Assembly (NCBI RefSeq): GCF_001661965.1 | Contig: NZ_LYWZ01000025.1 | Location: 186,001 to 250,000 of the forward strand | Direction of reading: 5' to 3' | Origin: Croceicoccus mobilis | GTDB taxonomy: Bacteria; Pseudomonadota; Alphaproteobacteria; Sphingomonadales; Sphingomonadaceae | DNA: 64,000 nt | Part shown: positions 1-64,000 of the stretch, in pieces | Position numbering within the stretch: the stretch's first letter is position 1 | Layout: the number at the start of each line of letters is the position of its first letter | Notes under the pieces: model-generated | The model's input: only the letters and a program-made list of their open reading frames with translations | The model's database searches: none | What the model was told of the DNA's origin: nothing | Translations under genes and position numbers: made by a program

Positions 1-856
1 TGCCGCGCAGCGCCGCCTCGGTCATGTCGGCGATGAAAGGCTGGTTGCCGAACAAGATGCTCTCCGAGATCGGCAGAAGGCGGGTGCAGAATTCGGTCGG
101 CCCAACGGCCCAGCCGCTGCGGAACCCGGTCGCGGCAAAGGTTTTCGAGATGGAGGAGACCACGATGGTGCGGTCGCGCAGATCGGCAATTTCCAGCGGC
201 GAGGCAAATTCGTCGTCGGTGAAGATCAGGTCCTCGTAAACCTCGTCCGAAACGATCCACAAATCATGCGCGCGCGCGATCGCGCCAAGCCGGGCAATGC
301 TTTCGCGGTCCAGCAGCGCACCGGTCGGATTATGCGGGCTGTTGAGCAGAAGCACGCGGCTGTCTGGCGTGATCGCAGCCTCAAGATCGGCTGGCTGCAT
401 GATGAAATCATGCTCGATTTTAAGCGGGATGGGCTGCACGATTCCGCCCGGCGCGCGGATCACCCCGGCGTAGGTCGCGTAATAGGGATCGCCCACCAGA
501 ACGCCGTCGCCATCATCGACCAGTGCGGCAATGACTGCGTAAAGTGCGGTCTGCGTTCCGGGAAAGGCGAGGATATTATCGGTGGTGACATCGGGCCAGC
601 GCGGCCGGTATTTCTCGACCAGCGCATCCAGCAGGCCAGCCTCTCCGCGGCCGTTCGAATAATGCGTGCGGCCATCCAGCATGGATTGGTGGCACACCTC
701 GATCAGGGCGGGATCCACGGGGATGTCCGGCTCACCGATGGTCAGCTCGATGATCTCTTCGCCGGCCGCAGCCTTGGCGCGGGCCGCGTTGTGGATGGCC
801 CATTTCTCTCCGCCAAGATCAGCGAGGCGTTCGGTTATGCCGGCATAGCGTGGGAT
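1..856 (-). CDS. Class I/II PLP aminotransferase, 3' end beyond window; apparent AUC start
   Basis: About 285 residues are visible and the gene continues past base 1. It transfers an amino group between an amino acid and a 2-oxo acid in the cytoplasm; the substrate cannot be read from sequence. Seen: TIGEPD near residue 50, the N-P-H-N-P-T-G substrate-loop motif, SDEVYED, and SISKTFAATGFRSGW with the PLP lysine (codon at 143-145). The frame is intact from a TAA at 869-871, but no ATG, GTG or TTG lies ahead of the conserved TIGEPD motif. An AAGGAG (865-870) sits 8 nt before an ATC codon at 854-856 that opens IPRYAGITERL, the usual N-terminus of this group, so AUC is the best start. It overlaps the end of the TetR gene by 22 bp, suggesting coupled translation. 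Identity as an aminotransferase is secure; substrate unknown. Confidence 0.88.
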   Translation of the reverse strand, partial: MPRYAGITERLADLGGEKWAIHNAARAKAAAGEEIIELTIGEPDIPVDPALIEVCHQSMLDGRTHYSNGRGEAGLLDALVEKYRPRWPDVTTDNILAFPGTQTALYAVIAALVDDGDGVLVGDPYYATYAGVIRAPGGIVQPIPLKIEHDFIMQPADLEAAITPDSRVLLLNSPHNPTGALLDRESIARLGAIARAHDLWIVSDEVYEDLIFTDDEFASPLEIADLRDRTIVVSSISKTFAATGFRSGWAVGPTEFCTRLLPISESILFGNQPFIADMTEAALRG

Positions 857-1518
857 TGGTCTTGCTCCTTATCGGTGGTGTCTGCGCCTGCCAGAGTGCC
901 GCCGGGCAATGCCAGCAGGCGCTCCGCGGCCTCGATGATGAGGGATGGCAGGATGTCCTGACCGTAAAGGCCCGAATTCAGCGATCCTTCCAGCCACAAC
1001 CCGTCAAGCAGGGCGTTGAGCGCGATCGCGTGGCGCCTGCACAGGGATGCGCCGTGCGGCATACCCAGATCGGCAAGCACCCCTTCGATCATTGCTTCGA
1101 GCAGGGCGAGAAACTCGCGATAGCCTTCGCGGTGGGTATCGGCGAAATAGCGGTCCTGCCGCACCCGCCCGATGAACGTCGCCCACAGCGATACCTTATC
1201 TTCGGACAGGTTGGGCCGCGTCATGTTGGCGACGAGGAAATGGCGCAGCTGCCGGGCAGGGGAGCCGCCCGATCGTGCCGCGCTTTCGCTGGCGCGCATG
1301 GTCAGCTGGCCGATCAGATAGGCATAGGCATTGCGGATCAGCTCGTCCTTGCTGCCGAAATAATGGCGGACAAGCCCCGCGGTGACGCCCGCTTCATCGG
1401 TGATGCGGCGTACTGTCGCGCCTTCCAGCCCATGTCGTGCCACGCACGAAAGCGTCGCCTCCATCAGGCTCTCGCGCCGCTCGTCGAGCGTCAGCCTCTG
1501 ATATGCCTTCCGGCTCAT
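835..1518 (-). CDS. TetR family transcriptional regulator, BetI-like
   Basis: 227 residues. The N-terminal helix-turn-helix spans about residues 12-60 (MEATLSCVARHGLEG, then ITDEAGVTAGLVRHYFGSK), which closely follows the BetI pattern, and the rest is a helical ligand domain. Such proteins repress neighbouring genes until a small ligand binds. It lies between a 2-hydroxyacid dehydrogenase gene (65 bp upstream, same strand) and the aminotransferase it overlaps. A 15-bp motif at 1561-1575, 43 bp before the start, recurs at 2664-2678 between the dehydrogenase and the divergent aldolase, so autoregulation and control of both flanking genes is likely. Ligand unknown; the BetI resemblance does not prove choline. 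Confidence 0.88.
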   Translation of the reverse strand: MSRKAYQRLTLDERRESLMEATLSCVARHGLEGATVRRITDEAGVTAGLVRHYFGSKDELIRNAYAYLIGQLTMRASESAARSGGSPARQLRHFLVANMTRPNLSEDKVSLWATFIGRVRQDRYFADTHREGYREFLALLEAMIEGVLADLGMPHGASLCRRHAIALNALLDGLWLEGSLNSGLYGQDILPSLIIEAAERLLALPGGTLAGADTTDKEQDQSHAMPA

Positions 1519-1560
1519 GACCTTACCGTTCCATCATGCGGGGTGGCTGTGGTCCATTTG

Positions 1561-1575
1561 TTATACGAGTGAATA
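1561..1575. promoter_or_regulatory. Candidate operator of the TetR regulator (copy 1)
   Basis: The 15-mer TTATACGAGTGAATA matches the element at 2664-2678 at 11 of 15 positions and lies 43 bp before the TetR start. The two copies bracket the dehydrogenase gene. Binding is inferred, not shown. Confidence 0.4.
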
Positions 1576-1583
1576 ATTGCGGA

Positions 1584-2540
1584 TCAATACCCCTGCTCGC
1601 GATCAATCGCCAGGCTGAGATCCTTGCCTGCCAAAAGCTCGCGCGCGGATTGCACGACCTGTTCGGATACGATGTGCGGCGTGGTGTCACTGGCAATGTG
1701 CGGCGTGATGTGGATGCGATTGTCGCTCCAGAACGGGTGATCTTCGGGAAGCGGCTCTGTCGCAAAGACATCAAGGCTCGCACCGGACAATTGCTGCTTG
1801 TCGAGCGCCTCCACGAGGTCTTCTTCGTTCAGATGCTCGCCCCTGCCGATCTGGATCAGCGTCGCGCCAGCAGACAGCTTCGCGAAAAGTTCGGCGTTCA
1901 ATACGCCGCGTGTCTGATCGGTCAACGGCAGCGCATTGACAAGGAATGCGGCATCGGACGCGGCATTCAGCATGGCATCCTCACCCCAGCAATAGCCGGC
2001 GCCATCGATCTGCTTGTCGGGTTCGCTGCGACAGGCAAGCGTGACCGAAAAGCCGAGCACGATCATGGCCCGCGCGATGGCGCGGCCCATGAAGCCATTG
2101 CCGAGTATGGCGATTTTTACCTGCTCAGGCGGACGCATGGGCAGCGGATTCCACTGCGCCCTGACCTGTGCTTGCGCGTATTCTTCGAAGTCCCGTTCGA
2201 TGCGCAGCACCTCATGCGCGACGAAACCGGCCATCAGTTCGGCCTGATAGGGGTCGCGGACGCGGCATATCTCGACAGCGGGCGGCAAGCCGTCATGGGT
2301 GACGAGGTCGTCGACGCCGGCGCCGATCGACATTGCCATTTCAAGTTCGGGATAAGGGGCGAAAGCCTGCTCCCCCGGCTGCCAGCAGACCGCAAAGCGA
2401 ATGGCGGCCGGATCGCTGACCTCATCGGGATTGAGCAATCGTACATCGTCGCATCGCCCAGAAAGGTCGAGCTGGTAGAAAGTCTTGAGGTCGAAAGTCT
2501 CGCTCAAGAGAACACCGTGAATGGTGTCGGGATTTGTCAT
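1584..2540 (-). CDS. D-2-hydroxyacid dehydrogenase, GhrA-like (glyoxylate/hydroxypyruvate reductase family)
   Basis: 318 residues, the usual length of the family. It reduces short 2-oxo acids (glyoxylate, hydroxypyruvate or related) with NAD(P)H in the cytosol. Seen: a Rossmann NAD(P) site ILGNGFMGRAIARAM near residue 145, the INALPLT region with an arginine after it, SLDVFATEPLPEDHPFW, and the catalytic-histidine block ITPHIAS near residue 280. The order of motifs and the short catalytic domain fit GhrA rather than SerA or D-lactate dehydrogenase. It is divergent from the class II aldolase (197 bp between starts) and is followed on its own strand by the TetR gene, suggesting one regulated catabolic unit for a hydroxy or oxo acid. 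Exact substrate unknown. Confidence 0.85.
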   Translation of the reverse strand: MTNPDTIHGVLLSETFDLKTFYQLDLSGRCDDVRLLNPDEVSDPAAIRFAVCWQPGEQAFAPYPELEMAMSIGAGVDDLVTHDGLPPAVEICRVRDPYQAELMAGFVAHEVLRIERDFEEYAQAQVRAQWNPLPMRPPEQVKIAILGNGFMGRAIARAMIVLGFSVTLACRSEPDKQIDGAGYCWGEDAMLNAASDAAFLVNALPLTDQTRGVLNAELFAKLSAGATLIQIGRGEHLNEEDLVEALDKQQLSGASLDVFATEPLPEDHPFWSDNRIHITPHIASDTTPHIVSEQVVQSARELLAGKDLSLAIDREQGY

Positions 2541-2663
2541 CGTCGATACATCTCCGGGGAAGATCGTGTTCCGGGGCTGGGCCGGCCATCGGCTGAATGC
2601 AGCAGTGACGGCTTATGCCCGCGAAGGTTCGGTTCGGGGGTTGTGCTGGCTTCGATGAAGAAC

Positions 2664-2678
2664 TTATACAAACGTATA
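2664..2678. promoter_or_regulatory. Candidate operator of the TetR regulator (copy 2), dyad TATAC-N4-GTATA
   Basis: TTATACAAACGTATA contains the dyad TATAC/GTATA and matches the copy before the TetR gene. It lies in the divergent promoter region, 60 bp before the aldolase start and 124 bp before the dehydrogenase start, so one bound dimer pair could control both. Confidence 0.45.
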
Positions 2679-2737
2679 TCATCGAGTAAAGCCGGGCAGG
2701 CACCGGCTATTGCTGCGGCGAAGGAGATCGGGTCGAC

Positions 2738-3520
2738 ATGACGGATGGCACCATCTTGCAGGAAGATCGGCTTGCGGCGGTAAGCGAGGGTGAGCGGCAG
2801 GCCCGGATCGAGCTGGCCGCCTGCTACAGGCTGGCGGCGCATTACCGGATGACCGACATCATCTACACCCACATAACCGCGCGCGTGCCGGGAGAGCCGG
2901 GCCATTTCCTGATCAACCCCTATGGCCTGATGTGGGAGGAGATCACCGCATCGTCGCTGGTGAAGATCGACGTCGAGGGAAACAAGGTCGACGACAGCAG
3001 CCATCGCGTTAATCCGGCCGGCTTCATGATCCACAGCGCGGTGCACATGGGTCGCCATGACGCGGCTTGGGTGATGCATACGCACACCCGCTCGGGCGTG
3101 GCGGTGTCCTGCCTTTCGGATGGTTTGCTGCCACTCAATCAGATCGCGATGCAGTTTTACGGCCGGATTGGCTATCACGATTTCGAAGGCATCGCCCTTG
3201 ATACGGGGGAGCGGGAAAGGATCATCGCGAACCTTGGCCGCAATACGGCGCTGATCCTTCGCAACCATGGCCTCGTGACCGTTGGTGAAAGCGCGGCGCA
3301 GATGTTTTCAAAAATGTTCTATTTGAACAGGGCATGCGAAATCCAGGAGTCCGTTCTGGCCATGGGCCGACGGATCGAGCCTGTTTCCGAAGAGATCGCG
3401 CAGCGCGTCGTCGAGCAATATGACGAGCTGGAGAGCGAGGACAGCGATCAGGAATTGAAGCTGGAATGGGATGCGCAGATGCGCATGCTCGACCGTATTG
3501 ATCCACTTTACGTGCAATGA
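2738..3520 (+). CDS. Class II aldolase/adducin family protein
   Basis: 260 residues, a full-length single class II aldolase/adducin domain. Members are zinc enzymes that cleave or epimerise sugar phosphates or hydroxy-oxo acids; several are uncharacterised. Seen: RIELAACYRLAAHYRMTD at the N-terminus, the ITARVP and FLINPYGL segments, the zinc-ligand motif VMHTHTRSG near residues 111-119, a second histidine block LILRNHGLVTVG near residue 175, and a helical tail ending in LDRIDPLYVQ. The ATG follows GAAGGAGATCGGGTCGAC, with a GAAGGAG Shine-Dalgarno. It is divergent from the 2-hydroxyacid dehydrogenase and shares a candidate TetR operator with it, so an aldol product reduced by the dehydrogenase is an attractive but unproven link. 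Confidence 0.87.
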   Translation: MTDGTILQEDRLAAVSEGERQARIELAACYRLAAHYRMTDIIYTHITARVPGEPGHFLINPYGLMWEEITASSLVKIDVEGNKVDDSSHRVNPAGFMIHSAVHMGRHDAAWVMHTHTRSGVAVSCLSDGLLPLNQIAMQFYGRIGYHDFEGIALDTGERERIIANLGRNTALILRNHGLVTVGESAAQMFSKMFYLNRACEIQESVLAMGRRIEPVSEEIAQRVVEQYDELESEDSDQELKLEWDAQMRMLDRIDPLYVQ

Positions 3521-3943
3521 CCGGATTGGCCCGATCACATTCTGTCAAAACCATAGGCTTTACGTGCTTGACATGACTGAGGGGGGTACATAGCCTCCTG
3601 TCAATAACGAGGAAGAGAATATCTTTCTTGTCGTTCGGTCTAGTCCGTTATGCGTGTGGTCCGGGCGGGAGAGGGCGGTCCCGATTTCGCGTTTCGCGAT
3701 CTAATCCTGTATTTTTCAGGAAATATTATCGGTTCCGCGCAATAAAAATTGCAAGAACGCATTGGCTTGACGATTTATTCGTCATGCGGTGGCGTCATTA
3801 CTTTGCCGGTTGTCATTTCCGGCAATGGAATTTTGCGCAGTTTTGTCGGTTTCGAAAGATTGCGGTCCACGCCCCTCCCATGGCTTTGGCACTGTTCCGC
3901 ACGGTTTCGATAACTTCTCCGGCCCCCCACAAGGAGTAAGCGA
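3521..3943. other. 423-nt non-coding stretch with four short hairpins before the miniprotein-methyltransferase pair
   Basis: No convincing reading frame. Four inverted repeats follow one another: TCGCG/CGCGA with loop TTT (3687-3699), TCCTG/CAGGA with a T-rich 7-nt loop (3705-3721), TGACGA/TCGTCA with a 5-nt loop (3768-3784) and TTGCCGG/CCGGCAA with a 9-nt loop (3803-3825). Later there is a direct repeat CGGTTTCGA at 3847 and 3902. The stretch ends in a strong AAGGAG before the ATG at 3944. It could be a structured leader, a small RNA, or plain intergenic DNA; I could not match it to a known SAM or SAH riboswitch. Confidence 0.4.
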
Positions 3944-4135
3944 ATGCAAACACTCGATTGCAACGGCCTTTCGGAAATTCCCACGGTCCTCCGCATCAAG
4001 CAGGCGCTGGTCGGATGGACGGAAGCGGGGGGTGAAATCGGTGTGCTGGTCGGGTCGCATTGCGATCATGATCGTATTACCGGCTCGCTCGGGGCGATGG
4101 CCGATCGCGTCAGGCTGGTTTCGGCACCCAACTAG
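3944..4135 (+). CDS. 63-residue miniprotein, weakly TusA/SirA-like, lacking the usual cysteine
   Basis: Supported as a gene by a near-perfect Shine-Dalgarno (CAAGGAG, 6-7 nt before the ATG) and by its place 53 bp before the methyltransferase gene on the same strand. The protein opens TLDCNGLSEIPTVLRIKQAL and continues with a short strand (EIGVLV) and a helix (DRITGSLGAM). This layout recalls the small TusA/SirA fold (LDxxGLxCPxPxLxxxKAL), but the catalytic Cys of the CPxP motif is replaced (EIP), so sulfur-carrier activity is not expected; a cysteine three residues earlier remains. Its function is unknown. Pairing with a sulfur-related methyltransferase makes a regulatory or partner role worth testing. 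The fold match is by eye and weak. Confidence 0.5.
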   Translation: MQTLDCNGLSEIPTVLRIKQALVGWTEAGGEIGVLVGSHCDHDRITGSLGAMADRVRLVSAPN

Positions 4136-4188
4136 CACGCCCGGCGCGGATACCGCCACTGCCGCAAGCATGACCAGAAGAGGGTAGA

Positions 4189-5112
4189 ATGGCTGACGCC
4201 AGCATTTCGGATATGACCAATCATTCCGGGCACGAGCCTGTATCTCTCGAAAGACCGGATTACGCATTTGATCCCACCGATCCATGGACGCGAACCTTTC
4301 AGGAAGGGCTGAAGCGCGCGGAACTTTCAGGCAAGTCAGTCTATGAGGTGGGTGTCGGAACGGGCACCAATGCCGCCTTCGTGCTGCGCGATTGCGGCGC
4401 GTCGGTCTTTTACGGCAGCGATCTCGATCCGCGCCTTGTCGAACTGGCGCAGCGCAACGTCCGCAGCCTTGCCCCCCATCAGGCATCACGGTTTCAGCCC
4501 GTGATGGGGGCCGTCAGCCTGGTCGACAATGATGAGGCGCGGGCAAAGCTGGCGAAGACCGATGTGATCATCGCCTGCCTGCCGCAGGTCGGTGACCCCA
4601 ATGACGAACATTTCACCTCTTTCCGCAATGAGCATTCGAGTGCGGCACCCATGGAGGCCGAGGATCCATCAGAGGATCACATCGCGCATTATTATCCGTG
4701 GAAGAGCTTTGACGAATATCCCTACAACTCGGTCGGGCTGGGCCTGAACGAGGCTTTGCTACGCCGCATCCGGGAGTTTGGCGCAGCTGAGGCGCAGGTC
4801 GTGATGAACTTCGGTTGCCGCATCGGCACCGAGCTCATTTTCGAGATGTTCAGGGCAAACGGGTTCGAACCGGAAAAGCTGGCGTCGCGCCTCGTGCTGC
4901 AGCACGCGGGCACGGATATATCCTTTTTCGTCGCGCTGGAAAGCGCGCTCAAGGGTACGGGGCTGGAGAAGGACTTCACGTGCAAATTCTTCGCCGACCC
5001 CGAAGGCGAGGAGAAATTGTCGGCATCGCAGGCGCAAGCATTGCTGGATGAAGATCCGCAGGTGCCGCTTTATCACGAAGTATGCGTTATCCGCGGAGTG
5101 CAGCCCGCCTGA
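4189..5112 (+). CDS. mmtN: Methionine S-methyltransferase MmtN-like (S-methylmethionine / DMSP biosynthesis)
   Basis: 307 residues, class I SAM methyltransferase. Seen: motif I VYEVGVGTGT (51-60), acidic ribose-binding region SDLDP (77-81), the ACLPQVGDPN block (129-138), YNSVGLGLNEALL (179-191), VVMNFGCRIGTEL (204-216) and AGTDISFFVALE (240-251). From memory, plant methionine S-methyltransferase has the same blocks in the same order (CIPQ..NPN, FGLGL, IFNMGGRPG, AADTDISALVEIE). Bacterial MmtN is the stand-alone version of that domain at about this length. The family makes S-methylmethionine from methionine and SAM, the first step of one DMSP pathway, as known in Novosphingobium and some Rhodobacterales. 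No decarboxylase or DMSP-aldehyde dehydrogenase lies in the window. It is preceded by the miniprotein and converges on a GST gene. An orphan N/S-methyltransferase is the main alternative. Confidence 0.75.
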   Translation: MADASISDMTNHSGHEPVSLERPDYAFDPTDPWTRTFQEGLKRAELSGKSVYEVGVGTGTNAAFVLRDCGASVFYGSDLDPRLVELAQRNVRSLAPHQASRFQPVMGAVSLVDNDEARAKLAKTDVIIACLPQVGDPNDEHFTSFRNEHSSAAPMEAEDPSEDHIAHYYPWKSFDEYPYNSVGLGLNEALLRRIREFGAAEAQVVMNFGCRIGTELIFEMFRANGFEPEKLASRLVLQHAGTDISFFVALESALKGTGLEKDFTCKFFADPEGEEKLSASQAQALLDEDPQVPLYHEVCVIRGVQPA

Positions 5113-5157
5113 ACGAGGCCGTGAGGGGATCGGGCGGCAAACTCGCTGGCGCGCGGA

Positions 5158-5811
5158 TCAGAATTCGACGTCCAGCTCTTCCAGCTCTTCGGGTTCCGCC
5201 TTCGCCGCTGCGATCCATTCCTTCATCGGTGCCCAGTCGGCGATCGTCCGGCAATAGGCCGCGCTTTCGGGCGAAACCCCGACGGCATAGGTGATGAAGC
5301 GCGTCGCGACCGGCGCATACATGGCGTCGGCCACGGTCGGCTTTTTGCCAAAGAGAAACGGGCCGCCATATTTCGAGAGGCATTCGTGCCAGATCGTCTC
5401 GATCCTCTCGATATCGGGGCGTGCGCCGCTGAACACGGGGAAGCTTTCATGCACGATCTTCAGGTTCATCGGCAAAGCGGATCGCAGATTGGTAAAGCCT
5501 GAATGGATCTCCCCCGAAACCGACCGGCAATGCGCGCGCGCGATCCGGTTTTCGGGCATCATGCCGGCTTCGGGAAAACACTCGTTGAGATATTCCGCGA
5601 TCGCCAGCGTATCCCAGACGCTGGCCTCTTCATGGGTCAGGCGCGGGACGAGGACGGAGGGCGATAGCAGCAGCAGCTCGGCACGGTTGCTGGCATCGTT
5701 TTCGACCGGCACCTCCACGAAATCGAGGCCCGCCAGCTTGCACAGGAGCCAGCCCCTGAGCGACCAGGCCGAATAGGTTTTGCTCGAAATCGTCAGCTGC
5801 GCTTTTTGCAT
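5158..5811 (-). CDS. Glutathione S-transferase family protein
   Basis: 217 residues from the ATG at 5811, chosen because GGAAGAA directly precedes it and the thioredoxin fold starts at once (AQLTISSKTYSAWSLRGWLLC). Glutathione transferases conjugate or exchange glutathione on electrophiles in the cytosol. Seen: N-terminal domain with SLRGW in the active-site loop, LSPSVLVPRL (the cis-Pro strand) and DTLAIAEYLNECFP near residue 65, then an all-helical C-terminal domain with GKKPTVADAMYAPVATRF. This resembles the YfcF/maleylacetoacetate-isomerase-like group seen in proteobacteria. It converges on the methyltransferase gene with 45 bp between stops, and the PHA depolymerase gene diverges from it. 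Substrate unknown. Confidence 0.87.
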   Translation of the reverse strand: MQKAQLTISSKTYSAWSLRGWLLCKLAGLDFVEVPVENDASNRAELLLLSPSVLVPRLTHEEASVWDTLAIAEYLNECFPEAGMMPENRIARAHCRSVSGEIHSGFTNLRSALPMNLKIVHESFPVFSGARPDIERIETIWHECLSKYGGPFLFGKKPTVADAMYAPVATRFITYAVGVSPESAAYCRTIADWAPMKEWIAAAKAEPEELEELDVEF

Positions 5812-5918
5812 TTCTTCCCCGCCAGATCGTTCAAAAGCTTGCTTTGCTCGATGATGCGCTGCAGCATTGCGCAATCCGGTCGTTTTGAAAAGGTGAAACG
5901 CATGCGCTGTCTGGTGGT

Positions 5919-5928
5919 GGAGGTGATC
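5919..5928 (+). promoter_or_regulatory. Extended Shine-Dalgarno of the PHA depolymerase gene
   Basis: GGAGGTGATC is fully complementary to the 3' end of 16S rRNA and sits 4 nt before the ATG at 5933, predicting strong ribosome recruitment. Confidence 0.75.
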
Positions 5929-5932
5929 TGTA

Positions 5933-7156
5933 ATGCTCTATAAGAGCTATCAGGCATTCACCGACCTCATGCTGCCCTCGCGCATGCTGGCCTCTGCGAT
6001 GGTTGAGCTGGGCGAGCGACTGCCCGATGAGATTTCGGACAATGATCTGGTAAAGCGCTATTTCGCGCTGTGCGAGGTTTTCGCCGGCATAACCCTCACT
6101 CACAAGCGTCCCGATTACGGCATCGAGGAGGTGTTGTGCGGCAACGAGGTCCAGCCCGTGGTCGAGGAGGTCGCGCAGGACTGGCCGTTCGGCAATCTTT
6201 TGCATTTCGCGAAACCGGGCCTGCAGACGCCGCAGCCGCGCATGCTGGTGGTGGCGCCGCTATCGGGCCATTTCGCCACGCTGCTGCGCAATACGGTCGA
6301 AACGCTGCTGCGCGACCATGACGTCTATATCCTCGACTGGAAGAATGCGCGTGACATTCCGCAGAGCGAGGGGCGTTTCGGCTTTGACGATTACGTCGAC
6401 TACATCATCACCGGCATGCAGCATTTGGGGCCGGGATCGCATATGTTCGCGGTCTGCCAACCCTGCGTCCCGGCATTGGTCGCGACGGCGCTGATGGCAG
6501 AGGACCGCGACCCCAGCGAGCCGCGCACGCTGACATTGCTGGGCGGCCCGGTCGATACGCGTGAATCGCCAACGGTCGTGAACGAACTGGCCAATTCGAA
6601 ACCCTATTCCTGGTTCGAGGAAACGGTCATCGACAAGGTGCCGCTCCGCTATCGGGGAAGGGGGCGCAAGGTCTATCCCGGCTTTCTCCAGCTGACCGCC
6701 TTCATGTCGATGAACCCTGATCGCCACTGGGACCAGCAGCGCAAGCTTTATGATATGGTCGTCAATGGCGAGGACGAGGCCGCGCTCAAGATACAGGATT
6801 TCTACAAGGAATATTTCGCCGTTCTCGACCTGACGGCGGAATTCTACCTGGAGACGATCGACAAGGTGTTCCAGCGCGCCCTGCTGGCCAAGGGTGAACT
6901 GATGTATCGCGGTGAAAGGCTGGTCGATTGCAACGCCATCCAGCGCACCGCCATCCTTACCGTCGAAGGGGAGCGCGACGATATCTGTGCCGTGGGGCAG
7001 ACGGCCGCGACCCATCTGCTGTGCGGCCGGTTGCGGCCCCATCTCAAGCGCCATTACCTGCAGCCCGGCGTCGGTCATTACGGTATTTTCGCCGGATCGA
7101 AATGGGAACGGCAGGTCTATCCGCAGGTGCGCAATATCGTTCTGGCCATGAACTAG
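5933..7156 (+). CDS. phaZ: Intracellular polyhydroxyalkanoate depolymerase
   Basis: 407 residues, the normal length of intracellular short-chain PHA depolymerases of the Cupriavidus PhaZa1 type. It mobilises stored polyhydroxybutyrate granules to hydroxybutyrate or, with CoA, to hydroxybutyryl-CoA. Seen: an alpha/beta-hydrolase core with strand RMLVVAPLSGHF (103-114), the nucleophile elbow FAVCQPCVP with Cys175 in place of serine (characteristic of this family), the aspartate region VEGERDDI near residue 345 and the histidine in GVGHYGIF near 382. No signal peptide, as expected for a granule-bound cytosolic enzyme. No PHA synthase lies in the window. It diverges from the GST gene and converges on the amino-acid permease. 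Confidence 0.92.
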   Translation: MLYKSYQAFTDLMLPSRMLASAMVELGERLPDEISDNDLVKRYFALCEVFAGITLTHKRPDYGIEEVLCGNEVQPVVEEVAQDWPFGNLLHFAKPGLQTPQPRMLVVAPLSGHFATLLRNTVETLLRDHDVYILDWKNARDIPQSEGRFGFDDYVDYIITGMQHLGPGSHMFAVCQPCVPALVATALMAEDRDPSEPRTLTLLGGPVDTRESPTVVNELANSKPYSWFEETVIDKVPLRYRGRGRKVYPGFLQLTAFMSMNPDRHWDQQRKLYDMVVNGEDEAALKIQDFYKEYFAVLDLTAEFYLETIDKVFQRALLAKGELMYRGERLVDCNAIQRTAILTVEGERDDICAVGQTAATHLLCGRLRPHLKRHYLQPGVGHYGIFAGSKWERQVYPQVRNIVLAMN

Positions 7157-7157
7157 C

Positions 7158-7184
7158 GGCCCTGAATTAATGGCCCTGAATTAA
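7158..7184. repeat. 14-bp tandem duplication between convergent stops
   Basis: GGCCCTGAATTAA occurs at 7158-7170 and again at 7172-7184, one base apart. The second copy includes the permease stop codon (TAA, 7181-7183 on the minus strand). It looks like a replication-slippage duplication in the short convergent spacer. Confidence 0.8.
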
Positions 7185-8419
7185 CGGATCGCCGGCCACA
7201 GGCTGGCCACCATCAGGCCAAGGCAGATCACGCTACCCAGTATCGGCACGACGATGGGATAGCGCGGTAAGCCATCGCCTTTGGCAACCCCGCGCATCCT
7301 GATCGCGACCAGCCCGGCGCATACGCAGGAAAAGATCAGCAGCATCAGCGTGCTGGTGCCTGCGGCCAAAGTCTGGATCGGGAAAAACAGGGCAAGCAGC
7401 GCGATCACTACGCCAGAGCAGACGGTTGCCCTGACCGGGGTCCGCGTGCGCGGAGAAATCCGGGCCAGCCAGCGCGGCGCCGCCCGGCGCCGGGTGCCGA
7501 GGTCATGAATGACCCGCGACGCCATGACGATCTGCGCCAGCGCGCCATTGAGGATGGTGACAAGCCCGATCAGCGCGAGGAAATCCGATGGGCCGCCATG
7601 GCGCGCGATGATGGCGCTGAGCGGTGCGCCGCTCTCACGCAATGTCTCGGACGACAGCGTCGATACCGCGATCGCCGATACCGCGAGATAGAGGCAGAGC
7701 GAAATGGCCAGCGCGGTGATGATGGCGAAGGGGATGGCGCGGCTGCTGTCGGTCGTCTCCTCCGACAATGTGGCCAGATCCTCAAAGCCGATATAGGCGT
7801 AGAATGACAGCACGGTCCCTGCCAACACGCCGTGGACCAGCACCTCTGGCGGCGCATCCAAGCCCTGGGCGAATGTCGCGGGAAAATCGGCCAGCGATCC
7901 CCCGGCAAAGCCGATCACGAGCAGCAGGCCCAGCACCTCCAGCGCAGTGGTCGCGATCATCGTCCATGCCGCTTCCTTCACCCCGATGGCGGCAATGGCG
8001 GCAAGCGCCGCAATCACCAACGGCACGACCAGATATTTCGGCAGCGCCACGAATACGGCCAGATAGCCGACAAATCCCGACGTGATCGTCGCTGCCGAGA
8101 TAAGACCCGTGGCGATGATGGCCCAGCCGATGAAAGCGGTTAGCCATTGCCGGTTGAAGGCCCGCGCGACAAAGGCGGCGGACCCGCCGCTTTCAGGTAT
8201 GCGCGCGCTCAATTCGCCATAGGACAGGCCGGTCAGCCACGCCGCGACCGCAGCGACCAGAAATGCGACGGGGGCCAGAGAACCCGCTTCCCCCGCGACC
8301 TTGCCGACGACGACATAGATCCCTGCACCAAGGATCGTGCCAAGCCCATAGATCGCCAGCACCCAGCGGGAAAGTGCCGGTTCGAGCGTCTCGCCTGCCT
8401 TGCCCGCCGCCTTTGCCAA
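7181..8419 (-). CDS. APC superfamily amino acid permease
   Basis: 412 residues from a TTG at 8419. An earlier in-frame start would overlap the preceding permease gene, and the first residues after the TTG (AKAAGKAGETLEPALSRW) lead straight into helix 1. It imports or exchanges amino acids or polyamines across the inner membrane. Seen: about twelve hydrophobic segments, the helix-1 signature GLGTILGAGIYVVVG (the GAGI unwound binding region), GELSARIPESGGSAAFV after helix 2, and YIGFEDLATLSEET near residue 220, all typical of APC transporters. It begins 28 bp after the MacB-like permease gene and may be read through from that operon. It has no obvious link to an exporter. Start uncertain. Confidence 0.85.
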   Translation of the reverse strand: MAKAAGKAGETLEPALSRWVLAIYGLGTILGAGIYVVVGKVAGEAGSLAPVAFLVAAVAAWLTGLSYGELSARIPESGGSAAFVARAFNRQWLTAFIGWAIIATGLISAATITSGFVGYLAVFVALPKYLVVPLVIAALAAIAAIGVKEAAWTMIATTALEVLGLLLVIGFAGGSLADFPATFAQGLDAPPEVLVHGVLAGTVLSFYAYIGFEDLATLSEETTDSSRAIPFAIITALAISLCLYLAVSAIAVSTLSSETLRESGAPLSAIIARHGGPSDFLALIGLVTILNGALAQIVMASRVIHDLGTRRRAAPRWLARISPRTRTPVRATVCSGVVIALLALFFPIQTLAAGTSTLMLLIFSCVCAGLVAIRMRGVAKGDGLPRYPIVVPILGSVICLGLMVASLWPAIR

Positions 8420-8447
8420 TATAGGCCCCCCGCGTTCAGCCTTGCCC

Positions 8448-9653
8448 TTATTCGTAGCGCAGCGCGTCAATCGGATTGAGATTGGCCGCCCGCCGCGCAG
8501 GGAAATAGCCGAAGACGATGCCGATCGCACCGGAAATGAGGAACGCGGCAACATTGATCGGCAGGTCGAACACCCATGGCAGACCCATCAACGGTATGGC
8601 GAGCGCGATCACAAGCTGCGCCAGCGCCAGCCCCAGTAACCCGCCGATGCAGGACAGCACGACCGCCTCGACCAGGAACTGCATCAGCACTTCGCCGGCG
8701 ATGGCGCCGATGGCAAGGCGTATGCCGATCTCACGCGTGCGTTCGGTTACGGATACGAGCATGATGTTCATGATCCCGATCCCGCCCACGACAAGGCTGA
8801 TCGCGGCGATGGCGGCGACGATGGCGGTCAGCATGCCGGTCGTTTCGGTGACCGTGTCGGTGATCTGCTTGGTATCGAAGATGTTGAAATCCTCGTCCTC
8901 GCCCTCCGACAGATGCCGGCGCGCGCGCAGCACATTGGTAAGCGTCGTCTTCACCGCTTCGGTCGAGAAACTGTCGTCGATGCCGATGACGATGGTATGG
9001 ATGTCGGTGCTGCCAAGGAAGCGGCGCTGCACCGTCTTGACCGGCATGATGACGATATCGTCCTGGTCGTTGCCGAAACCGCCCTGACCCTTGGTGCTCA
9101 ATACGCCAATGACATCGCAGCTGACATCGCCGACGCGGAAGCGCTTACCCATCGGATCCACGGCGCGAAACACCTCGTCCCGCACGGTGGTGCCGATCAG
9201 GCAGACCGACTTGCCCGCGCTTTCCTCCTGGGCGTTGAACAGGCGGCCCTGTTCCAGCGGCCATGGCTGAATGGCGAAATATTGATTGGTGCTGCCGGTA
9301 ATCCTCGTCGACCAGTTCGCCCCTTCATAGATGGCCGTCGCGCTGGTGGTGGTGAGGGGGGCGACCGCCTTTACGCCGCTGACCTGTTCGGCAATGGCGG
9401 TGATGTCGGCATTGTCGAACTGCCGGGGCGCAGACCCGCCGCCGCGGCCCGAACCGCTGCCGGGGCTGACCTGCAATATGTTTGATCCCAAAGATGCGAT
9501 CTGGTCGGTCACCGCCGCCGTCGTCGCACGGCCCAGCGTCACCATGGTCACGACCGCCGCGACCCCGATCACGATGCCCAGCATGGTCAGCAGCGAACGC
9601 AATGCGTGCCGCTTTATCGAGCGCAGCGAGACGAAGACGATCGTGCCCAGCAT
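8448..9653 (-). CDS. MacB-like ABC transporter permease (stand-alone membrane subunit)
   Basis: 401 residues. The membrane half of a MacB-type mechanotransmission ABC exporter: an N-terminal transmembrane helix (SLLTMLGIVIGVAAVVTMVTLG, read in two halves), a periplasmic MacB_PCD domain of about 200 residues, and three C-terminal helices (IAAISLVVGGIGIMNIMLVS, VEAVVLSCIGGLLGLAL, AAFLISGAIGIVFGYFPARR) ending in the signature NPIDALRYE. It works with the ATPase gene just upstream, whose stop overlaps this start by one base, and with the fusion protein and outer-membrane factor to push substrates (macrolides, peptides or lipids) out of the periplasm. Substrate not deducible. Confidence 0.92.
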   Translation of the reverse strand: MLGTIVFVSLRSIKRHALRSLLTMLGIVIGVAAVVTMVTLGRATTAAVTDQIASLGSNILQVSPGSGSGRGGGSAPRQFDNADITAIAEQVSGVKAVAPLTTTSATAIYEGANWSTRITGSTNQYFAIQPWPLEQGRLFNAQEESAGKSVCLIGTTVRDEVFRAVDPMGKRFRVGDVSCDVIGVLSTKGQGGFGNDQDDIVIMPVKTVQRRFLGSTDIHTIVIGIDDSFSTEAVKTTLTNVLRARRHLSEGEDEDFNIFDTKQITDTVTETTGMLTAIVAAIAAISLVVGGIGIMNIMLVSVTERTREIGIRLAIGAIAGEVLMQFLVEAVVLSCIGGLLGLALAQLVIALAIPLMGLPWVFDLPINVAAFLISGAIGIVFGYFPARRAANLNPIDALRYE

Positions 9654-10396
9654 CAGCCCGCGCCCCCGGCTGCGATGGCCCTGTTTTCGCGTGACCTGCG
9701 CACATGGCCGGTTTCCTCGCGGTCGATAAGGCCATCCTTGAAATGGACGATGCGCCGCGCAAATTCGGCCATGTCCGGTTCGTGCGTCACCATCATCACC
9801 GTGATCCCGTCGGCATTGAGATCGGACAAAAGCTCCATGATCTCAACCGATCGCTGGCTGTCGAGATTACCGGTGGGTTCGTCGGCCAGCAGCACATCCG
9901 GGCTGGACACGATGGCGCGGGCGATGGCCACGCGCTGCTGCTGCCCGCCCGATAATTCGCCCGGCGTGTGATCGGACCATGCGGCAAGGCCGACCTTTTC
10001 CAGCGCCGCCATCGCGCGTTCACGCCGCAATTTGCGATCATCGCCGCGATAAAGAAGCGGCAGTTCGACATTTTCAAGCGCGGAGGTGCGCGCCAGCAGG
10101 TTGAACCCCTGAAACACAAAGCCGAGATAGCGCCGCCGCAAGAGCGCCCGCTGGTCGCGCTCCAATGCCTCCACATGGTGGCCGCGAAACAGATATTCGC
10201 CGCTGCTGGCGACGTCGAGGCAGCCAAGAATATTCATCATCGTCGACTTGCCCGACCCCGATGGCCCCATGATCGCGACGAATTCGCCCGGCGCGACATC
10301 GAAATCGACACCCTTCAGCGCGCGAAAGGCGGTGTCGCCGCTGCCGAACACCTTGGTCACGTGCCTCAGCGATATGAGAGGGGCAGGGGCTGCCAT
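9653..10396 (-). CDS. ABC transporter ATP-binding protein, MacB/LolD type
   Basis: 247 residues, one nucleotide-binding domain. Seen: Walker A GPSGSGKST near residue 44, Q-loop FVFQGFNLL, signature LSGGQQQRVAIARAI near residue 146, Walker B VLLADEPTGNLD, and the H-loop VTHEPDMAEFA. The SGGQQQ signature and GNLD D-loop are typical of the LolD/MacB group. It powers the permease encoded next and lies 6 bp after the fusion-protein gene. Confidence 0.93.
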   Translation of the reverse strand: MAAPAPLISLRHVTKVFGSGDTAFRALKGVDFDVAPGEFVAIMGPSGSGKSTMMNILGCLDVASSGEYLFRGHHVEALERDQRALLRRRYLGFVFQGFNLLARTSALENVELPLLYRGDDRKLRRERAMAALEKVGLAAWSDHTPGELSGGQQQRVAIARAIVSSPDVLLADEPTGNLDSQRSVEIMELLSDLNADGITVMMVTHEPDMAEFARRIVHFKDGLIDREETGHVRRSRENRAIAAGGAG

Positions 10397-10402
10397 CGCC
10401 GC

Positions 10403-11719
10403 CTAATCCGCCGCCTCGGCGCCTGCTGCCGAGCGTTTGCCGACGATGACCTGCATTCCGGCTTCCAGATCGCCGGAACTGACCGCGGTGAAGCTGCCAT
10501 CGGTTTCGCCGGTCACGATCTGGACAGGTTCGGGATCACCATCACTGCCCAGCACATAGATCGTCTGGCGGGCGCCGCGTCCGATGACGACTGTCTTCTC
10601 CACGGTTTCACGGGGCGGGCCAAGGCGCATCCCGTCCGACTTCTCCTCTTCGTCAATGGGCTGGAAGGTCAGCGCGCCATTGGGCACCAGCAGCGCGTCG
10701 GAGCGATCCGAGGTGACGATATCGGCCGTGGCCGTCATGCCCGGGCGCAGCTTCTGATCGGGATTGGCGACCGACAGGTCTGCGGCATAGGACACGACCT
10801 GCCCCGAAGTGGAGGATGTGCCGGACGAGCCGCTGCTCGACGCGCTGGCGGCAGAGGCGGTGAGGTTGGAGCCGATCTCGACCCGGGTGATCCGCGCGGG
10901 AAAGCGCGTTCCGGGGAAGGCATCGACGGTAAAGCTCGCCTCCTGCCCTTCCTTGACGGTGCCGACATCGGCCTCGTCGATCGCGACTTCCAGCTTCATC
11001 TGGGAAAGATCTTCGGCGATCACGAACAGGGTCGGCGTGCTGAAAGATGCGGCCACGGTCTGCCCCGGATCGACCTGCCGGGCCAGCACGACGCCTGCGA
11101 CGGGGGATCGGATGATGGCGCGATTACGCTGGGTGCGGCTCTGCGCCAGCGTTGCCTCCGACGCGCCGACATTGGCCTGCGCCACGGCCAGCGCGGCGCG
11201 CGCGCGGTCGAGGTCGGCCTTGCCCGTCTGCAATTCGGTGGCCGATGGCACCTTGCCGCCCGAAAGCTCGCGCACTTCCTCTAGCCGGGCATATTGCGCC
11301 TGCGACTGGGCGAGCGTCGCCCTTGCCTGCTCGACCTGCGCGCGATTGGCGGCAAGCTGGGCGACATTCTGCCTGATCTGGTCCTCGATCTGTTCGGGAT
11401 CGATTTCGGCCAGCGGCTGACCGGCGCTCACGCGGTCGTTCACATCGACCAGCACCCGCGTGACAAGGCCGGAAAGTTGCGATCCGACCGTGACCTGGTT
11501 CGTGGGGGCGAGCTTGCCCGTCGCCGATACGCTGGCGACAAGGCTGCCGCGCTTTACCTCTGCGGTCACATAGCCGGCCTCATCCCCGTCCGAAAAGCAG
11601 CGGGAGATCAGGAGGACAAGGACGATCAGGACCGCGACCGTGGCCCAGATCTTGCGCCTTTTGTACCAGGGCGGGCGCTTGTCCTCGCCAAGGAATTCTT
11701 CGATCGTCTCTTCGGACAT
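10403..11719 (-). CDS. MacA-like periplasmic membrane fusion protein
   Basis: 438 residues. The adaptor joins the inner-membrane ABC pump to the outer-membrane factor. Seen: a cytosolic N-terminus rich in charge, one transmembrane anchor (KIWATVAVLIVLVLLIS, residues 23-39), the first lipoyl half near SLVASVSATGKLAPTNQV, a long alpha-hairpin with QNVAQLAANRAQVEQARATL, the second lipoyl half (IRSPVAGVVLARQVDPGQTV), then beta-barrel and membrane-proximal domains. An insertion rich in serine (ASAASASSSGSSGTSSTSG, residues about 290-308) is a flexible linker not found in standard MacA. It starts 2 bp after the outer-membrane factor stop. Function from family and operon context. Confidence 0.9.
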   Translation of the reverse strand: MSEETIEEFLGEDKRPPWYKRRKIWATVAVLIVLVLLISRCFSDGDEAGYVTAEVKRGSLVASVSATGKLAPTNQVTVGSQLSGLVTRVLVDVNDRVSAGQPLAEIDPEQIEDQIRQNVAQLAANRAQVEQARATLAQSQAQYARLEEVRELSGGKVPSATELQTGKADLDRARAALAVAQANVGASEATLAQSRTQRNRAIIRSPVAGVVLARQVDPGQTVAASFSTPTLFVIAEDLSQMKLEVAIDEADVGTVKEGQEASFTVDAFPGTRFPARITRVEIGSNLTASAASASSSGSSGTSSTSGQVVSYAADLSVANPDQKLRPGMTATADIVTSDRSDALLVPNGALTFQPIDEEEKSDGMRLGPPRETVEKTVVIGRGARQTIYVLGSDGDPEPVQIVTGETDGSFTAVSSGDLEAGMQVIVGKRSAAGAEAAD

Positions 11720-11721
11720 GG

Positions 11722-13248
11722 TCAGTCCTGCCCCCCTGGTGAAATCTCTGCCGGCCCCTCTATCGGCGGATCATATGCGGGATTGCCCTCAGGGTCCCAG
11801 CCGCCGCCCAGCGCATCATAAAGCGCGACCAGCGCGTTTGCCCGGTCGGATTGCGCCTGCACCAGCCCATTGCGGGCCGAGATCAACGCGATCTCCTGTG
11901 CGTTCAATGTCGTGAAATCGGTCAGTCCCGACTGGTATTGCGCCCGTGCATAGATGGCCGAATTATTGGCCGCATCCAGCGCCACTTCGTAAAGCGTCTC
12001 CCGCTCACGCGCGGCGCGCAGGGCGGTGACGGCGTTCTCCACATCCTCCAGCGCGGTCAGCACGGTTCCGCGATAGCTGGCAAAGGCGCCATCGGCAGCA
12101 GCTTCGGCCTGCCGGGCCTGCGCGGCCAGTCGGCCCCCTGCGAACAGCGACTGGCTGATCCCGGCAAACAGTCCGCTGGTGATCGTGTCGAACAGGCGCG
12201 AAAAGCTGGTCGCATTGGTGTCGAGGCTGCCGCTGATCGAAAGCGTGGGCAGCAATGCCGCGCGCGCAACGCCGATCTGCGCGGCTGCTGCTTCAAGCTG
12301 GCGTTCGGCCGAGCGGATGTCGGGGCGGCGGCGCAAGAGGTCTGCCGGGATGCCCGCGCCGGGATCGGATGGCCCGGTGGGAATGGGCTGTACCGCTTCC
12401 ATGATGGGCTTTACCGCCCCCGGCGCCTGCCCGGTAAGGACGCCAAGGCGCGAGACGGCGGCATTATACTGCTGCCCAATCTGCGGGACCGAGGCTGCCG
12501 ATTGCGCACGGCTGGACCGGGCCTGTTCCTCATCCACGGATGAGACGAGGCCTGCCATCACGCGGTATCCGGCGATTTCCAGATTATCGTCCTGAATGGC
12601 CAGGCTGGCCCGCGCATTGGCAAGCTGCGACTGATAGGCCCGCGCGAGGATGTAGTTGCGCGCGACCTCGCTCTCCACCAGCCGCATGGTCGAGGCATAG
12701 TCGAATCCCGCAGCCTCCAGATCCGCCCGGCTTGCCCGCACGGCGCTGCGATTGCCGCCGAATATGTCGAGCTGGTAGCTGGCATCGAGGCCGAGCGAGA
12801 AGCTGTCGCTGCCGCCGCCGCCTACGGTCGTCACCGTGCCATCGGGCAGGGTGACCGTCGTGCCGCCGCCGCGGATGCTTTCCTGCCGGTTGTAACCGCC
12901 CGCAGCGGATAGCGAGGGAAACAGCGACGAACGGCTGACGACGAGCGCCTCTCGCGCTTGGCGCAGGCGGGACAGGGCAACACCCAGATCGGTATTCGCC
13001 TCAAGCGATTGTTCGATCAGCCCGGTCAGTACCGGATCGTCGAATGCCTGCCACCACCGCACGAGATCGGGCGTTTCACCCGATGCCTCGACGCTCCAAT
13101 CTTCCGGAAGGGCAAGCGCCTGCGCATCATGCGGCATTTCGGGGGCGAGCGTCGTGCACGATGCAAGCAGCACGGCGGCAAAAGCCGGCAGTATCTTCCT
13201 TGCAATATCGAAATGCATCAGCGCCCCCGCATCATCCGCCATCTGCAT
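11722..13248 (-). CDS. NodT/OprM-family outer-membrane efflux lipoprotein (TolC-like)
   Basis: 508 residues from the ATG at 13248, chosen because GGGAAGG lies 7 nt upstream; an ATG at 13218 is the other option and would give a tighter signal peptide (MHFDIARKILPAFAAVLLASC). The lipobox LLASC predicts cleavage and lipidation. Two outer-membrane-factor repeats follow, with coiled-coil helices (RLRQAREALVVSRSSLF; ARQAEAAADGAFASYRGTVLTALEDVENAV) and the NodT hallmark RRRPDIRSAERQLEAAAAQIGVAR, which I read in parts near residue 320. It forms the exit duct for the downstream MacA-MacB-like pump and is the first gene of that operon. The promoter should lie in 13249-13467. Confidence 0.9.
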   Translation of the reverse strand: MQMADDAGALMHFDIARKILPAFAAVLLASCTTLAPEMPHDAQALALPEDWSVEASGETPDLVRWWQAFDDPVLTGLIEQSLEANTDLGVALSRLRQAREALVVSRSSLFPSLSAAGGYNRQESIRGGGTTVTLPDGTVTTVGGGGSDSFSLGLDASYQLDIFGGNRSAVRASRADLEAAGFDYASTMRLVESEVARNYILARAYQSQLANARASLAIQDDNLEIAGYRVMAGLVSSVDEEQARSSRAQSAASVPQIGQQYNAAVSRLGVLTGQAPGAVKPIMEAVQPIPTGPSDPGAGIPADLLRRRPDIRSAERQLEAAAAQIGVARAALLPTLSISGSLDTNATSFSRLFDTITSGLFAGISQSLFAGGRLAAQARQAEAAADGAFASYRGTVLTALEDVENAVTALRAARERETLYEVALDAANNSAIYARAQYQSGLTDFTTLNAQEIALISARNGLVQAQSDRANALVALYDALGGGWDPEGNPAYDPPIEGPAEISPGGQD

Positions 13249-13467
13249 CAATCGCCTTCCCATAGCAGGATAAGGTCGAAAGGGCTTGTATCCCTGTGTA
13301 TCTGCAAAGTTCTTCGGGTCAATTGAAACGAAAACCGCCGCTCGGGCCAAGTCTTGCAGGTAAAATTATGCGCAGGATTTTTTCGAAAACTGCGTGATGG
13401 CGATCGATTGCATCATTTATGCAACGCCGCGGGACTGGAAATGCGGATAATTTCAGGGGAGGCAGCA
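13249..13467. promoter_or_regulatory. Spacer before the exporter operon, with two dyads
   Basis: It separates the glycoconjugate operon end from the exporter operon start. Two inverted repeats are present: CGCAG/CTGCG around an AT-rich 14-nt loop (13371-13394), and TTGCAT/ATGCAA with loop CATTT (13408-13424). The first may end the leftward acyltransferase operon and the second may be an operator for the exporter; both assignments are guesses. Confidence 0.35.
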
Positions 13468-14103
13468 TCACGCGATGCAATCGCTGCTGTGGAGCTTTCG
13501 GCTTTCGTCCCGGTCCAGCGCGCGGATCATGCGCGCAGGAGAGCCTGCGACCAGCGTATAGGGCGGGACATCGGTGTCGATGACGGTGCGGCAGCCGATG
13601 ATCGCGCCTTCGCCAATGGTGACGCCGGGCATGATGACCGAACCGAAGCCCACCCAGACATTATCGCAAAGCACGACGGGCCGGGCATCGGCAGGCGCGG
13701 GGATGGTGGGCCTGCCGCGATGGCGGGGCTTTGCAAACCAGCGACCGCTCCAGATGGCGGGATCGGGGACGCAATCGGCAATGACCACGCCCCAGGCGAT
13801 CAGGCAATGCGCGCCGATGGTGATTTCGGCCTCGCATTGCAGGGTGGCGCTGTTGATGCAGGCATAATCGCCAAGGCGGATCGCGCCGCGTTCCCCCACG
13901 ACCAGCTGCGACTGGCTATAGATCCCGCTGCCCGTTCCCATGGTCAGACCGGGGCTGCGGGTGGAATGGAACTGGCCGAAAATCTGGGCGCTCTGCAGAA
14001 AGCAGTTTTCCGAGCAGACAATATTGGCCGGCAGCGGTATCTGCCGCCAGTCGTGGCTCATGTCGGGATGGCGCTGTTCGGGGGATTTCATGGCGTGGCT
14101 CAT
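13468..14103 (-). CDS. Hexapeptide-repeat acyltransferase (LbH, WcaF-like), distal copy
   Basis: 211 residues. A left-handed beta-helix acyltransferase that likely O- or N-acetylates a sugar of the polymer built by this operon, using acetyl-CoA. Seen: hexapeptide strands such as AIRLGDYACINSATLQCEAEITIGAHCLIAWG in short turns, the catalytic-histidine-like loop near IADCVPDPA, and a second coil set VVLCDNVWVGFGSVIMPGVTIGEGAIIGC ending in TDVPPYTLVAGSPARMIR, the classic C-terminus. Its start overlaps the stop of the preceding acyltransferase as ATGA. The two are related duplicates (both end DVPPY..VAGNPAR/SPAR), but the N-terminal parts have diverged, so they probably acylate different positions. 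Confidence 0.85.
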   Translation of the reverse strand: MSHAMKSPEQRHPDMSHDWRQIPLPANIVCSENCFLQSAQIFGQFHSTRSPGLTMGTGSGIYSQSQLVVGERGAIRLGDYACINSATLQCEAEITIGAHCLIAWGVVIADCVPDPAIWSGRWFAKPRHRGRPTIPAPADARPVVLCDNVWVGFGSVIMPGVTIGEGAIIGCRTVIDTDVPPYTLVAGSPARMIRALDRDESRKLHSSDCIA

Positions 14104-14708
14104 GAAGTTTCAACGTCCGACAATATGCGCGCGGGATTGCCCGCGACCACGCAATAGGGCGGCACATCCTCGGTCACGACGGAGCCGGGGGAGACGAGGG
14201 CGCCATCGCCAATCGTCACGCCTTTCAGGATAGAGGCATTGGCGCCGATCCAGACATCATTCCCGATCGTCACCGGGCGCGGCCTGATGACCGGGCGCTG
14301 TGAACGGTCGCCGCCGGGGGCAAGGGCGATCGTGTCCTGTATCCGCTGGGCGGGATCGACGGGGTGGAAATCGCAATCGGCGATGGTGACGCCGAACGAC
14401 ACATTGACCCTGTCGCCGATGGTCACTTTTTCTTCGCAAACGATCGAGCAATTGCAGAAATAGCAGTCGTCGCCGACCGACAGGGACGCGCGCGGCCCCA
14501 CTGCCAGCGAGCTGCGCCAGAAGACCACGTCACGCCCGGTTGTCAGCGCACCGGGCTGCGTCGCCTGGAAGAAATAGAAGCTGTGCGAGGAATCGATGCA
14601 GGTTCCATCGCCCACCACGATATTGCCGGGTATCTGCGCATCATACCAGTCATTCGCCAGTGCGGCCCCTGCGATCAGCGGCTGTAGTTCGGGTTGTGTC
14701 GCCATCAT
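14100..14708 (-). CDS. Hexapeptide-repeat acyltransferase (LbH), proximal copy
   Basis: 202 residues. Seen: a non-repeat N-terminus (residues 1-50), beta-helix coils SLSVGDDCYFCNCSIVCEEKVTIGDRVNVSFG read in short turns, a loop with IADCDFHPVDP, and the second coil block TIGNDVWIGANASILKGVTIGDGALVSPGSVV, ending EDVPPYCVVAGNPARIL. The histidine in DFHPVDP matches the catalytic position of maltose/galactoside-type acetyltransferases. Start overlaps the glycosyltransferase stop as ATGA, and its stop overlaps the second acyltransferase start the same way, so all three are translationally coupled. Likely cytosolic acetylation of a sugar intermediate; the acceptor is unknown. Confidence 0.86.
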   Translation of the reverse strand: MMATQPELQPLIAGAALANDWYDAQIPGNIVVGDGTCIDSSHSFYFFQATQPGALTTGRDVVFWRSSLAVGPRASLSVGDDCYFCNCSIVCEEKVTIGDRVNVSFGVTIADCDFHPVDPAQRIQDTIALAPGGDRSQRPVIRPRPVTIGNDVWIGANASILKGVTIGDGALVSPGSVVTEDVPPYCVVAGNPARILSDVETS

Positions 14709-15892
14709 GCATGCACCCTTGCGCGTTCGATCATCTGGGAAAGGACGAGAGAGGCATCGAAATGTTCATGCGCCAGCGCCCGTGCCGCGCGGGCATGGCG
14801 CGGCAGGTCGGATCCGATGCGCCGCGTATGTTCGATGGCCTCTTCGCGAGTGGAGAAGGCATACAACCCGTCGCCCGGCGGGACGTAGCGGGACCAGCCG
14901 GTATCCTGCACCACGGCGGGGCGCGATGCGGCAAGGTAGCAGGCCGTCCGGCAGGAAAACCAGCCGCTGCGCGAGGCGACATAGGCGTGCTTGGCCACGG
15001 AAATCTCCCCCGCCGATTGCAGGATGAAATCGTGATAGGACTGCGCATCGGGCACCGTTTTGGCAGGGTCCAGCAATCGCCACCCGGCAGCGGCGATGCG
15101 TTCGGTGGGAAAGCCGGGTTTGTCCTGCCCGTTGACGGCAAGGTCGAACGAACGGTTCGGGCAATGCGCGGGAACGTCGATGACAAGGCCGAATTCGCTG
15201 TCCTTTTGCCCATAGGTTTCGCCATGGAATTCCAGTGGGGGCAGGGCCGACCAGTTCATGACCGTGGAAAACGGCAGCCCCGCGCCGGGCGGATCGCTAT
15301 CCCAGCGGTCGAGCGCGATAGGCTGGCGCGTCGGGATCCAGTCGATCCCGCATTGGGGGACAAGGCAATCGTCGGCCCCGATGTTTTCACCAAAGGTGAA
15401 ATGATGGGTATAGGCTGCCAGCTTCGCCTTCAGCCCGCGCGCGCCTTTGGTGAACCCATCATCGCCGGTCAACTGCATCTGGGTGAACATCGGATCGGAA
15501 TCGATGACGATGCGCACGGGTATGTCGATCCATTCCTCTCGCAATGCGGCAGAGCATGAGATGCTGATGAAGATATCGGCCGACCGCATGATGCGCACCA
15601 CCTGCGCTTCGGGCAGGCCGAACCAGCCCAATGTCGCCGGATCGCGATAGGCCCAGCGGTCGCCAAGCCCCAGATCCTCCATCGCCTTGGTCAGATAGGC
15701 GATGTTGAACCGCCCGTCACCCGGCTCGCCTTCGGGCACGAAACTTGGCCATGTGCCGGTGTCCTCGATGTAATAGACATCGTGGCCCATCCCCGCGAAG
15801 CCCATGACATACTGGATATAGTCCCACACCGCTCCGCCTGCCGGGAACAGACCGATATAGCCGCATACGACGATCCTGAGTTTTTCGGCCAT
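14705..15892 (-). CDS. Glycosyltransferase-like protein, GT-B type, paralogue of the gene at 18663-19853
   Basis: 395 residues, no membrane segment. N-terminal Rossmann start LRIVVCGYIGLFPAGGAVWDY with the glycine-rich loop of GT-B enzymes, then GHDVYYIED; C-terminal donor-site-like stretch AKHAYVASRSGWFSCRTACYLAAS and VVQDTGWS near residues 310-340, ending SLVLSQMIERA. It shares a string of blocks with the second copy upstream in the operon: FTFGE, WIPTRQPIALDRWD, VAKH.YVA.R.GWFS.R.ACYLAS.RP.VV.DTG.S. That conserved C-terminus looks like a nucleotide-sugar site, but no standard GT4 EX7E is obvious. It most likely adds one sugar of the operon's product; donor and acceptor unknown. Confidence 0.7.
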   Translation of the reverse strand: MAEKLRIVVCGYIGLFPAGGAVWDYIQYVMGFAGMGHDVYYIEDTGTWPSFVPEGEPGDGRFNIAYLTKAMEDLGLGDRWAYRDPATLGWFGLPEAQVVRIMRSADIFISISCSAALREEWIDIPVRIVIDSDPMFTQMQLTGDDGFTKGARGLKAKLAAYTHHFTFGENIGADDCLVPQCGIDWIPTRQPIALDRWDSDPPGAGLPFSTVMNWSALPPLEFHGETYGQKDSEFGLVIDVPAHCPNRSFDLAVNGQDKPGFPTERIAAAGWRLLDPAKTVPDAQSYHDFILQSAGEISVAKHAYVASRSGWFSCRTACYLAASRPAVVQDTGWSRYVPPGDGLYAFSTREEAIEHTRRIGSDLPRHARAARALAHEHFDASLVLSQMIERARVHA

Positions 15893-15904
15893 GGCTCGTA
15901 CTCC

Positions 15905-16870
15905 TCAGCCGCCGCCTGCCAGATACCAGCTATCTACGGCGAATTCGTCGGTCAGGGTCTCGTCCAGCGCCTCCACCGCAAATCCGAACTTGTAGATGCT
16001 GTTGACGAAGCCGAGCGCTGCCGGATCCTCGTAATAGGGCATCATCATCAGCTTGAGATCGGGGATGATGCTGCTGTCGAGCGCATTGAGCAGCGCCGCC
16101 AGTGCAGGATCGTAAAGATCGCGCTCCAGGGTGACGATGTCATAGAGCAAGCCGTCCTTGCGAACCGTGGCATAGCCGGCCAGCGTGCCCGAAGCTGTCA
16201 CCAGTTCGAAGTTGCGATGTTCCGAATTGCGATAGCTGAGCGTGGCGAGGTCGCGGTGGATCGCGCAGCCGATGTCCTGATTTTTGCGCGCCTGTTGCCA
16301 AAGCTGCGCATGGTCGGCGGTAAGCTCTGCAACCGGCCTTGCCGTCATGCCGCCGATCAGGGCGGGGGGGCTTGCCACGGGACGTTCCATGCAGCCTATG
16401 CGTTTGTGCGGGATCTCCTTCATCCCGCTTGCGGCAGCCTTGCGAAGGATGGCCAGCCAGCCGGATTTGGGCAAGGAGAAGATCACGGGGTAGCCGCGGC
16501 GTACGGCGGCCTCTCGGCAGCCTGCCCAAAGGCCCATGATCGGGTGGGTCGCGATATCGAACCTGCCCTTGAATTCATTGGACACGATATTGGCCATGAA
16601 CCGCCCGCCCTGGACAACGCGGTCTCCCACCGCGATGCGGTGGGGCAACATCGTGATCAGCCCCACGACCCGGCCGGTTTCATCCAGTGCCACGACCGGG
16701 ATGATCAGACCTTCGGGATTGTGGTTGCACCAGTAATCGAACATCTCGGCCGATAATTCGCCCCAGCCCGCTTCCTGCCAGATATGCTGCAAGCCGGGGA
16801 AATCGTCAGGCTCGTATTCGCGGTAGGTGAGCCCGCTGTCGCGCGAAGTGTCGATGGCTGTCTGGGTCAT
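15905..16870 (-). CDS. GNAT family N-acyltransferase
   Basis: 321 residues, longer than a simple GNAT. The first half holds the acetyl-CoA fold: LTYREYEPDDFPGLQHIWQEAG (read in parts), IPVVALDETGRVVGLITMLP (beta strands), ANIVSNEFKGRFDIATHPIMGLWAGC as the motif-A-like turn and helix, and RGYPVIFSLPKSGWLAIL. The second half (residues 170-320) has a second, degenerate domain with SGTLAGYATVRKDGLLYDIVTLE, suggesting a two-GNAT-domain protein like those near polysaccharide genes (FemAB- or PelX-like in layout). Start overlaps the ABC exporter stop as ATGA. Likely acylates an amino sugar or lipid intermediate of this pathway; the substrate is inferred from context only. Confidence 0.72.
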   Translation of the reverse strand: MTQTAIDTSRDSGLTYREYEPDDFPGLQHIWQEAGWGELSAEMFDYWCNHNPEGLIIPVVALDETGRVVGLITMLPHRIAVGDRVVQGGRFMANIVSNEFKGRFDIATHPIMGLWAGCREAAVRRGYPVIFSLPKSGWLAILRKAAASGMKEIPHKRIGCMERPVASPPALIGGMTARPVAELTADHAQLWQQARKNQDIGCAIHRDLATLSYRNSEHRNFELVTASGTLAGYATVRKDGLLYDIVTLERDLYDPALAALLNALDSSIIPDLKLMMMPYYEDPAALGFVNSIYKFGFAVEALDETLTDEFAVDSWYLAGGG

Positions 16871-18666
16871 AGGACGGCGAGCTCCTGGTGGCGGTAAAGG
16901 GCGGAATAGGTGGCACCGTTGCCGATCAGCTCTTCATGCCTGCCGGCCTCGACCAGCCGCCCGTCATCGAGCACGATGATCTTGTCGGCGTGCTTGATCG
17001 TGCTCAGCCGGTGGGAGATGAAGAAGGTCGTGCGCGCCCGTGCCGATTGCGCGAGGTTCTGCAGGATCTGCGCTTCGGTGCGCGCGTCGAGTGCGGATGT
17101 CGGCTCATCAAGGATCAGGATCGACGACGGGCGCAGCATGGCCCGCGCGATCGCGATCCGCTGGCGTTCCCCGCCAGAGAGGCTGGATCCGCTTTCGCCG
17201 AGGTTCGTGGCATAGCCAAGCGGCAGGCGGCTGATGAAATCATGCGCGCAGGCCATCCTGGCGGCTTCATGGATCTGCGACAGGCTGGGATCTTCGACGC
17301 CGAAGGCGATATTCTCGGCAATGCTGACAGGGAACAGATAGGGCTCTTGCAGGACCAGCGAGACCGAAGAGCGCAGCTTGCGCAATGGCAAGTCTCGCAG
17401 GTCGTGGCCATCCAGCAGGACCCGGCCGGAAGCCGGATCGTAGAACCGCGAAATCAGCGATACGAGCGTCGATTTCCCCATGCCGGTCGCACCGACAATG
17501 GCGACGATTTCGCCCGGGCTGGCGGTAAAGCTGACGTGATCCAATACGGTTCGGGGGGGTCCTTCATCGCCTCGCTGGACATAGCAGAAAGAGACATCCT
17601 CGAATTGCAAGTCTCCCCTGATGACCGGCGGATCGACCGGATCGGCCCGCTCGGGCACCTCTTCACCGCTGTCGAGCACTTCGAACACACGGCGCGCTTG
17701 TGAGCCGGACACCACAGCCGCACCCAGCGCGACCGAGATCGCTTCGATCGGGCCTGATAGCGCCGCCAGATAGCTGGTGAAGACCAGCAGATCCCCCAGC
17801 GAGATATGCCCGCCGATCACGCGCCATGCGCCAAGACCCAGAACCGCTGCCGTGCTCAGCCCTGTCACGATCAGCGTCACCTGCTTGTAGGCGGCACCGA
17901 TGTTGACATCGCGCTGATAGGCCCCGCCAAGCCGCTGTGCGTAGCCCTGCAACTTGGCCTGCAGCAGATCCTCTCGATTGAAGCCCTGGACGACCTTGAT
18001 GCCAGAGATCGCCTGATCGACGAAGGACATGAAAGAGCCAAGCTCGTCATATCGGCGCCGGGTTGCCCGATCCATCGGCCCCGCGAACAGCAGAAGCGCA
18101 CCGGCAAGACCCGGCACCACCACCATCGACATCAGCGCCAGGGTGACATCGATCTGGGCGAGGATGACAAACATCCCGATCAGCGTGCAGAGCGATATCA
18201 CCCCCGGCAGCAGCACGGCCGAAACCGCCATGTGGACGCAATAGACATCCTGGCTCATCCGCTGAATGAGGTCGCCGCCGGCCTGTTTCTGGTGATAGGA
18301 TAACGACAGGCGCTGGAGCTTGGCAAAGAGCTCTCCGGCCAGCCCGTGAACGAGCCGGTAGCAAAGCTTAACGACCAGCGCCGTCCCGATATAGGTGAGC
18401 ACCGCAGACGCAAGCGTGATGACGACCAGCGTGCCGATCGTCCATGCCAGCAGCCCCTGTGTCGTATCGCCATAGGGCAGGGCCGCGGCCATGGCGGCAA
18501 GCGTGCCGGGAAGATCCTGACCGCCCAGCACGTAATCGACGACCACCTTGAGCGGCCATGGACGCAGCAGTTCGAGGAGCATGCCGGAAAAGGCAATCGC
18601 GAACGCCACCAGCAGGCCGGGCCAGACCGTGATCGCATAGGATAAAAGACGGGGAAACCGGTTCAT
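16867..18666 (-). CDS. ABC exporter, fused membrane and ATPase domains (MsbA-like half transporter)
   Basis: 599 residues. Six transmembrane helices (about 15-310) followed by a nucleotide-binding domain with Walker A GATGMGKST near 395, Q-loop LVLQEPYLFP, signature SLSGGERQRIAIARAML near 500, Walker B ILILDEPTSALD and H-loop ISHRLSTIKHAD. Homodimeric exporters of this type flip lipid-linked glycans, glycolipids or peptides. Its place between two glycosyltransferase genes, with ATGA overlaps on both sides, implies it exports the product or lipid-linked intermediate of this operon. No Wzx/Wzy pair occurs in this locus, which fits ABC-dependent export. Substrate inferred from context. Confidence 0.9.
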   Translation of the reverse strand: MNRFPRLLSYAITVWPGLLVAFAIAFSGMLLELLRPWPLKVVVDYVLGGQDLPGTLAAMAAALPYGDTTQGLLAWTIGTLVVITLASAVLTYIGTALVVKLCYRLVHGLAGELFAKLQRLSLSYHQKQAGGDLIQRMSQDVYCVHMAVSAVLLPGVISLCTLIGMFVILAQIDVTLALMSMVVVPGLAGALLLFAGPMDRATRRRYDELGSFMSFVDQAISGIKVVQGFNREDLLQAKLQGYAQRLGGAYQRDVNIGAAYKQVTLIVTGLSTAAVLGLGAWRVIGGHISLGDLLVFTSYLAALSGPIEAISVALGAAVVSGSQARRVFEVLDSGEEVPERADPVDPPVIRGDLQFEDVSFCYVQRGDEGPPRTVLDHVSFTASPGEIVAIVGATGMGKSTLVSLISRFYDPASGRVLLDGHDLRDLPLRKLRSSVSLVLQEPYLFPVSIAENIAFGVEDPSLSQIHEAARMACAHDFISRLPLGYATNLGESGSSLSGGERQRIAIARAMLRPSSILILDEPTSALDARTEAQILQNLAQSARARTTFFISHRLSTIKHADKIIVLDDGRLVEAGRHEELIGNGATYSALYRHQELAVL

Positions 18667-19853
18667 GCCACCGCCTTTTCACTGTCGGCCACCGCGCAAT
18701 GTTCGATCATGTCGGACAGGACTCCGTGAGCGGCGAAATGCGTTTCGGCGACCTCGCGCGCTGCGCTGCAATGCCGGGTGTAATCGCTCTCGATCTCGCG
18801 GATCGCCTCTACCGCCTCGTCCGGGGTCGAAAAGAAGATCAGGCCGCCATCGGCATCCAGGAATTGCGAACAGCCCGTATCCTCGACCACTACGGGGCGG
18901 CCGCTGGCGAGGAAGCAGGCGCTGCGTTCGCTGAACCAGCCGGTCCGCCCCGCGACATAGCCGTGCTTGGCGACGCTCCATTCGCCTTTCGAAGCGCCGA
19001 TGTAATCGCGATAGCTTTCGACCGTTCGCGTGACCTCCATCGGATCGTCGATCCGCCAGCCCAGCGCGGCCAGCGCGTCATGCGGCGCGGTATCGCCGCC
19101 CAGCGCCAGCGCCATGGCCGCGTCCACCCGCGAGGGCAGGTCCTCGTATCCGGCGAACGACGCCGACTTCATCCCGAATTCGCGCCAGCCGATGCGGCGG
19201 GTGCGATAGCTGTCCCACTGCATGACCGTGGTCATCGCTCCATCAGGCTGCCCGCGGCGCATATCCCACGCCGAGAGCGCGACCGGCTGGCGCGTCGGAT
19301 GCCATGTGATCCCGTCATCGGGTGCCATGGATCGGCCCTGGGGAATAAGCTCGCCAAAGGTGAAAAAGCGGTTGTGCTGCCGTGCCCGCTCCAGTGCTTC
19401 CGGCTCGCTGCAATGGCGCGCCTGCGTGAACAGCGGATCGGTATCGACATAGGCGCGCACCGGTATCTCACCCGTCCAGTCGCGCAATGGGTTCATGGCC
19501 GAGATATTGAGCACGAGATCGGCGTCGCGGCAGAACGCGATCGCCCGATGCGCGGCAGGCCCCATCCAGCGATCCGCATGCGCATCGAAATAGCACCAGT
19601 CATCGGCCAGCCCGATCAGGTCGAATGCCCGGCGCGCGAAATCGATGCCATATCTGGGATCGCATCCGGTGGTGAAGGTCGATGGATCGTAGCACAGCGG
19701 GTAATCGTCGCTGTCCTCCATGAACAACACATCATGCCCCATGTCGGCCAGCCCGCGGACATAGTTCAAGTGATGCCATGCCATGCCGCCAACCGGACCG
19801 CGCACGACATAGCCGAGGACCACGATCCGAAGCCTGTCGCTGCGCGTCGTCAT
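18663..19853 (-). CDS. Glycosyltransferase-like protein, GT-B type, paralogue of the gene at 14705-15892
   Basis: 396 residues from the ATG at 19853, which has AAGGA 6-7 nt upstream; another ATG at 19859 overlaps the preceding stop as ATGA but lies directly on the Shine-Dalgarno. Seen: LRIVVLGYVVRGPVGGMAWHHLNYVRGLADMGHDVLFMED in short blocks (GT-B first Rossmann fold with the PVGG loop), FFTFGELIPQG, WHPTRQPVALSAWD, and WSVAKHGYVAGRTGWFSERS followed by FLASGRPVVVEDTGCSQF. The same blocks occur in the gene at 14705-15892, with insertions, so the two arose by duplication within the operon. Likely cytosolic addition of successive sugars. No specific GT family assigned. Confidence 0.7.
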   Translation of the reverse strand: MTTRSDRLRIVVLGYVVRGPVGGMAWHHLNYVRGLADMGHDVLFMEDSDDYPLCYDPSTFTTGCDPRYGIDFARRAFDLIGLADDWCYFDAHADRWMGPAAHRAIAFCRDADLVLNISAMNPLRDWTGEIPVRAYVDTDPLFTQARHCSEPEALERARQHNRFFTFGELIPQGRSMAPDDGITWHPTRQPVALSAWDMRRGQPDGAMTTVMQWDSYRTRRIGWREFGMKSASFAGYEDLPSRVDAAMALALGGDTAPHDALAALGWRIDDPMEVTRTVESYRDYIGASKGEWSVAKHGYVAGRTGWFSERSACFLASGRPVVVEDTGCSQFLDADGGLIFFSTPDEAVEAIREIESDYTRHCSAAREVAETHFAAHGVLSDMIEHCAVADSEKAVA

Positions 19854-19855
19854 GC

Positions 19856-22438
19856 TCATTCCTTCCGTGCTTCGCCGAAATGGCTGCGCCACGCGCGTTC
19901 CCACAGCCAGCCGCCGTTGGAACATGCGCTCCACGTGGCGATGGCGACATAGATTGCCGCGGCGATCAGCGCGCCGCCCGCGATCGGGGCGGAGGAGAGC
20001 AGGGCGCCGACGCCAAGGCCCACGAGGAGAAGCCCGAGCAGAATGGTGCCGCGAAACACCACGGGGCGAGTGCGAAAGCGGAAGAGCTGGCAGCCGGCGC
20101 CGTGCTCTTCCACCATCGCGGTGACGCGGGTTTCGGCGAACAGCGACGGGCGAAAGGCGATGTCCCAGTCGTCGGTGTCGCCGCCTACGCGGTGCGGCAG
20201 TTCAAGCTCCACCATCGTCTGCCGCAATCCGGCAAGCCGATCTTCCAGCGATACCCAGTCGATCTCGCTCCAATGTGTTTTTTCGCGTGCCCTTGGCAGC
20301 GGAAACAGGCGCAGCGGGGCGCGGCCCCAGGGGCCGATGCCATGCTGCATCCGGCCGATCAGCCGTGCCGCGGGTTGCAGCAGATGCAGCCAGGCGACGA
20401 TGGCGCGCATCTGCCATGCGGGCCTGCGCCCCGTGGCGACGGAGGAGAAATGCGCCCGGCGCGCGCCCTGAACCGCCATCATCACGCTGAGCAGCACCCC
20501 GGCAATGGCGAAAGGCGCAAATACCAGCATCGGTGTCCATGCAATGCCCAGCAGCGAGAGCGCGATCAGCCCGCCGACGATCGCATACCATTCGGGCATC
20601 AGCGGCAGCGAACTGACAAGCCCCGCCGCCGGTTCATAGATCGACTGGAACGGCGCGGCATTGAACGTGCCGTGATAGATCCGCATGGGCCGGAAGGGTA
20701 CCTGCATCAGCCCGCGCCCATACAGCCTGCCATGCCATGACAGATGGCCGGTCGAATTATACTTCTCCGGCCATTTCGCCTCCAGCAGCGCCTCTGCGCG
20801 GGCATAGCCGCGCTGCTGCTTGAGATAGCGCGAGATCGAGGGGCGACGGTGGTGCCAGACCATCGCGGCGGCGTGGAAGCCGATGGTCTCACCGCTGTCC
20901 ATCAGGCGCCAGCAGCAGTCGACATCGTCGCCGGCCACGCGGAACTGCGGATCGAAGCCGCCGATGGCGCGCAGCTTATCGGTGCGATAGGCCATGTTGC
21001 AGCCCGGGATATGTTCGGCGACCTGATCGCCGACGAGGACATGGACCGGGCCGCCCGGCGCATTGGCAACGCATTCGGCGATGTCGCCATCCTCGGGCGG
21101 GCCGATATTGGGGCCGCCCATCGCGCCGACCTGCTGGCTCTCGAACGCCAATGCCATGTAATGCAGCCAATGCGGATCGGGATAGGCGTCGTCGTCGATA
21201 TAGACCGTGATCTCACCGCGCGCCTGTTCCAGCCCCAGATTGCGCGCGTTCGACAATCCCCGGTTTTCGGTAGAGGTCAGCTCCACCGGATATTTGCGCG
21301 CGATATCGGGCGTCGCGTCGGTCGAGCCATCGTCGATGACGATGATCTGCTTGGCCGGATATTCCAGCTCGCACAGCGCCTTGATCGTCTCCTCTATCGT
21401 GCCGGAGCCGTTGTAGGAGCACACCACCACCGAGATCAGCGGCCAGTCGCGCTCGGCCATGGGCGCCGCGGCATAGGCGAACTGCACCGTTTGCAGCGCC
21501 GGTTTGGGCTGCCGCTCCCGCGTGACCAGCCCGAAATCCCAGTCGAGGATCTCATGACCGCCCCGGTGCCATTCATCGGTCCATGCGAAAACGAAACAGC
21601 CCGCGCATCCCGCTTCGAAAGCGGTCTTCACCTGCCAGTCGAGCGCCTTTGCCTGCGTGATCGCGCCATTGCGCCGGGAGTCGAGCCCGATCTCCGCCAT
21701 GACCAGCGGCTTTTCGCAGGCCATGTTCTGCAGCCGCGCGAGATAGCGCGACAGCGTAGCCTTGTCTTCGAGATAGACGTTGAACGCGATGAAGTCGGCA
21801 AAGTCCTGATCGAGATATTCGGTCGTCGGGAAATTGACATAGGTGACCAGCACGCCGGGATCTTCATCGCGCACCAGTGTCGCCAGCGACCTCAGGAAAC
21901 GCTCGACCTTCTTTTTGCCGTGCCAGCGCACGACGGCGGCGGGGATCTCGTTCCCGACGGTATAGCACAGCAGGGCGGGGTGCCCGGAAATGGGCCGCAC
22001 CTGTTCGCGCATCCTCTTGCGGATGGCGGCGGCCTGTCCGGGCTGATCGAGGAAGGCGATATGCTGTTCCCACGGAAGGCCGACCATCACCCGCAGCCCG
22101 TTTTCGGCAGCGACATCCAGCAGCCAGCGCGGCGGCAGCGTATAGGTGCGCACCGCATTCATGCCCGACTGGGCCATCTGGCGGAAATCCGCCTCGACTA
22201 CCGATCGTTCGGGGACATTCGCGCCATCCTCGGTTTCGCCGAAGGTTCCGTAGGTGACGCCCTTGATCCAGAACTTTTCGTCGCCCGCATACAGGAATTT
22301 ACCGCGCACAATGACGCGTTGCTCAACCGGGCGGACGGGGGCGGGAGCCTCCGTTTCGCCGGTGCAGTGAACCGGCTGGCCATCGAAGGCGTCGTGATCT
22401 TCGGATCGGCGCAGCATCGTATCGAACAGGTCGGTCAT
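19856..22438 (-). CDS. Fusion of glycoside-hydrolase (TIM barrel) domain and GT2 glycosyltransferase with membrane segments
   Basis: 860 residues. Residues about 40-320 form a clan-A-type glycosidase barrel: FWIKGVTYG, the acid/base Glu164 in TVGNEIP, and the putative nucleophile Glu249 in PLVMAEIGLDS, with FVFAWTDEW near 283-290. Residues about 333-600 are a GT2 domain: PLISVVVCSYNGSGTIEETI, VIDDGST (368-373), the DDD metal motif 415-417 in VYIDDDAYPD, GDDVDCCWR near 503-511, and QQRGYAR (541-547). Then hydrophobic helices near 610-680 and 780-850. Both catalytic sets look intact. A glycosidase fused to a processive-type GT2 recalls beta-glucan synthases such as NdvB/NdvC, where the hydrolase trims or transglycosylates the chain. 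It is likely the polymerase-like enzyme of this locus. First-step orientation and linkage unknown. Confidence 0.8.
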   Translation of the reverse strand: MTDLFDTMLRRSEDHDAFDGQPVHCTGETEAPAPVRPVEQRVIVRGKFLYAGDEKFWIKGVTYGTFGETEDGANVPERSVVEADFRQMAQSGMNAVRTYTLPPRWLLDVAAENGLRVMVGLPWEQHIAFLDQPGQAAAIRKRMREQVRPISGHPALLCYTVGNEIPAAVVRWHGKKKVERFLRSLATLVRDEDPGVLVTYVNFPTTEYLDQDFADFIAFNVYLEDKATLSRYLARLQNMACEKPLVMAEIGLDSRRNGAITQAKALDWQVKTAFEAGCAGCFVFAWTDEWHRGGHEILDWDFGLVTRERQPKPALQTVQFAYAAAPMAERDWPLISVVVCSYNGSGTIEETIKALCELEYPAKQIIVIDDGSTDATPDIARKYPVELTSTENRGLSNARNLGLEQARGEITVYIDDDAYPDPHWLHYMALAFESQQVGAMGGPNIGPPEDGDIAECVANAPGGPVHVLVGDQVAEHIPGCNMAYRTDKLRAIGGFDPQFRVAGDDVDCCWRLMDSGETIGFHAAAMVWHHRRPSISRYLKQQRGYARAEALLEAKWPEKYNSTGHLSWHGRLYGRGLMQVPFRPMRIYHGTFNAAPFQSIYEPAAGLVSSLPLMPEWYAIVGGLIALSLLGIAWTPMLVFAPFAIAGVLLSVMMAVQGARRAHFSSVATGRRPAWQMRAIVAWLHLLQPAARLIGRMQHGIGPWGRAPLRLFPLPRAREKTHWSEIDWVSLEDRLAGLRQTMVELELPHRVGGDTDDWDIAFRPSLFAETRVTAMVEEHGAGCQLFRFRTRPVVFRGTILLGLLLVGLGVGALLSSAPIAGGALIAAAIYVAIATWSACSNGGWLWERAWRSHFGEARKE

Positions 22439-22467
22439 TTCATTATCCCGTCACGAGAGGGAAGGGA

Positions 22468-23463
22468 TCAGGCGGCCCTTTCGGCACCTCCTGCCTGCTC
22501 CGCGCTGATCCAGTTCAGTGCGGTGCTGATGATATTGTCCATGTCGGAATGGACCGGCTCCCACCCCAGCAATTCGCGCGCCTTGTCGGGCGCGGCGTAA
22601 AGTGCCGGGGGGTCGCCCGCGCGGCGCGGGGCATGGTTCACGGGCATCCTGCGCCCGCTCACCCGCTCTATCGCCGCGATCAGTTCCAGCACGCTGGTGC
22701 CCTGACCCGTGCCGAGATTGAGCGCCACCGGAGCGCCGTCATCCGCCAGATATTCGGCCGCTGCGACATGGGCCGAGGCGAGATCGGTGACATGGATATA
22801 GTCGCGCACCGCCGAACCGTCGGGCGTGGGGTAATCGGTCCCCATGACATCGAATGGCCCGCGCTGCCCCAGCATCGACATGAGGGCGAGGGGAATGGCG
22901 TGGGTTTCGGGGTAATGGCTTTCCCCGATCTCTCCATCCGCGTCGCAGCCTGCCGCATTGAAATAGCGCAGCGCAGCCCATGACAGGCCATAGGCCCGCT
23001 CGTAATCGCGCAGCATGTGTTCGGCGACGAGCTTGGTATAGCCGTAGGGATTGATCGGGGCCTGGGCGGAGCTCTCCGCGATCGGCACCGTGTCGGGCAC
23101 GCCATAGGTCGCGCAGCTCGATGAAAACACGATCCGGTCCACCCCGCTTTCGCGCATCGCGGAAAGCAGCGTGGCAAAGCCCGTTACGTTCACGTCGTAA
23201 TATTTCGCCGGGTCCGCCACCGATTCCCCGACATAGGCAAGCGCGGCGAAATGCATGACGAGATCGGGCCGGTGCTTTTCGAAAACCCGGAGCAGCGCTT
23301 CGCGGTCGCGAATATCGCCCACCTCCAGCGGACCCCAGCGCACGAAATCGCGGTGCCCGGTGGTGAGATTGTCGAACACGACAGGCTGATGCCCGGCCGC
23401 GGCAAGCGCCTTGCACGCATGGCTGCCGATATAGCCGGCGCCTCCGATGACGAGGATCTTCAT
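22468..23463 (-). CDS. galE: UDP-glucose 4-epimerase
   Basis: 331 residues from the ATG at 23463, where the protein begins [15 protein letters not shown]; a longer frame upstream lies inside the preceding gene. It interconverts UDP-glucose and UDP-galactose with bound NAD. Seen: the GxxGxxG NAD site (7-13), the active-site serine region FSSSCATYG (113-121), YxxxK catalytic pair in NPYGYTK (Tyr140, Lys144), and the GalE-specific RYFNAAG and HPRRAGDPPALYA-type C-terminal region. Length and these motifs separate it from UXS and RmlB. The start overlaps the stop of the UDP-xylose synthase gene as TGATG, so the two are translated together to supply sugar nucleotides. Confidence 0.93.
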   Translation of the reverse strand: MKILVIGGAGYIGSHACKALAAAGHQPVVFDNLTTGHRDFVRWGPLEVGDIRDREALLRVFEKHRPDLVMHFAALAYVGESVADPAKYYDVNVTGFATLLSAMRESGVDRIVFSSSCATYGVPDTVPIAESSAQAPINPYGYTKLVAEHMLRDYERAYGLSWAALRYFNAAGCDADGEIGESHYPETHAIPLALMSMLGQRGPFDVMGTDYPTPDGSAVRDYIHVTDLASAHVAAAEYLADDGAPVALNLGTGQGTSVLELIAAIERVSGRRMPVNHAPRRAGDPPALYAAPDKARELLGWEPVHSDMDNIISTALNWISAEQAGGAERAA

Positions 23464-24455
23464 CAGCGTCCCGCCGTCATGCTGGCGCTGATCGCTGCCG
23501 GGGCCATGCGCGCGACCTCTTCGGCGAAGTAATTGGCCGTCATGTCCAGCCCTTCGCTGAGGGGGATGAGCGGTTCCCATTGCAGCCGGTCGCGGGCCAG
23601 AGTGATGTCGGGCTTGCGCTGCTTGGGGTCATCCATGGTCGCGGGCACGCAGACGATCTCGGACTTCGAACCCAGCTTGTCGACCACGATCTCGGCCAGC
23701 TGCTTGACGGTGAATTCGCCGGGATTGCCAATGTTCACAGGGCCATGGCAGCCATCCGAATGCATCAGCCGCAGGAAGCCGGCGATGAGATCGTCGACAT
23801 AGCAGAAGGAGCGGGTCTGATCGCCCGACCCGTAGAGTTCGAGCGGTTCGCCCTTCAGCGCCTTGACGATGAAGTTGGAGACGACGCGCCCGTCCTCCGG
23901 GTCCATGCGCGGGCCATAGGTGTTGAAGATCCGCACCACGCGGATGTCGACATTATAGGTGCGCAGATAATCGAAACACAGCGATTCCGCGGCGCGCTTT
24001 CCTTCATCGTAACAGGCACGCGGCCCGATCGTGTTGACAGAACCGGTGTAGTGCTCCGGCTGCGGATGCTGTTCGGGATCGCCATAAACCTCGCTCGTCG
24101 ATGCCTGGAAAAAGCGAGCCTTGTTCGCCCGCGCCAGGTCGAGGAGGTTCTTCGTGCCCAGAACACTGGTCATCATCGTCTGGACCGGATCGATCTGATA
24201 GCGCGGCGGCGAAGCCGGGCAGGCAAGGTTCCAGACCTCGTCGACCTCCATCGAGGGGAGCGGCGAACAGATGTCGGCCTGGATCAGATCGAACCGTTTA
24301 TCGCCCAGCAGATGGCTGATATTGGCGACCCTGCCGGACGTGAAATTGTCGACACAAGTCACATGGTAGTCGAGCTCAATCAGCTGATCGCACAAATGGC
24401 TGCCCAGAAATCCGGCACCACCTGCCACAACAGCCCTGCGAATTACCTCGGACAT
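23463..24455 (-). CDS. UDP-glucuronate decarboxylase (UDP-xylose synthase)
   Basis: 330 residues. It converts UDP-glucuronate to UDP-xylose by oxidation, decarboxylation and reduction with bound NAD. Seen: [13 protein letters not shown] (11-23), [17 protein letters not shown] (78-94, the UXS hallmark), the serine and glutamate region STSEVYGDP (119-127), YDEGKR with Tyr149 and Lys153, and [21 protein letters not shown], all as in bacterial and plant UXS. RmlB would have different signatures in these blocks. UDP-glucuronate would come from the UDP-glucose dehydrogenase encoded upstream. It is the first gene of the polysaccharide operon; its promoter region holds two dyads and a motif shared with the dehydrogenase gene. 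Confidence 0.9.
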
Positions 24456-24532
24456 AGCTTATCCCCTTGTCTCGGCAGCCTTCATCAGGCTGCGCGGAAC
24501 ATCCATCGCAATGCGACCATCCAACGGTAAGC

Positions 24533-24550
24533 TAGGAGTACGAACTCCTA
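24533..24550. promoter_or_regulatory. Inverted repeat TAGGAGT-N4-ACTCCTA upstream of the UDP-xylose synthase operon
   Basis: A perfect 7-bp dyad with a 4-nt centre, 78 bp before the operon's first start codon. It would lie downstream of the TTGACA-containing promoter candidate on the minus strand and could be an operator or a hairpin in the leader RNA. Confidence 0.45.
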
Positions 24551-24553
24551 TGC

Positions 24554-24577
24554 TGCATATGCACAATTAAATGTCAA
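24554..24577 (-). promoter_or_regulatory. Promoter-like motif TTGACA...ATTGTGC with palindrome TGCATATGCA
   Basis: On the minus strand TTGACATTTAATTGTGC (24561-24577) leads into the 10-bp palindrome TGCATATGCA (24554-24563). The same motif occurs before the UDP-glucose dehydrogenase gene (26058-26074). TTGACA fits a -35 box; no clear -10 box is seen at 17 nt. Confidence 0.5.
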
Positions 24578-24710
24578 CGAGATCGGTACAGAAAAAGGGG
24601 AAGGCATTATTATGGCTTGCTCTTTCCGGGGGCATCTTATGCGATGCCATTTCTTCCCTTTTTCTTTTTCCTTCCGACTCGCGGTGCAAATTACCTTCTC
24701 GTGCGGCTGC

Positions 24711-26012
24711 TCAATGGCCGACGGCGTGGTATCTAAAGCCATGGCCTTCCATCTCGGCCCGGCTGTAGACATTGCGCAGGTCCACCATCAGCGGTTCCTT
24801 GAGCAAGTCCTTGGTCCGCTGCAGGTCCAGCGCCCGGAACGCGGCCCATTCGGTGGCGATGACGGCGCAGTCGGTGCCGGTCATCGCGTCATATGGGTCC
24901 TCGCAGAAAGTGACCTCGGTCATCATGGTGCGTGCATTGGCCATGCCCTCGGGGTCATAGGCACGCACGCTGATGCCGGCATCCTGCAGGGTCTGCACGA
25001 TGGCAAGCGAGGGTGAATCGCGCATGTCGTCGGTGTCGGCCTTGAATGTCAGGCCGAGCAAGGCGACCGACTTGCCATGGACATCGCCGCCCATCGCATG
25101 AACGACCTTTCGCCCCATGCCGCGTTTGCGGCTGTCGTTCACCGCGACGACTGCCTCGACGATGCGCAGGCTGGCGTCATGATCCTGCGCGGTTTTCAAA
25201 AGCGCAAGCGTGTCCTTCGGGAAGCACGATCCGCCATAGCCGGGGCCTGCGTTGAGGAAGCTGGAGCCGATCCGCTTATCCATCCCGATGCCGAGCGCAA
25301 CGTCACCCACATCGGCGCCCACGCGTTCGCACAAATCCGATATCTCATTGATAAAGCAGATCTTCGTGGCCAGAAACGCATTGGCGGCATATTTCGTCAA
25401 CTCGGACGCGCGGCGCGCCATTTGCAGCATCGGGGCCGAGTTGGTGGTGACCGGACGATAGATTTCGTTCAGCACATGCGCCGCTTCGGGCTCGTTCACG
25501 CCGATGACGACGCGGTCGGGCCGCTGGAAATCATCGATCGCCGCGCCTTCGCGCAGGAATTCCGGGTTCGATGCGACATAGAATTCAAAATCGTCGCGTA
25601 CCGACCGGATGATCCGCTCCACCTCGTCCCCTGTGCCGACGGGCACGGTGGACTTGGTGACAACAACCGCGCCGGGCCGGATCAACTGTCCAATTTCCTT
25701 TGCTGCCGCATAGACGTAGCTGAGGTCGGCATGGCCATCGCCGCGCCGCGAAGGCGTGCCGACTGCGATGAACACCGCATCGGCAAACGGGGCCGCGCTT
25801 TCCAGCTCGGTTGTGAATTTCAGCCTGCCCTCGGCCACGTTCTTCGCAACAAGCTGTTCGAGCCCCGGCTCGTATATCGGCATGATGCCCTCGTTTAGAG
25901 CGTCGATCTTCCGCTGGTCCTTGTCCACGCAGACGACCTCATGTCCGAAGTCAGCGAAACAAGTGCCCGACACAAGGCCCACATATCCCGATCCAATCAT
26001 CACGATCCGCAT
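24711..26012 (-). CDS. ugd: UDP-glucose 6-dehydrogenase
   Basis: 433 residues from the ATG at 26012, which has GGAGGT 5 nt upstream and starts MRIVMIGSGYVGLVSG. It oxidises UDP-glucose to UDP-glucuronate with two NAD in the cytosol. Seen: the N-terminal NAD site GSGYVGLVSGTCFADFGH, the serine-threonine block VVTKSTVPVGTGDEV, the catalytic cysteine in GPGYGGSCFPKDTLAL near residue 260, and the C-terminal UDP-binding domain with LGLTFKADTDDMRDSPSL and ATEWAAFRALD. Full length for the family. Its product feeds the UDP-glucuronate decarboxylase encoded 255 bp downstream; the gap and separate promoter motif suggest its own transcript. Confidence 0.95.
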   Translation of the reverse strand: MRIVMIGSGYVGLVSGTCFADFGHEVVCVDKDQRKIDALNEGIMPIYEPGLEQLVAKNVAEGRLKFTTELESAAPFADAVFIAVGTPSRRGDGHADLSYVYAAAKEIGQLIRPGAVVVTKSTVPVGTGDEVERIIRSVRDDFEFYVASNPEFLREGAAIDDFQRPDRVVIGVNEPEAAHVLNEIYRPVTTNSAPMLQMARRASELTKYAANAFLATKICFINEISDLCERVGADVGDVALGIGMDKRIGSSFLNAGPGYGGSCFPKDTLALLKTAQDHDASLRIVEAVVAVNDSRKRGMGRKVVHAMGGDVHGKSVALLGLTFKADTDDMRDSPSLAIVQTLQDAGISVRAYDPEGMANARTMMTEVTFCEDPYDAMTGTDCAVIATEWAAFRALDLQRTKDLLKEPLMVDLRNVYSRAEMEGHGFRYHAVGH

Positions 26013-26446
26013 ATCCACCTCCACCGCAATGCGTCCTGCCGAAGATCATGGTGCAATGCACAATAAGCGGTCAATACGGCATTATTGCTCGACCTCCTCT
26101 TTCTCTGTTCTTGTTTCTATTCAATAGATTAATCTTGTTTCAAAGATTTAAAACAATATTACCAATATCTAATCTGACGTAGAAAGTCGGTCTTTATCAG
26201 AAAGCTGAAAGCGTACTTTTCGCAGCCTGGCTTCCTATCGCCAAATCCTGGCCGATCAGCGCCAGATGGCTGCCGCTACCCAGATGGGATTAGTCCTTGT
26301 CGAAACTGCGAGGTCGGGTGAACGCTACCAATTGCCGGATGCTTGATCTCATCATGTCGAGTCGGCGTGTCGGCTTATGCCGATCTGCAGCATGGAGCAC
26401 AGGTTCAGCGCTATGCGCCGATCCCGCTTTTTCGTGGGATGGGGCC
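26013..26446. other. 434-bp AT-rich promoter region of the UDP-glucose dehydrogenase gene; otherwise empty
   Basis: The stretch 26095-26190 is far richer in A and T than its surroundings (runs such as AATATTACCAATATC). No reading frame is convincing. On the minus strand TTGACCGCTTATTGTGC (26058-26074) resembles the promoter motif of the UDP-xylose synthase operon. Near 26430-26450 an ATCCC/GGGAT dyad follows the end of the M20 peptidase gene but lacks a T run, so I do not call a terminator. Confidence 0.5.
26052..26074 (-). promoter_or_regulatory. Promoter-like motif TTGACC...ATTGTGC with TGCAATGCA, shared with the UDP-xylose synthase operon
   Basis: Compared with 24561-24577, 13 of 17 positions agree (GCACAAT-A----GTCAA on the plus strand), and both motifs run into a TGCA-containing near-palindrome. 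It lies 40-60 bp before the dehydrogenase start, a normal promoter distance; CATGAT at about 18 nt could be the -10 box. Confidence 0.5.
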
Positions 26447-27985
26447 TCAATCCCCGGCCGAAAGGTCCTGCGTGAATAGCGCGCGCAGCGTACGCACGCC
26501 CGCTTCGAAATTGCCGATACGCAGGTTCTCATTCGCCGCATGCTGATTGTTGTCGGCATTGACCAGCGGGACCAGCAGGATCGGCGCGCCGAGCCCGTTC
26601 GCCAATGGCTGTGTCGGCACTCCGCCGCCCATGATCGGAATGCGGACCGGATCGACACCGAATTCCCGGCGCATGGCCGATGCCGCCCATTTGCCCACAC
26701 CGGCATCGAGCGGCGTCATCAGCGCCGACATTCCGCCTCCTCCCGTGATCGAGGCGAGGAGGGGGTATTTCAGGCGCTCTTCCTCGGTCGGTTCACCATC
26801 GACAAGGTGATAGCCCTGTGCCTCTACCCAGTTTCGCACCAGCGCCAACTGGCGGGCAGGGGGCGTGCCCGGCACGGTGCGCGAACTGACGCGAGCGGCG
26901 GCAAAGGCGGGAATGATGGAGCGGCGCGAGCCCGGCTCCCCCGCTATCATCGAGGTTATGTTGAAGGTCGGATAGTTCATCGCCTCCTGGTAATTGTCGC
27001 CGACGTGTTCGCTTTCGGCGATGCCGATGCGCTTTCTTATCGCGGCCTCGTCGTCGGGCACTGCGGCCAGAACCGCTTTCATGCCCGGGTTCATGTCGAC
27101 GCCATCGTAAAAGCCGGGGATCAGGACCCGGCCATCGGGCGCCCGCATCGTAGAGAGCAGATGCGCAAGCGCGAAGCTGGGGTCAGGCGCGAAATTGCCG
27201 AAATGGCCACTATGGACGTCATTGTTGGCGGAATGGACCTTCAGTTCGAAGCCCATGCCGCCGCGATGGCCGAATACCAGCGTCGGATTGTTACTGGCAT
27301 GCATGGGGCCATCGAGCATCACCACGGCGTCGGCCCTGAGAAGTTCGCGGTTCCGCGCGACCACGTCCTTAAGCGTGGGCGGGCCGCCTTCCTCGTGTGA
27401 ATCGATGATGATCTTGATGTTGATCGCGGCTTCCGTGCCATTGGCGCGCATCATGTCCATCGCGGCGATAAGCATCATGATCGGGGCTTTGTCGTCCGCA
27501 GCCGAACGTGCGAACAGGCGCCATTCGGGATCGACGGGGGCAGAGCCCGTCAGGCTTTCGAGAGCAATCGGCGACCATTCCCCACCTGCGCCCCGCTGTT
27601 TGAGCACCGGCGTGAAAGGATCGGGCTGGTCCCACTCTTTTGGAAACACGGCCTGCCCGTCCATATGGGCATAGAACAACACGGTCTTGCGATCGGGCGA
27701 TGGGTCGGCAGCCTGCGCAAAGACCATCGGGGTTTCGCCATCCTCAAGCTGACGTGCATCGAAGCCATGTCGACGGAAGGCCGCCTCAAGCCAGTCGGCG
27801 TTGCGCTGCATGTCCTCTACCGAGAGGTGCATGACATTGGGGATCTTCAGGAACTCGATGAATTCGGGAAACACCTGCCTCGCTGCTTCCGGTGCCGTGA
27901 CGCGGTCCCCGGCATGGGCGGGGCCGCCGGAGGCAAAGGTGAGGGCGGCACAGGTCAGGGCGATTAGCGCGGATGCAGGTTTCAT
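26447..27985 (-). CDS. Secreted M20 family metallopeptidase (dipeptidase-like)
   Basis: 512 residues with a Sec signal peptide (MKPASALIALTCAALTFAS, cleavage near AHA-G). M20 enzymes are di-zinc exopeptidases or amidases. Seen: first metal motif VLFYAHMDGQ near residue 110, bridging aspartate block ARSAADDKAP, the catalytic glutamate pair DSHEEGG near residue 190, the lid/dimerisation domain with GMGFELKVHSANNDVHSGHFG, and the last metal histidine in DNNQHAANENL. It would release amino acids from peptides in the periplasm. It is divergent from the amide-cleaving acylase gene, sharing a 503-bp control region. No lipobox, unlike the second M20 enzyme in the window. Confidence 0.87.
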   Translation of the reverse strand: MKPASALIALTCAALTFASGGPAHAGDRVTAPEAARQVFPEFIEFLKIPNVMHLSVEDMQRNADWLEAAFRRHGFDARQLEDGETPMVFAQAADPSPDRKTVLFYAHMDGQAVFPKEWDQPDPFTPVLKQRGAGGEWSPIALESLTGSAPVDPEWRLFARSAADDKAPIMMLIAAMDMMRANGTEAAINIKIIIDSHEEGGPPTLKDVVARNRELLRADAVVMLDGPMHASNNPTLVFGHRGGMGFELKVHSANNDVHSGHFGNFAPDPSFALAHLLSTMRAPDGRVLIPGFYDGVDMNPGMKAVLAAVPDDEAAIRKRIGIAESEHVGDNYQEAMNYPTFNITSMIAGEPGSRRSIIPAFAAARVSSRTVPGTPPARQLALVRNWVEAQGYHLVDGEPTEEERLKYPLLASITGGGGMSALMTPLDAGVGKWAASAMRREFGVDPVRIPIMGGGVPTQPLANGLGAPILLVPLVNADNNQHAANENLRIGNFEAGVRTLRALFTQDLSAGD

Positions 27986-28488
27986 GGGCTGGTCGCTCCC
28001 GCTTGCATGACGATTTCAGGCTGTTCCGATGACCCGAACATGCCCGTCTTCGCCGAGCGATTGGAGGAAAAACCGGTGGCTACCCGAACTTTGCCTGAAT
28101 CTTGCAAATCATGCGCGTTGATACATCATTATTATAATTTGCTGCACGAATTATGGCTCTGATGATGAAATCCATGAACAAATGAGGAAGGTGTTAGGCG
28201 GATCGCGGTCCCTGGCCATGCTGCGATCTTGCCTGACCGCTGGCCCGTGTGCAGACTGGCTCAAATGTGAATGGAAACCGGGGCGCATGCTTATGCAAAG
28301 CCGCCCCGATCCGCAGCATACGATAAGCAGAAAAACGGTTTGCTTGGGAGACTTCGGGGAAGCGTCATCGCGGCGATGGCGTGTCATGGACGGGGGTCTT
28401 GGTCATGGTGTCAGTCGCATTTCTGCGGCAGCGTTCGAACGGCGGCAGTCGGCATATCGGGGCCGTGGGCGCGTTATCTGTTTCAACC
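27986..28488. promoter_or_regulatory. 503-bp divergent control region (M20 peptidase / acylase) with a 41-bp dyad at 28124-28164
   Basis: An interrupted dyad is centred on 28144: outer arms CATCA (28124) and TGATG (28160), inner arms ATAATT (28134) and AATTAT (28149), all equidistant from the centre. AATTTGCTGC at 28136 resembles the arm AATTTCCTGC of the dyad before the other M20 gene. The rest of the stretch shows no convincing gene. An ATG at 28381 opens in frame with the acylase but adds a non-signal extension and is rejected as start. Confidence 0.5.
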
Positions 28489-30609
28489 ATGCGATCGGCG
28501 CTGCTTGGCATTACGCTGGCGATCACCGTGACCGGGGGTGCACTGGCGGTCCTGCCCGAAACGCCTGCGCAGGCAGCGGACAACAAGACCGCTTTCGGTG
28601 GGGGCGAGATCCTTTGGGACAGCTATGGCGTGCCCCATGTATATGCCAATACCGAAGAGGGCGCGTTCTATGGCTTCGGCTATGCACAGGCGCAGAACCA
28701 TGGCGACATATTGCTGCGCATGTATGGCGAATCCCGCGCCCGCGCGGCTGAATACTGGGGCGCGGAATTCGAAAAGCAGGACCGCTGGCTGATCGGCAAT
28801 GGCGTGCCGGAGCGCGCGAAGCAGTGGTACGCGATGCAGACGCCGCAGATGCGCCGGAACCTCGACGGCTTTGCCGCGGGTATCAATGCTTATGCCGCCG
28901 CACATCCCGACAGGATCGATCCCGAGGTGCGGCAGGTGCTGCCCGTCACCGGCACCGATATCATCGGTCATGCGCACCGGCTGATGAATTTCCTATATAT
29001 CGCATCAGACCGTAAGGTGCTGGTCGCGCCCGAAACGAATGAGGCGGGTGGATCGAACGCATGGGCCGTCGCGCCTTCGCGCTCTGCCAGCGGCAATGCG
29101 ATGCTGCTGGCCAATCCGCACCTGCCATGGGCACCGTCGCTGCTCACCTATATGGAGGCGCAGCTCGAAGCGCCGGGGCTCAGCGTCTATGGCGCGACGC
29201 AGGTCGGGCTGCCGGTGCTGAGGTTCGGGTTCAATCGCAATCTGGGCTTCACCAACACGGTGAACACCATGCTCGGCTATACCAGCTATGTCCTTACGCC
29301 AAAGGGCGATGGTTATGAATTCGACGGCAAGATCCTGCCCTTCCGGACAGAGACCAAGAGCTACAAGGTGAAGCAGGAGGACGGGACGCTCAAGACCGTC
29401 AGCTTCACTCAGCGTCATGCGGTGCAGGGGCCTGTTTTCGAACTGCCCGATGGCAAGACTCAAGTGGCCGTGCGGGTTGCGGGGCTCGACCGGCCCGGCG
29501 TGCTGCAGCAATATCTCGACATGGGGAAGGCCGCGAACTGGGCCGAATTCTCCACCGCGCTCAAGAAGATGCAGGTGGTGATGTTCAACATCGTCTATGC
29601 CGATCGCGACGGGCATATCCTCTATCTCGACAATGGGCTTTTGCCAAAGCGCGCCAGCGGCGATCTCGCTTTTTGGTCAAAGCCGGTGCCGGGCGATACT
29701 TCGGCGACCTTGTGGGATGAGCTGCACAGCTTCGACGAGCTGCCGAAGGTCCTCGATCCCGCGACCGGCTTTGTCCAGAACGCTAATGATCCGCCATGGC
29801 TCTCGACCTGGCCGCGCGCGCTGAACGCGGCGGATTATCCCGCCTATACCGCGCCGGTCGGACCGGTCAGCCAGCGCGCGCAAATGTCGGTGAAGATGCT
29901 GGCCGAGGGGCCGAAGATCAGCTTCGACGATTTTGTCGAGAAGAAGCTGACGACCCGCTCGCTGATGGCTGATCGCATGATCCCGGAACTGGTGCAGGCG
30001 GCGGCAGGAAATAGCGACCCTGACATCGTCAAGGCGGTCGAACTGCTGAAAGGCTGGGACCACCATTTCGAACCCGACAGCCGCGGCGCCCTGCTGTTCG
30101 AGACATGGGCCGCGATCTTCGCTCCGGAAAATTTCACCGACCAGAGCAATTACGCCATCCAGTGGACGCCCGACGATCCGCTTCAGACCCCGCGGGGCCT
30201 GAAGGATCCGGACGGAGCCGTCGCCATGCTCAAACAGGCGGTGGCAAAGACCATCGAGCTTTATGGCGCGATCGACCGCCCCTATGGCGAGGTATCGCGC
30301 TTTCACATCGACGACGTGAGCGTTCCGGGCAATGGCGGTTTTGGCAATACGGGCGTGTTCCGCGTCATTACGTGGAACCCGATGAAGGATGGCGAACGCA
30401 CCCCGCGCCATGGCGAGACATGGGTTTCCATGGTGGAATTCGGCACGCCGCTCAAGGCCAAGGGGCTGATGAGCTATGGCAATGCCAGCCAGCCCGGATC
30501 GCCGCATCCCAGCGACCAGCTGAAGCTGCTGTCGGAAAAGAAATTCCGCACGCTCTGGCTCGACCGCGCCGATGTCGAGGCGAACCTGGAGGACACGACC
30601 AGCTTCTGA
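28489..30609 (+). CDS. Penicillin acylase family protein, acyl-homoserine-lactone acylase type
   Basis: 706 residues from the ATG at 28489, chosen because a clean signal peptide follows ([20 protein letters not shown]). An Ntn-hydrolase made as a precursor and cut before Ser189 in the motif GGSNAWAV (codon at 29053-29055), the new N-terminal nucleophile. Seen also: [29 protein letters not shown] at the alpha-chain start in short blocks, ANPHLPW after the nucleophile, and [13 protein letters not shown] near residue 365. Such periplasmic acylases cleave amide bonds of acyl-homoserine lactones (quorum quenching), penicillins, or other N-acyl compounds. Start and substrate are uncertain; the family call is not. 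Confidence 0.88.
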
Positions 30610-30636
30610 CCCCATCGCCCAATCCTGTCCGTGTCG

Positions 30637-30659
30637 GTGGCAGATCATGTGCATGCCAC
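30637..30659 (+). promoter_or_regulatory. Inverted repeat GTGGCA-N11-TGCCAC between the acylase and FG-GAP genes
   Basis: A perfect 6-bp dyad 28 bp after the acylase stop and 29 bp before the next start. It lacks a T run, so it may be an RNA hairpin that separates or dampens read-through, not a full terminator. Confidence 0.35.
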
Positions 30660-30687
30660 TCGGGACAGCGAAGCAAGGACCGGACCG

Positions 30688-32214
30688 TTGAACAGATCGA
30701 CCATCCTGCACCATTCACTGCCGGCAATCGCCATTGTGGGCGCGGCCTGTGCCGGGGCGACATCTGGCGCCGCGCAGGAATTCACGAGCGTCCATCCCGA
30801 GCTGTTCGATGAAAAGGGCTCGCTCTCCAACGCATGGGCGGATTTCGACAGGGACGGTGACCTCGATTTCGCGGTCACGACCAAGAGCGGGGCGATCCGT
30901 CTCTATCGCAATGACGGCGGCCTGTTCACCAGTGTCGGAGAGGCGATGGGCCTGCCGACCGAAGGGCCGGAATATCGCGGCATCAGCTGGGGCGATTACG
31001 ATGGCGATGGCTGGCTCGACCTTTATGCAGGCGCCACACGGCCCGAAGCAAGCAGCGCGCTTTTCCGCTCTAAAGGCGGCGCGGTGTTCACCGATGTCGC
31101 CGAAGAGGCCGGGCTGACCTTTCCGGGCCGCTCTTCGCGCCAGAACAACTGGATCGATTACGATGGCGACGGCGATCTCGACCTGTTCGCCACGAACAGG
31201 ATCGGGCCGAACCGGCTGTATCGCAACGATGGCGGACGTTTCGCCCATGTGCTGCCGGATGCGCCGATGTCGCAGTTCAAATCCACGGTCGGGGCATGCT
31301 GGCTCGATTATGACGAGGATGGCGATCTCGACCTGTTTCTTGCCAACCAGTCGGGCCAGACCGATTCCCTTGTCCGGAACGATCGCGGCACCTTCGTCGA
31401 TGTCGCGCCCGAACTCGGCATGGACATGGCCGGGCGGGAAAAGAGCGAGGGCGGGGTCGGCTGCGCGGTCGGGGATTACGACAATGACGGCCATCTCGAC
31501 ATTTTCGTCGCCAGCTATGGGCGCAATTTGCTGTGGCGCAACAATGGCGATGGCAGCTTTGCGAACATGGCCGCAGCGATGGGTGTCGATGTCGAAAACC
31601 ATGCCGTGGGCGCGACATGGGGCGATTTCGACAATGACGGGCTGATCGACCTGTTCATCACCTCCTATACCGGCGCGCGTGATGAGCAGGTGCCCGCCGA
31701 TGCGCTGTTCCGGAACCGGGGGACATCCGGCTTTTCCGATGTGATCGGGCAATATCCGCTGCTCAACAACGGGGATCACGGGGTGGAATGGGTCGATCAT
31801 GACGCCGATGGCGCGATCGACCTCAGCCTGACGCATGGCTATACCGATGTCGGCGGGCATTTCGTCTATCGCAACCGGCTTTCACCGGCGGATGCCGCGC
31901 GCGGTCTCAACATCGAGGTGCGCGGACCGGACGGGTCCCCCGCAATGCCCGGCACAGAGGTCCGGCTCTACGATGCAGGCGGCGAGATCCTTGCCACGCG
32001 GCAGCTGTCGACCGGGGGCGGCTATAATGCGCAAAGCGTCACGCCGGTTCATTTCGGGCTGGCGAGCAGCGGGCCAGTCATGATCGAAGTGACCTATGTC
32101 ACCGGTACGTCGCGCCGACGGTTCCAGATCGCGGATGTCGATCCGGCTCAGTGGTCGGGGCGCGTACTCGTTTTTACGCCACCTGCGGATAATGCCGAGA
32201 TAAAGCCGCGGTAG
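30688..32214 (+). CDS. Secreted FG-GAP/VCBS-repeat protein with ASPIC/UnbV C-terminal domain (CRTAC1-like)
   Basis: 508 residues from a TTG at 30688 with AAGGA 8-9 nt upstream; a signal peptide (NRSTILHHSLPAIAIVGAA, then SGAAQE) follows at once. At least seven calcium-binding-like repeats of the type D-x-D-x-D-G-D-L-D occur: DFDRDGDLDFA, DYDGDGWLDLY, DYDGDGDLDLF, DYDEDGDLDLF, DYDNDGHLDIF, DFDNDGLIDLF, DHDADGAIDLS, building a beta-propeller. The tail LNIEVRGPDGSPAMPGTEVRL to VHFGLASSG is an ASPIC/UnbV domain. Function in bacteria is mostly unknown; it may bind peptides, glycans or surfaces. It follows the acylase by 78 bp on the same strand. Confidence 0.87.
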   Translation: MNRSTILHHSLPAIAIVGAACAGATSGAAQEFTSVHPELFDEKGSLSNAWADFDRDGDLDFAVTTKSGAIRLYRNDGGLFTSVGEAMGLPTEGPEYRGISWGDYDGDGWLDLYAGATRPEASSALFRSKGGAVFTDVAEEAGLTFPGRSSRQNNWIDYDGDGDLDLFATNRIGPNRLYRNDGGRFAHVLPDAPMSQFKSTVGACWLDYDEDGDLDLFLANQSGQTDSLVRNDRGTFVDVAPELGMDMAGREKSEGGVGCAVGDYDNDGHLDIFVASYGRNLLWRNNGDGSFANMAAAMGVDVENHAVGATWGDFDNDGLIDLFITSYTGARDEQVPADALFRNRGTSGFSDVIGQYPLLNNGDHGVEWVDHDADGAIDLSLTHGYTDVGGHFVYRNRLSPADAARGLNIEVRGPDGSPAMPGTEVRLYDAGGEILATRQLSTGGGYNAQSVTPVHFGLASSGPVMIEVTYVTGTSRRRFQIADVDPAQWSGRVLVFTPPADNAEIKPR

Positions 32215-32257
32215 CTGCAACGCCAAGTCCTGTTCACCAAAAGTGGAGACTGCTGAA

Positions 32258-32671
32258 ATGAAGAAGATCCTGGTCATCGCCGGAGCCGCCATGCTGTCGG
32301 CATGTGGAAGCCCGGAAGCCGAGCAGGCCGAGGCCCCGGTTACAGAGACCGAAGCCCCCGTCGAAGTCATGCCGCTGCTGGACACGAGCTGGAGCTTTGC
32401 GATGGACGGCACGGATTACTTTGAATCGATCGACGCCGAAGGCAATTACCTCACCAATGTCATGACCGACGATGGCGAGGAGCATTTCGATCACGGCCTT
32501 TACGAGATGATCGACGGCAAGCATTGCTTCACCAGCCAGATGAACGAAGACGGACAGATGTGCTGGACCACGCCTGCCGAGATCGCCACCGGCGATACGG
32601 TCGACGCGGTAAGCGACAGCGGCGATACGCTTGCCATCACGCGGCAGGAATACCGGAAGCTGGAGCACTGA
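32258..32671 (+). CDS. Small conserved-looking lipoprotein, function unknown
   Basis: 137 residues. A lipoprotein signal peptide (MKKILVIAGAAMLSAC) with lipobox LSAC predicts cleavage before Cys16, then an acidic Glu/Ala/Pro linker (residues 20-40) and a compact domain with DTSWSFAMDGTDYFESIDAEG and CFTSQMNEDGQMCW in short blocks; two cysteines could pair. The second residue after Cys is glycine, so outer-membrane sorting is likely. It is 43 bp after the FG-GAP gene on the same strand and converges on the DUF885 gene. I do not recognise a family with confidence. Confidence 0.75.
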   Translation: MKKILVIAGAAMLSACGSPEAEQAEAPVTETEAPVEVMPLLDTSWSFAMDGTDYFESIDAEGNYLTNVMTDDGEEHFDHGLYEMIDGKHCFTSQMNEDGQMCWTTPAEIATGDTVDAVSDSGDTLAITRQEYRKLEH

Positions 32672-32715
32672 GGATCGGCGCTGGCCGCAGGCAGATCAGC
32701 GCGGTGGCATCGGCG

Positions 32716-34074
32716 TCAGCCGTGAGGCGATGCCGCCGCGCAAGCCTTTCCCTGCAAAGCTGAAATATCGTTGGTCGCGACGATTTCGCGCAGCAGGGCC
32801 CATTGCGCCCCAACATCGCCGCGGCCCAATGCGCGCGTTTCGATGCATTGGGCGATCAGTTCGCGCGCGGCGGTATAGCCAAGGACATAGGAGCGGTTCG
32901 TCTTGACGAATGTCAGCAGCGCGCGGGGGCTGGCGATCAGCGCCTTGTCGCGCAGGGCGCTTGCCGCATCATAGAATGTCATCCGCCCATCGATATAGGC
33001 GGCGATGATCGGCGTTCCGGCAGCGGCCATTTGCCCTGCCAGCCGATGGATTTCGGCATATTCCGCAGCCTTTTCCGGGTCGAGACCGGCAAGCGGGAAC
33101 AGCGTGTCACGCAGATCGGCAATGGCGCCGGGTGACGAAAGGGCAAGGGCGACTCCATATTCTGCGGCCCCCTCGCGCAGCAATTGCTCCGGCGTGTGGA
33201 TGAGGACGATTGTATCCTCAACCGGCAATTCCCGCCCCTCGGTAAGCAGCAGGAACTGGGCGTGATGTCCGGGATACCCCTCATGACATGCAAGATCGAG
33301 CGCGGTCCCGACTGTCGCGGCGGCAGCGAGCGAAATTTCCAGCCTGCTGCGACCGGCGCCGAGATAGCGATGCCATGCGGCCGGTGCGTTATCGGTCCAG
33401 ACAGTCTCGATCGCATCTTTATCGGGCACCTTCTGATCGGGCAGGGGCCAATGGTCTGCGGTGCGCTGCCTGCATAGTGCCAGCGCCTTTGCGAACACCG
33501 CCTTACGCCGGCCGGGCGGGATCATGAATTGCGCGTCATAGGCGGCGAGGCGCTTTGCCAATGGTCCGGCGCCGGGGAGCAACTCGTCCAGTTTGGCGCT
33601 GATCCCGGCCAGCATTTCCGTATCGGGATCGGGAATTGCGAGGCCATAGAGGCGCGCAGCCTCTTCGCCCAGCGGGACAGGGCGCGGATCGCTCGCCGCT
33701 TTCACTTGAACCAGCAGATTGTCGGTGAGGTTCAGGAGGTGGGCCTGCCGCTTGGTCGGGGGAAGGGCGGCCAGCTCTGACTTCAGCGCGCGCAAGTCAG
33801 CTTGCAGTTCGTCGAATGAAGCCGGTTCCGCTTCCGCGTCCGGGCGCAGGGCGTCAGGCCCGAAATAGAAATCGAGCGCGCCTTCCTCTACCTGTGCAAA
33901 GGACAGGCCCAGCGTGACATAGCGTCGGGCCATGTCGTCGATGTCGTCACTGCGGCCCGTCATGAACGCCGCAGCGATCAGTGCCGCGATGACGGCAAGC
34001 ACGGCAGCAATCAGCCACGGGCGGATCGCCCGCCCCGATGACGCCCTGCCGGATCGCGCCGTCTTTTCGGGCAA
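32716..34074 (-). CDS. DUF885 family peptidase-like protein, membrane anchored
   Basis: 452 residues. One N-terminal transmembrane helix (WLIAAVLAVIAALIAAAF, near residue 20) holds it in the inner membrane with the rest outside. The zinc site HEGYPGHH near residue 250, followed by a glutamate-bearing helix with REGAAEYGVAL, marks DUF885, a gluzincin-like group that includes carboxypeptidase-type enzymes. It is the last gene of an operon that begins with an M20 peptidase and contains ABC exporter parts; its start is 5 bp after the last permease stop. Peptide trimming outside the cytoplasm is inferred. DUF885 members vary widely and the substrate is unknown. Confidence 0.82.
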   Translation of the reverse strand: MPEKTARSGRASSGRAIRPWLIAAVLAVIAALIAAAFMTGRSDDIDDMARRYVTLGLSFAQVEEGALDFYFGPDALRPDAEAEPASFDELQADLRALKSELAALPPTKRQAHLLNLTDNLLVQVKAASDPRPVPLGEEAARLYGLAIPDPDTEMLAGISAKLDELLPGAGPLAKRLAAYDAQFMIPPGRRKAVFAKALALCRQRTADHWPLPDQKVPDKDAIETVWTDNAPAAWHRYLGAGRSRLEISLAAAATVGTALDLACHEGYPGHHAQFLLLTEGRELPVEDTIVLIHTPEQLLREGAAEYGVALALSSPGAIADLRDTLFPLAGLDPEKAAEYAEIHRLAGQMAAAGTPIIAAYIDGRMTFYDAASALRDKALIASPRALLTFVKTNRSYVLGYTAARELIAQCIETRALGRGDVGAQWALLREIVATNDISALQGKACAAASPHG

Positions 34075-34078
34075 GGGC

Positions 34079-35416
34079 CTACTCGCTGCGCAGCGCGTCG
34101 ATCGGGTCGAGGAGCGAGGCGCGCCGCGCCGGGTAGATCCCGAAGATCAGGCCGACCAGTGCCGCGATCCCCAGCGCCAGCGCCATGGCCGGGATCGGCA
34201 CGCTGACCGGCCATTCCAGCGACCAGCCGATGATCCGTGATGTCACCAGCCCCAGCACCAGCCCGATAAGGCCTCCGACCAGGCTAAGGGTCACGGATTC
34301 GATCAGGAATTGAAGGGCAATATCGGCAGACCGCGCACCCGTTGCCACGCGCAAGCCGATCTCTCGCGTGCGTTCGGTGACGGATACGAGCATGATGTTC
34401 ATGATGCCGATCCCGCCCACGATCAGCGAAACCCCGGCGATGCTGGCAAGCAGGATGGTCATGGTATCGCTCGCGCGGTCGAGCGTGTCGGCCATTTCTG
34501 CCGTCGTCACCTCGTCCAGCTTTGGCAAATTGGCGAGGGCGAAGGCCGCGGCAGGCGTGTAAAGCCCCTTGGTCAATGCCTTTGCCGCCTGCGTCTCGAC
34601 CGTGAAATCGTCGACACCGCCTGCGCCGGAACCCTGTGCACCCAGATATCCCTGGCTGGAGCTGGCCGCGCCGATCCCGTGGCGCTGGCGCAGCAGCGCC
34701 TTTACCTCGTCCGAAATGCGTGAGGCCTGACCGGCTTCTTCGGCAGCGATCACGATGAAATCGAGGTGACGGATGTTCTGGCTGGACTGCATTGCGCGCC
34801 ATGGCACGAACAGCTTTTCGTCGTGGTCTTCGGTGCCATCGTCGGTGACGCCCACGATGGTGTAATCGGCATCGCGCACGCGCACGTTCTTGCCGGTGGG
34901 GTCGAAGCCCTTGCCGAAAAGATCATCGGCAAGCGCGCGTCCGATCACGGCCTCGTTCCCGGCATCGGCCAGCATCCGGCCGGGATCGATGTCCCACATA
35001 TTGGCATCGGCGAAATCGGGGCCCACGCCCTGTACCTGCGCGAATGAACGCGAAGCGCCCGACGTGACCGTGGTGCGCATCGACAGGCCCGGGCTGACCG
35101 CGGTGATGCCGTCAATCTCGTCCGCGATGGCACGGGCATCGGCATCGGTCAGCGTCGTGGCCGCGCCAAGTCCCGATGCGACCCCGACGCTGGCGCCGCC
35201 GCGCGTGTAATTGCCCGCGCGGACATAGACGAGATTGGTGCCGGCGGAGCGGACATCCCCCTCGACCGAACCACGCGCGCCGGTGCCCAGCGCCACCATG
35301 GTCAGCACGGCGGAAACGCCGATGATGATGCCCAGCATGGTCAGGAACGTGCGCAGCCGGTTCCGGGCGAGCGAGCGGGTTGCCATCCAGATATTGATGG
35401 GAATCAGTTGGAACAT
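34079..35416 (-). CDS. MacB-like ABC permease (third of three)
   Basis: 445 residues from the ATG at 35416, which has CGGAG 7 nt upstream. Layout: N-terminal helix in TFLTMLGIIIGVSAVLTMVALG (read in halves), MacB_PCD periplasmic domain, and C-terminal helices in ASIAGVSLIVGGIGIMNIMLVS, ESVTLSLVGGLIGLVLG and ALALGIAALVGLIFGIYPARR, ending LLDPIDALRSE. Closely resembles the permease at 8448-9653. It is the third permease in the operon and lies between another permease gene and the DUF885 gene. It probably pairs with one of the other two around the single ATPase. Confidence 0.9.
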   Translation of the reverse strand: MFQLIPINIWMATRSLARNRLRTFLTMLGIIIGVSAVLTMVALGTGARGSVEGDVRSAGTNLVYVRAGNYTRGGASVGVASGLGAATTLTDADARAIADEIDGITAVSPGLSMRTTVTSGASRSFAQVQGVGPDFADANMWDIDPGRMLADAGNEAVIGRALADDLFGKGFDPTGKNVRVRDADYTIVGVTDDGTEDHDEKLFVPWRAMQSSQNIRHLDFIVIAAEEAGQASRISDEVKALLRQRHGIGAASSSQGYLGAQGSGAGGVDDFTVETQAAKALTKGLYTPAAAFALANLPKLDEVTTAEMADTLDRASDTMTILLASIAGVSLIVGGIGIMNIMLVSVTERTREIGLRVATGARSADIALQFLIESVTLSLVGGLIGLVLGLVTSRIIGWSLEWPVSVPIPAMALALGIAALVGLIFGIYPARRASLLDPIDALRSE

Positions 35417-35462
35417 TCGGCACTCCGGATCTTGGCGGGGTTGGTGCACATGAGCGTCTGGC

Positions 35463-36899
35463 TCATTCCGATTTCAGCGCGACGACGGGATCGAGGCGAG
35501 CAGCCCTGCGGGCAGGCGCGATGCCGAACACGATCCCGGTCGCAGCGGCGAGGGCAAAGGCGAGCAGCAGCATCCATGGCGACACGGCGGTGGCCCAATG
35601 GAACCCGTATTCGGTGACAAGCAGGCCGACCCAGCCCAGCGCCAGCCCGATCAACCCGCCCAGCGTCGCGAGCGTGATGGCTTCGACAAGGAACTGGATC
35701 ATCACGTCATTCGTCCGCGCGCCCAGCGCCATGCGTAGGCCGATTTCGCGCGTGCGAGCCGCGACGGATACGAGCATGATATTCATGACGCCGACCCCTC
35801 CGACCGCCAGCGACACTGCCGCCGCCCCGGCAAGAAGCAGGGTGAAGGTGCGCCCCGCCTGCCGCAGGCTCTTGGCCATTTCCTCCCAGTTCGCCCGTTC
35901 CAGTTCGGCCGTGTTCGAATGCACCGCGCGCACCAGTCCGGGATTGGTCCCCATGCTGGGGAGGGCGGATATGCTTTGGCTTTCGACGCGGAAATCGTCG
36001 AAGGTGTCATCGGGCAGCTGGTGCAGCTCGCGCAGCTTTTTCGTGATCTCTTCGGCCGCCTTGCTCGTGACCGCGACCGAGGCTGTCCGCACGGTGATCT
36101 GGTCAAAGCTGTCACGCTCAAGCAGCGTCTGGGCGAGATCGAGAGGCGCATAGACGGTGGGGATGATGGCATTGGTCTTTTCGGGCGCATCGATCACGCC
36201 CACGACAGTGAGATCCGTGCCGCCCACGGGAATATGCTTGCCGATGGGAGACCCTTCGCCGGGCCAGAGTTTTTCCGAAACCGACCGGCCGATCACGATT
36301 TCGGGCGTGCCTGCTGCAATGCTTGCCGCATCCGGGATTTCGCCTTCCAGCGCTTTCCATCCGTCCATTTCCGGCCACGCAGGGGCAAAGCCGTGAACCC
36401 GCACGACCCGCATGCGCAGGCCCGCATCGCTGTCGACGCTGGCATTGCCTTCCACCGATCCGGCGACGGCGGTGACATCGTCGATCTCGCTCGTAAGCAT
36501 TGCGATCTCGGCAGCGCCGAGCGGGGTGGCGGGGTTGCGGAACTTGGTCGGCGTCTTGGTCTCCATGCGCGCGCGTGCGCGTTGGACGGCCTCGTTCAGG
36601 GTCGCATCCGATTTGCCGGAATAAGGATCGATTGAGACCGCTCCCTCGGCCTCTCCGCCAAAGCTGGTGTCCTGACCTTTGGAGCTCATGCCCGGCGGGG
36701 TGAGATTGCCGGGCTTGATGGTGATGCGGGTGGGGCCTGCGGCCTCTATCTGGGATTCGATCCGCATCTGCGCCCCGCGGCCAAGGCCGGACACGATCAC
36801 GACCATCGCCACGCCCACGCTCATGCCCAGCAGGGTAAGCACGGCCTGCAGCTTGTTCTGCGTAAGTGCACGCATCGCCATGCGCAGATTAGTACCCAT
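35463..36899 (-). CDS. MacB-like ABC permease (second of three)
   Basis: 478 residues from the ATG at 36899, which gives the usual short cytosolic N-terminus (MGTNLRMAMRALTQNK). A GTG at 36951-36953 overlaps the stop of the preceding permease by one base and would add 18 residues, so coupled translation from there is possible. Seen: helix in AVLTLLGMSVGVAMVVIVSG, a periplasmic domain of about 280 residues, and C-terminal helices in LLLAGAAAVSLAVGGVGVMNI, VEAITLATLGGLIGLALG and LLLAFALAAATGIVFGIAPARR, ending LDPVVALKSE. The periplasmic part contains an extra proline- and glycine-rich stretch (NLTPPGMSSKGQDTSFGG) compared with the other two. Confidence 0.88.
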   Translation of the reverse strand: MGTNLRMAMRALTQNKLQAVLTLLGMSVGVAMVVIVSGLGRGAQMRIESQIEAAGPTRITIKPGNLTPPGMSSKGQDTSFGGEAEGAVSIDPYSGKSDATLNEAVQRARARMETKTPTKFRNPATPLGAAEIAMLTSEIDDVTAVAGSVEGNASVDSDAGLRMRVVRVHGFAPAWPEMDGWKALEGEIPDAASIAAGTPEIVIGRSVSEKLWPGEGSPIGKHIPVGGTDLTVVGVIDAPEKTNAIIPTVYAPLDLAQTLLERDSFDQITVRTASVAVTSKAAEEITKKLRELHQLPDDTFDDFRVESQSISALPSMGTNPGLVRAVHSNTAELERANWEEMAKSLRQAGRTFTLLLAGAAAVSLAVGGVGVMNIMLVSVAARTREIGLRMALGARTNDVMIQFLVEAITLATLGGLIGLALGWVGLLVTEYGFHWATAVSPWMLLLAFALAAATGIVFGIAPARRAARLDPVVALKSE

Positions 36900-36952
36900 G
36901 GGTCTTCGCCTTTTGCGATGCCCGATCGGCACGAATTCCTGACTGCCATTCA

Positions 36953-38569
36953 CTAGTCATAATGCAGAGCCTCGATCGGGTTGAGATGGGATGCGCGCAG
37001 CGCGGGATAGACACCGAAGACCGCGCCAAGCACGACCGCGACGACAAGCGCGATGAATGCGGCAAGGGGCGAGATCACCGCCGACCACTGGAAAAGCCGC
37101 TGAAGGCTGCCCGACGCCGCGATGCCGAGCGCAATGCCCGCCACCCCGCCGATCAGGCTCAGGAGGATCGCCTCGAACAGGAACTGGCCCGCGATGTCCC
37201 CCGGTTTCGCGCCCAGGGCCATGCGCAGGCCGACCTCTCGTGTGCGTTGGGTGACGGACAGGAGGAGGAGGTTCATCACTCCCACTCCGCCGACAAGCAG
37301 CGAGACCGTCGCCACCCCGGCCAGCAATGCGACAATGGTCCGATTGGTGCGCTTCAGTGAGTTGGAAAGATTGGCGACCGTCATCTTGTCGACCGAACGC
37401 ATATTGCCCGACACCACGCGCGCGACGCTGGGGGCGAGGCCCTTGCCGAGAACCTGCTGGGCGACGCTCTCGACCTTGAAATCATCGGGCATGGCATCGC
37501 CGATTTCGTGCCGCTTTCGCAGCAGTTCGGTAATGGCTTTGGATACCTGCGTCGTCTGGTCGACGGAAACGGTGGTGACGGCAATGCTGTTCAGCTTACT
37601 GAGGTTCAGCAGCTTGTGGATCGCGGTCACCGGAACGTAAAACGCATCGAACTGGTCATCGCCGGGCGTGGGCTGCGCGGCCCAGCTTCGCGATCCGACG
37701 ACGCCGATGACGGTAAAGGGCTGATTCCAGAGGACGACGGTCTCTCCCACGGGATTGACGTCTTTGCCGAACAGCTTGTCCGCCACGACCTTGCCCAGCA
37801 CGGCGACCTGCGCGCCATCCTCGACTTCGGCCTCGCTCAGGAAACGGCCATGGGGGAAGGTCCAGCCGCTGCGGATCTCGGGCAGGTCGGCTTCGGTTCC
37901 GTGCAGCCGGGTGAACCAGACCGCATCGGAATCCTGCACATGCAGGCGCTGGTTTTCATGCACGCCCGAAACGACATACTGGACGCCGGGTATTCTGGCG
38001 ATTTCCCGCGCATCTTCACGCGTCAGCGTCGCGGCAGAGCCCAATCCCGCGGCGGCATCCCCCAGCCGCTGGGCCGCCGTCGGATGTTTGTGCACCGCCA
38101 TCGGGTCATCCTCGAAATGGATCTGGCGGAACATTTTATCCCGCGCATTGGCGCGATAGACCGCTGGCAGCGTAGGCAACTCGTCCATGCTGAGGACGTA
38201 GGGCGTGGCTTCTTCGGCCGAGAATGCGACGCTTTCCATTCGTGCGATGGCGTCGTCGGAACGAATGCCGGGGACGAGGTCGGGAAGCGATTGCGGCAAA
38301 TCCAGCCAACCGATGCCATGGCCGGTGGCATCCATGTTGAGATATTGCTCGGTGTTGGGCTTGTAATTGCCTGCCGTGACCAGCAGCAGATTGGCGCCCG
38401 CAGCGCGCAATTGCTCGTCCAGCGCCTCCTTGGCCCCCTGACCCAGCGCGAGGCTGGTGACCAGCGCACCAACACCGATCATCATGCCCAGCATCGCCAG
38501 CATGGCCTGAACGCGATTGCGCTTCAGCCCCTGAACGGCAAGGGTGAGGTGATGTCTCAGCGCGATCAT
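36953..38569 (-). CDS. MacB-like ABC permease (first of three), with enlarged periplasmic domain
   Basis: 538 residues, well above the 400 of a plain MacB-type permease. N-terminal helix AMLAMLGMMIGVGALVTSLALG (in halves), a periplasmic domain of about 350 residues, and C-terminal helices in ALLAGVATVSLLVGGVGVMNL, EAILLSLIGGVAGIALG and AFIALVVAVVLGAVFGVYPALR, ending LNPIEALHYD. The extra material (residues about 75-175, with GIGWLDLPQSLPDLVPG and YVLSMDELPTLPAVYR) lies inside the first MacB_PCD half and may bind a specific substrate or partner. It starts 25 bp after the ATPase stop. Confidence 0.88.
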   Translation of the reverse strand: MIALRHHLTLAVQGLKRNRVQAMLAMLGMMIGVGALVTSLALGQGAKEALDEQLRAAGANLLLVTAGNYKPNTEQYLNMDATGHGIGWLDLPQSLPDLVPGIRSDDAIARMESVAFSAEEATPYVLSMDELPTLPAVYRANARDKMFRQIHFEDDPMAVHKHPTAAQRLGDAAAGLGSAATLTREDAREIARIPGVQYVVSGVHENQRLHVQDSDAVWFTRLHGTEADLPEIRSGWTFPHGRFLSEAEVEDGAQVAVLGKVVADKLFGKDVNPVGETVVLWNQPFTVIGVVGSRSWAAQPTPGDDQFDAFYVPVTAIHKLLNLSKLNSIAVTTVSVDQTTQVSKAITELLRKRHEIGDAMPDDFKVESVAQQVLGKGLAPSVARVVSGNMRSVDKMTVANLSNSLKRTNRTIVALLAGVATVSLLVGGVGVMNLLLLSVTQRTREVGLRMALGAKPGDIAGQFLFEAILLSLIGGVAGIALGIAASGSLQRLFQWSAVISPLAAFIALVVAVVLGAVFGVYPALRASHLNPIEALHYD

Positions 38570-38593
38570 GTCCGTGCGCTCACCCTATCCCGA

Positions 38594-39331
<738 letters not shown>

Positions 39332-39418
39332 GTGAGACCCTTTCAATCAGAGGGGCGGAACACGCTTTGATAATGGGCGGACCCGGCCCGATCCGTGGCC
39401 GGGTCCGCGTGGCTCCCG

Positions 39419-41071
39419 TCAGGGGGTTTCGGTTTTGGGCTTGTTCAGGCCGGCATAGTTGTAAAGGGCGGTCGCCACGGATTTCTCCGCGCCGGCCATG
39501 CCGTAAACCTTGCCCGCGCCTTCGATGACGTAATATTCATTGGCCGCGTGGGCATTGCCGCCCGATCCGGCCATGCCGCCAAAGATCGGCACGTTCACCG
39601 CATATCCCGAGAACAGGTAGGACGGCCAGTAACCGCCCATGATGCTGGAATAATCGTGCAGCGGCGCGCTCTGGATGTTGAAGCTGTCGAACATCTGCGA
39701 AACCGCGCGGCCGATCTCAGTGTCGGTGCTGGTCTTCGACCATGGCACATCGCCCACGACGTTGATCTGCACGTCCTCATAGCCATGCGCGTCGAGATGC
39801 TTGCGCACCTTGTCGACGATGTCCTGGCCCGACATGTTCGGGATATAGCGGATATTGTGCTTCGACACGATGCGGTTGGGCAGGACCGCGCCCGATCCGC
39901 CCTCGAACATGTTGCCGCCCCAGATGCCGTCAAGGTTGAACGAGGTGCCATAGCTCAGCTGCTTGAGCATGGTGTAGGGATCGTCCGACATGAAGCGGGC
40001 GACGCCCAGATTGTCGGCGGCGGTCTCCATGTCATAGCCATCCGCCGCCTTGCGCAGCTTGGCGTCGTCGGCGGGGTTCATCGGCTCCATGTTCTCGTAA
40101 AAACCGTCGACCAGCACGTTGTTGCCGCTGTCGTCGACCAGCGTGGAGAGCATCTTGATGTGGCGCCATGCAGGGGAATCCACGCCGCGCTTGTAAGCGC
40201 CGTGGATGTTGCTGCGCGCAGGGCCGCGGCCCCAGCTTTCGCCGCTGGTGATTAGTTCGAAGAACACGCACCCTTCCGAACCGCTGAGGCCGCGCGCGCC
40301 GCCGCCCGGCGACTGGCCGCCAAAGGTGTACATGGCGTCGACATCGCTGAAGAGATCCTTGTGATCGGCCATGAACTTGCGATAGCCGATATCCATGCGC
40401 TCTTCGTCGCCTTCGGCGATGAACTTGATGTTCACGGGCAGCTTGCCTGTCACTGCCTTGATCGACATCAGCGCATTCCACATGGACATTTGCGGCCCCT
40501 TGGAATTGGTCGCGCCGCGTCCGATCAGCACCTTTTTATAAGGGGCCTGCTCGACCAGCGCGCCTTCGAACGGCGGCGATTTCCAGAGGTCTGGCTGCGT
40601 CACCGGCATGGTGTCGTACATCCAGTAGATCGCGATGGTCTTTTCCGCGCCTTCGTCGCAGTGGCCATAGACGACCGGGTTGCCCTGCTGGCCCCACTCG
40701 GTCTCGCCCACGTCATAGACCTGCGTGGTCTGGCAGCCGAGCTGGTCGAAGAAACCCTGCACCATTTCGGCCGATTCCTGGATGCCTTCGCCGGTATTCG
40801 AAATGCTCGGCTGCCGGATCCAGTTCTGCAGGTTCACGACATGGCTGTCGATGTTCTGGTCGATGTAGTCGTAGATCTGCGTCAGCTCGGGATTGTTGAT
40901 CTTCGACATGTCGATGCTGACTTCGGTGTCGCCGTCGGGGCGAATGCCGAGATCGGGGCCGGCATCGGCCTCGATCGTTGCCGTATCGTCGGCGGTTTCA
41001 CCACAGGCCGACAAAAGAGGCAGTCCGCCGATCGCGGTTGCGACCAGGAGAATTGTCTTGAAGCTTTTCAT
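39419..41071 (-). CDS. M20 family metallopeptidase, lipoprotein
   Basis: 550 residues with a lipoprotein signal (MKSFKTILLVATAIGGLPLLSAC; lipobox LLSAC, Cys23). Metal sites: VVYGHCDEGAE in place of the usual HxDxxP, WMYDTMPV, GRGATNSKGPQ as the bridging-aspartate block in altered form, and EGDEERMD with the catalytic glutamate near residue 235; the last histidine is in GNAHAANEYY. The first histidine block is unusual (C follows H), yet the set seems complete. It would act in the periplasm or on the outer membrane. It is the first gene of a leftward operon with three permeases and an ATPase, 137 bp after a long dyad (41208-41246). Carboxypeptidase or dipeptidase role inferred. Confidence 0.85.
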   Translation of the reverse strand: MKSFKTILLVATAIGGLPLLSACGETADDTATIEADAGPDLGIRPDGDTEVSIDMSKINNPELTQIYDYIDQNIDSHVVNLQNWIRQPSISNTGEGIQESAEMVQGFFDQLGCQTTQVYDVGETEWGQQGNPVVYGHCDEGAEKTIAIYWMYDTMPVTQPDLWKSPPFEGALVEQAPYKKVLIGRGATNSKGPQMSMWNALMSIKAVTGKLPVNIKFIAEGDEERMDIGYRKFMADHKDLFSDVDAMYTFGGQSPGGGARGLSGSEGCVFFELITSGESWGRGPARSNIHGAYKRGVDSPAWRHIKMLSTLVDDSGNNVLVDGFYENMEPMNPADDAKLRKAADGYDMETAADNLGVARFMSDDPYTMLKQLSYGTSFNLDGIWGGNMFEGGSGAVLPNRIVSKHNIRYIPNMSGQDIVDKVRKHLDAHGYEDVQINVVGDVPWSKTSTDTEIGRAVSQMFDSFNIQSAPLHDYSSIMGGYWPSYLFSGYAVNVPIFGGMAGSGGNAHAANEYYVIEGAGKVYGMAGAEKSVATALYNYAGLNKPKTETP

Positions 41072-41395
41072 TGAATGACCCCGCTATGAACAAAGCGAGC
41101 GGCCAGACCAGGCGAAAGGCAAAGTGGTGCACATGCTGGCAAGCAGCATGTCGATGCGTGCAAGTCCGTCCACCCCCCAAAACGGATGATAGGTCAAACA
41201 AGCCGCAAATTTCCTGCTAATCTTTGGTCAATTTCAGCAGGAAATTGATGGATTGCATCTGCATTTCCCGAAAGCGTGATGAATTCCATCATGCTGGGGA
41301 ATAATCGGTGTGAAACGCTTTGCCTGACTCGCCGGATATTAGCTTTGGGCCGCCCGTTTCGCCATTTCATTGCGGGCAGGGTGCTATTCTATCCT
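41072..41395. promoter_or_regulatory. 324-bp promoter region of the peptidase/ABC operon
   Basis: It holds the dyad at 41208-41246 and nothing else I can assign. The stretch is richer in A and T than its surroundings. The left end carries the operon's ribosome site just before 41071; the right end abuts a decayed fusion-protein gene. Confidence 0.5.
41208..41246. promoter_or_regulatory. 11-bp perfect inverted repeat AATTTCCTGCT / AGCAGGAAATT
   Basis: The arms are at 41208-41218 and 41236-41246, 17 nt apart, about 137 bp before the M20 lipoprotein start. The spacing between arm centres is 28 bp, close to three helical turns, as expected for a regulator that binds as a dimer of dimers. The half-site resembles Lrp/AsnC-type sites I recall from alphaproteobacteria, which would suit a peptide or amino-acid uptake operon. 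Regulator identity is a guess. Confidence 0.6.
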
Positions 41396-41835
41396 TCAGC
41401 TTCCCCGCAGGTCGGTCTCGATGGCCGGGATCGCCGACATGCCCACCCGCAGGCGAGCAGTTTCCGCCTGCCCTTCGTCAAGCGCGATACGCACCGACGG
41501 GCGCTGCGCGATCTTGGTCAAATTGCCGGTGGCGTTTTCGGGTGCGACACCGGCAAGGCGCCGCCGGTCGCAGGCGCGACGCTGTCGACATGGCCCTTCA
41601 GCTCTACATCCGGCAGCATGTCGAAACGCAAGGTGGCGGATTGTCCCGGGCGAATGCGTTTGATCTGCGTTTCGCGGTAGTGCGCCTCGAGATAGATATC
41701 GTTCAGCGGAACCACGGCGAGGAGCGGGATGCCTACCTGCACGTAATTGCCGATGCGCAATGTGCGCTGCCCGGCGATGCCGTCGATGGGAGAACGGATC
41801 TCGGTACAGGAAAGGTTGAGCTTTGCCGCATCGGG
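41396..41835 (-). pseudogene. Decayed HlyD/EmrA-type membrane fusion protein fragment
   Basis: On the minus strand, the C-terminal part of an EmrA-like fusion protein is readable: LNLSCTEIRSPIDGIAG, IGNYVQVGIPLLAVVPLNDIYLEAHYRETQ and RPGQSATLRFDMLPDVELKG in blocks. Reading then shifts frame near 41545-41560, and the remainder PENATGNLTKIAQRPSVRI to AIETDLRG continues in another frame to 41396. The N-terminal two thirds are missing: upstream sequence is unrelated and runs into the purU gene region. No partner efflux permease is present. So this is a frameshifted, truncated relic. Confidence 0.75.
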
Positions 41836-41970
41836 CGTCGCGGACTGGCAATTCGGTCGACAAGGTCGACCGACATCTTGGATTGATGTCCGCCGATAAA
41901 TCGGCGGGATTTTCGCAGAAAGCTGATTCCGCGGTTGCCCCTGCCGAAACCCGCGATACACAGGCGCGCC

Positions 41971-42825
41971 ATGAGCAGCCAATTCGTACTTACCCTGTCC
42001 TGCGATGACCGCGTCGGCATCGTCGCGCGTGTCTCCAGCCTGCTGGCGGGCCTTGATTGCAATATCACCGATGCGCAGCAATTCGACGATGCCAGCAACA
42101 ACCGCTTCTTCATGCGCATCGTGCTCGAACCGGCAGGTCACACGCTGGATGAAGTGCGCACCGCCTTTGCACCGATCGCCGGGGAATATGGCATGGCGTG
42201 GAAGATGCGCGACCGCGACGCGCCCGCGCGCGTGCTGATCATGGTGTCGAAATTCGATCACTGCCTCGTCGATCTTCTTTACCGGAAGCGGATCGGGGAG
42301 CTGAACATGGAGGTGGTGGCCATCGTGTCGAACCACCCGCGCGCAGCCGATCATGTTCCCATGGACCCGGCGATCCCCTATCACCATCTTCCCGTCACGC
42401 GCGACACGAAGCCCGCGCAGGAAGCGCAATTGCGCCAGCTGATCGAGGAGACCGGCGCCGAACTCGTCGTGCTGGCGCGCTACATGCAGGTGCTTTCGGA
42501 CGAGATGGCGGCGTGGCTTTCGGGGCGCTGCATCAACATCCACCACAGCTTCCTGCCCGGCTTCAAGGGGGCGAAGCCCTATCACCAGGCGTATGATCGC
42601 GGGGTGAAGATGATCGGCGCGACCAGTCATTACGTCACGGGCGATCTGGACGAAGGGCCGATCATTGCGCAGGACGTGATGGCGATCACCCACCGCGAGC
42701 GGGCCGAGGATCTTGTCGCCAAGGGCCGCGATGTCGAACGCCGGGTGCTGGCCCGCGCGGTCAAGGCGCATATCGAGGACCGGGTCTGGATGAACGGCAG
42801 CCGCACGGTGGTGTTCGACGGTTGA
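41971..42825 (+). CDS. purU: Formyltetrahydrofolate deformylase
   Basis: 284 residues from the ATG at 41971, where the ACT-like regulatory domain begins (SSQFVLTLSCDDRVGIVARV). It hydrolyses 10-formyl-tetrahydrofolate to formate and tetrahydrofolate in the cytosol, balancing one-carbon units for purine and methionine synthesis. Seen: N-terminal ACT domain (1-80), then the formyltransferase-fold catalytic domain with VLIMVSKFDHCLVDLLYR, LARYMQVLS, and the active-site motif NIHHSFLPGFKGAKPYHQAY; the aspartate in DLDEGPI completes the Asn-His-Asp set. Complete and typical in length. The tight link of one-carbon and SAM metabolism is of interest given mmtN, but they are 37 kb apart. Confidence 0.95.
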   Translation: MSSQFVLTLSCDDRVGIVARVSSLLAGLDCNITDAQQFDDASNNRFFMRIVLEPAGHTLDEVRTAFAPIAGEYGMAWKMRDRDAPARVLIMVSKFDHCLVDLLYRKRIGELNMEVVAIVSNHPRAADHVPMDPAIPYHHLPVTRDTKPAQEAQLRQLIEETGAELVVLARYMQVLSDEMAAWLSGRCINIHHSFLPGFKGAKPYHQAYDRGVKMIGATSHYVTGDLDEGPIIAQDVMAITHRERAEDLVAKGRDVERRVLARAVKAHIEDRVWMNGSRTVVFDG

Positions 42826-42844
42826 GATGCCGCACCGCTTTCGA

Positions 42845-42857
42845 TTGACAATATCAA
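42845..42857. promoter_or_regulatory. MarR-type near-palindrome TTGACAATATCAA
   Basis: Five of six base pairs of a 13-mer dyad match (TTGA-N5-TCAA), a form common to MarR-family operators. It lies 23 bp before the MarR start, so autoregulation is likely. Confidence 0.45.
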
Positions 42858-42879
42858 CCGACCGCCTAGCGTCACATCC

Positions 42880-43353
42880 GTGACCGAGAATATCTTCAAC
42901 CTGCTGCGCGAGGTCGAGTTGGCCTTCGTCAACCGGCTGCAACAGATGCAGCCGCTCAAGGCGCTGTCGCTGGCGCCGTATCTGGGCCGCCTGCTGCGGG
43001 TGATAGGCGATCATCCCGGCATTACCCAAAACCGGCTGTGCCAGACGACCGACCGTGACAAGGCCCAGGTCGCCCGTGCGATCAAGGAACTGGAAAGGCG
43101 CGGTTTCGTGACGCGAACCCCGCATGAGACCGAGTGGCGTACACAGGTGATCGCGCTGACCGACAGCGGGCGCGAAGCTGCGGACGTTATCGTCCATCAC
43201 CGCAATGCCACCATTGCGGATGCTCTCAAGGATATTCCCGAAGACAGGCAGCAAGTGTTGCGCGAAACGCTGGAAACGATCCGCGCGGCGCTTGAAAACC
43301 CCGAATCACGGACAGCGGAGCAGGGCGGTCAGGCCATCACCCATTCGGGGTAA
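42880..43353 (+). CDS. MarR family transcriptional regulator
   Basis: 157 residues from a GTG. Winged helix-turn-helix: LGRLLRVIGDHPGITQNRLCQTTDRDKAQVARAIKELERRGFVTR (about residues 30-75, read in blocks), with the wing PHETEWRTQVIALTDSGREAADVI. Helical ends form the dimer. Members sense small phenolic or redox ligands and repress nearby efflux or catabolic genes. Its neighbours are purU upstream and the polysaccharide locus downstream; no obvious efflux partner, only a relic of one on the far side of purU. It may once have controlled that pump. Confidence 0.85.
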   Translation: MTENIFNLLREVELAFVNRLQQMQPLKALSLAPYLGRLLRVIGDHPGITQNRLCQTTDRDKAQVARAIKELERRGFVTRTPHETEWRTQVIALTDSGREAADVIVHHRNATIADALKDIPEDRQQVLRETLETIRAALENPESRTAEQGGQAITHSG

Positions 43354-43497
43354 ACGCCCTATCCGACAGGATTAATTTGACGAGGTAGAACTTTGTTCCA
43401 CGGCTCGTCGTTTTGTCGCCTCGGTCCACCCGGCTTAAGGATTTGACCACCAACTCCGTTACACTGAAATTAAGGTCATTCCGGCAGCTAGGGGGCT

Positions 43498-44580
43498 ATG
43501 CAAAAATCCCCTAACCGCCATGATCGGGTCATGTCCTGCGTTCTCATTGCTCTCGCGCTGTCGTCCTGTGGCGGCTCCGGCGGCTCTGGCGATAGTGCCA
43601 GCGCGACCGAAGCCGTCGTGATCACGGAGTCGAGCAGTTCGACATCGAGCGTCGCCACTCCTTCCCCGACGCCCAGCCCGACACCCACGCCGACCCCGTC
43701 GCCAACTCCAAGTCCGACGCCCAGCAGCAGCTGGAGCAATACCGGCGATCCGGTCAATTCGGTGTTTGTCGGCAATGATCCGGCCCAGCTTACCAGCTAT
43801 GAAAACTGGCTCGGCCGCAGGACCGAGGCGGTACAGCTGCATACCGGCCGCGAAAACTGGGATGACTGGAAGGGGTCGATCGGCTGGCTCGCGGGGAACT
43901 GGTCGTCCGTCGACCGCGCGAAATACTGGACCATCCCGCTTATCGTGAAGGGCGGCTCGCTCTCGGCCTCGGCATCTGGCAGCTATGACGATCATTACAG
44001 GGCCGGGGCGCAGGACTTGCTGGCGGCGTCGCCGGGCAGCGGGCCGATTTTCGTGCGCACGGGCTGGGAATTCAACGGCAACTGGCAACCGTGGGCAGCA
44101 GCGGGCAAGACATCGGATTACCGTAGCGCGTTCCGTAAGTTCGTTTCCGCGTTTCGCGCCGTGTCGGACCGCTTCGTCTTCGAATGGTCGCCCAATATCG
44201 GCGACCTTGGCATGAATCCCGAGGATGCGTGGCCGGGCAATGACTATGTCGATATCATCGGGCTTAGCGTCTACACCCATGACAGCGACCCCGCTGACCC
44301 GGCAGAGGCTTTCCAACTGGCCGTCGACCGCGATTACGGGCTGCAATGGCAGCAGGATTTCGCCGCCGCGCATGGCAAGCCGACCGCGATTTCGGAATGG
44401 GGGGTCAAGTCCGACGATGCGGGGCTTTATGTCTCCCTGATGGGTGACTGGATCGCCGATCACGACATGATCTACCAGAGCTACTGGAATTCCAACGCAG
44501 ACTTCCCCGGCATGTTGAGCAGCCAGCAATACCCCGGCGTTTCGGCCGATTACCGCTACCTCGTCGCCCAACTCGATTGA
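43498..44580 (+). CDS. GH26-like glycoside hydrolase, lipoprotein with Pro/Thr linker
   Basis: 360 residues. Lipoprotein signal to Cys24 (IALALSSC), a Ser-rich stretch, a Pro-Thr-Ser linker (residues 54-77), then a catalytic domain. The acid/base candidate is Glu191 in RTGWEFNGNW and the nucleophile candidate is Glu300 in AISEWGV, matching the two glutamates of GH26 beta-mannanase/xylanase-type barrels (clan GH-A); the family assignment is by eye. It would face the periplasm or cell surface and trim or process the polysaccharide made by the genes after it. It opens the rightward arm of the Wzx/Wzy locus and precedes the aldo/keto reductase by 206 bp. Confidence 0.78.
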   Translation: MQKSPNRHDRVMSCVLIALALSSCGGSGGSGDSASATEAVVITESSSSTSSVATPSPTPSPTPTPTPSPTPSPTPSSSWSNTGDPVNSVFVGNDPAQLTSYENWLGRRTEAVQLHTGRENWDDWKGSIGWLAGNWSSVDRAKYWTIPLIVKGGSLSASASGSYDDHYRAGAQDLLAASPGSGPIFVRTGWEFNGNWQPWAAAGKTSDYRSAFRKFVSAFRAVSDRFVFEWSPNIGDLGMNPEDAWPGNDYVDIIGLSVYTHDSDPADPAEAFQLAVDRDYGLQWQQDFAAAHGKPTAISEWGVKSDDAGLYVSLMGDWIADHDMIYQSYWNSNADFPGMLSSQQYPGVSADYRYLVAQLD

Positions 44581-44786
44581 GCGGGGGGCGGTGCTGCGGC
44601 AGCGCGGCGGGAATATCGTAGGACGGTGCCTAGCCCTTTTGCCACGGTACAGGACGCTGCCGAATGCTTGACGCGCCGCAGCAATCTGGCGAGAACGCAG
44701 GACACTGACCCACTCCTTTCGTGGCCGCACCTGATGGTGGCCGGCTTCGGGATTGCCTACGGGGATCACTTTGTTCTTGCCCGCCA

Positions 44787-45617
44787 ATGCGCCTGTCGTG
44801 TCACTCAGGGACGCTGCCTGAAGCCATGGCGGTTCTGTCTCTGGGATGCAGCCGATGGGGCTCGCTGGTCGGCGGTGTCGATCCCGCGCGGGCACGGGCG
44901 CTGGTCGAGCGCGCGGCGATGCTGGGGGTCTGCCATTTCGACACGGCCGACATCTATGGCCAGGGCGACAGCGAGCGCATGCTGGGCAAGTTGCTTGCCG
45001 GTTTGCCCGCAGCCCATGTCACGACCAAGGCGGGGCAGCGTTTCCCGCTGAAGAAACGCGCCATCCTCGCCGCGAAGCCGATCCTGCGCCCACTGCTGAA
45101 GCGTCGCGCCGGTCTCGCGGATGCGGCGGCGCGCAACCGCGCCGGTGTGTTGCCGCAGGACTGGTCCGAACAGCATTTGCGCAAGGCGATCACCGGATCG
45201 CTGAAACGGCTCCGGCGCGAGCGGGTGGACGATTTTCTCCTTCACAGCCCGGACTCGGCGGTATTGCTGCGCGGCGACGCGATGACGGTGCTCTGTGCGC
45301 TGAAGCAGGAAGGCAAGGCCGCGCGCATCGGCGCATCGGTGGATGATCGCGAAGCGTTCTCCGCCGCGATCGCCGACCCGCGGATCGAGGTCGTGCAGCT
45401 GCCCTGCCTTGTCATGCAGGCCGCGCCCGAACTGGTCGAAGAGGCGCGGGCGCGCGACCTCGTGCTGGCCGTGCGGGAAATCTTCTCAGGGCATGCGGGG
45501 GACGCCGGCGCTGCCATCGCGGCCATTCCGCCGGGTGCGGATATGGTGCTGACTGGCACCGGCTCGCCCGATCATCTGGCTGAAACGCATAAATTGCTGG
45601 ATGGCGCATCATGCTGA
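44787..45617 (+). CDS. Aldo/keto reductase family protein
   Basis: 276 residues from the ATG at 44787. TIM-barrel NAD(P)H oxidoreductase. Seen: LSLGCSRWGSLVGGV at the N-terminus, HFDTADIYGQGDSERMLGK with the catalytic Asp and Tyr near residue 50-57, the histidine-bearing DDFLLHSP near residue 155, and RIGASVDDREAF. The C-terminal NADP-binding part is short (family members often reach 310-330), with the loop ILTGTGSPDHLAE-like ending. It overlaps the GMC oxidoreductase start by 7 bp. Together the two may convert a sugar or nucleotide-sugar to an oxo or carboxy form used in the polysaccharide. Substrate unknown. Confidence 0.8.
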   Translation: MRLSCHSGTLPEAMAVLSLGCSRWGSLVGGVDPARARALVERAAMLGVCHFDTADIYGQGDSERMLGKLLAGLPAAHVTTKAGQRFPLKKRAILAAKPILRPLLKRRAGLADAAARNRAGVLPQDWSEQHLRKAITGSLKRLRRERVDDFLLHSPDSAVLLRGDAMTVLCALKQEGKAARIGASVDDREAFSAAIADPRIEVVQLPCLVMQAAPELVEEARARDLVLAVREIFSGHAGDAGAAIAAIPPGADMVLTGTGSPDHLAETHKLLDGASC

Positions 45618-47278
45618 TGGATGCATCGGACCTGCCGCATGGCAAGCAGCTCGACGCAGATCTGTGCATCATCGGTGCGGGGCCTGCGGGCATCGCGCTT
45701 GCCATGGAATTCATGGGCACGAAGGCCAGCGTATTGCTGGTCGACGCCGGATCGGAAAAGCCCGATGTCGATGGCGGCGGGCTTTTCGATGGCGCTTCGG
45801 CCAATCCGGCCCATCCCGAACCCACCTTGTATCGTAAGCGGCAATTGGGCGGTGCCTCGTCCATCTGGGGCGGGCGTTGCGTGCCCTATGACCCCATCGA
45901 CTTTGAGGAACGCGACTGGCTTTCCTTGCCGGGCTGGCCCATCGGCCATGACGAAATCGTGCCCTTTTACGCCCGCGCGCAGCAGGTGCTGGATGCAGGG
46001 GAATTCGATTACGCCGCTGCCACTGCGCTTGATGACGGCGCGCTGATCGACGGGTTCGCCGATGCGGCGATGAAGACCGACCGGATCGAGCGTTTCAGCC
46101 TTCCCACCGATGTCTGGCGCAAGAACCGGCAGGCGTTGAGCGCGGCGCCCAATATCACCGTTTTGACCAATGCCACCTGTGTCGATCTGGTCGCGCGCGG
46201 CGATTTTTCCGGGGTCTCGGGCTGCGTTCTGGCCGCACCGGACGCAGAGCGGCACATGGTCCATGCCACGCATTTCGTGGTCGCGTCGGGCGGGCTTGAA
46301 ACCTATCGCCTGCTTGCCAATAGCTGGCGCGAGCAGGGCGGGATCGGCAATCATTCGGGCCTCTTGGGCCGCGGCTATATGTGCCATCTCGAACTGGCGG
46401 CCGGGACCATCGTGCTCGACCCCGGATCGCGCGGCGTCAGCCACGGGTTCGAGATGACGCGCGATGGCATCTATGCCCGGCGCAAGTTCACGCTGTCGCC
46501 TGAATATCAGCGCGAAAACCGGGTGCTGAATGCGATGGTGCGCCTGCATCACCCCGGTATCGTCGATCCGGCACATCGCGACGGCATCCTGTCGTTAATG
46601 TATCTGGCCAAGAATACGGTGATCCCCGAATATCGGCGCAAACTCGCCATGGTCGATCATGCCTCCGCCGCCGCGATGGAACATCGGCTGGCCTTCTGGA
46701 CAGGACATTTGCGCAATGTCGTGCTGGGTGCGCCGCGGGTGGCGGGCTTTACCGCGAACTGGATCGCAAGGAACATGCTGGCGACGCGCAAGCTTCCCTA
46801 TGTGGCGCTGAAGAATCCGGCGGGCATCTATGCCGCCGACATGAACGTTGAGCAGGAACCGACGCGCGACAGCCGCGTCTGCCTGACGGGGGAAACCGAC
46901 CAATTCGGCATGCACAGGCTGGAGGTCGACTGGAAGATTTCCCCGCTCGACATCAAAAGCGCGGGCGCTGCCTATCGCGCGCTGGCACAGTCGCTGGGCG
47001 CCAGCGGGGTGGCAAGGCTGGCCGAGGATCCGGATGAGCTGGCCGAGCGCGCCGGGGATGCGGTTGCGGTCGGCGGGCATCACATCGGCCTTGCGCGCAT
47101 GGCCGATGATCCGTCGATGGGCGTGGTCGATCCCGATTGCGCCGTCTATCGGCTCGACAATCTGTCGGTGGCAGGCGCTGCCGTTTTGCCGACCAGCAGC
47201 CATGCCAATCCGACGCTGACGCTGGTGGCGCTGGCGCTGCGGCTTGGCGATCATCTGAAAAGAAAGCTTGCAGTATGA
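45611..47278 (+). CDS. GMC-type FAD oxidoreductase
   Basis: 555 residues. FAD-binding Rossmann DLCIIGAGPAGIALAMEF (17-34), the second FAD block LGGASSIWGGRC (77-88), and the GMC C-terminal domain with the catalytic histidine region GGHHIGLARMADDP and NLSVAGAAVLPTSSHANPTLT near residues 520-540. Such enzymes oxidise alcohols on sugars, cholines or polyols. No signal peptide. The start could also be the ATG at 45617 (TGATG overlap). Tightly coupled to the aldo/keto reductase before it and, by ATGA overlap, to the glycosyltransferase after it. A sugar-oxidising role in the polysaccharide pathway is inferred from context. Confidence 0.85.
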   Translation: MLMDASDLPHGKQLDADLCIIGAGPAGIALAMEFMGTKASVLLVDAGSEKPDVDGGGLFDGASANPAHPEPTLYRKRQLGGASSIWGGRCVPYDPIDFEERDWLSLPGWPIGHDEIVPFYARAQQVLDAGEFDYAAATALDDGALIDGFADAAMKTDRIERFSLPTDVWRKNRQALSAAPNITVLTNATCVDLVARGDFSGVSGCVLAAPDAERHMVHATHFVVASGGLETYRLLANSWREQGGIGNHSGLLGRGYMCHLELAAGTIVLDPGSRGVSHGFEMTRDGIYARRKFTLSPEYQRENRVLNAMVRLHHPGIVDPAHRDGILSLMYLAKNTVIPEYRRKLAMVDHASAAAMEHRLAFWTGHLRNVVLGAPRVAGFTANWIARNMLATRKLPYVALKNPAGIYAADMNVEQEPTRDSRVCLTGETDQFGMHRLEVDWKISPLDIKSAGAAYRALAQSLGASGVARLAEDPDELAERAGDAVAVGGHHIGLARMADDPSMGVVDPDCAVYRLDNLSVAGAAVLPTSSHANPTLTLVALALRLGDHLKRKLAV

Positions 47279-48474
47279 GCGCGCCGCAGATCCTCTGGCT
47301 GGCGCGGGCGCTGCCACTGCCGCTGGATGCGGGTGACCGCATGTATACCGCCTTTCTGGCCGAGGCGCTGGCTGATGCGGGGGCCGATGTACGCTTCGTC
47401 GGGCTTGCCAGTCCCGATGCCCCCGATGCGAAGGGAGAGGAGGCGCTGCCTTCCCTGTCCTTTACCGTCGTACCGGGTGGGCCGCGCTCGCAGATCCGCG
47501 CGCTTTTGTCGCGCCATCCGCTGGTGTCGGGCCGGTTCGGAACGGCGGAATACAGGCGCGTGCTGGGTGAACTGCTGGCGGAGCAGGCGTGGGACGCCAT
47601 CGTGCTCGACCAATATGCGCTGGTCTGGGCGCTGCCGCTGATCGAGGCCAAGGCGAAAGGCAGGCCGGTGCTGATCCATGTGGCGCATGATTTCGAGACG
47701 CAGGTCACCCGCGATCTCGCGCGCGCCTATACCGGCAATCCGCTGCGCAAGGCGGTGCTGGCGCTGAACGCGCGGCGCACGGCGCGTGCCGAGAGGACGC
47801 TGGCTGCCGCCTGCGACGCGGTCGTGACCCTGACCGAAGAGGACCGCGAGGCCTTCCGCGCCATCGGTGCGAAGGGGGCGATGGCGGTGATCCCGCCAGG
47901 GTATAAAGGCGTGCGCGTGACCGAGCGGGCGATCACCTCGGCGACGCCGCGCCGGATCGCGATCGTCGGTTCCTATCAATGGATCGTGAAGCAGCATAAC
48001 CTCGCCGCTTTCCTTGAGGTCGCAGATGCAAGGCTGGCCGAGGCGGGCATCGAACTCGCCATCGTCGGCGGTGCCCCCGCCGAATTTCGGGAGACTTGGG
48101 AGCAGCGTTGCAAAGCTGCGAAGTTCCACGGCTATGTCGATGATCTTACGGCATTTCTCATGGATTGCCGCATGGGGCTGGTGATTGAGGCGGTGGGCGG
48201 CGGCTTCAAGCTGAAAGTGCTCGACTACGTCATGACCCGCACGCCGTTGGCTGGATTGTCGGCCGGGCTGACGGGGCAGGCGAAAAGCGTGATGGATCAT
48301 TGCCTTGTGCGCGATATCTCTTCCGAACTATGCGATGCGATCATCGCGCTCATCGACGATGTCGATCAGCTCGATGCCATGCAGGAAGGCGCCTATGCCG
48401 CCGCATCGGCGCATTATGACTGGGCCGAAAACGGGCGCAAGCTGCTGGCGCTGGTCACCGGGCGGAAAACGTGA
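47275..48474 (+). CDS. Glycosyltransferase family 1/4 protein
   Basis: 399 residues. GT-B fold: N-terminal Rossmann ILWLARALPLPLDAGDRMY with GADVRFVG, and a C-terminal donor-binding part with RIAIVGSYQWIVKQHN, VGGGFKLKVLDYVMTRTPLAGL near residue 310, and a late helical end. The GGGFKLK segment matches the donor-site region of sugar transferases from the PEP-CTERM/exosortase and EPS groups. No membrane helix. Start overlaps the GMC stop (ATGA) and its stop overlaps the flippase start (GTGA), so the row is translationally coupled. Likely adds one sugar of the repeat unit; donor unknown. Confidence 0.8.
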   Translation: MSAPQILWLARALPLPLDAGDRMYTAFLAEALADAGADVRFVGLASPDAPDAKGEEALPSLSFTVVPGGPRSQIRALLSRHPLVSGRFGTAEYRRVLGELLAEQAWDAIVLDQYALVWALPLIEAKAKGRPVLIHVAHDFETQVTRDLARAYTGNPLRKAVLALNARRTARAERTLAAACDAVVTLTEEDREAFRAIGAKGAMAVIPPGYKGVRVTERAITSATPRRIAIVGSYQWIVKQHNLAAFLEVADARLAEAGIELAIVGGAPAEFRETWEQRCKAAKFHGYVDDLTAFLMDCRMGLVIEAVGGGFKLKVLDYVMTRTPLAGLSAGLTGQAKSVMDHCLVRDISSELCDAIIALIDDVDQLDAMQEGAYAAASAHYDWAENGRKLLALVTGRKT

Positions 48475-49922
48475 GCCGGCGCAGGCAGGCGGCAGGGGCA
48501 AAGGGCCTGCGCGGGCCGATGATGTGGGTGGCAGCCGATAGCGCGCTGTCCTTCCTCTCTGCCATGGCGATCGCTTTCCTTGTCGCGCCGATCATCGGGC
48601 CGGTGGCATTCGGCATGGCCGGTTCGGCCTATCTCCTCGTCACCTTTGCCGAGGCCTTCATCGGCATCCCCATTGGCGAGGCATTGATCCAGCGGACCCA
48701 TTATTCGAACAGCGCGCGCGATACCGGCTTTACGCTGATGATGGGGCTGGGGATCGCACTGTTCGCGGTGATGGTGCTGGCAGCGCCGCTGGTCGCCGAT
48801 TTCTTCGGGGCTGAGGAGATCCGCAACCTTGTCTATGTGCAGGCGCTGACCTGCCCGCTGCTGGCCCTGCGCGGCGTGCCCGAGGCGATCATGGCCCGCA
48901 AGCTGCGCTTCCGTTCGCTGGCCATCCGCAATAGCGCGGCCAAGCTGGTGTCGGTCGTTGTTGCGCTGGCGCTGGCCTTTGCCGGTTGGGGGGCGTGGGC
49001 GGTGATCGTGTCGAACGTCTCCTTCGCGCTGGTTTCGACCGTGCTGGTGCTGATGATCACCCCGCGCATTCCGCGCCTGAGGTTTTCGGCGCAAGAGGCG
49101 CGCTCGCTGTCATCTTTCGCCGGGCTCAGCCTGACGGAAAACGTGATGTGGGTGGCTACGCCGCGCGTGTTCGCTTTCCTCATCGGGCGGTTCCAGGGGC
49201 TCGAGGCGCTGGGCCTTATCAATATCGCCTTTCGGATCAATGATGCGCTTGTCGCGGTCGTTTCGGCGCTGACTTCGCGCGTGGCCTTGCCGATCCTGTC
49301 ACGGGCACGCGACGATGCCGACCGCATGAAGCGTGCATTTCTGAAGGGCACCGAGCTGTGCAGCATGTTGTCGCTGCCGATATTCACGGGGCTGGCCCTG
49401 GTCTCTGGCGATGTCGTGCTGCTGGTCATGGGGCCGGAATGGGAACGCGCGGGTATCGCGCTAATGGCAGTCTCGCTGTTTTCGACCGTCAATTTCGCGA
49501 TGACACTGACCCAGCCCTCGATGAAGGCGGTCGGTCGGCCCGACCTGCTGGTATGGCTGCGCGTGGTGGGCCTGACCTATATCGGCACCTCCATGTGGTT
49601 TCTTGCCGATGCCAGCTTTTTCGAACAGCTCATGGTCTGGGCCTGCTTCGGCATCCTCCATCTGGCAGAGACGCTGGCACTGGTGCGGCTCGCTCTCGGC
49701 ATTGCGGTAGTGCGGCAGGTTGGCGCATTGGCGCGACCGGTGATCGCGGCGCTGGTCATGGCGGCGGTGACCGCGGTATTACAGGGCTGGGCGCAGGACG
49801 TGGTGTTGATCCTGCGGCTTGGCATTGCAGTGGTGGGCGGTGCTGCAGCCTATGCGCTGATATCCATTGCGATCAATCGCAAGCTCCTGGCCGAGATCGT
49901 GAATTCCGGACCTTCGAGATGA
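48471..49922 (+). CDS. Polysaccharide flippase, Wzx-type (MOP superfamily)
   Basis: 483 residues from a GTG. About twelve to fourteen transmembrane helices, including ALSFLSAMAIAFLVAPIIGP and VFALFV-like stretches, and the Wzx/WzxC-type early signature GPVAFGMAGSAYLLVTFAEAFIG and EALIQRTHYS. It flips undecaprenyl-linked repeat units across the inner membrane for the Wzy polymerase encoded 2.6 kb downstream on the other strand. Its start is a GTG overlapping the previous stop. It is the hallmark that this is a Wzx/Wzy-dependent locus, unlike the ABC locus upstream. Confidence 0.88.
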   Translation: MSRRRQAAGAKGLRGPMMWVAADSALSFLSAMAIAFLVAPIIGPVAFGMAGSAYLLVTFAEAFIGIPIGEALIQRTHYSNSARDTGFTLMMGLGIALFAVMVLAAPLVADFFGAEEIRNLVYVQALTCPLLALRGVPEAIMARKLRFRSLAIRNSAAKLVSVVVALALAFAGWGAWAVIVSNVSFALVSTVLVLMITPRIPRLRFSAQEARSLSSFAGLSLTENVMWVATPRVFAFLIGRFQGLEALGLINIAFRINDALVAVVSALTSRVALPILSRARDDADRMKRAFLKGTELCSMLSLPIFTGLALVSGDVVLLVMGPEWERAGIALMAVSLFSTVNFAMTLTQPSMKAVGRPDLLVWLRVVGLTYIGTSMWFLADASFFEQLMVWACFGILHLAETLALVRLALGIAVVRQVGALARPVIAALVMAAVTAVLQGWAQDVVLILRLGIAVVGGAAAYALISIAINRKLLAEIVNSGPSR

Positions 49923-51064
49923 AAATGATGAAAATTCTGCTTTGCTCCCATTCGCCCGACAACCGGTTCGCGGGCGCTTCGCGCATCTATCACCTGCTGG
50001 CCGCGTCGCTGCGCGAGCGCGGGCACGAAGTGGAAGTCTATCACGGTGAGGATGCCGGCATCACCGGCAAAGGACTTGCGGCCAAGCTTAAAACGCGTTT
50101 TGCCATGCCGCGACTGGTCAGCGCACTTGGCCGCAAATTGCAGCCGGAACGTTTCGACGTTGTGATGACGTCATCGGGTACGGGGGCACCGCTCTATCGC
50201 CATTTGCGTAAGAATGGCGGGCCGCGACCGTTGATGATCAATCATATTCACGGGCTTGGTGTCTATGACGATCTTGCCAACAGGTCGGAGGAATGGATCG
50301 GCAACTGGCCGACAAGCCGGATGTACAAGCTTTTCACTGGGCGTGCGCAAAAACGATGGGACTGGGAAGGGGTGGTTTCTGCCGACCTCACCATAGTCCA
50401 GAACCTGCGCGCCCTCGATTGGGTCGAACGCCGCCTGCCTCAGGGGCGGGAGGCGGCCTATATTCCCGCGGCCGTTCATCCCGAGCTGCTGAAGCGCAGT
50501 GCCGATGTGGACGAAAGCCTGCGCCGCGACGATATGGTGGTCTGGTTCGCAAGCTGGGAAGCGCGCAAAGGTGCCGCCTATGTCCCGCGCGCCTTCCGCA
50601 AGTTGCGCGAAGCAAGGCCCGAGATGCGATTGGTCGTCGCAGGCGTCTCGGTTCCGGTTGACGAGATACTTGACCAGTTCGATCCTCGAGACCGGGAAAA
50701 CGTCGAGGTGCCGGGCTATATCGCCTTTGACAAGCAGGTCGAATTATTTAGCCGCGCTGCCATCATCCTCTTTCCGTCGGTGAACGAAGGGTTCGGCCTC
50801 GCGCTTATCGAGGCGATGGCATTTGGCCCTGCTGCGGTGTCGAGTAATGTCGGTTTTGGCGCGGATTTCATCGAGGATCGCGGCAATGGGCGCATTGTCC
50901 AGAACAGTTCGATCCACATGGCGCGGGCCATGATCGAACTGGTGGAAAACCCCGAGGAACGCCGAAGGATGGCCGCCAAGGGACGAATGCTGGCAAGAAG
51001 CCTCACGATGGAGCGCATGACCGACGCCTACGAACGGGAAATGGAAAAGCGCCTGCCTGCCTAG
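49919..51064 (+). CDS. Glycosyltransferase family 4-like protein
   Basis: 381 residues. GT-B fold: MKMMKILLCSHSPDNRFAGASRIYHLLAASLRERGHEVEVYHGED (in blocks) at the N-terminus and, near residue 210, VVWFASWEARKGAAY, then VPGYIAFDKQVELFSRAAIILFPSVNEGFGLALIEAMAFG (in blocks), the GT4 EX7E-type donor motif (E284-E292 by approximate count). Start overlaps the flippase stop as ATGA. It is the last gene of the rightward arm; its stop shares the tetranucleotide CTAG with the convergent polymerase gene. Likely adds a sugar to the lipid-linked repeat unit. Confidence 0.87.
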   Translation: MKMMKILLCSHSPDNRFAGASRIYHLLAASLRERGHEVEVYHGEDAGITGKGLAAKLKTRFAMPRLVSALGRKLQPERFDVVMTSSGTGAPLYRHLRKNGGPRPLMINHIHGLGVYDDLANRSEEWIGNWPTSRMYKLFTGRAQKRWDWEGVVSADLTIVQNLRALDWVERRLPQGREAAYIPAAVHPELLKRSADVDESLRRDDMVVWFASWEARKGAAYVPRAFRKLREARPEMRLVVAGVSVPVDEILDQFDPRDRENVEVPGYIAFDKQVELFSRAAIILFPSVNEGFGLALIEAMAFGPAAVSSNVGFGADFIEDRGNGRIVQNSSIHMARAMIELVENPEERRRMAAKGRMLARSLTMERMTDAYEREMEKRLPA

Positions 51065-52332
51065 GCCGCAGCAAAGCGGAAGGGGCCGGTTATGGCGGAT
51101 TTCTCGACGCGCTGCGCGCTTTGTCCTGAACGCAGCGGTCCAGTAAGGCGCATGTTGGCGCATAGTACTGCCGGGAAAAGCACATAGATCGGCACGCTCA
51201 AACCGCCGCCGCCCAGATTGTAATAGAAGAACACGATGGCCGCGATCTGCACCGATGGTGCCTGCACGAACATGGCATGGATCATAAGCAGAAGTAGTAG
51301 CAGCGTCGCGATCAGGCCGTATTCGTCGAACATCTTGGTCAGCGGCACGGTGTCGTCCCCCTCCTGACCATAGGGGGCGGATCCCGCGCCATGCCCCACG
51401 ACCACGCGCTCAGGCTCCTCGACCAAATCGCTTACGCGCAGAATCGGACGGATATAGCGGTTATAGCCCGAGGTCCCCGGTCGGCTGAATTCGCCGACGC
51501 GGTCACCGACCGTGTCCATCCACCCGACCGATGCCGCGACACCGCCCACGGCCACCAGCACCAATGCGCCCGCAGCGATCATCTTGACCGGAACACGGCT
51601 GATGATGAACGGCGATGACAGGGCAAGGATCAGCAAGCCCGTGCCCGCCATGGTCGCAAACAGCCCGGCGACGAAGGCAGCCATCATCACGATCCGGCGA
51701 AACACCACCAGTTCGATCACCAGCGCGATCGCGAGGAATTGCGACAGGAAGCTGGGTTCGAGAAAGACAATGCCGTTGGGCTTCACATAGGGCGACTGGT
51801 AGCCGAATTCGTTGATGTAGTTGTAACCCGGGAAAAGAAGTGCGGGCGGAAAGTTTTCCAGATCCGGCCAGCTGTCATACCCCAGCGTAAACTGGACCGC
51901 GTGCTGTCCGAACACGAGCGCGACGGCGAGTATCATAAGCCATTGATAGAGCGAGAGGATGCGGCGATAGACATCCTCGTCCAGCCTGATGATCAGCACC
52001 ATCGGAGCATACAGCACCAGCACCAGCGCGATGGCCGTGACATCGGTGGGCCGCATCGTCAGCATCTGTGAAAGCAGCATGGCCCCGGCCATCAGCCCGT
52101 AGAGCAGCAATCGCGTCGGATGCACCTGCAGCTTGAGGCCGAAGACGGCCAGCCCCAGCGAAGCGAAATAGATCGGCATGACCAGTTGGATCGCGGAAGA
52201 GCCGGCAGGCAGGCCGAATTTCTGGAGGAGGATCGCGGCGACGACATTGATGGCTCCGAAAAGCCACGACGCTTGCCGTTCGCGCGCTGTGCCCCGTATT
52301 TCGGGCTGCTCATCCGCCAACGCCTGTTCCAC
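51061..52332 (-). CDS. O-antigen/EPS polymerase-like membrane protein (Wzy candidate)
   Basis: 423 residues with about ten to twelve hydrophobic helices and a large polar loop (around LGYDSWPDLENFPPALLFPGYNYINEFG) typical of Wzy/WaaL-type polymerases. It would polymerise flipped repeat units on the periplasmic face. Sequence within this family is always divergent, so the call rests on topology and on its place opposite the flippase and beside two GT2 and the Wzc-like genes. It starts 3 bp after the GT2 stop and ends in the shared CTAG. Confidence 0.72.
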   Translation of the reverse strand: MEQALADEQPEIRGTARERQASWLFGAINVVAAILLQKFGLPAGSSAIQLVMPIYFASLGLAVFGLKLQVHPTRLLLYGLMAGAMLLSQMLTMRPTDVTAIALVLVLYAPMVLIIRLDEDVYRRILSLYQWLMILAVALVFGQHAVQFTLGYDSWPDLENFPPALLFPGYNYINEFGYQSPYVKPNGIVFLEPSFLSQFLAIALVIELVVFRRIVMMAAFVAGLFATMAGTGLLILALSSPFIISRVPVKMIAAGALVLVAVGGVAASVGWMDTVGDRVGEFSRPGTSGYNRYIRPILRVSDLVEEPERVVVGHGAGSAPYGQEGDDTVPLTKMFDEYGLIATLLLLLLMIHAMFVQAPSVQIAAIVFFYYNLGGGGLSVPIYVLFPAVLCANMRLTGPLRSGQSAQRVEKSAITGPFRFAAA

Positions 52333-52335
52333 GGA

Positions 52336-53346
52336 TCAGCGGCTCCCGAAGAGGCGTTTCAGCAGGGCCGAGCGATTGACCGAGGACTGCCGTGACACGG
52401 CCAGTTCGCGCCGCTTGGCGTCGGGCAGCGAGAATAGCGCCAGCGCCCACGCGCTGAAGGCAAGCTTGCGCTTGGCGTTCTGCGAACTGGCCGTAAGCGC
52501 CCGGATATAGGACAGGACCAGCGACAGCGAAGGCCGCTTGCCGCGCGCGACGTTGGCCAGCATTTCCCATTCCAGCATCTGACCGCCCGTTTCCGCCTGT
52601 TTGGCAAGATCGACACGGCCTGAAAGATCGGCGAAATGGACGAGGCGGTTACGCGTGCGGGTCATTTCCCTTTCGATGCCCTCGATGCTCAGCTTGTGTT
52701 GCTGGTGCTTGTTCTTGCCGTGTACGCGATATTCGACAAGCGCTTCATCGATGCTGACGACTTCGCCCATTTCCGGGGCGAGGAACAAGGGCACGCCGTC
52801 AATGGCGTTTTCGTAATCGTATCCGCTCTGAAGCCCGGCGAGCAGGGCGGTTGCAAAGACATTGCCCGATGTCGGCGGCGAGATCGGCACGCTCCAAACC
52901 GCGATGTCATGCAGCATGGCCGCGGAATCATAGCCATCCGGAAAGCTGGGAAACACCGACGGCAAGCGCGCGCCCCCGGCATCGATCGACTGCATGCGGC
53001 ACTGCACCTTGGTCGGGCTGCTGGCGAGCGCTGCACGGATTTTTGCCGCGAAATCGGGCAAGAGGCGATCATCGGCATCGAGGAAATGGACATAGGGCGT
53101 GTCCACCCGCTCCAGACCGGCCAGACAGGCGGAGACCTGCCCGCCGTTTTCGCGCAAGACTGGGGTGAGCCGGTCGCCATAGGATGCGATGATCTCTCGC
53201 GAATGGTCGGTCGATCCGTCATCGACCACGATCAGGCGCACAGGCTCCGTCTGCGCCAGCACGCTTTCGATCGCGTCGCGCAGGTAATCAGCGTAATTAT
53301 AATTGTTTATGACCGTCGTGAACTCGGCCGTCCTCTCCAACGACAT
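52336..53346 (-). CDS. Glycosyltransferase family 2 protein
   Basis: 336 residues from the ATG at 53346, preceded by a purine-rich GGGGGGCGAGGAT. GT-A fold: FTTVINNYNYADYLRDAIESVLAQ, VDDGSTDHS near residue 42, PYVHFLDADDRLLPDF with the DxD motif near residue 87, then YRVHGKNKHQQHKLS in the C-terminal part. A GTG at 53412 would add 22 residues but has no ribosome site. Cytosolic, no clear helix. It follows the second GT2 gene by 75 bp and precedes the Wzy-like gene. Sugar donor unknown. Confidence 0.86.
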   Translation of the reverse strand: MSLERTAEFTTVINNYNYADYLRDAIESVLAQTEPVRLIVVDDGSTDHSREIIASYGDRLTPVLRENGGQVSACLAGLERVDTPYVHFLDADDRLLPDFAAKIRAALASSPTKVQCRMQSIDAGGARLPSVFPSFPDGYDSAAMLHDIAVWSVPISPPTSGNVFATALLAGLQSGYDYENAIDGVPLFLAPEMGEVVSIDEALVEYRVHGKNKHQQHKLSIEGIEREMTRTRNRLVHFADLSGRVDLAKQAETGGQMLEWEMLANVARGKRPSLSLVLSYIRALTASSQNAKRKLAFSAWALALFSLPDAKRRELAVSRQSSVNRSALLKRLFGSR

Positions 53347-53421
53347 ATCCTCGCCCCCCAGCCGGGCGTGGACAGCCAGCCCGACATTTTTCTTCGCTTC
53401 TGCAAATCGCACGATGTCGGG

Positions 53422-54453
53422 TTACCGGATGGAGGAAACGGACCTCATCATCGCGCGGCTGCGCAGATAGGTCACGAGGAAACCAGCCCCCCAGGCAAAG
53501 TGCATGATCGGTGCCGCAATGATCCCGGCCAGCGCGCAGCGCGACCGGATACGGCTGAAGATCGATAAAGTGCCAAGCGCCACGCCGCCCAGATAGGCGA
53601 AGGGCACCAGCAGATACCAGGGGGATGCTAAAGACAGGAAAAGACAAAGGCTGACGATCAGGACCGTCATCGGCGGCAGCAGCTGGCGTAGGCGCAGCTT
53701 GCCGCCATGCTTCAACAGGTTGCGTGCACGGCCCGCGCCATAGCGGAAATACTGATTTGCAAGCGCTGCAGGCGTCGCGCGCGGGCTGTAGATGATCGTG
53801 GAATCATTGCTGAACCAGATCCGTCCGCCCGCGGCACAAAGGCGGAAGTCGAATTCCGCATCCTCGTTCGCGACAAAGCTTTCGTCATATCCGCCCAGCG
53901 ATTTGAAGCTGGAAACGGAGAAGAGCGCATGGTGGCCGTGTTCGACCCAGCGCGAATTGCCGCCGATCCGGTGCACGGCCCCGCCCGTACCGATCACGCT
54001 GTTCGACACCATGCCGACCGCCCGCTGGAAGCAGGTCTCACCCTCCGCCTTGAGCCGGGTGACAACGCTTTGCGCACCATGGGTGAGCGCGGCGGTAAGC
54101 AGCTTGTCGATGAAATCGTCGGGATAGACCGAATGCGCATCGGCGCGAATAAAATATTGCGTATCGGGATCGAGCTGGCGAACGGCAAGATTGATGCCTG
54201 CGGCCTGCAATTGTTGCTCGTTATGGATCAGCCGCACCCGGGGATCGCGCAGCGAATATTGCAGCACGATATCGCAGGTCGCATCGCTGCTGCCGCCATC
54301 GACGACAATGATTTCGCGGCACCGACCCGAAGACTGGCGCGCCAGCGAATCCAGCGTGGCGAGGATGTGGCGCTCCTCGTTCAATGTCGGGATGATGATG
54401 GCCACCATGGTGCTGGCCACGCTTTCATCGAAGACATGCTCAATCTTACCCAT
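53422..54453 (-). CDS. Glycosyltransferase family 2 protein, ExoA-like, membrane-anchored
   Basis: 343 residues. GT-A domain: VAIIIPTLNEERHILATLDSL (17-37, in blocks), EIIVVDGGSSDATCDI, the metal motif in YFIRADAHSVYPDDF, then GGAVHRIGGNSRWVEHGHHALF and NEDAEFDFRL. C-terminal hydrophobic helices (MTVLIVSLCLFLSLASPWYLLV in parts, and PIMHFAWGAGFLVTYLRS). The layout follows ExoA of succinoglycan synthesis, which adds glucose to the lipid-linked repeat. It lies 118 bp after the Wzc-like gene; the spacer includes the hairpin CCTGCC/GGCAGG (54505-54519). Confidence 0.87.
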   Translation of the reverse strand: MGKIEHVFDESVASTMVAIIIPTLNEERHILATLDSLARQSSGRCREIIVVDGGSSDATCDIVLQYSLRDPRVRLIHNEQQLQAAGINLAVRQLDPDTQYFIRADAHSVYPDDFIDKLLTAALTHGAQSVVTRLKAEGETCFQRAVGMVSNSVIGTGGAVHRIGGNSRWVEHGHHALFSVSSFKSLGGYDESFVANEDAEFDFRLCAAGGRIWFSNDSTIIYSPRATPAALANQYFRYGAGRARNLLKHGGKLRLRQLLPPMTVLIVSLCLFLSLASPWYLLVPFAYLGGVALGTLSIFSRIRSRCALAGIIAAPIMHFAWGAGFLVTYLRSRAMMRSVSSIR

Positions 54454-54571
54454 GGTGCCTCCGTATCGGCACGCCCGTCGCTATTTTGACGCATACGAAC
54501 CGGCCCTGCCGCCGGCAGGCAGCGCCATGGGTTCGCTTGGCGAAGATGCGGGGAGGGGGCATGTCCAGAGA

Positions 54572-56755
54572 TCAGTCCGCGTAGTAGCTGTCGTAATTGC
54601 CGTGGCTGTGCCCCATCGCCGCACGCGCCGCCTTGCTCGGCTGCGTGAAGGTGAGGATGGCCCCGAGGTTGAGGATCCCGTCCGCCTGCAGCCTGCGCAC
54701 GGCGGCAGATGCCGATCCGGCCGGCGTGGAATCGGCGAGAATGGAGAAGATCGTCCCGTCGCTCATCGCCGCGATGGTCCGGGCGTCGGCGACGGCCAGG
54801 ACCGGCGGCGTGTCGATCAGCACGAGGTCGAAACGACCGCGTAAGTCCGAAAGCATGTCGTACATTTCGGGCTGACCCAGGATGTCGAGAGCGCGATTAT
54901 CGCCTTCGCCCGCGGTCAGCACATACATGCCCGATGCGAAATCGGTGACGACCGCCTCTTCCAGCCGGGCATCGCCCGACAGCACGTCGCCCAGCGACGA
55001 ACGCGCCTCGATGCCGAGTTCGCGCGTGAGGGCGCGGCGCCTCAGGTCGCAGTCGATCACCAGCACACGGTCACCTGCCATCGCAGCAACGCGGCCAAGG
55101 CTCAGCGTCAGGCTGGTCTTGCCTTCACCCGGAACCGCAGAGGTGATCGCATAAATGCCGGTTTTGCCGCGTACGTCGGAGCGGATGGCGCGGCGGATAT
55201 GGCGCAGCGCCTCGGCATATTTCGACGTGGGGCGCGCGACCACATATTCCCACATGGCCCGTCCGGAACCGGCTTTGCGGATCAGCTTGGGCGTGACCGG
55301 GGGCAAAACGCCGCCGCAGCCGACGCCGACCTTTTCCATGACTTCCTGCGGGGAAAGCAGGGGCTGGCCCGACATCTCCCTCCATCCGACCGCGCCAGCG
55401 CCGAGGAAGCAGCCGACAAAGGCACCAAGGACGAGAAACAGCGGACGATTGGGGAAGCTTGGCGAGCTGGGTGCCAGCGCCTGCTGTGCGATGGTGCCGG
55501 CAGGCAGGGTGCCTTCGCGCTGCTGCCGGGCGAATTGCGCCGCCTGTGACAGTTCCTGATAGGCTTCGCGCTGGTTCTGGGCTTCGCGCTCAAGGCTTTC
55601 GGCCGTGACCTGATGGCGCGCATCACTTGCCTGCCGGGCCTGCAGGCCATTCAGGCGCGCGCGCAGCGAAGCCGCACTTGCCGCCGTGGCGCGGGCATCG
55701 CTGGCCAGTTTGGATTCGATCCGCTGCGCCTCGGCGCGGATCTGGTTGTCGATGTCGTTGAGCTTCTGGTTCGCCTCGATCGTGGCGGGGTGATTGGGGC
55801 CATAGCGGGTAATGACCTCGCCCCGCTCCCGCACGATTTCCGCACGCTGCTTCTGAAGCTCGGTAATGACGCCCGAATTGAGGTTTTCCGAAAGCGCGCC
55901 AATACCGCCGCCCGCGATTTCGCTACGTGCCGAGGCGAGTTTTGCCGCGGCCTCTGCCGCCTGCGCCTCTGCCGTGGCGAGCTGCATCGAGATGGGGGCG
56001 ATCTGCTGCTGGGTCACCGTGCCCGACGTGCCGTCCGAAACGATCCCGCGCGAGGCACGGAAATTCGCCGCGCGCTGCTCCGCATCATCGAGGTTGGCGC
56101 GCATGCTGGACATCTGCTCCTCGATGTTCTCCAGCCTGTCGTTCCCGTCCTCGACCGTGCTGGTCGAGCGGATGGCGACATATTGCGCGGCGACCGCATT
56201 GGCGACGTCGGCTGCCTTCTGCGGCTCGGCCATCGTGGCCTCGATGGTGACGAGATAGCTCGAACCCTCGCGCTCCACCGTCAGCGCGTCGGTCACGGCG
56301 CTGATGGCGGCGTCACGGCGATCATCGGCAGGCGTTTCGGCACCGACCAAGTCAATATCATTGGCAAGGCCAAGTTCGTCGACGACCGCTCCGACGACAT
56401 CGCGAGAGCGGATCAGCGAGACCTCTGTATTGATCAGCGCCTCGTCCGGCGGGCGATTGTCGCCTTGCGTGATCTGGGCGGTGTTGCGCACACCCGGTTC
56501 GATCCTGAGCGACGCCTCTGCCGTATAGCGGTCGGGGAAGACGAAACTGAGCGCGACGAAGAGCGCGGTGACGAGCACCACGATGACTGCGAACATCCGC
56601 CAGCGGTGACGCATGCCGCGCACCAGATCGGAAATCGAGATGGAGGGTGTGCCCCCGTCGCCGTGCTGATCGTTCGAGCCGATCCAGCCGCGCAACAGGC
56701 TCTTTGGGCTGCGATGTGGCAGCGCGATAGACTGGGCAACTATGCCGTCATTCAT
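54572..56755 (-). CDS. Wzz/Wzc-type polysaccharide co-polymerase with BY-kinase/ParA-like ATPase domain
   Basis: 727 residues. N-terminal Wzz domain: transmembrane helix MFAVIVVLVTALFVALSFVF near residue 60, long periplasmic coiled coil (e.g. LENIEEQMSSMRANLDDAEQRA, AQRIESKLASDARATAASAA in parts), and a second helix LFLVLGAFVGCFLGAGAVGW near residue 440. C-terminal ATPase: Walker A AVPGEGKTS near 540, Walker A-prime VLVIDCDLRRRAL, Walker B VLIDTPPVLAVADA. The tail ends YDSYYAD, a short tyrosine cluster as expected for an autophosphorylating BY-kinase. It sets chain length and export with an outer-membrane Wza, which is not in the window. It is the first gene of the leftward arm. Confidence 0.9.
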   Translation of the reverse strand: MNDGIVAQSIALPHRSPKSLLRGWIGSNDQHGDGGTPSISISDLVRGMRHRWRMFAVIVVLVTALFVALSFVFPDRYTAEASLRIEPGVRNTAQITQGDNRPPDEALINTEVSLIRSRDVVGAVVDELGLANDIDLVGAETPADDRRDAAISAVTDALTVEREGSSYLVTIEATMAEPQKAADVANAVAAQYVAIRSTSTVEDGNDRLENIEEQMSSMRANLDDAEQRAANFRASRGIVSDGTSGTVTQQQIAPISMQLATAEAQAAEAAAKLASARSEIAGGGIGALSENLNSGVITELQKQRAEIVRERGEVITRYGPNHPATIEANQKLNDIDNQIRAEAQRIESKLASDARATAASAASLRARLNGLQARQASDARHQVTAESLEREAQNQREAYQELSQAAQFARQQREGTLPAGTIAQQALAPSSPSFPNRPLFLVLGAFVGCFLGAGAVGWREMSGQPLLSPQEVMEKVGVGCGGVLPPVTPKLIRKAGSGRAMWEYVVARPTSKYAEALRHIRRAIRSDVRGKTGIYAITSAVPGEGKTSLTLSLGRVAAMAGDRVLVIDCDLRRRALTRELGIEARSSLGDVLSGDARLEEAVVTDFASGMYVLTAGEGDNRALDILGQPEMYDMLSDLRGRFDLVLIDTPPVLAVADARTIAAMSDGTIFSILADSTPAGSASAAVRRLQADGILNLGAILTFTQPSKAARAAMGHSHGNYDSYYAD

Positions 56756-57416
56756 GAATCGGACCTGCGTTCCCCTTGCAGTCAGCCACGTTGCTAACTG
56801 CGCTATGTTAGCGATTTACCGAATTTTTACCAAGCTCTTCGCGCACGCAGCAAGGGTCAATTTCGTTGCAGCGGGCTTGGACGAACGGTCAATTACGGTC
56901 AGAATCTACCCCTTGCGAGGTAACAAACCTGATCAGATCCGTTGGAATTCAATCATTTCGCAGGTGCAGCACGGTCGAGCGAACGATTTGGCCTTGGTGC
57001 GTTGAAATGCCTGAAAAAAGCGATGGGTTGGATGGGCAAACCGTTAACATTGGTGGAAATCCTGCCCGAAAGGGGATGCTTTTACGGCTTCGCGGCCATG
57101 AACTCATACTCCCGATTTTGAGCGCGAGGGGCGGGAAATCTACACGGTCGGCCCAGATCAACCGCGCGTTAATTGCCTTGCGGTGGAAGATGCCAACAAA
57201 TGTCAATTATTGGTGGGCTGAAATGGGAGTTTGAGCTAAGGAAAACCCATAGGCAGCCTTCCGAATTTTTTAGTCCCGTGACATCGCATCATAACGAAAC
57301 GACGACCCGCCCACCATGAATATTGATTGCTCATGCATGCATTTTTCCATTGCTTTCAAATGCGCGAATCCAGCAGCGATTCGCCCTTGCTACGTCATGC
57401 TGAACGGAGCGCAGCG
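56756..57416. promoter_or_regulatory. 661-bp divergent control region between Wzc-like and MarR genes
   Basis: No convincing gene: an open frame at 56866-57234 lacks a ribosome site, typical codon use and any recognisable domain. Two features stand out: an inverted repeat GCTAAC/GTTAGC (56793-56798 and 56807-56812), 38 bp before the Wzc-like start, and a direct repeat ACGGTCA at 56885-56891 and 56895-56901, spaced exactly 10 bp, i.e. one helical turn. The stretch is AT-richer than flanking genes. Such spacing suits activator sites for the polysaccharide genes. Confidence 0.45.
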
Positions 57417-57887
57417 ATGATTGGGCAGGGCGACGGGCTTCCCATGTCCTGGTTCGATCGCGATGCCTTCATCCGCGAGGATATCGGCTTTACCATGCGG
57501 CGGACGTTCAATCGCCTTGTCGACAGGGTAGAGGATGCGCTCAGCGATCATGTCGTAACATCGCATCAGTTCGGCGTGCTGCTGGCACTGTATCACGGGC
57601 TGGCCCACACGCCGGGCGAGATTGCGCGTCTGCGCTTTCAATATGGCGGTGCGATCACCTACACGCTCGACAGGCTGGAACAGCGCGGGCTGGTCAAGCG
57701 GGCGCGGTCGGAAGATGATCGCCGGGTCATCACCGTTACGCTGACCAAAGAAGGCGAGGCACTGGTGACGGAATGCCTGCCTCTGGTTGAAGCGGCCACT
57801 GACAAATTCGCAAGCCCATTGAGCCGCGAGGAGCGCGCCAGCCTGATGGACATGCTGCACCGGCTTGCCGACGCGCCGGGCGAATAG
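57417..57887 (+). CDS. MarR family transcriptional regulator
   Basis: 156 residues from the ATG at 57417, which has CGGAG about 7 nt upstream; a longer frame from 57327 has none. Winged helix-turn-helix: FGVLLALYHGLAHTPGEIARLRFQYGGAITYTLDRLEQRGLVKRARSEDDRRVITVTLTKEG (read in blocks; DxRxxxVxLT is the MarR wing signature). Helical dimer ends SREERASLMDMLHRLAD. It converges on the RND efflux genes with 28 bp between stops and may regulate that pump, as EmrR or MexR do, although its position after the operon makes direct repression less certain. Confidence 0.88.
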   Translation: MIGQGDGLPMSWFDRDAFIREDIGFTMRRTFNRLVDRVEDALSDHVVTSHQFGVLLALYHGLAHTPGEIARLRFQYGGAITYTLDRLEQRGLVKRARSEDDRRVITVTLTKEGEALVTECLPLVEAATDKFASPLSREERASLMDMLHRLADAPGE

Positions 57888-57915
57888 CGCCGTCATCCGT
57901 TGCGATCAGGTCCGG

Positions 57916-60900
57916 TCAGGCCGGGGCGATGCTCTCGCCGCTGTCGCGGATTTCTTCCTCCAGATCGCGGGCAACAGCCTGCGGCGGGCGGGTCTTGCGC
58001 GTGAGCCCTGCATAAAGCACCGGCACGAGGAAGATCGTCACGAAAGTCGCCAATGCGACGCCCGCCACCAGCACCACGCCGATCGCGGTGCGCGCACCGG
58101 CACCTGCGCCCGTGCTGATCGCCAGCGGGACGCCGCCCATGACTGTCGCAATGGAGGTCATCAGGATCGGCCGAAGGCGGCGGACCGCAGCGCGGCGCGT
58201 TGCAGCGAGGAATTCGACCCCTTCGTCGCGCAGCTGATTGGCGAATTCCACGATCAGGATGCCGTTTTTGGCGGCAAGCCCGACGAGCATAACCATGCCG
58301 ATCTGGCTGAACAGATTGATCGAATTGCCCGTCAGCGCCAGCCCATAGGCACCGCCCGCGATCGCAGGCGGCACGCCCATGATGATGACGAGCGGGTGGA
58401 CGAAGCTTTCGAACTGCGCGGCCAGCAGCAGATAGATGGTGAGCACGGTAAAGCCGAACACGATCCAGATCGAGGAGCCGGTCTGGCGGAACGTCTGGCT
58501 TTCCCCGCGATAGCCGATGGCCAGCACTTCGGGGGAGGAGCGGGCCTGATCCTCAAGGAAGTTCAGCGCCTCGCCCAGCGAATAGCCCGGCGCAAGGCCG
58601 CCCTGCAAAGTGATGGCGCGCATCTTGTTGAAACGCCCCAGTTCGCGCGCAGAGGTGGATTCGCGCAGCGAAACGAGGTTCGACAGGGGCACCAGCTCCC
58701 CCGTGCGAGATCGGACATAGATGCTGGAGAGGCTGGATTCCCGGTCGCGCTCGGACGCGTCGGCCTGCACGACGACGCGATATTCCTCGCCCCCTTGCGT
58801 AAAGGTGGAAACGCGGCGCGACCCCATCAGCGTTTGCAATGCCTGGCTGATCGCGGCGGATGATACGCCCAGATCGCCCGCGCGTTCGCGATTTACGTCG
58901 ATCAGGATCTGCGGCTTCGATTCCACGTAATCCGCGTCGAGATTGACGAGGCCCGGGTTCTCGGCCGCTGCGGCGAGGATGCGATCGCGCGCGATGGCGA
59001 GATCGTCGTAACTGGTGCCCGCGATGACGAAATTGACCGGCTGCCCGCGCCCGCGGCCAAGCGAGGAGCGCACCGTGCCATTGCCGCGCAGGGCCGCCAG
59101 TTCGGACAAGCGGGCGTTGATCATCTGCGCCACTTCGGCAGAGCTTTCCTCGCGCTCTTCCCATGGCTTGAGGAAGATGACCATGCGGCCGGCGTTGAAA
59201 TCCTCCGACGATCCGAAGCTTGCGGGGAAGCGGCTGATGACGCCGCGTATCGGCTTGCCGTCATTGCCGTCGTCGACCATCGGCAGGATCTTGGCCTCGG
59301 CTTCCTGACCATAGCCGACCAGCGCGTTGAAGCTGGTCCCCTCGGGGGCGTTCAGGCGGACTTCGACGATGCCGGTATCTTCTGCGGGCACAAGTTCGTT
59401 CGGAAGGGTCGAGAATGCCCAGACGGCCATGGCCAGCAAGATCGCGACACCGCCATAGACCGTGAAGGGGCGGGCCATGCACCAGTCGAGCCAGTTGCCA
59501 TAGCGGCGCTCCACCTTGCCGAAGACGTGATCGATCTTGGCAGGCAGCCCGCCGCGCTCCTCCCGCTTCAGGATTTTGGAGCAGATCATGGGCGTGAGCG
59601 AAAGGGCGAGGAAGCCCGACAGTGCGATTGCGGCGATCATCGCCACGGCCAGTTCGCGGAAAAGCAGGCCGGTCTGCCCGGCGATGAACATCACCGGCAC
59701 GAACACCGCGCACACGACCAATGTCGTCGCCACCACTGCAAAGCCGACTTGCCGCGCGCCGTTGAAGGAGGCGAGGAGGGGGGGTTCGCCTTCCTCTATC
59801 CGGTGATGGATGTTTTCGAGGACGACGATGGCATCGTCGACGACAAGGCCGATCGCCAGCACCAAGGCCAGCAGGGTCAGGAGGTTGATCGAAAAACCGA
59901 ACACCCACAGCACCGCAAAAGTACCCAGAAGGCAGATCGGCACGGTAATCGCCGGAATCAGCGTCGCGCGCCAGCTGCCCAGGAAAAGGAAGATCACAAG
60001 GACGACCAGCACCGCGGCCTCTGCCAGCGTGTGATAGACCTTTTCGATGGCGCGTTCGATGAACTGTGAATTGTCCGATCCCGGGATGATGGAGACGCCA
60101 TCGGGCAGGTCCTTCTTCATCTCCTCGATCGCGTCGCGCGCGCCCTGTGCCACCGACAGCGTGTTGGCGCCCGACTGGCGCACGACGCCAAGGCCGACGC
60201 CGGTCTCGCCGTTCAGCTTGAAATTGGAATACAGGTCCTCTGGCGCGAGTTCGATGCGGGCGACATCGCCCAGCCGCACGAGATAGCCATCGGACCCGCG
60301 CCCGACGATCAGCGCGGCGAAGTCTTCGGGTGTCACATATTGGCGGTCTACGCGAAGCGTGAGGTTCTGCGCCTCGGATTCGATGCGTCCGGCGGGCAAT
60401 TCGACATTCTGGTTGCGCAGCGCGGTTTCGATATCGCCCGGCGTCAGGCGGTATGCGGCCAGCCGGTTCATGTCGAGCCAGACCCGCATTGCCGGACGCG
60501 ACGCGCCGCCGGCAAAGACCTGCGCCACGCCATCGACATTGGAAAGCCGATCGACCAGCACCCGGTCGACGTAATCGCCCAGTTCCAGACGGTCCATCGT
60601 ATCGGATCTGACAATGAAGAACATGATCGGACTGGCGTCGGAATCGACCTTGCGAACCTCTGGCGGTTCGGCATCGTCAGGCAGGTCGCCCGCCGCGCGC
60701 GAAATGCGGTCGCGCACGTCATTGGCAGCGGCGTCGATCTCACGCCCCGGCCTGAATTCGACCGAGATGCTGGAGCGCCCGTCCTGCGATTGCGAGGTGA
60801 TCGTCTCGATCCCCTCGACCCCTGCCAGCCGGTCCTCGAGGATCTGGGTGATCTGGCTTTCGATCACGCTGGCGCTGGCACCGGTGTAATTGGTGCGCAC

Positions 60901-61038
60901 CGAGATGACGGGTGGGTCGGTATCGGGAAATTCGCGGACCGAGAGATTGAGGAAGCCGACGATCCCGGCGATGGTGATCAGGATCGAAAGCACCGTCGCG
61001 ACCACCGGCCGCCGGACCGAAAGGTCGGAAAGGAACAT
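57916..61038 (-). CDS. RND multidrug efflux permease, HAE-1 type (AcrB-like)
   Basis: 1040 residues, full length. Inner-membrane proton-driven efflux pump with twelve helices and two large periplasmic loops. Seen: MFLSDLSVRRPVVATVLSIL start, GLVVDDAIVVLENI (the relay aspartates in helix 4), FIAGQTGLLFRELAVAMIAAIALSGFLALSLTP (in blocks), the porter-domain ETGVGLGVVRQSGANTL, and the repeat-half signatures IMGVPPAIAGGAYGLAL and RRLRPILMTSIATVMGGVPLAI. Its start overlaps the fusion-protein stop as TGATG. No outer-membrane factor is in the operon, so it must use one encoded elsewhere. Substrates not deducible. Confidence 0.95.
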   Translation of the reverse strand: MFLSDLSVRRPVVATVLSILITIAGIVGFLNLSVREFPDTDPPVISVRTNYTGASASVIESQITQILEDRLAGVEGIETITSQSQDGRSSISVEFRPGREIDAAANDVRDRISRAAGDLPDDAEPPEVRKVDSDASPIMFFIVRSDTMDRLELGDYVDRVLVDRLSNVDGVAQVFAGGASRPAMRVWLDMNRLAAYRLTPGDIETALRNQNVELPAGRIESEAQNLTLRVDRQYVTPEDFAALIVGRGSDGYLVRLGDVARIELAPEDLYSNFKLNGETGVGLGVVRQSGANTLSVAQGARDAIEEMKKDLPDGVSIIPGSDNSQFIERAIEKVYHTLAEAAVLVVLVIFLFLGSWRATLIPAITVPICLLGTFAVLWVFGFSINLLTLLALVLAIGLVVDDAIVVLENIHHRIEEGEPPLLASFNGARQVGFAVVATTLVVCAVFVPVMFIAGQTGLLFRELAVAMIAAIALSGFLALSLTPMICSKILKREERGGLPAKIDHVFGKVERRYGNWLDWCMARPFTVYGGVAILLAMAVWAFSTLPNELVPAEDTGIVEVRLNAPEGTSFNALVGYGQEAEAKILPMVDDGNDGKPIRGVISRFPASFGSSEDFNAGRMVIFLKPWEEREESSAEVAQMINARLSELAALRGNGTVRSSLGRGRGQPVNFVIAGTSYDDLAIARDRILAAAAENPGLVNLDADYVESKPQILIDVNRERAGDLGVSSAAISQALQTLMGSRRVSTFTQGGEEYRVVVQADASERDRESSLSSIYVRSRTGELVPLSNLVSLRESTSARELGRFNKMRAITLQGGLAPGYSLGEALNFLEDQARSSPEVLAIGYRGESQTFRQTGSSIWIVFGFTVLTIYLLLAAQFESFVHPLVIIMGVPPAIAGGAYGLALTGNSINLFSQIGMVMLVGLAAKNGILIVEFANQLRDEGVEFLAATRRAAVRRLRPILMTSIATVMGGVPLAISTGAGAGARTAIGVVLVAGVALATFVTIFLVPVLYAGLTRKTRPPQAVARDLEEEIRDSGESIAPA

Positions 61039-62195
61039 CAGCTGTTACCGCCGGCGGCGGCGCCCCGGTCCGGCTCGGCCCTGGCTTTGTCGCCTGGCTG
61101 CTTCCCGCCAAGCGTGACCTTCGTGCCTTCGCTGACCTTGATGACACCTTCGGTCACGACCCGCGCGTCGGGTTCGATGCCGGACACCTCGATATAACCT
61201 TCGGCGCGCTGGCCGGTGGTTACGGTGGCGCGGTGCGCAGTGTCGTTTTCGTCAAGCACATAGACATAGCGGTCGGACCCGCTGCCGATCACCGACAGTT
61301 CGGGCACCGCCAGCGCCTGTCTTTCGCCCAGTTTCAGCTTTACTTCCATCAGCATGCCGGGTTTCAGCCGGGCACCGGGGTTGGGAAGCACCGCGCGCAC
61401 GGTCACGGCGCGGGTGTTGGGGTCGATCACAGGATCGATGGTGGCGATTCGGCCGGTAAAGCGCGCGCCCGGCCATGCGGCGCTGGTCGCCTCTATGATC
61501 TGGCCCGGCTTTATCTGCGACGATGCCTGTTCGGGAAGCGCGAAGTCGAGCTTTATCTGCGAGACGTCGCTGACCGTTGCGATGGGATCGCCCACCGAAA
61601 CGATGGACCCGGCCGAAATATTGCGCAGCGACACTGCGCCTGAAAACGGCGCGCGGACGGTGCGGTCGGCGATGCGGGCGCGCGCGTCGTCGGCTTCGGC
61701 CTTTGCCCGCGCCATGGTGGCGATCTGCGTGTCGAGCTGGGCGCGTGTGGCAAAGCCGCGGTCATTGAGCGTTTCGATACGGTTGAGCTGGGTCCGGGCC
61801 TGCTCCATCGTCGCCTCTGCAGCGGCGAGCGCGGCGCGCTCCTGCTCTTGTGAAAGCACCGCGATCAGCTGCCCTTTGCGGACATAGGCGCCATCGTCGA
61901 AATACAGGCGCTCGATCTTTTCCGCGACGGGGGCGGAGATCGTCACCTGTTCATTAGCACGGGCCGTACCGACCGCATCGAGTTCATCGACGAAATTGCG
62001 CTGCTGGGGTTTTGCCACATCGACCAGCGGCGCCCGCGGCCCCGATGGCGCGTCATCGCCCGAGCCGCAGGCGGCCAGTAGCAGCAGGAAGGACAGCAGG
62101 AGCGGCGAGCGCAGCCCGGCCTTGCCGCCACTCAAGGTGAGGCCATTGGCGGCAAAGGGGCGCAGCGGCAGTGATTGCCGCAATTCACGCATCAT
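61038..62195 (-). CDS. RND efflux membrane fusion protein (AcrA-like)
   Basis: 385 residues. N-terminal hydrophobic segment LLLSFLLLLAACGSGDD carries a lipobox (LAAC), so the mature protein is probably a lipoprotein; about 30 polar residues precede it, which is long for a signal and leaves the start open. Then lipoyl halves (TISAPVAEKIERLYFDDGAYVRKG; VRAPFSGAVSLRNISAGSIVSVG), a coiled-coil hairpin between them (EQERAALAAAEATMEQARTQLNRIE), a beta-barrel (GRIATIDPVIDPNTRAVTVRAVL) and the tail. Links the pump to an outer-membrane factor. Coupled to the permease gene by overlapping stop and start. Confidence 0.92.
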   Translation of the reverse strand: MMRELRQSLPLRPFAANGLTLSGGKAGLRSPLLLSFLLLLAACGSGDDAPSGPRAPLVDVAKPQQRNFVDELDAVGTARANEQVTISAPVAEKIERLYFDDGAYVRKGQLIAVLSQEQERAALAAAEATMEQARTQLNRIETLNDRGFATRAQLDTQIATMARAKAEADDARARIADRTVRAPFSGAVSLRNISAGSIVSVGDPIATVSDVSQIKLDFALPEQASSQIKPGQIIEATSAAWPGARFTGRIATIDPVIDPNTRAVTVRAVLPNPGARLKPGMLMEVKLKLGERQALAVPELSVIGSGSDRYVYVLDENDTAHRATVTTGQRAEGYIEVSGIEPDARVVTEGVIKVSEGTKVTLGGKQPGDKARAEPDRGAAAGGNS

Positions 62196-62233
62196 AGGTC
62201 GGCGCTTTCCACTAGACGGATTGGGTCGGGAGG

Positions 62234-64000
62234 TCAGTCGACGAACCAGCCGGTGTCGCCGCCAATGGGCATGCCGGGTGGTACATCGGGAACCGCCTCC
62301 TTTTCACCAACGAGGGCAATCAATCTTTCCCTATCACCAAGCGCGGTCGCCATAAAGCTGGCCCAAGGTGCACCATCGCCCCTGGCGGGCGAAGTAAGCC
62401 TCTTGCCGAGACGGGTGAGGTAATCGTCGAGAATGGCCGCGGCACCGGGCGCGGTGTTCTTGTCCATCGCCGCTTCGGCGATGGTGAGCACGGTGCGATA
62501 GGCGATGCGGCGCGCAATGGCATTGGGGCGCACGCTCACGACCTTGGCATCCAGCGCGGCGACCAGTTCGGCGGGGCCGGGGATCGAAGGATCGCGGCGA
62601 TGCTGGTCAAGCATGCGGGTCAGCCGTTCGGGCGCAAGCAGGCTTTCCAGCGGCAGCTGTGCGCCGATATCCGCCGCGACCAGCGGATCGAAGGCGGCAG
62701 CGCCTGCATTGGGCATGACCTCGATGTTGAACTGCTGATCGGGCAGGCGCGTCACCGGCGCGGACAGCAGCGGCACCAGCCGGTCGGGCACGGTCAGCGT
62801 CTCGTACGAAAGCAGGTCGATCAGCGCGTTCATCGCCGCGGTCTGGGTTGCGCCTGCCACGGGTTTTGGATCGGGATGATTGTCCCCCACCACGGCATAT
62901 TCGTAATCCATGCCGCCGATCAGCTTGCCTGCGGCTTCCACATCATAGCGGTGCAGCAGCCAGATCGGCACGAATTTGCGCCTGAGGTTCGCCTTGGGTT
63001 CACCGGGAAGAAGCGTCTGATAGCCGAAATTGGAAAGCGCGATGTCCCGCACCTTTACCATGTGGTCGAGCGCGGCGATAGGTTCGGGGCCATCGTCCCA
63101 CATGCTGGCCAGCGCGCTGGGAAGGGCGATGTCGCGCCCGTCGATGTCGGTGGCAAAAGCGACGCCTGCCTCTTTGATCGCAAGCGCTTTTTCCGCCGCG
63201 GCGGCATCGGGGTTCACGCCGGGAGCGGGCTGGCCATACAGCCAGTCGACCGAGAAATCGTCCCACGCGCCGCCCGATTTGGCATAGGCGTCGGAAAGGT
63301 CGATCTTCCCGTCGGTCAGCTTGATGCGCGGCGGCGGGTAATCCATCACCGTGGTGCGATCCTGCGTGCTGCCCGCGAAATTATGCATGAAGCCGATAGC
63401 ATGGCCCACTTCATGCGCGCCGAGCTGGCGGATGCGGTCCAATGCGGCGCGAACCGGATCATTGGGACCGCCAGTGCCGTTCTGCGCCGTGCCGACCAGC
63501 CCTTCGAAGATCGCGATGTCCTGCCAGACGCGCAGGGCGCCGATGACGACATTGCCCTTGATGATCTCTCCGGTCCGCGGATCGCGAATGCCGCCGCCGT
63601 ATGACCAGCCGCGGGTCAGGCGGTTGGACCAGTTCACCATGGAATAGCGCACGTCCATCGGATCGGCGCCCTCGGGCAGGACTTCGGCGCGGAAGGCGTC
63701 GATGAAGCCGGCCTTTTCAAAGGATTCCTGCCAATAGTTCACACCTTCGACGAGCGCGGTTCGTACAGGTTCGGGCGCTGCAGGGTCGATGTAGAAGACA
63801 ATCGGCTTCTTGACTGTCGACCGTTCGGCGGTGGGATCGGCCTTCTCCAGCCGGAACTTTGCCGCAAGCTGGATCGCGAGCGGCATGCCAAGGGCGCTGC
63901 CATAGTCGTAAACGACCGGCCCGCCCACTGGCGCGCGCGGATCGGCAAGGCGCGGTTCGAAGCCGGGTTCGGGCAGGCGGATGAAGCTGTGGTGGACCAC
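62234..64000 (-). CDS. Large zinc-dependent metalloprotease, 3' part (N-terminus beyond window)
   Basis: At least 588 residues are visible; the frame is open to base 64000, so the true start is outside. Metzincin-like zinc site HEVGHAIGFMHNFAGS near visible residue 195, with the extended HExxHxxGxxHN pattern and SMVNWSNR upstream; DYPPPRIKLTDGKIDLSDAYAKSGGAWDDFSVDWLYG in blocks follows. The pattern fits the zinc-dependent metalloprotease group with DUF5117 and DUF5118 domains, large periplasmic or secreted enzymes of about 800-900 residues. It follows the RND operon on the same strand, 38 bp upstream of the fusion protein; whether it is co-transcribed is unclear. Confidence 0.85.
   Translation of the reverse strand: MVHHSFIRLPEPGFEPRLADPRAPVGGPVVYDYGSALGMPLAIQLAAKFRLEKADPTAERSTVKKPIVFYIDPAAPEPVRTALVEGVNYWQESFEKAGFIDAFRAEVLPEGADPMDVRYSMVNWSNRLTRGWSYGGGIRDPRTGEIIKGNVVIGALRVWQDIAIFEGLVGTAQNGTGGPNDPVRAALDRIRQLGAHEVGHAIGFMHNFAGSTQDRTTVMDYPPPRIKLTDGKIDLSDAYAKSGGAWDDFSVDWLYGQPAPGVNPDAAAAEKALAIKEAGVAFATDIDGRDIALPSALASMWDDGPEPIAALDHMVKVRDIALSNFGYQTLLPGEPKANLRRKFVPIWLLHRYDVEAAGKLIGGMDYEYAVVGDNHPDPKPVAGATQTAAMNALIDLLSYETLTVPDRLVPLLSAPVTRLPDQQFNIEVMPNAGAAAFDPLVAADIGAQLPLESLLAPERLTRMLDQHRRDPSIPGPAELVAALDAKVVSVRPNAIARRIAYRTVLTIAEAAMDKNTAPGAAAILDDYLTRLGKRLTSPARGDGAPWASFMATALGDRERLIALVGEKEAVPDVPPGMPIGGDTGWFVD

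Follow-up and report, generated by a model that had tools for sequence, protein, structure and literature searches.

Our analysis of a 64,000-nt stretch of the Croceicoccus mobilis genome (hereafter, the window) revealed an mmtN gene in a conserved cluster, and the sequence data make it very probable that the gene encodes methionine S-methyltransferase and that the cluster serves a route from S-methylmethionine (SMM) to DMSP. DMSP is one of the main osmolytes of the sea and gives rise to climate-active DMS, and mmtN is used as a reporter of DMSP synthesis in bacteria. MmtN itself is ordinary and well identified; new here are the adjacent likely pathway genes, a small conserved gene, two operator-like sites, a histidine at the methionine gate, and a proposal for the last step. 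Together these provide a four-enzyme proposal for the cluster route and a candidate for a second type of DMSHB decarboxylase.

The mmtN gene (window 4189..5112, plus strand) is an ATG-started, uninterrupted reading frame of 307 codons. Its product contains the motifs GVGTG, ACLPQVGDPN, YNSVGLGLNE, VVMNFGCRIGT, and AGTDIS; the initial annotation had read such blocks as markers of plant methionine S-methyltransferase, and all those that it quoted were found. A phmmer search yielded a single PDB match at E<=0.01, 7VVV (E 6.2e-121, residues 16-303), with 180 of 287 aligned residues identical (63%). On the basis of the 305-aa length given in PMC9135737, we take 7VVV to be the Roseovarius indicus MmtN of that paper; the entry title reads only "SAM-dependent methyltransferase". 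Generic methyltransferase models of Pfam and NCBIfam matched the window protein at 5e-5 or weaker, and none passed its curated cut-off. Group I enzymes share >50% identity with characterized members, and the window protein is 63% identical to 7VVV and 58-70% identical to 18 relatives recovered by a scan of the GTDB contig collection. Assignment to Group I is thus strongly supported by sequence match, residues, and tree, and the predicted activity is a SAM-dependent methylation of the methionine sulfur that would yield SMM; Group I enzymes act in this way on methionine but not on MTHB or MMPA. The retained SAM-binding residues and the identity to 7VVV also bear out, at the level of sequence, the earlier view of a single-domain bacterial MmtN that opens the SMM route. 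A plant-type MMT (Group III) was ruled out, since the 307-aa, single-domain protein has no added C-terminal aminotransferase domain as in the ~115-kDa enzyme; the aminotransferase near mmtN is a separate gene on the opposite strand, not a fused domain.

The residues that bind SAM, methionine, and the central phosphate in MmtN are listed in PMC9135737. Our alignment to 7VVV showed that the SAM-binding residues are kept in the window protein: GVGTG is at 55, and reference Asp69, Ser101, Leu102, and Cys121 map to Asp78, Ser110, Leu111, and Cys130. The gate residue, window Tyr169, is kept, as is the phosphate pocket, in which reference Pro169 and Arg183 correspond to window Pro178 and Arg192; the pocket arginine is replaced by His in L011 and by Gln in L014. 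At the methionine-binding positions, the window has Asp136 for Glu127, Glu260 for Glu250, and His141 for Arg132 (codon at window 4609-4611, plus strand). At the methionine gate, 17 of 19 rows have Arg at the Arg132 position, and the other two, the window and Jiella L014, have His; PMC9135737 describes this position as Arg in all MmtN. The histidine is therefore a real departure, although probably not a fatal one. That this exchange of Arg132 for His141 leaves the window MmtN inactive or altered seems most improbable: the R132A variant keeps >50% activity with a raised KM for methionine, and the window reading frame is intact, with the other listed residues kept. Since Arg132 was found not to be essential for catalysis (PMC9135737), we did not take His141 to exclude Group I membership.

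The 18 mmtN relatives belong to Thalassospira, Novosphingobium indicum, Rhizobiaceae, Jiella, roseobacters, and one Rhodospirillum MAG; a comparison with MmtN of Novosphingobium and Thalassospira had initially been suggested. The gene is single-copy in the C. mobilis genome and rare around it: among 14 genomes of its genus, 385 genomes sampled across the class, and 397 across the family, the C. mobilis genome itself was each time the only one with a match. One more sphingomonad-like genome, the only mmtN carrier in its 14-genome genus sample, can thus be placed among the likely DMSP producers. Plasmid records gave 2 mmtN matches at 53-54% identity. The MmtN tree, also suggested at the outset, comprised 20 rows and left out the partial L016 as well as L021, whose mmtN is read in two frames; it placed the window among the Group I rows without resolving its position there and set the plasmid copy L022 apart on the longest branch. 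Alignments A1, A2, and A3 covered 11 of 15 loci, 12 of 18 loci plus L022, and 13 of 17 loci, respectively. On the Rhodovulum plasmid pRGUI01 (L021:7001-7908), mmtN is split into two pieces that lie in different frames and have been annotated as two hypothetical proteins. In the Rhodospirillum MAG (L016:5382-6705), the C-terminal part of an aminotransferase lies directly against an mmtN that is present from residue 69 onward, the two being on opposite strands; this junction represents a rearrangement or a misassembly.

Directly upstream of mmtN are genes for an aminotransferase, a BetI-like TetR regulator, a D-2-hydroxyacid dehydrogenase, a class-II-aldolase-fold protein, and a small protein; the first three are on the minus strand, and the aldolase-fold gene, the small gene, and mmtN are on the plus strand. 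The four larger partner genes occur in the same order and on the same strands in 15 of the 18 mmtN loci at 57-78% identity (tblastn). The exceptions are L016, with only a piece of the aminotransferase gene, and L015 and L018, which have no partner genes. In L015, L018, L021, and L022, there is instead a linked decarboxylase, and the four decarboxylases are 63-80% alike. Linked downstream DMSP genes are a trait of Group I, and the partner genes that adjoin mmtN in 15 of 18 loci, as well as in the window, agree with it. The initial annotation had noted no DMSP-aldehyde genes adjacent to mmtN, and indeed its neighborhood contains no aldehyde dehydrogenase gene; its further inference that the remaining pathway genes lie elsewhere is not supported: the partner genes adjoin mmtN in an arrangement kept across those 15 loci. 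The window mmtN most likely belongs to a six-gene, TetR-regulated DMSP cluster, which is probably of the Novosphingobium BW1-like kind of PMC9135737.

A tree of the concatenated aminotransferase, TetR, dehydrogenase, and aldolase-fold proteins, from which L002 was omitted (aminotransferase cut by the locus end), paired the window with Novosphingobium indicum (support 99/98). Beyond the cluster, GST, PhaZ, the amino acid permease, and the left-hand genes of the window were found in 0 of the 18 mmtN loci (tblastn). An empty site for gain of the cluster could not be defined, since the left-hand flanking gene was matched only in its own genome and PhaZ was represented in the 13 sister genomes only by paralogs at 49-51%. 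The cluster has a G+C content of 0.599 and the remainder of the window one of 0.629; the cluster value falls within the range of the other slices (0.592-0.650) and gives no sign for or against horizontal gain. No Rfam riboswitch match was obtained at E<=1 in window 1-12000. By eye, three consecutive MacB-like ABC permease genes (one 34% match) precede the cluster at L020:3248-8215, and permease, ATPase, and membrane-fusion-like genes of an ABC transporter are found at window 8448-11719. A polyhydroxyalkanoate depolymerase gene (phaZ) lies beyond mmtN at window 5933-7156, with a second copy in the same genome at C16:220696.

The TetR-family regulator (window 835..1518, minus strand) has a BetI-type C-terminal domain, with PF00440 and PF13977 above cut-off and the BetI equivalog models below cut-off, and it is 69-76% identical in 15 of 18 loci. 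Two operator-like sites, O1 and O2, recur in all 16 clusters, the window included. The palindrome O2, TTATACAAACGTATA (window 2664..2678, plus strand), lies in the divergent gap between the dehydrogenase and aldolase-fold genes and shows 0 mismatches to the pattern TTAWACAANNGTATA. An exact copy of the pattern is present in 15 of 15 cluster loci and absent from every fetched locus that lacks the cluster; in total, it matched in 17 of 56 loci, two of which are from the window's own genome. At <=2 mismatches, the window had 3 matches to the pattern, compared with a mean of 0.09 in window shuffles, and two of the 3 are both strands of one further site, O1. This site, TATACGAGTGAATA (window 1562..1575, plus strand), lies upstream of tetR and has 1 mismatch to TATACNNNNGTATA; an O1-type site with 1-2 mismatches precedes tetR in 16 of 16 clusters. 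Since 0-3 extra sites per locus were found elsewhere at <=2 mismatches, what counts in favor of O1 is its constant position. The window has no operator-like site in front of mmtN, and only L004 has a 2-mismatch site in that gap. The TetR protein presumably binds to O1 and O2, and a BetI-like repressor of this kind would sense a sulfonium compound.

The aminotransferase of class I/II (PLP-dependent; window 1..856, minus strand; PF00155, 183 bits) extends with its C-terminal part beyond the window, to a stop at G000:C18:185645 (L020:9645). It is 72-78% identical in 16 of 18 mmtN loci, L016 having a piece only and L002 being cut by the locus end, and the PLP-lysine motif SKTFAATGFRSG is kept. The full reading gives 403 aa if translation starts at the ATC at 856, which has AAGGAG 8 nt ahead of it. 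The sole in-frame ATG, GTG, or TTG start is the GTG at window 718, which gives 357 aa and would lose 46 residues conserved in the relatives. The start region is ATG CGC TAT in the four relatives shown, compared with CCA CGC TAT in the window, which points either to an unusual start codon or to lost function, and the window aminotransferase might be impaired. The GhrA-like D-2-hydroxyacid dehydrogenase (window 1584..2540, minus strand; PF02826, 133 bits) is 57-65% identical in 15 of 18 loci, and its catalytic Arg233, Glu262, and His280 are present and kept in 16 of 16 rows.

The steps after SMM in Novosphingobium/Thalassospira-type clusters are not set out in the literature that we found. Since an aminotransferase and a D-2-hydroxyacid dehydrogenase are both present, the natural reading is that SMM passes through an oxo acid to DMSHB. 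The aminotransferase would convert SMM to 4-dimethylsulfonio-2-oxobutyrate, and the dehydrogenase would reduce this unstable compound to D-DMSHB, so that the route would run from methionine through SMM, 4-dimethylsulfonio-2-oxobutyrate, and DMSHB to DMSP. The alternative of a decarboxylation route, in which enzymes elsewhere in the genome would take SMM through DMSP-amine and DMSP-aldehyde to DMSP, has been shown for other mmtN- or burB-type systems (PMC11464771) and agrees with the linked decarboxylase of four other mmtN loci. It is improbable here, because the cluster contains no such decarboxylase and our search of the C. mobilis genome found no close relative of the mmtN-linked ones; its best matches, two in number, are only 26-31% identical, and by eye their neighbors make them look lysA-like and exosortase-associated. 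This lack of a close relative makes the transamination route more likely.

The fate of SMM also has to be considered, since an active MmtN might feed an SMM cycle that returns the methyl group to homocysteine, or yield another product, instead of DMSP. PMC9135737 proposes such a cycle for Group II enzymes, and the C. mobilis genome encodes, besides a MetH-like protein, a 312-aa protein with a homocysteine S-methyltransferase domain (G000:C16:97975-98844, locus L050; PF02574, 95.9 bits) that could recycle SMM. We nevertheless regard this explanation as very unlikely, given that the window MmtN belongs to Group I and not to Group II, that the partner genes are conserved with mmtN, that contig C16 carries the PF02574 gene and contig C18 mmtN, and that, according to PMC9135737, all tested bacteria with such clusters made DMSP. 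The DMSP lyase family PF16867 was not found in the C. mobilis genome, but this is a weak negative result, since 0 of 14 control genomes passed the cut-off either.

In the conversion of DMSHB to DMSP, an alpha-hydroxy acid is oxidatively decarboxylated, and we consider the class-II-aldolase-fold protein (window 2738..3520, plus strand) a candidate iron-dependent enzyme for it. The protein matched PF00596 (158 bits) and NF005451 (359 bits, above the cut-off of 207) and is 69-74% identical in 15 of 18 loci. As in NovR- and TqaM-type enzymes, the aldolase II fold carries three metal-binding histidines: His114, His116, and His177 are invariant in 16 of 16 cluster proteins, and the first two align with the HxH of NovR and the third with its NHG. 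Fold and sequence-profile searches, the former with a middling structure model (pLDDT 69), gave 3ocr and adducin as the nearest structures, and the nearest enzymes with known chemistry were TqaM, pyruvic oxime dioxygenase (POD), and NovR, all of which are non-heme iron enzymes. One TqaM entry is complexed with D-3-phenyllactic acid, a D-alpha-hydroxy acid. CloR/NovR, with their three histidines, and TqaM are described as iron-dependent oxidative decarboxylases (PMC13111500, PMC12192607). With iron on its three histidines, the cluster protein would decarboxylate DMSHB oxidatively to DMSP in the manner of TqaM and NovR, as pathway logic and the fold suggest. Our searches for literature linking mmtN with a class II aldolase found none (supplementary tables and the first description of mmtN were outside their scope).

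The aldolase-fold family is widespread (169 of 372 genomes, E<=1e-40), and belonging to it is by itself a poor guide to function. For this reason, and because the best match outside the clusters reaches 63% (G172), the gene was rejected as a cluster marker. No aminotransferase, TetR, dehydrogenase, or mmtN match was found in the 16 kb around the G172 gene, and two of six aldolase-fold regions outside the clusters have a 41-43% dehydrogenase nearby. It may accordingly be asked whether SMM is transaminated and the oxo acid then decarboxylated non-oxidatively or broken down to DMS, with the dehydrogenase and aldolase-fold protein otherwise employed or the latter a true aldolase. 4-Dimethylsulfonio-2-oxobutyrate is among the pathway compounds listed in PMC9135737. 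The closest structures, moreover, are not oxygenases, 3ocr and adducin having no known relevant chemistry, and 4xxf, labeled fuculose-1-phosphate aldolase, has a fold score like that of TqaM and a sequence-profile score above those of TqaM and NovR. In contrast, E. coli FucA ranked far below TqaM, POD, and NovR, and its catalytic residue, which we take to be Glu73, falls on Gly95 (alignments read by eye), a glycine invariant in 16 rows. Since the dehydrogenase and aldolase-fold genes are also kept beside mmtN in 15 of 18 loci, this alternative as a whole seems rather unlikely, and we retain DMSHB decarboxylation as the proposed function.

Comparison of the gaps between the aldolase-fold gene and mmtN across loci revealed a further small reading frame (window 3944..4135, plus strand), which encodes 63 aa assigned to no family. 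It has AAGGAG ahead of its ATG and ends 53 nt before mmtN. Its frame is conserved in 17 of 18 mmtN loci at 44-63% identity with E values of 2e-20 to 2e-8 (tblastn, E<=1e-4) and is missing only in L016, a partial locus. In L015 and L018, it precedes the decarboxylase gene; the L021 small gene is 73% identical to that of L018, and L022 has in the same place an 84-aa protein with a DCRGL start and little further likeness. dN was lower than dS in 9 of 9 pairs, with near equality in one (0.084 vs. 0.109). Neither Pfam nor NCBIfam gave a match for the protein at E<=10. Across 372 class genomes, a profile search recovered its own genome at 9e-31 and no convincing match in the 371 others; two weak partial matches (1.5e-3 and 6.6e-3) lay inside far larger frames. 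The structure model (pLDDT 88) has the order beta-alpha-beta-alpha-beta, and Foldseek returned nothing at E<=0.001. This order is shared with UPF0033/TusA-type small proteins, and the best PDB sequence match was 3hz7, a UPF0033 protein; we dropped a TusA identity, which inspection by eye had also suggested, since that match was non-significant (E 0.41) and no TusA-type entry was among the 50 fold-search rows listed. No literature linking mmtN with TusA was found.

The small protein is an orphan family tied to mmtN; it has been passed over by annotation and, within the literature found, in print, yet it occurs with mmtN nearly everywhere examined. Its role would be to aid MmtN or to act on a shared intermediate. 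PMC9135737 reports KM values of 15.3 mM (methionine) and 6.2 mM (SAM) for R. indicus MmtN alone and of 2.0 mM and 1.0 mM for Novosphingobium MmtN alone, and one may speculate that the small protein is a partner that improves these values. The most far-reaching model is a methylation-first hybrid route with an algal transamination end, in which the aldolase-fold protein would be a second, unrelated iron/O2 DMSHB decarboxylase and MmtN would have the 63-aa protein as its dedicated partner. As a complete model, it is plausible but tentative, and somewhat short of probable. If it holds, the 63-aa partner is kept in both downstream pathway kinds, and its absence from the assays may explain the millimolar KM values of MmtN.

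Among known systems, R. indicus MmtN (PDB 7VVV, 7VVW, 7VVX) resembles the window enzyme over the 287 aligned residues and in its SAM-binding and phosphate-pocket residues, whereas its Arg132 and Glu127 are His141 and Asp136 in the window. Its roseobacter relatives (L015, L018) have decarboxylase-type neighborhoods without the window's four partner genes. The clusters of N. indicum, Thalassospira, Rhizobiaceae, and Jiella (L001-L014, L017) share with the window the same genes, order, and strands, with the aminotransferase, TetR, and dehydrogenase genes divergent from the aldolase-fold gene, small gene, and mmtN, and they share both operator-like sites; they differ from it in the start codon of the aminotransferase. 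TqaM, POD, and NovR have the aldolase II fold and the HxH and NHG histidines in common with the cluster protein, and NovR resembles the cluster protein in having a small residue at the position of FucA Glu73; however, their identity to the cluster protein is about 22-29%, and 3ocr and adducin are closer to it. DsyGD, described as the sole known enzyme with DMSHB decarboxylase activity as of 2024 (PMC11306096), catalyzes the same last step as that proposed for the cluster aldolase-fold protein, but its decarboxylase domain is PF04115, whereas that of the cluster protein is PF00596.
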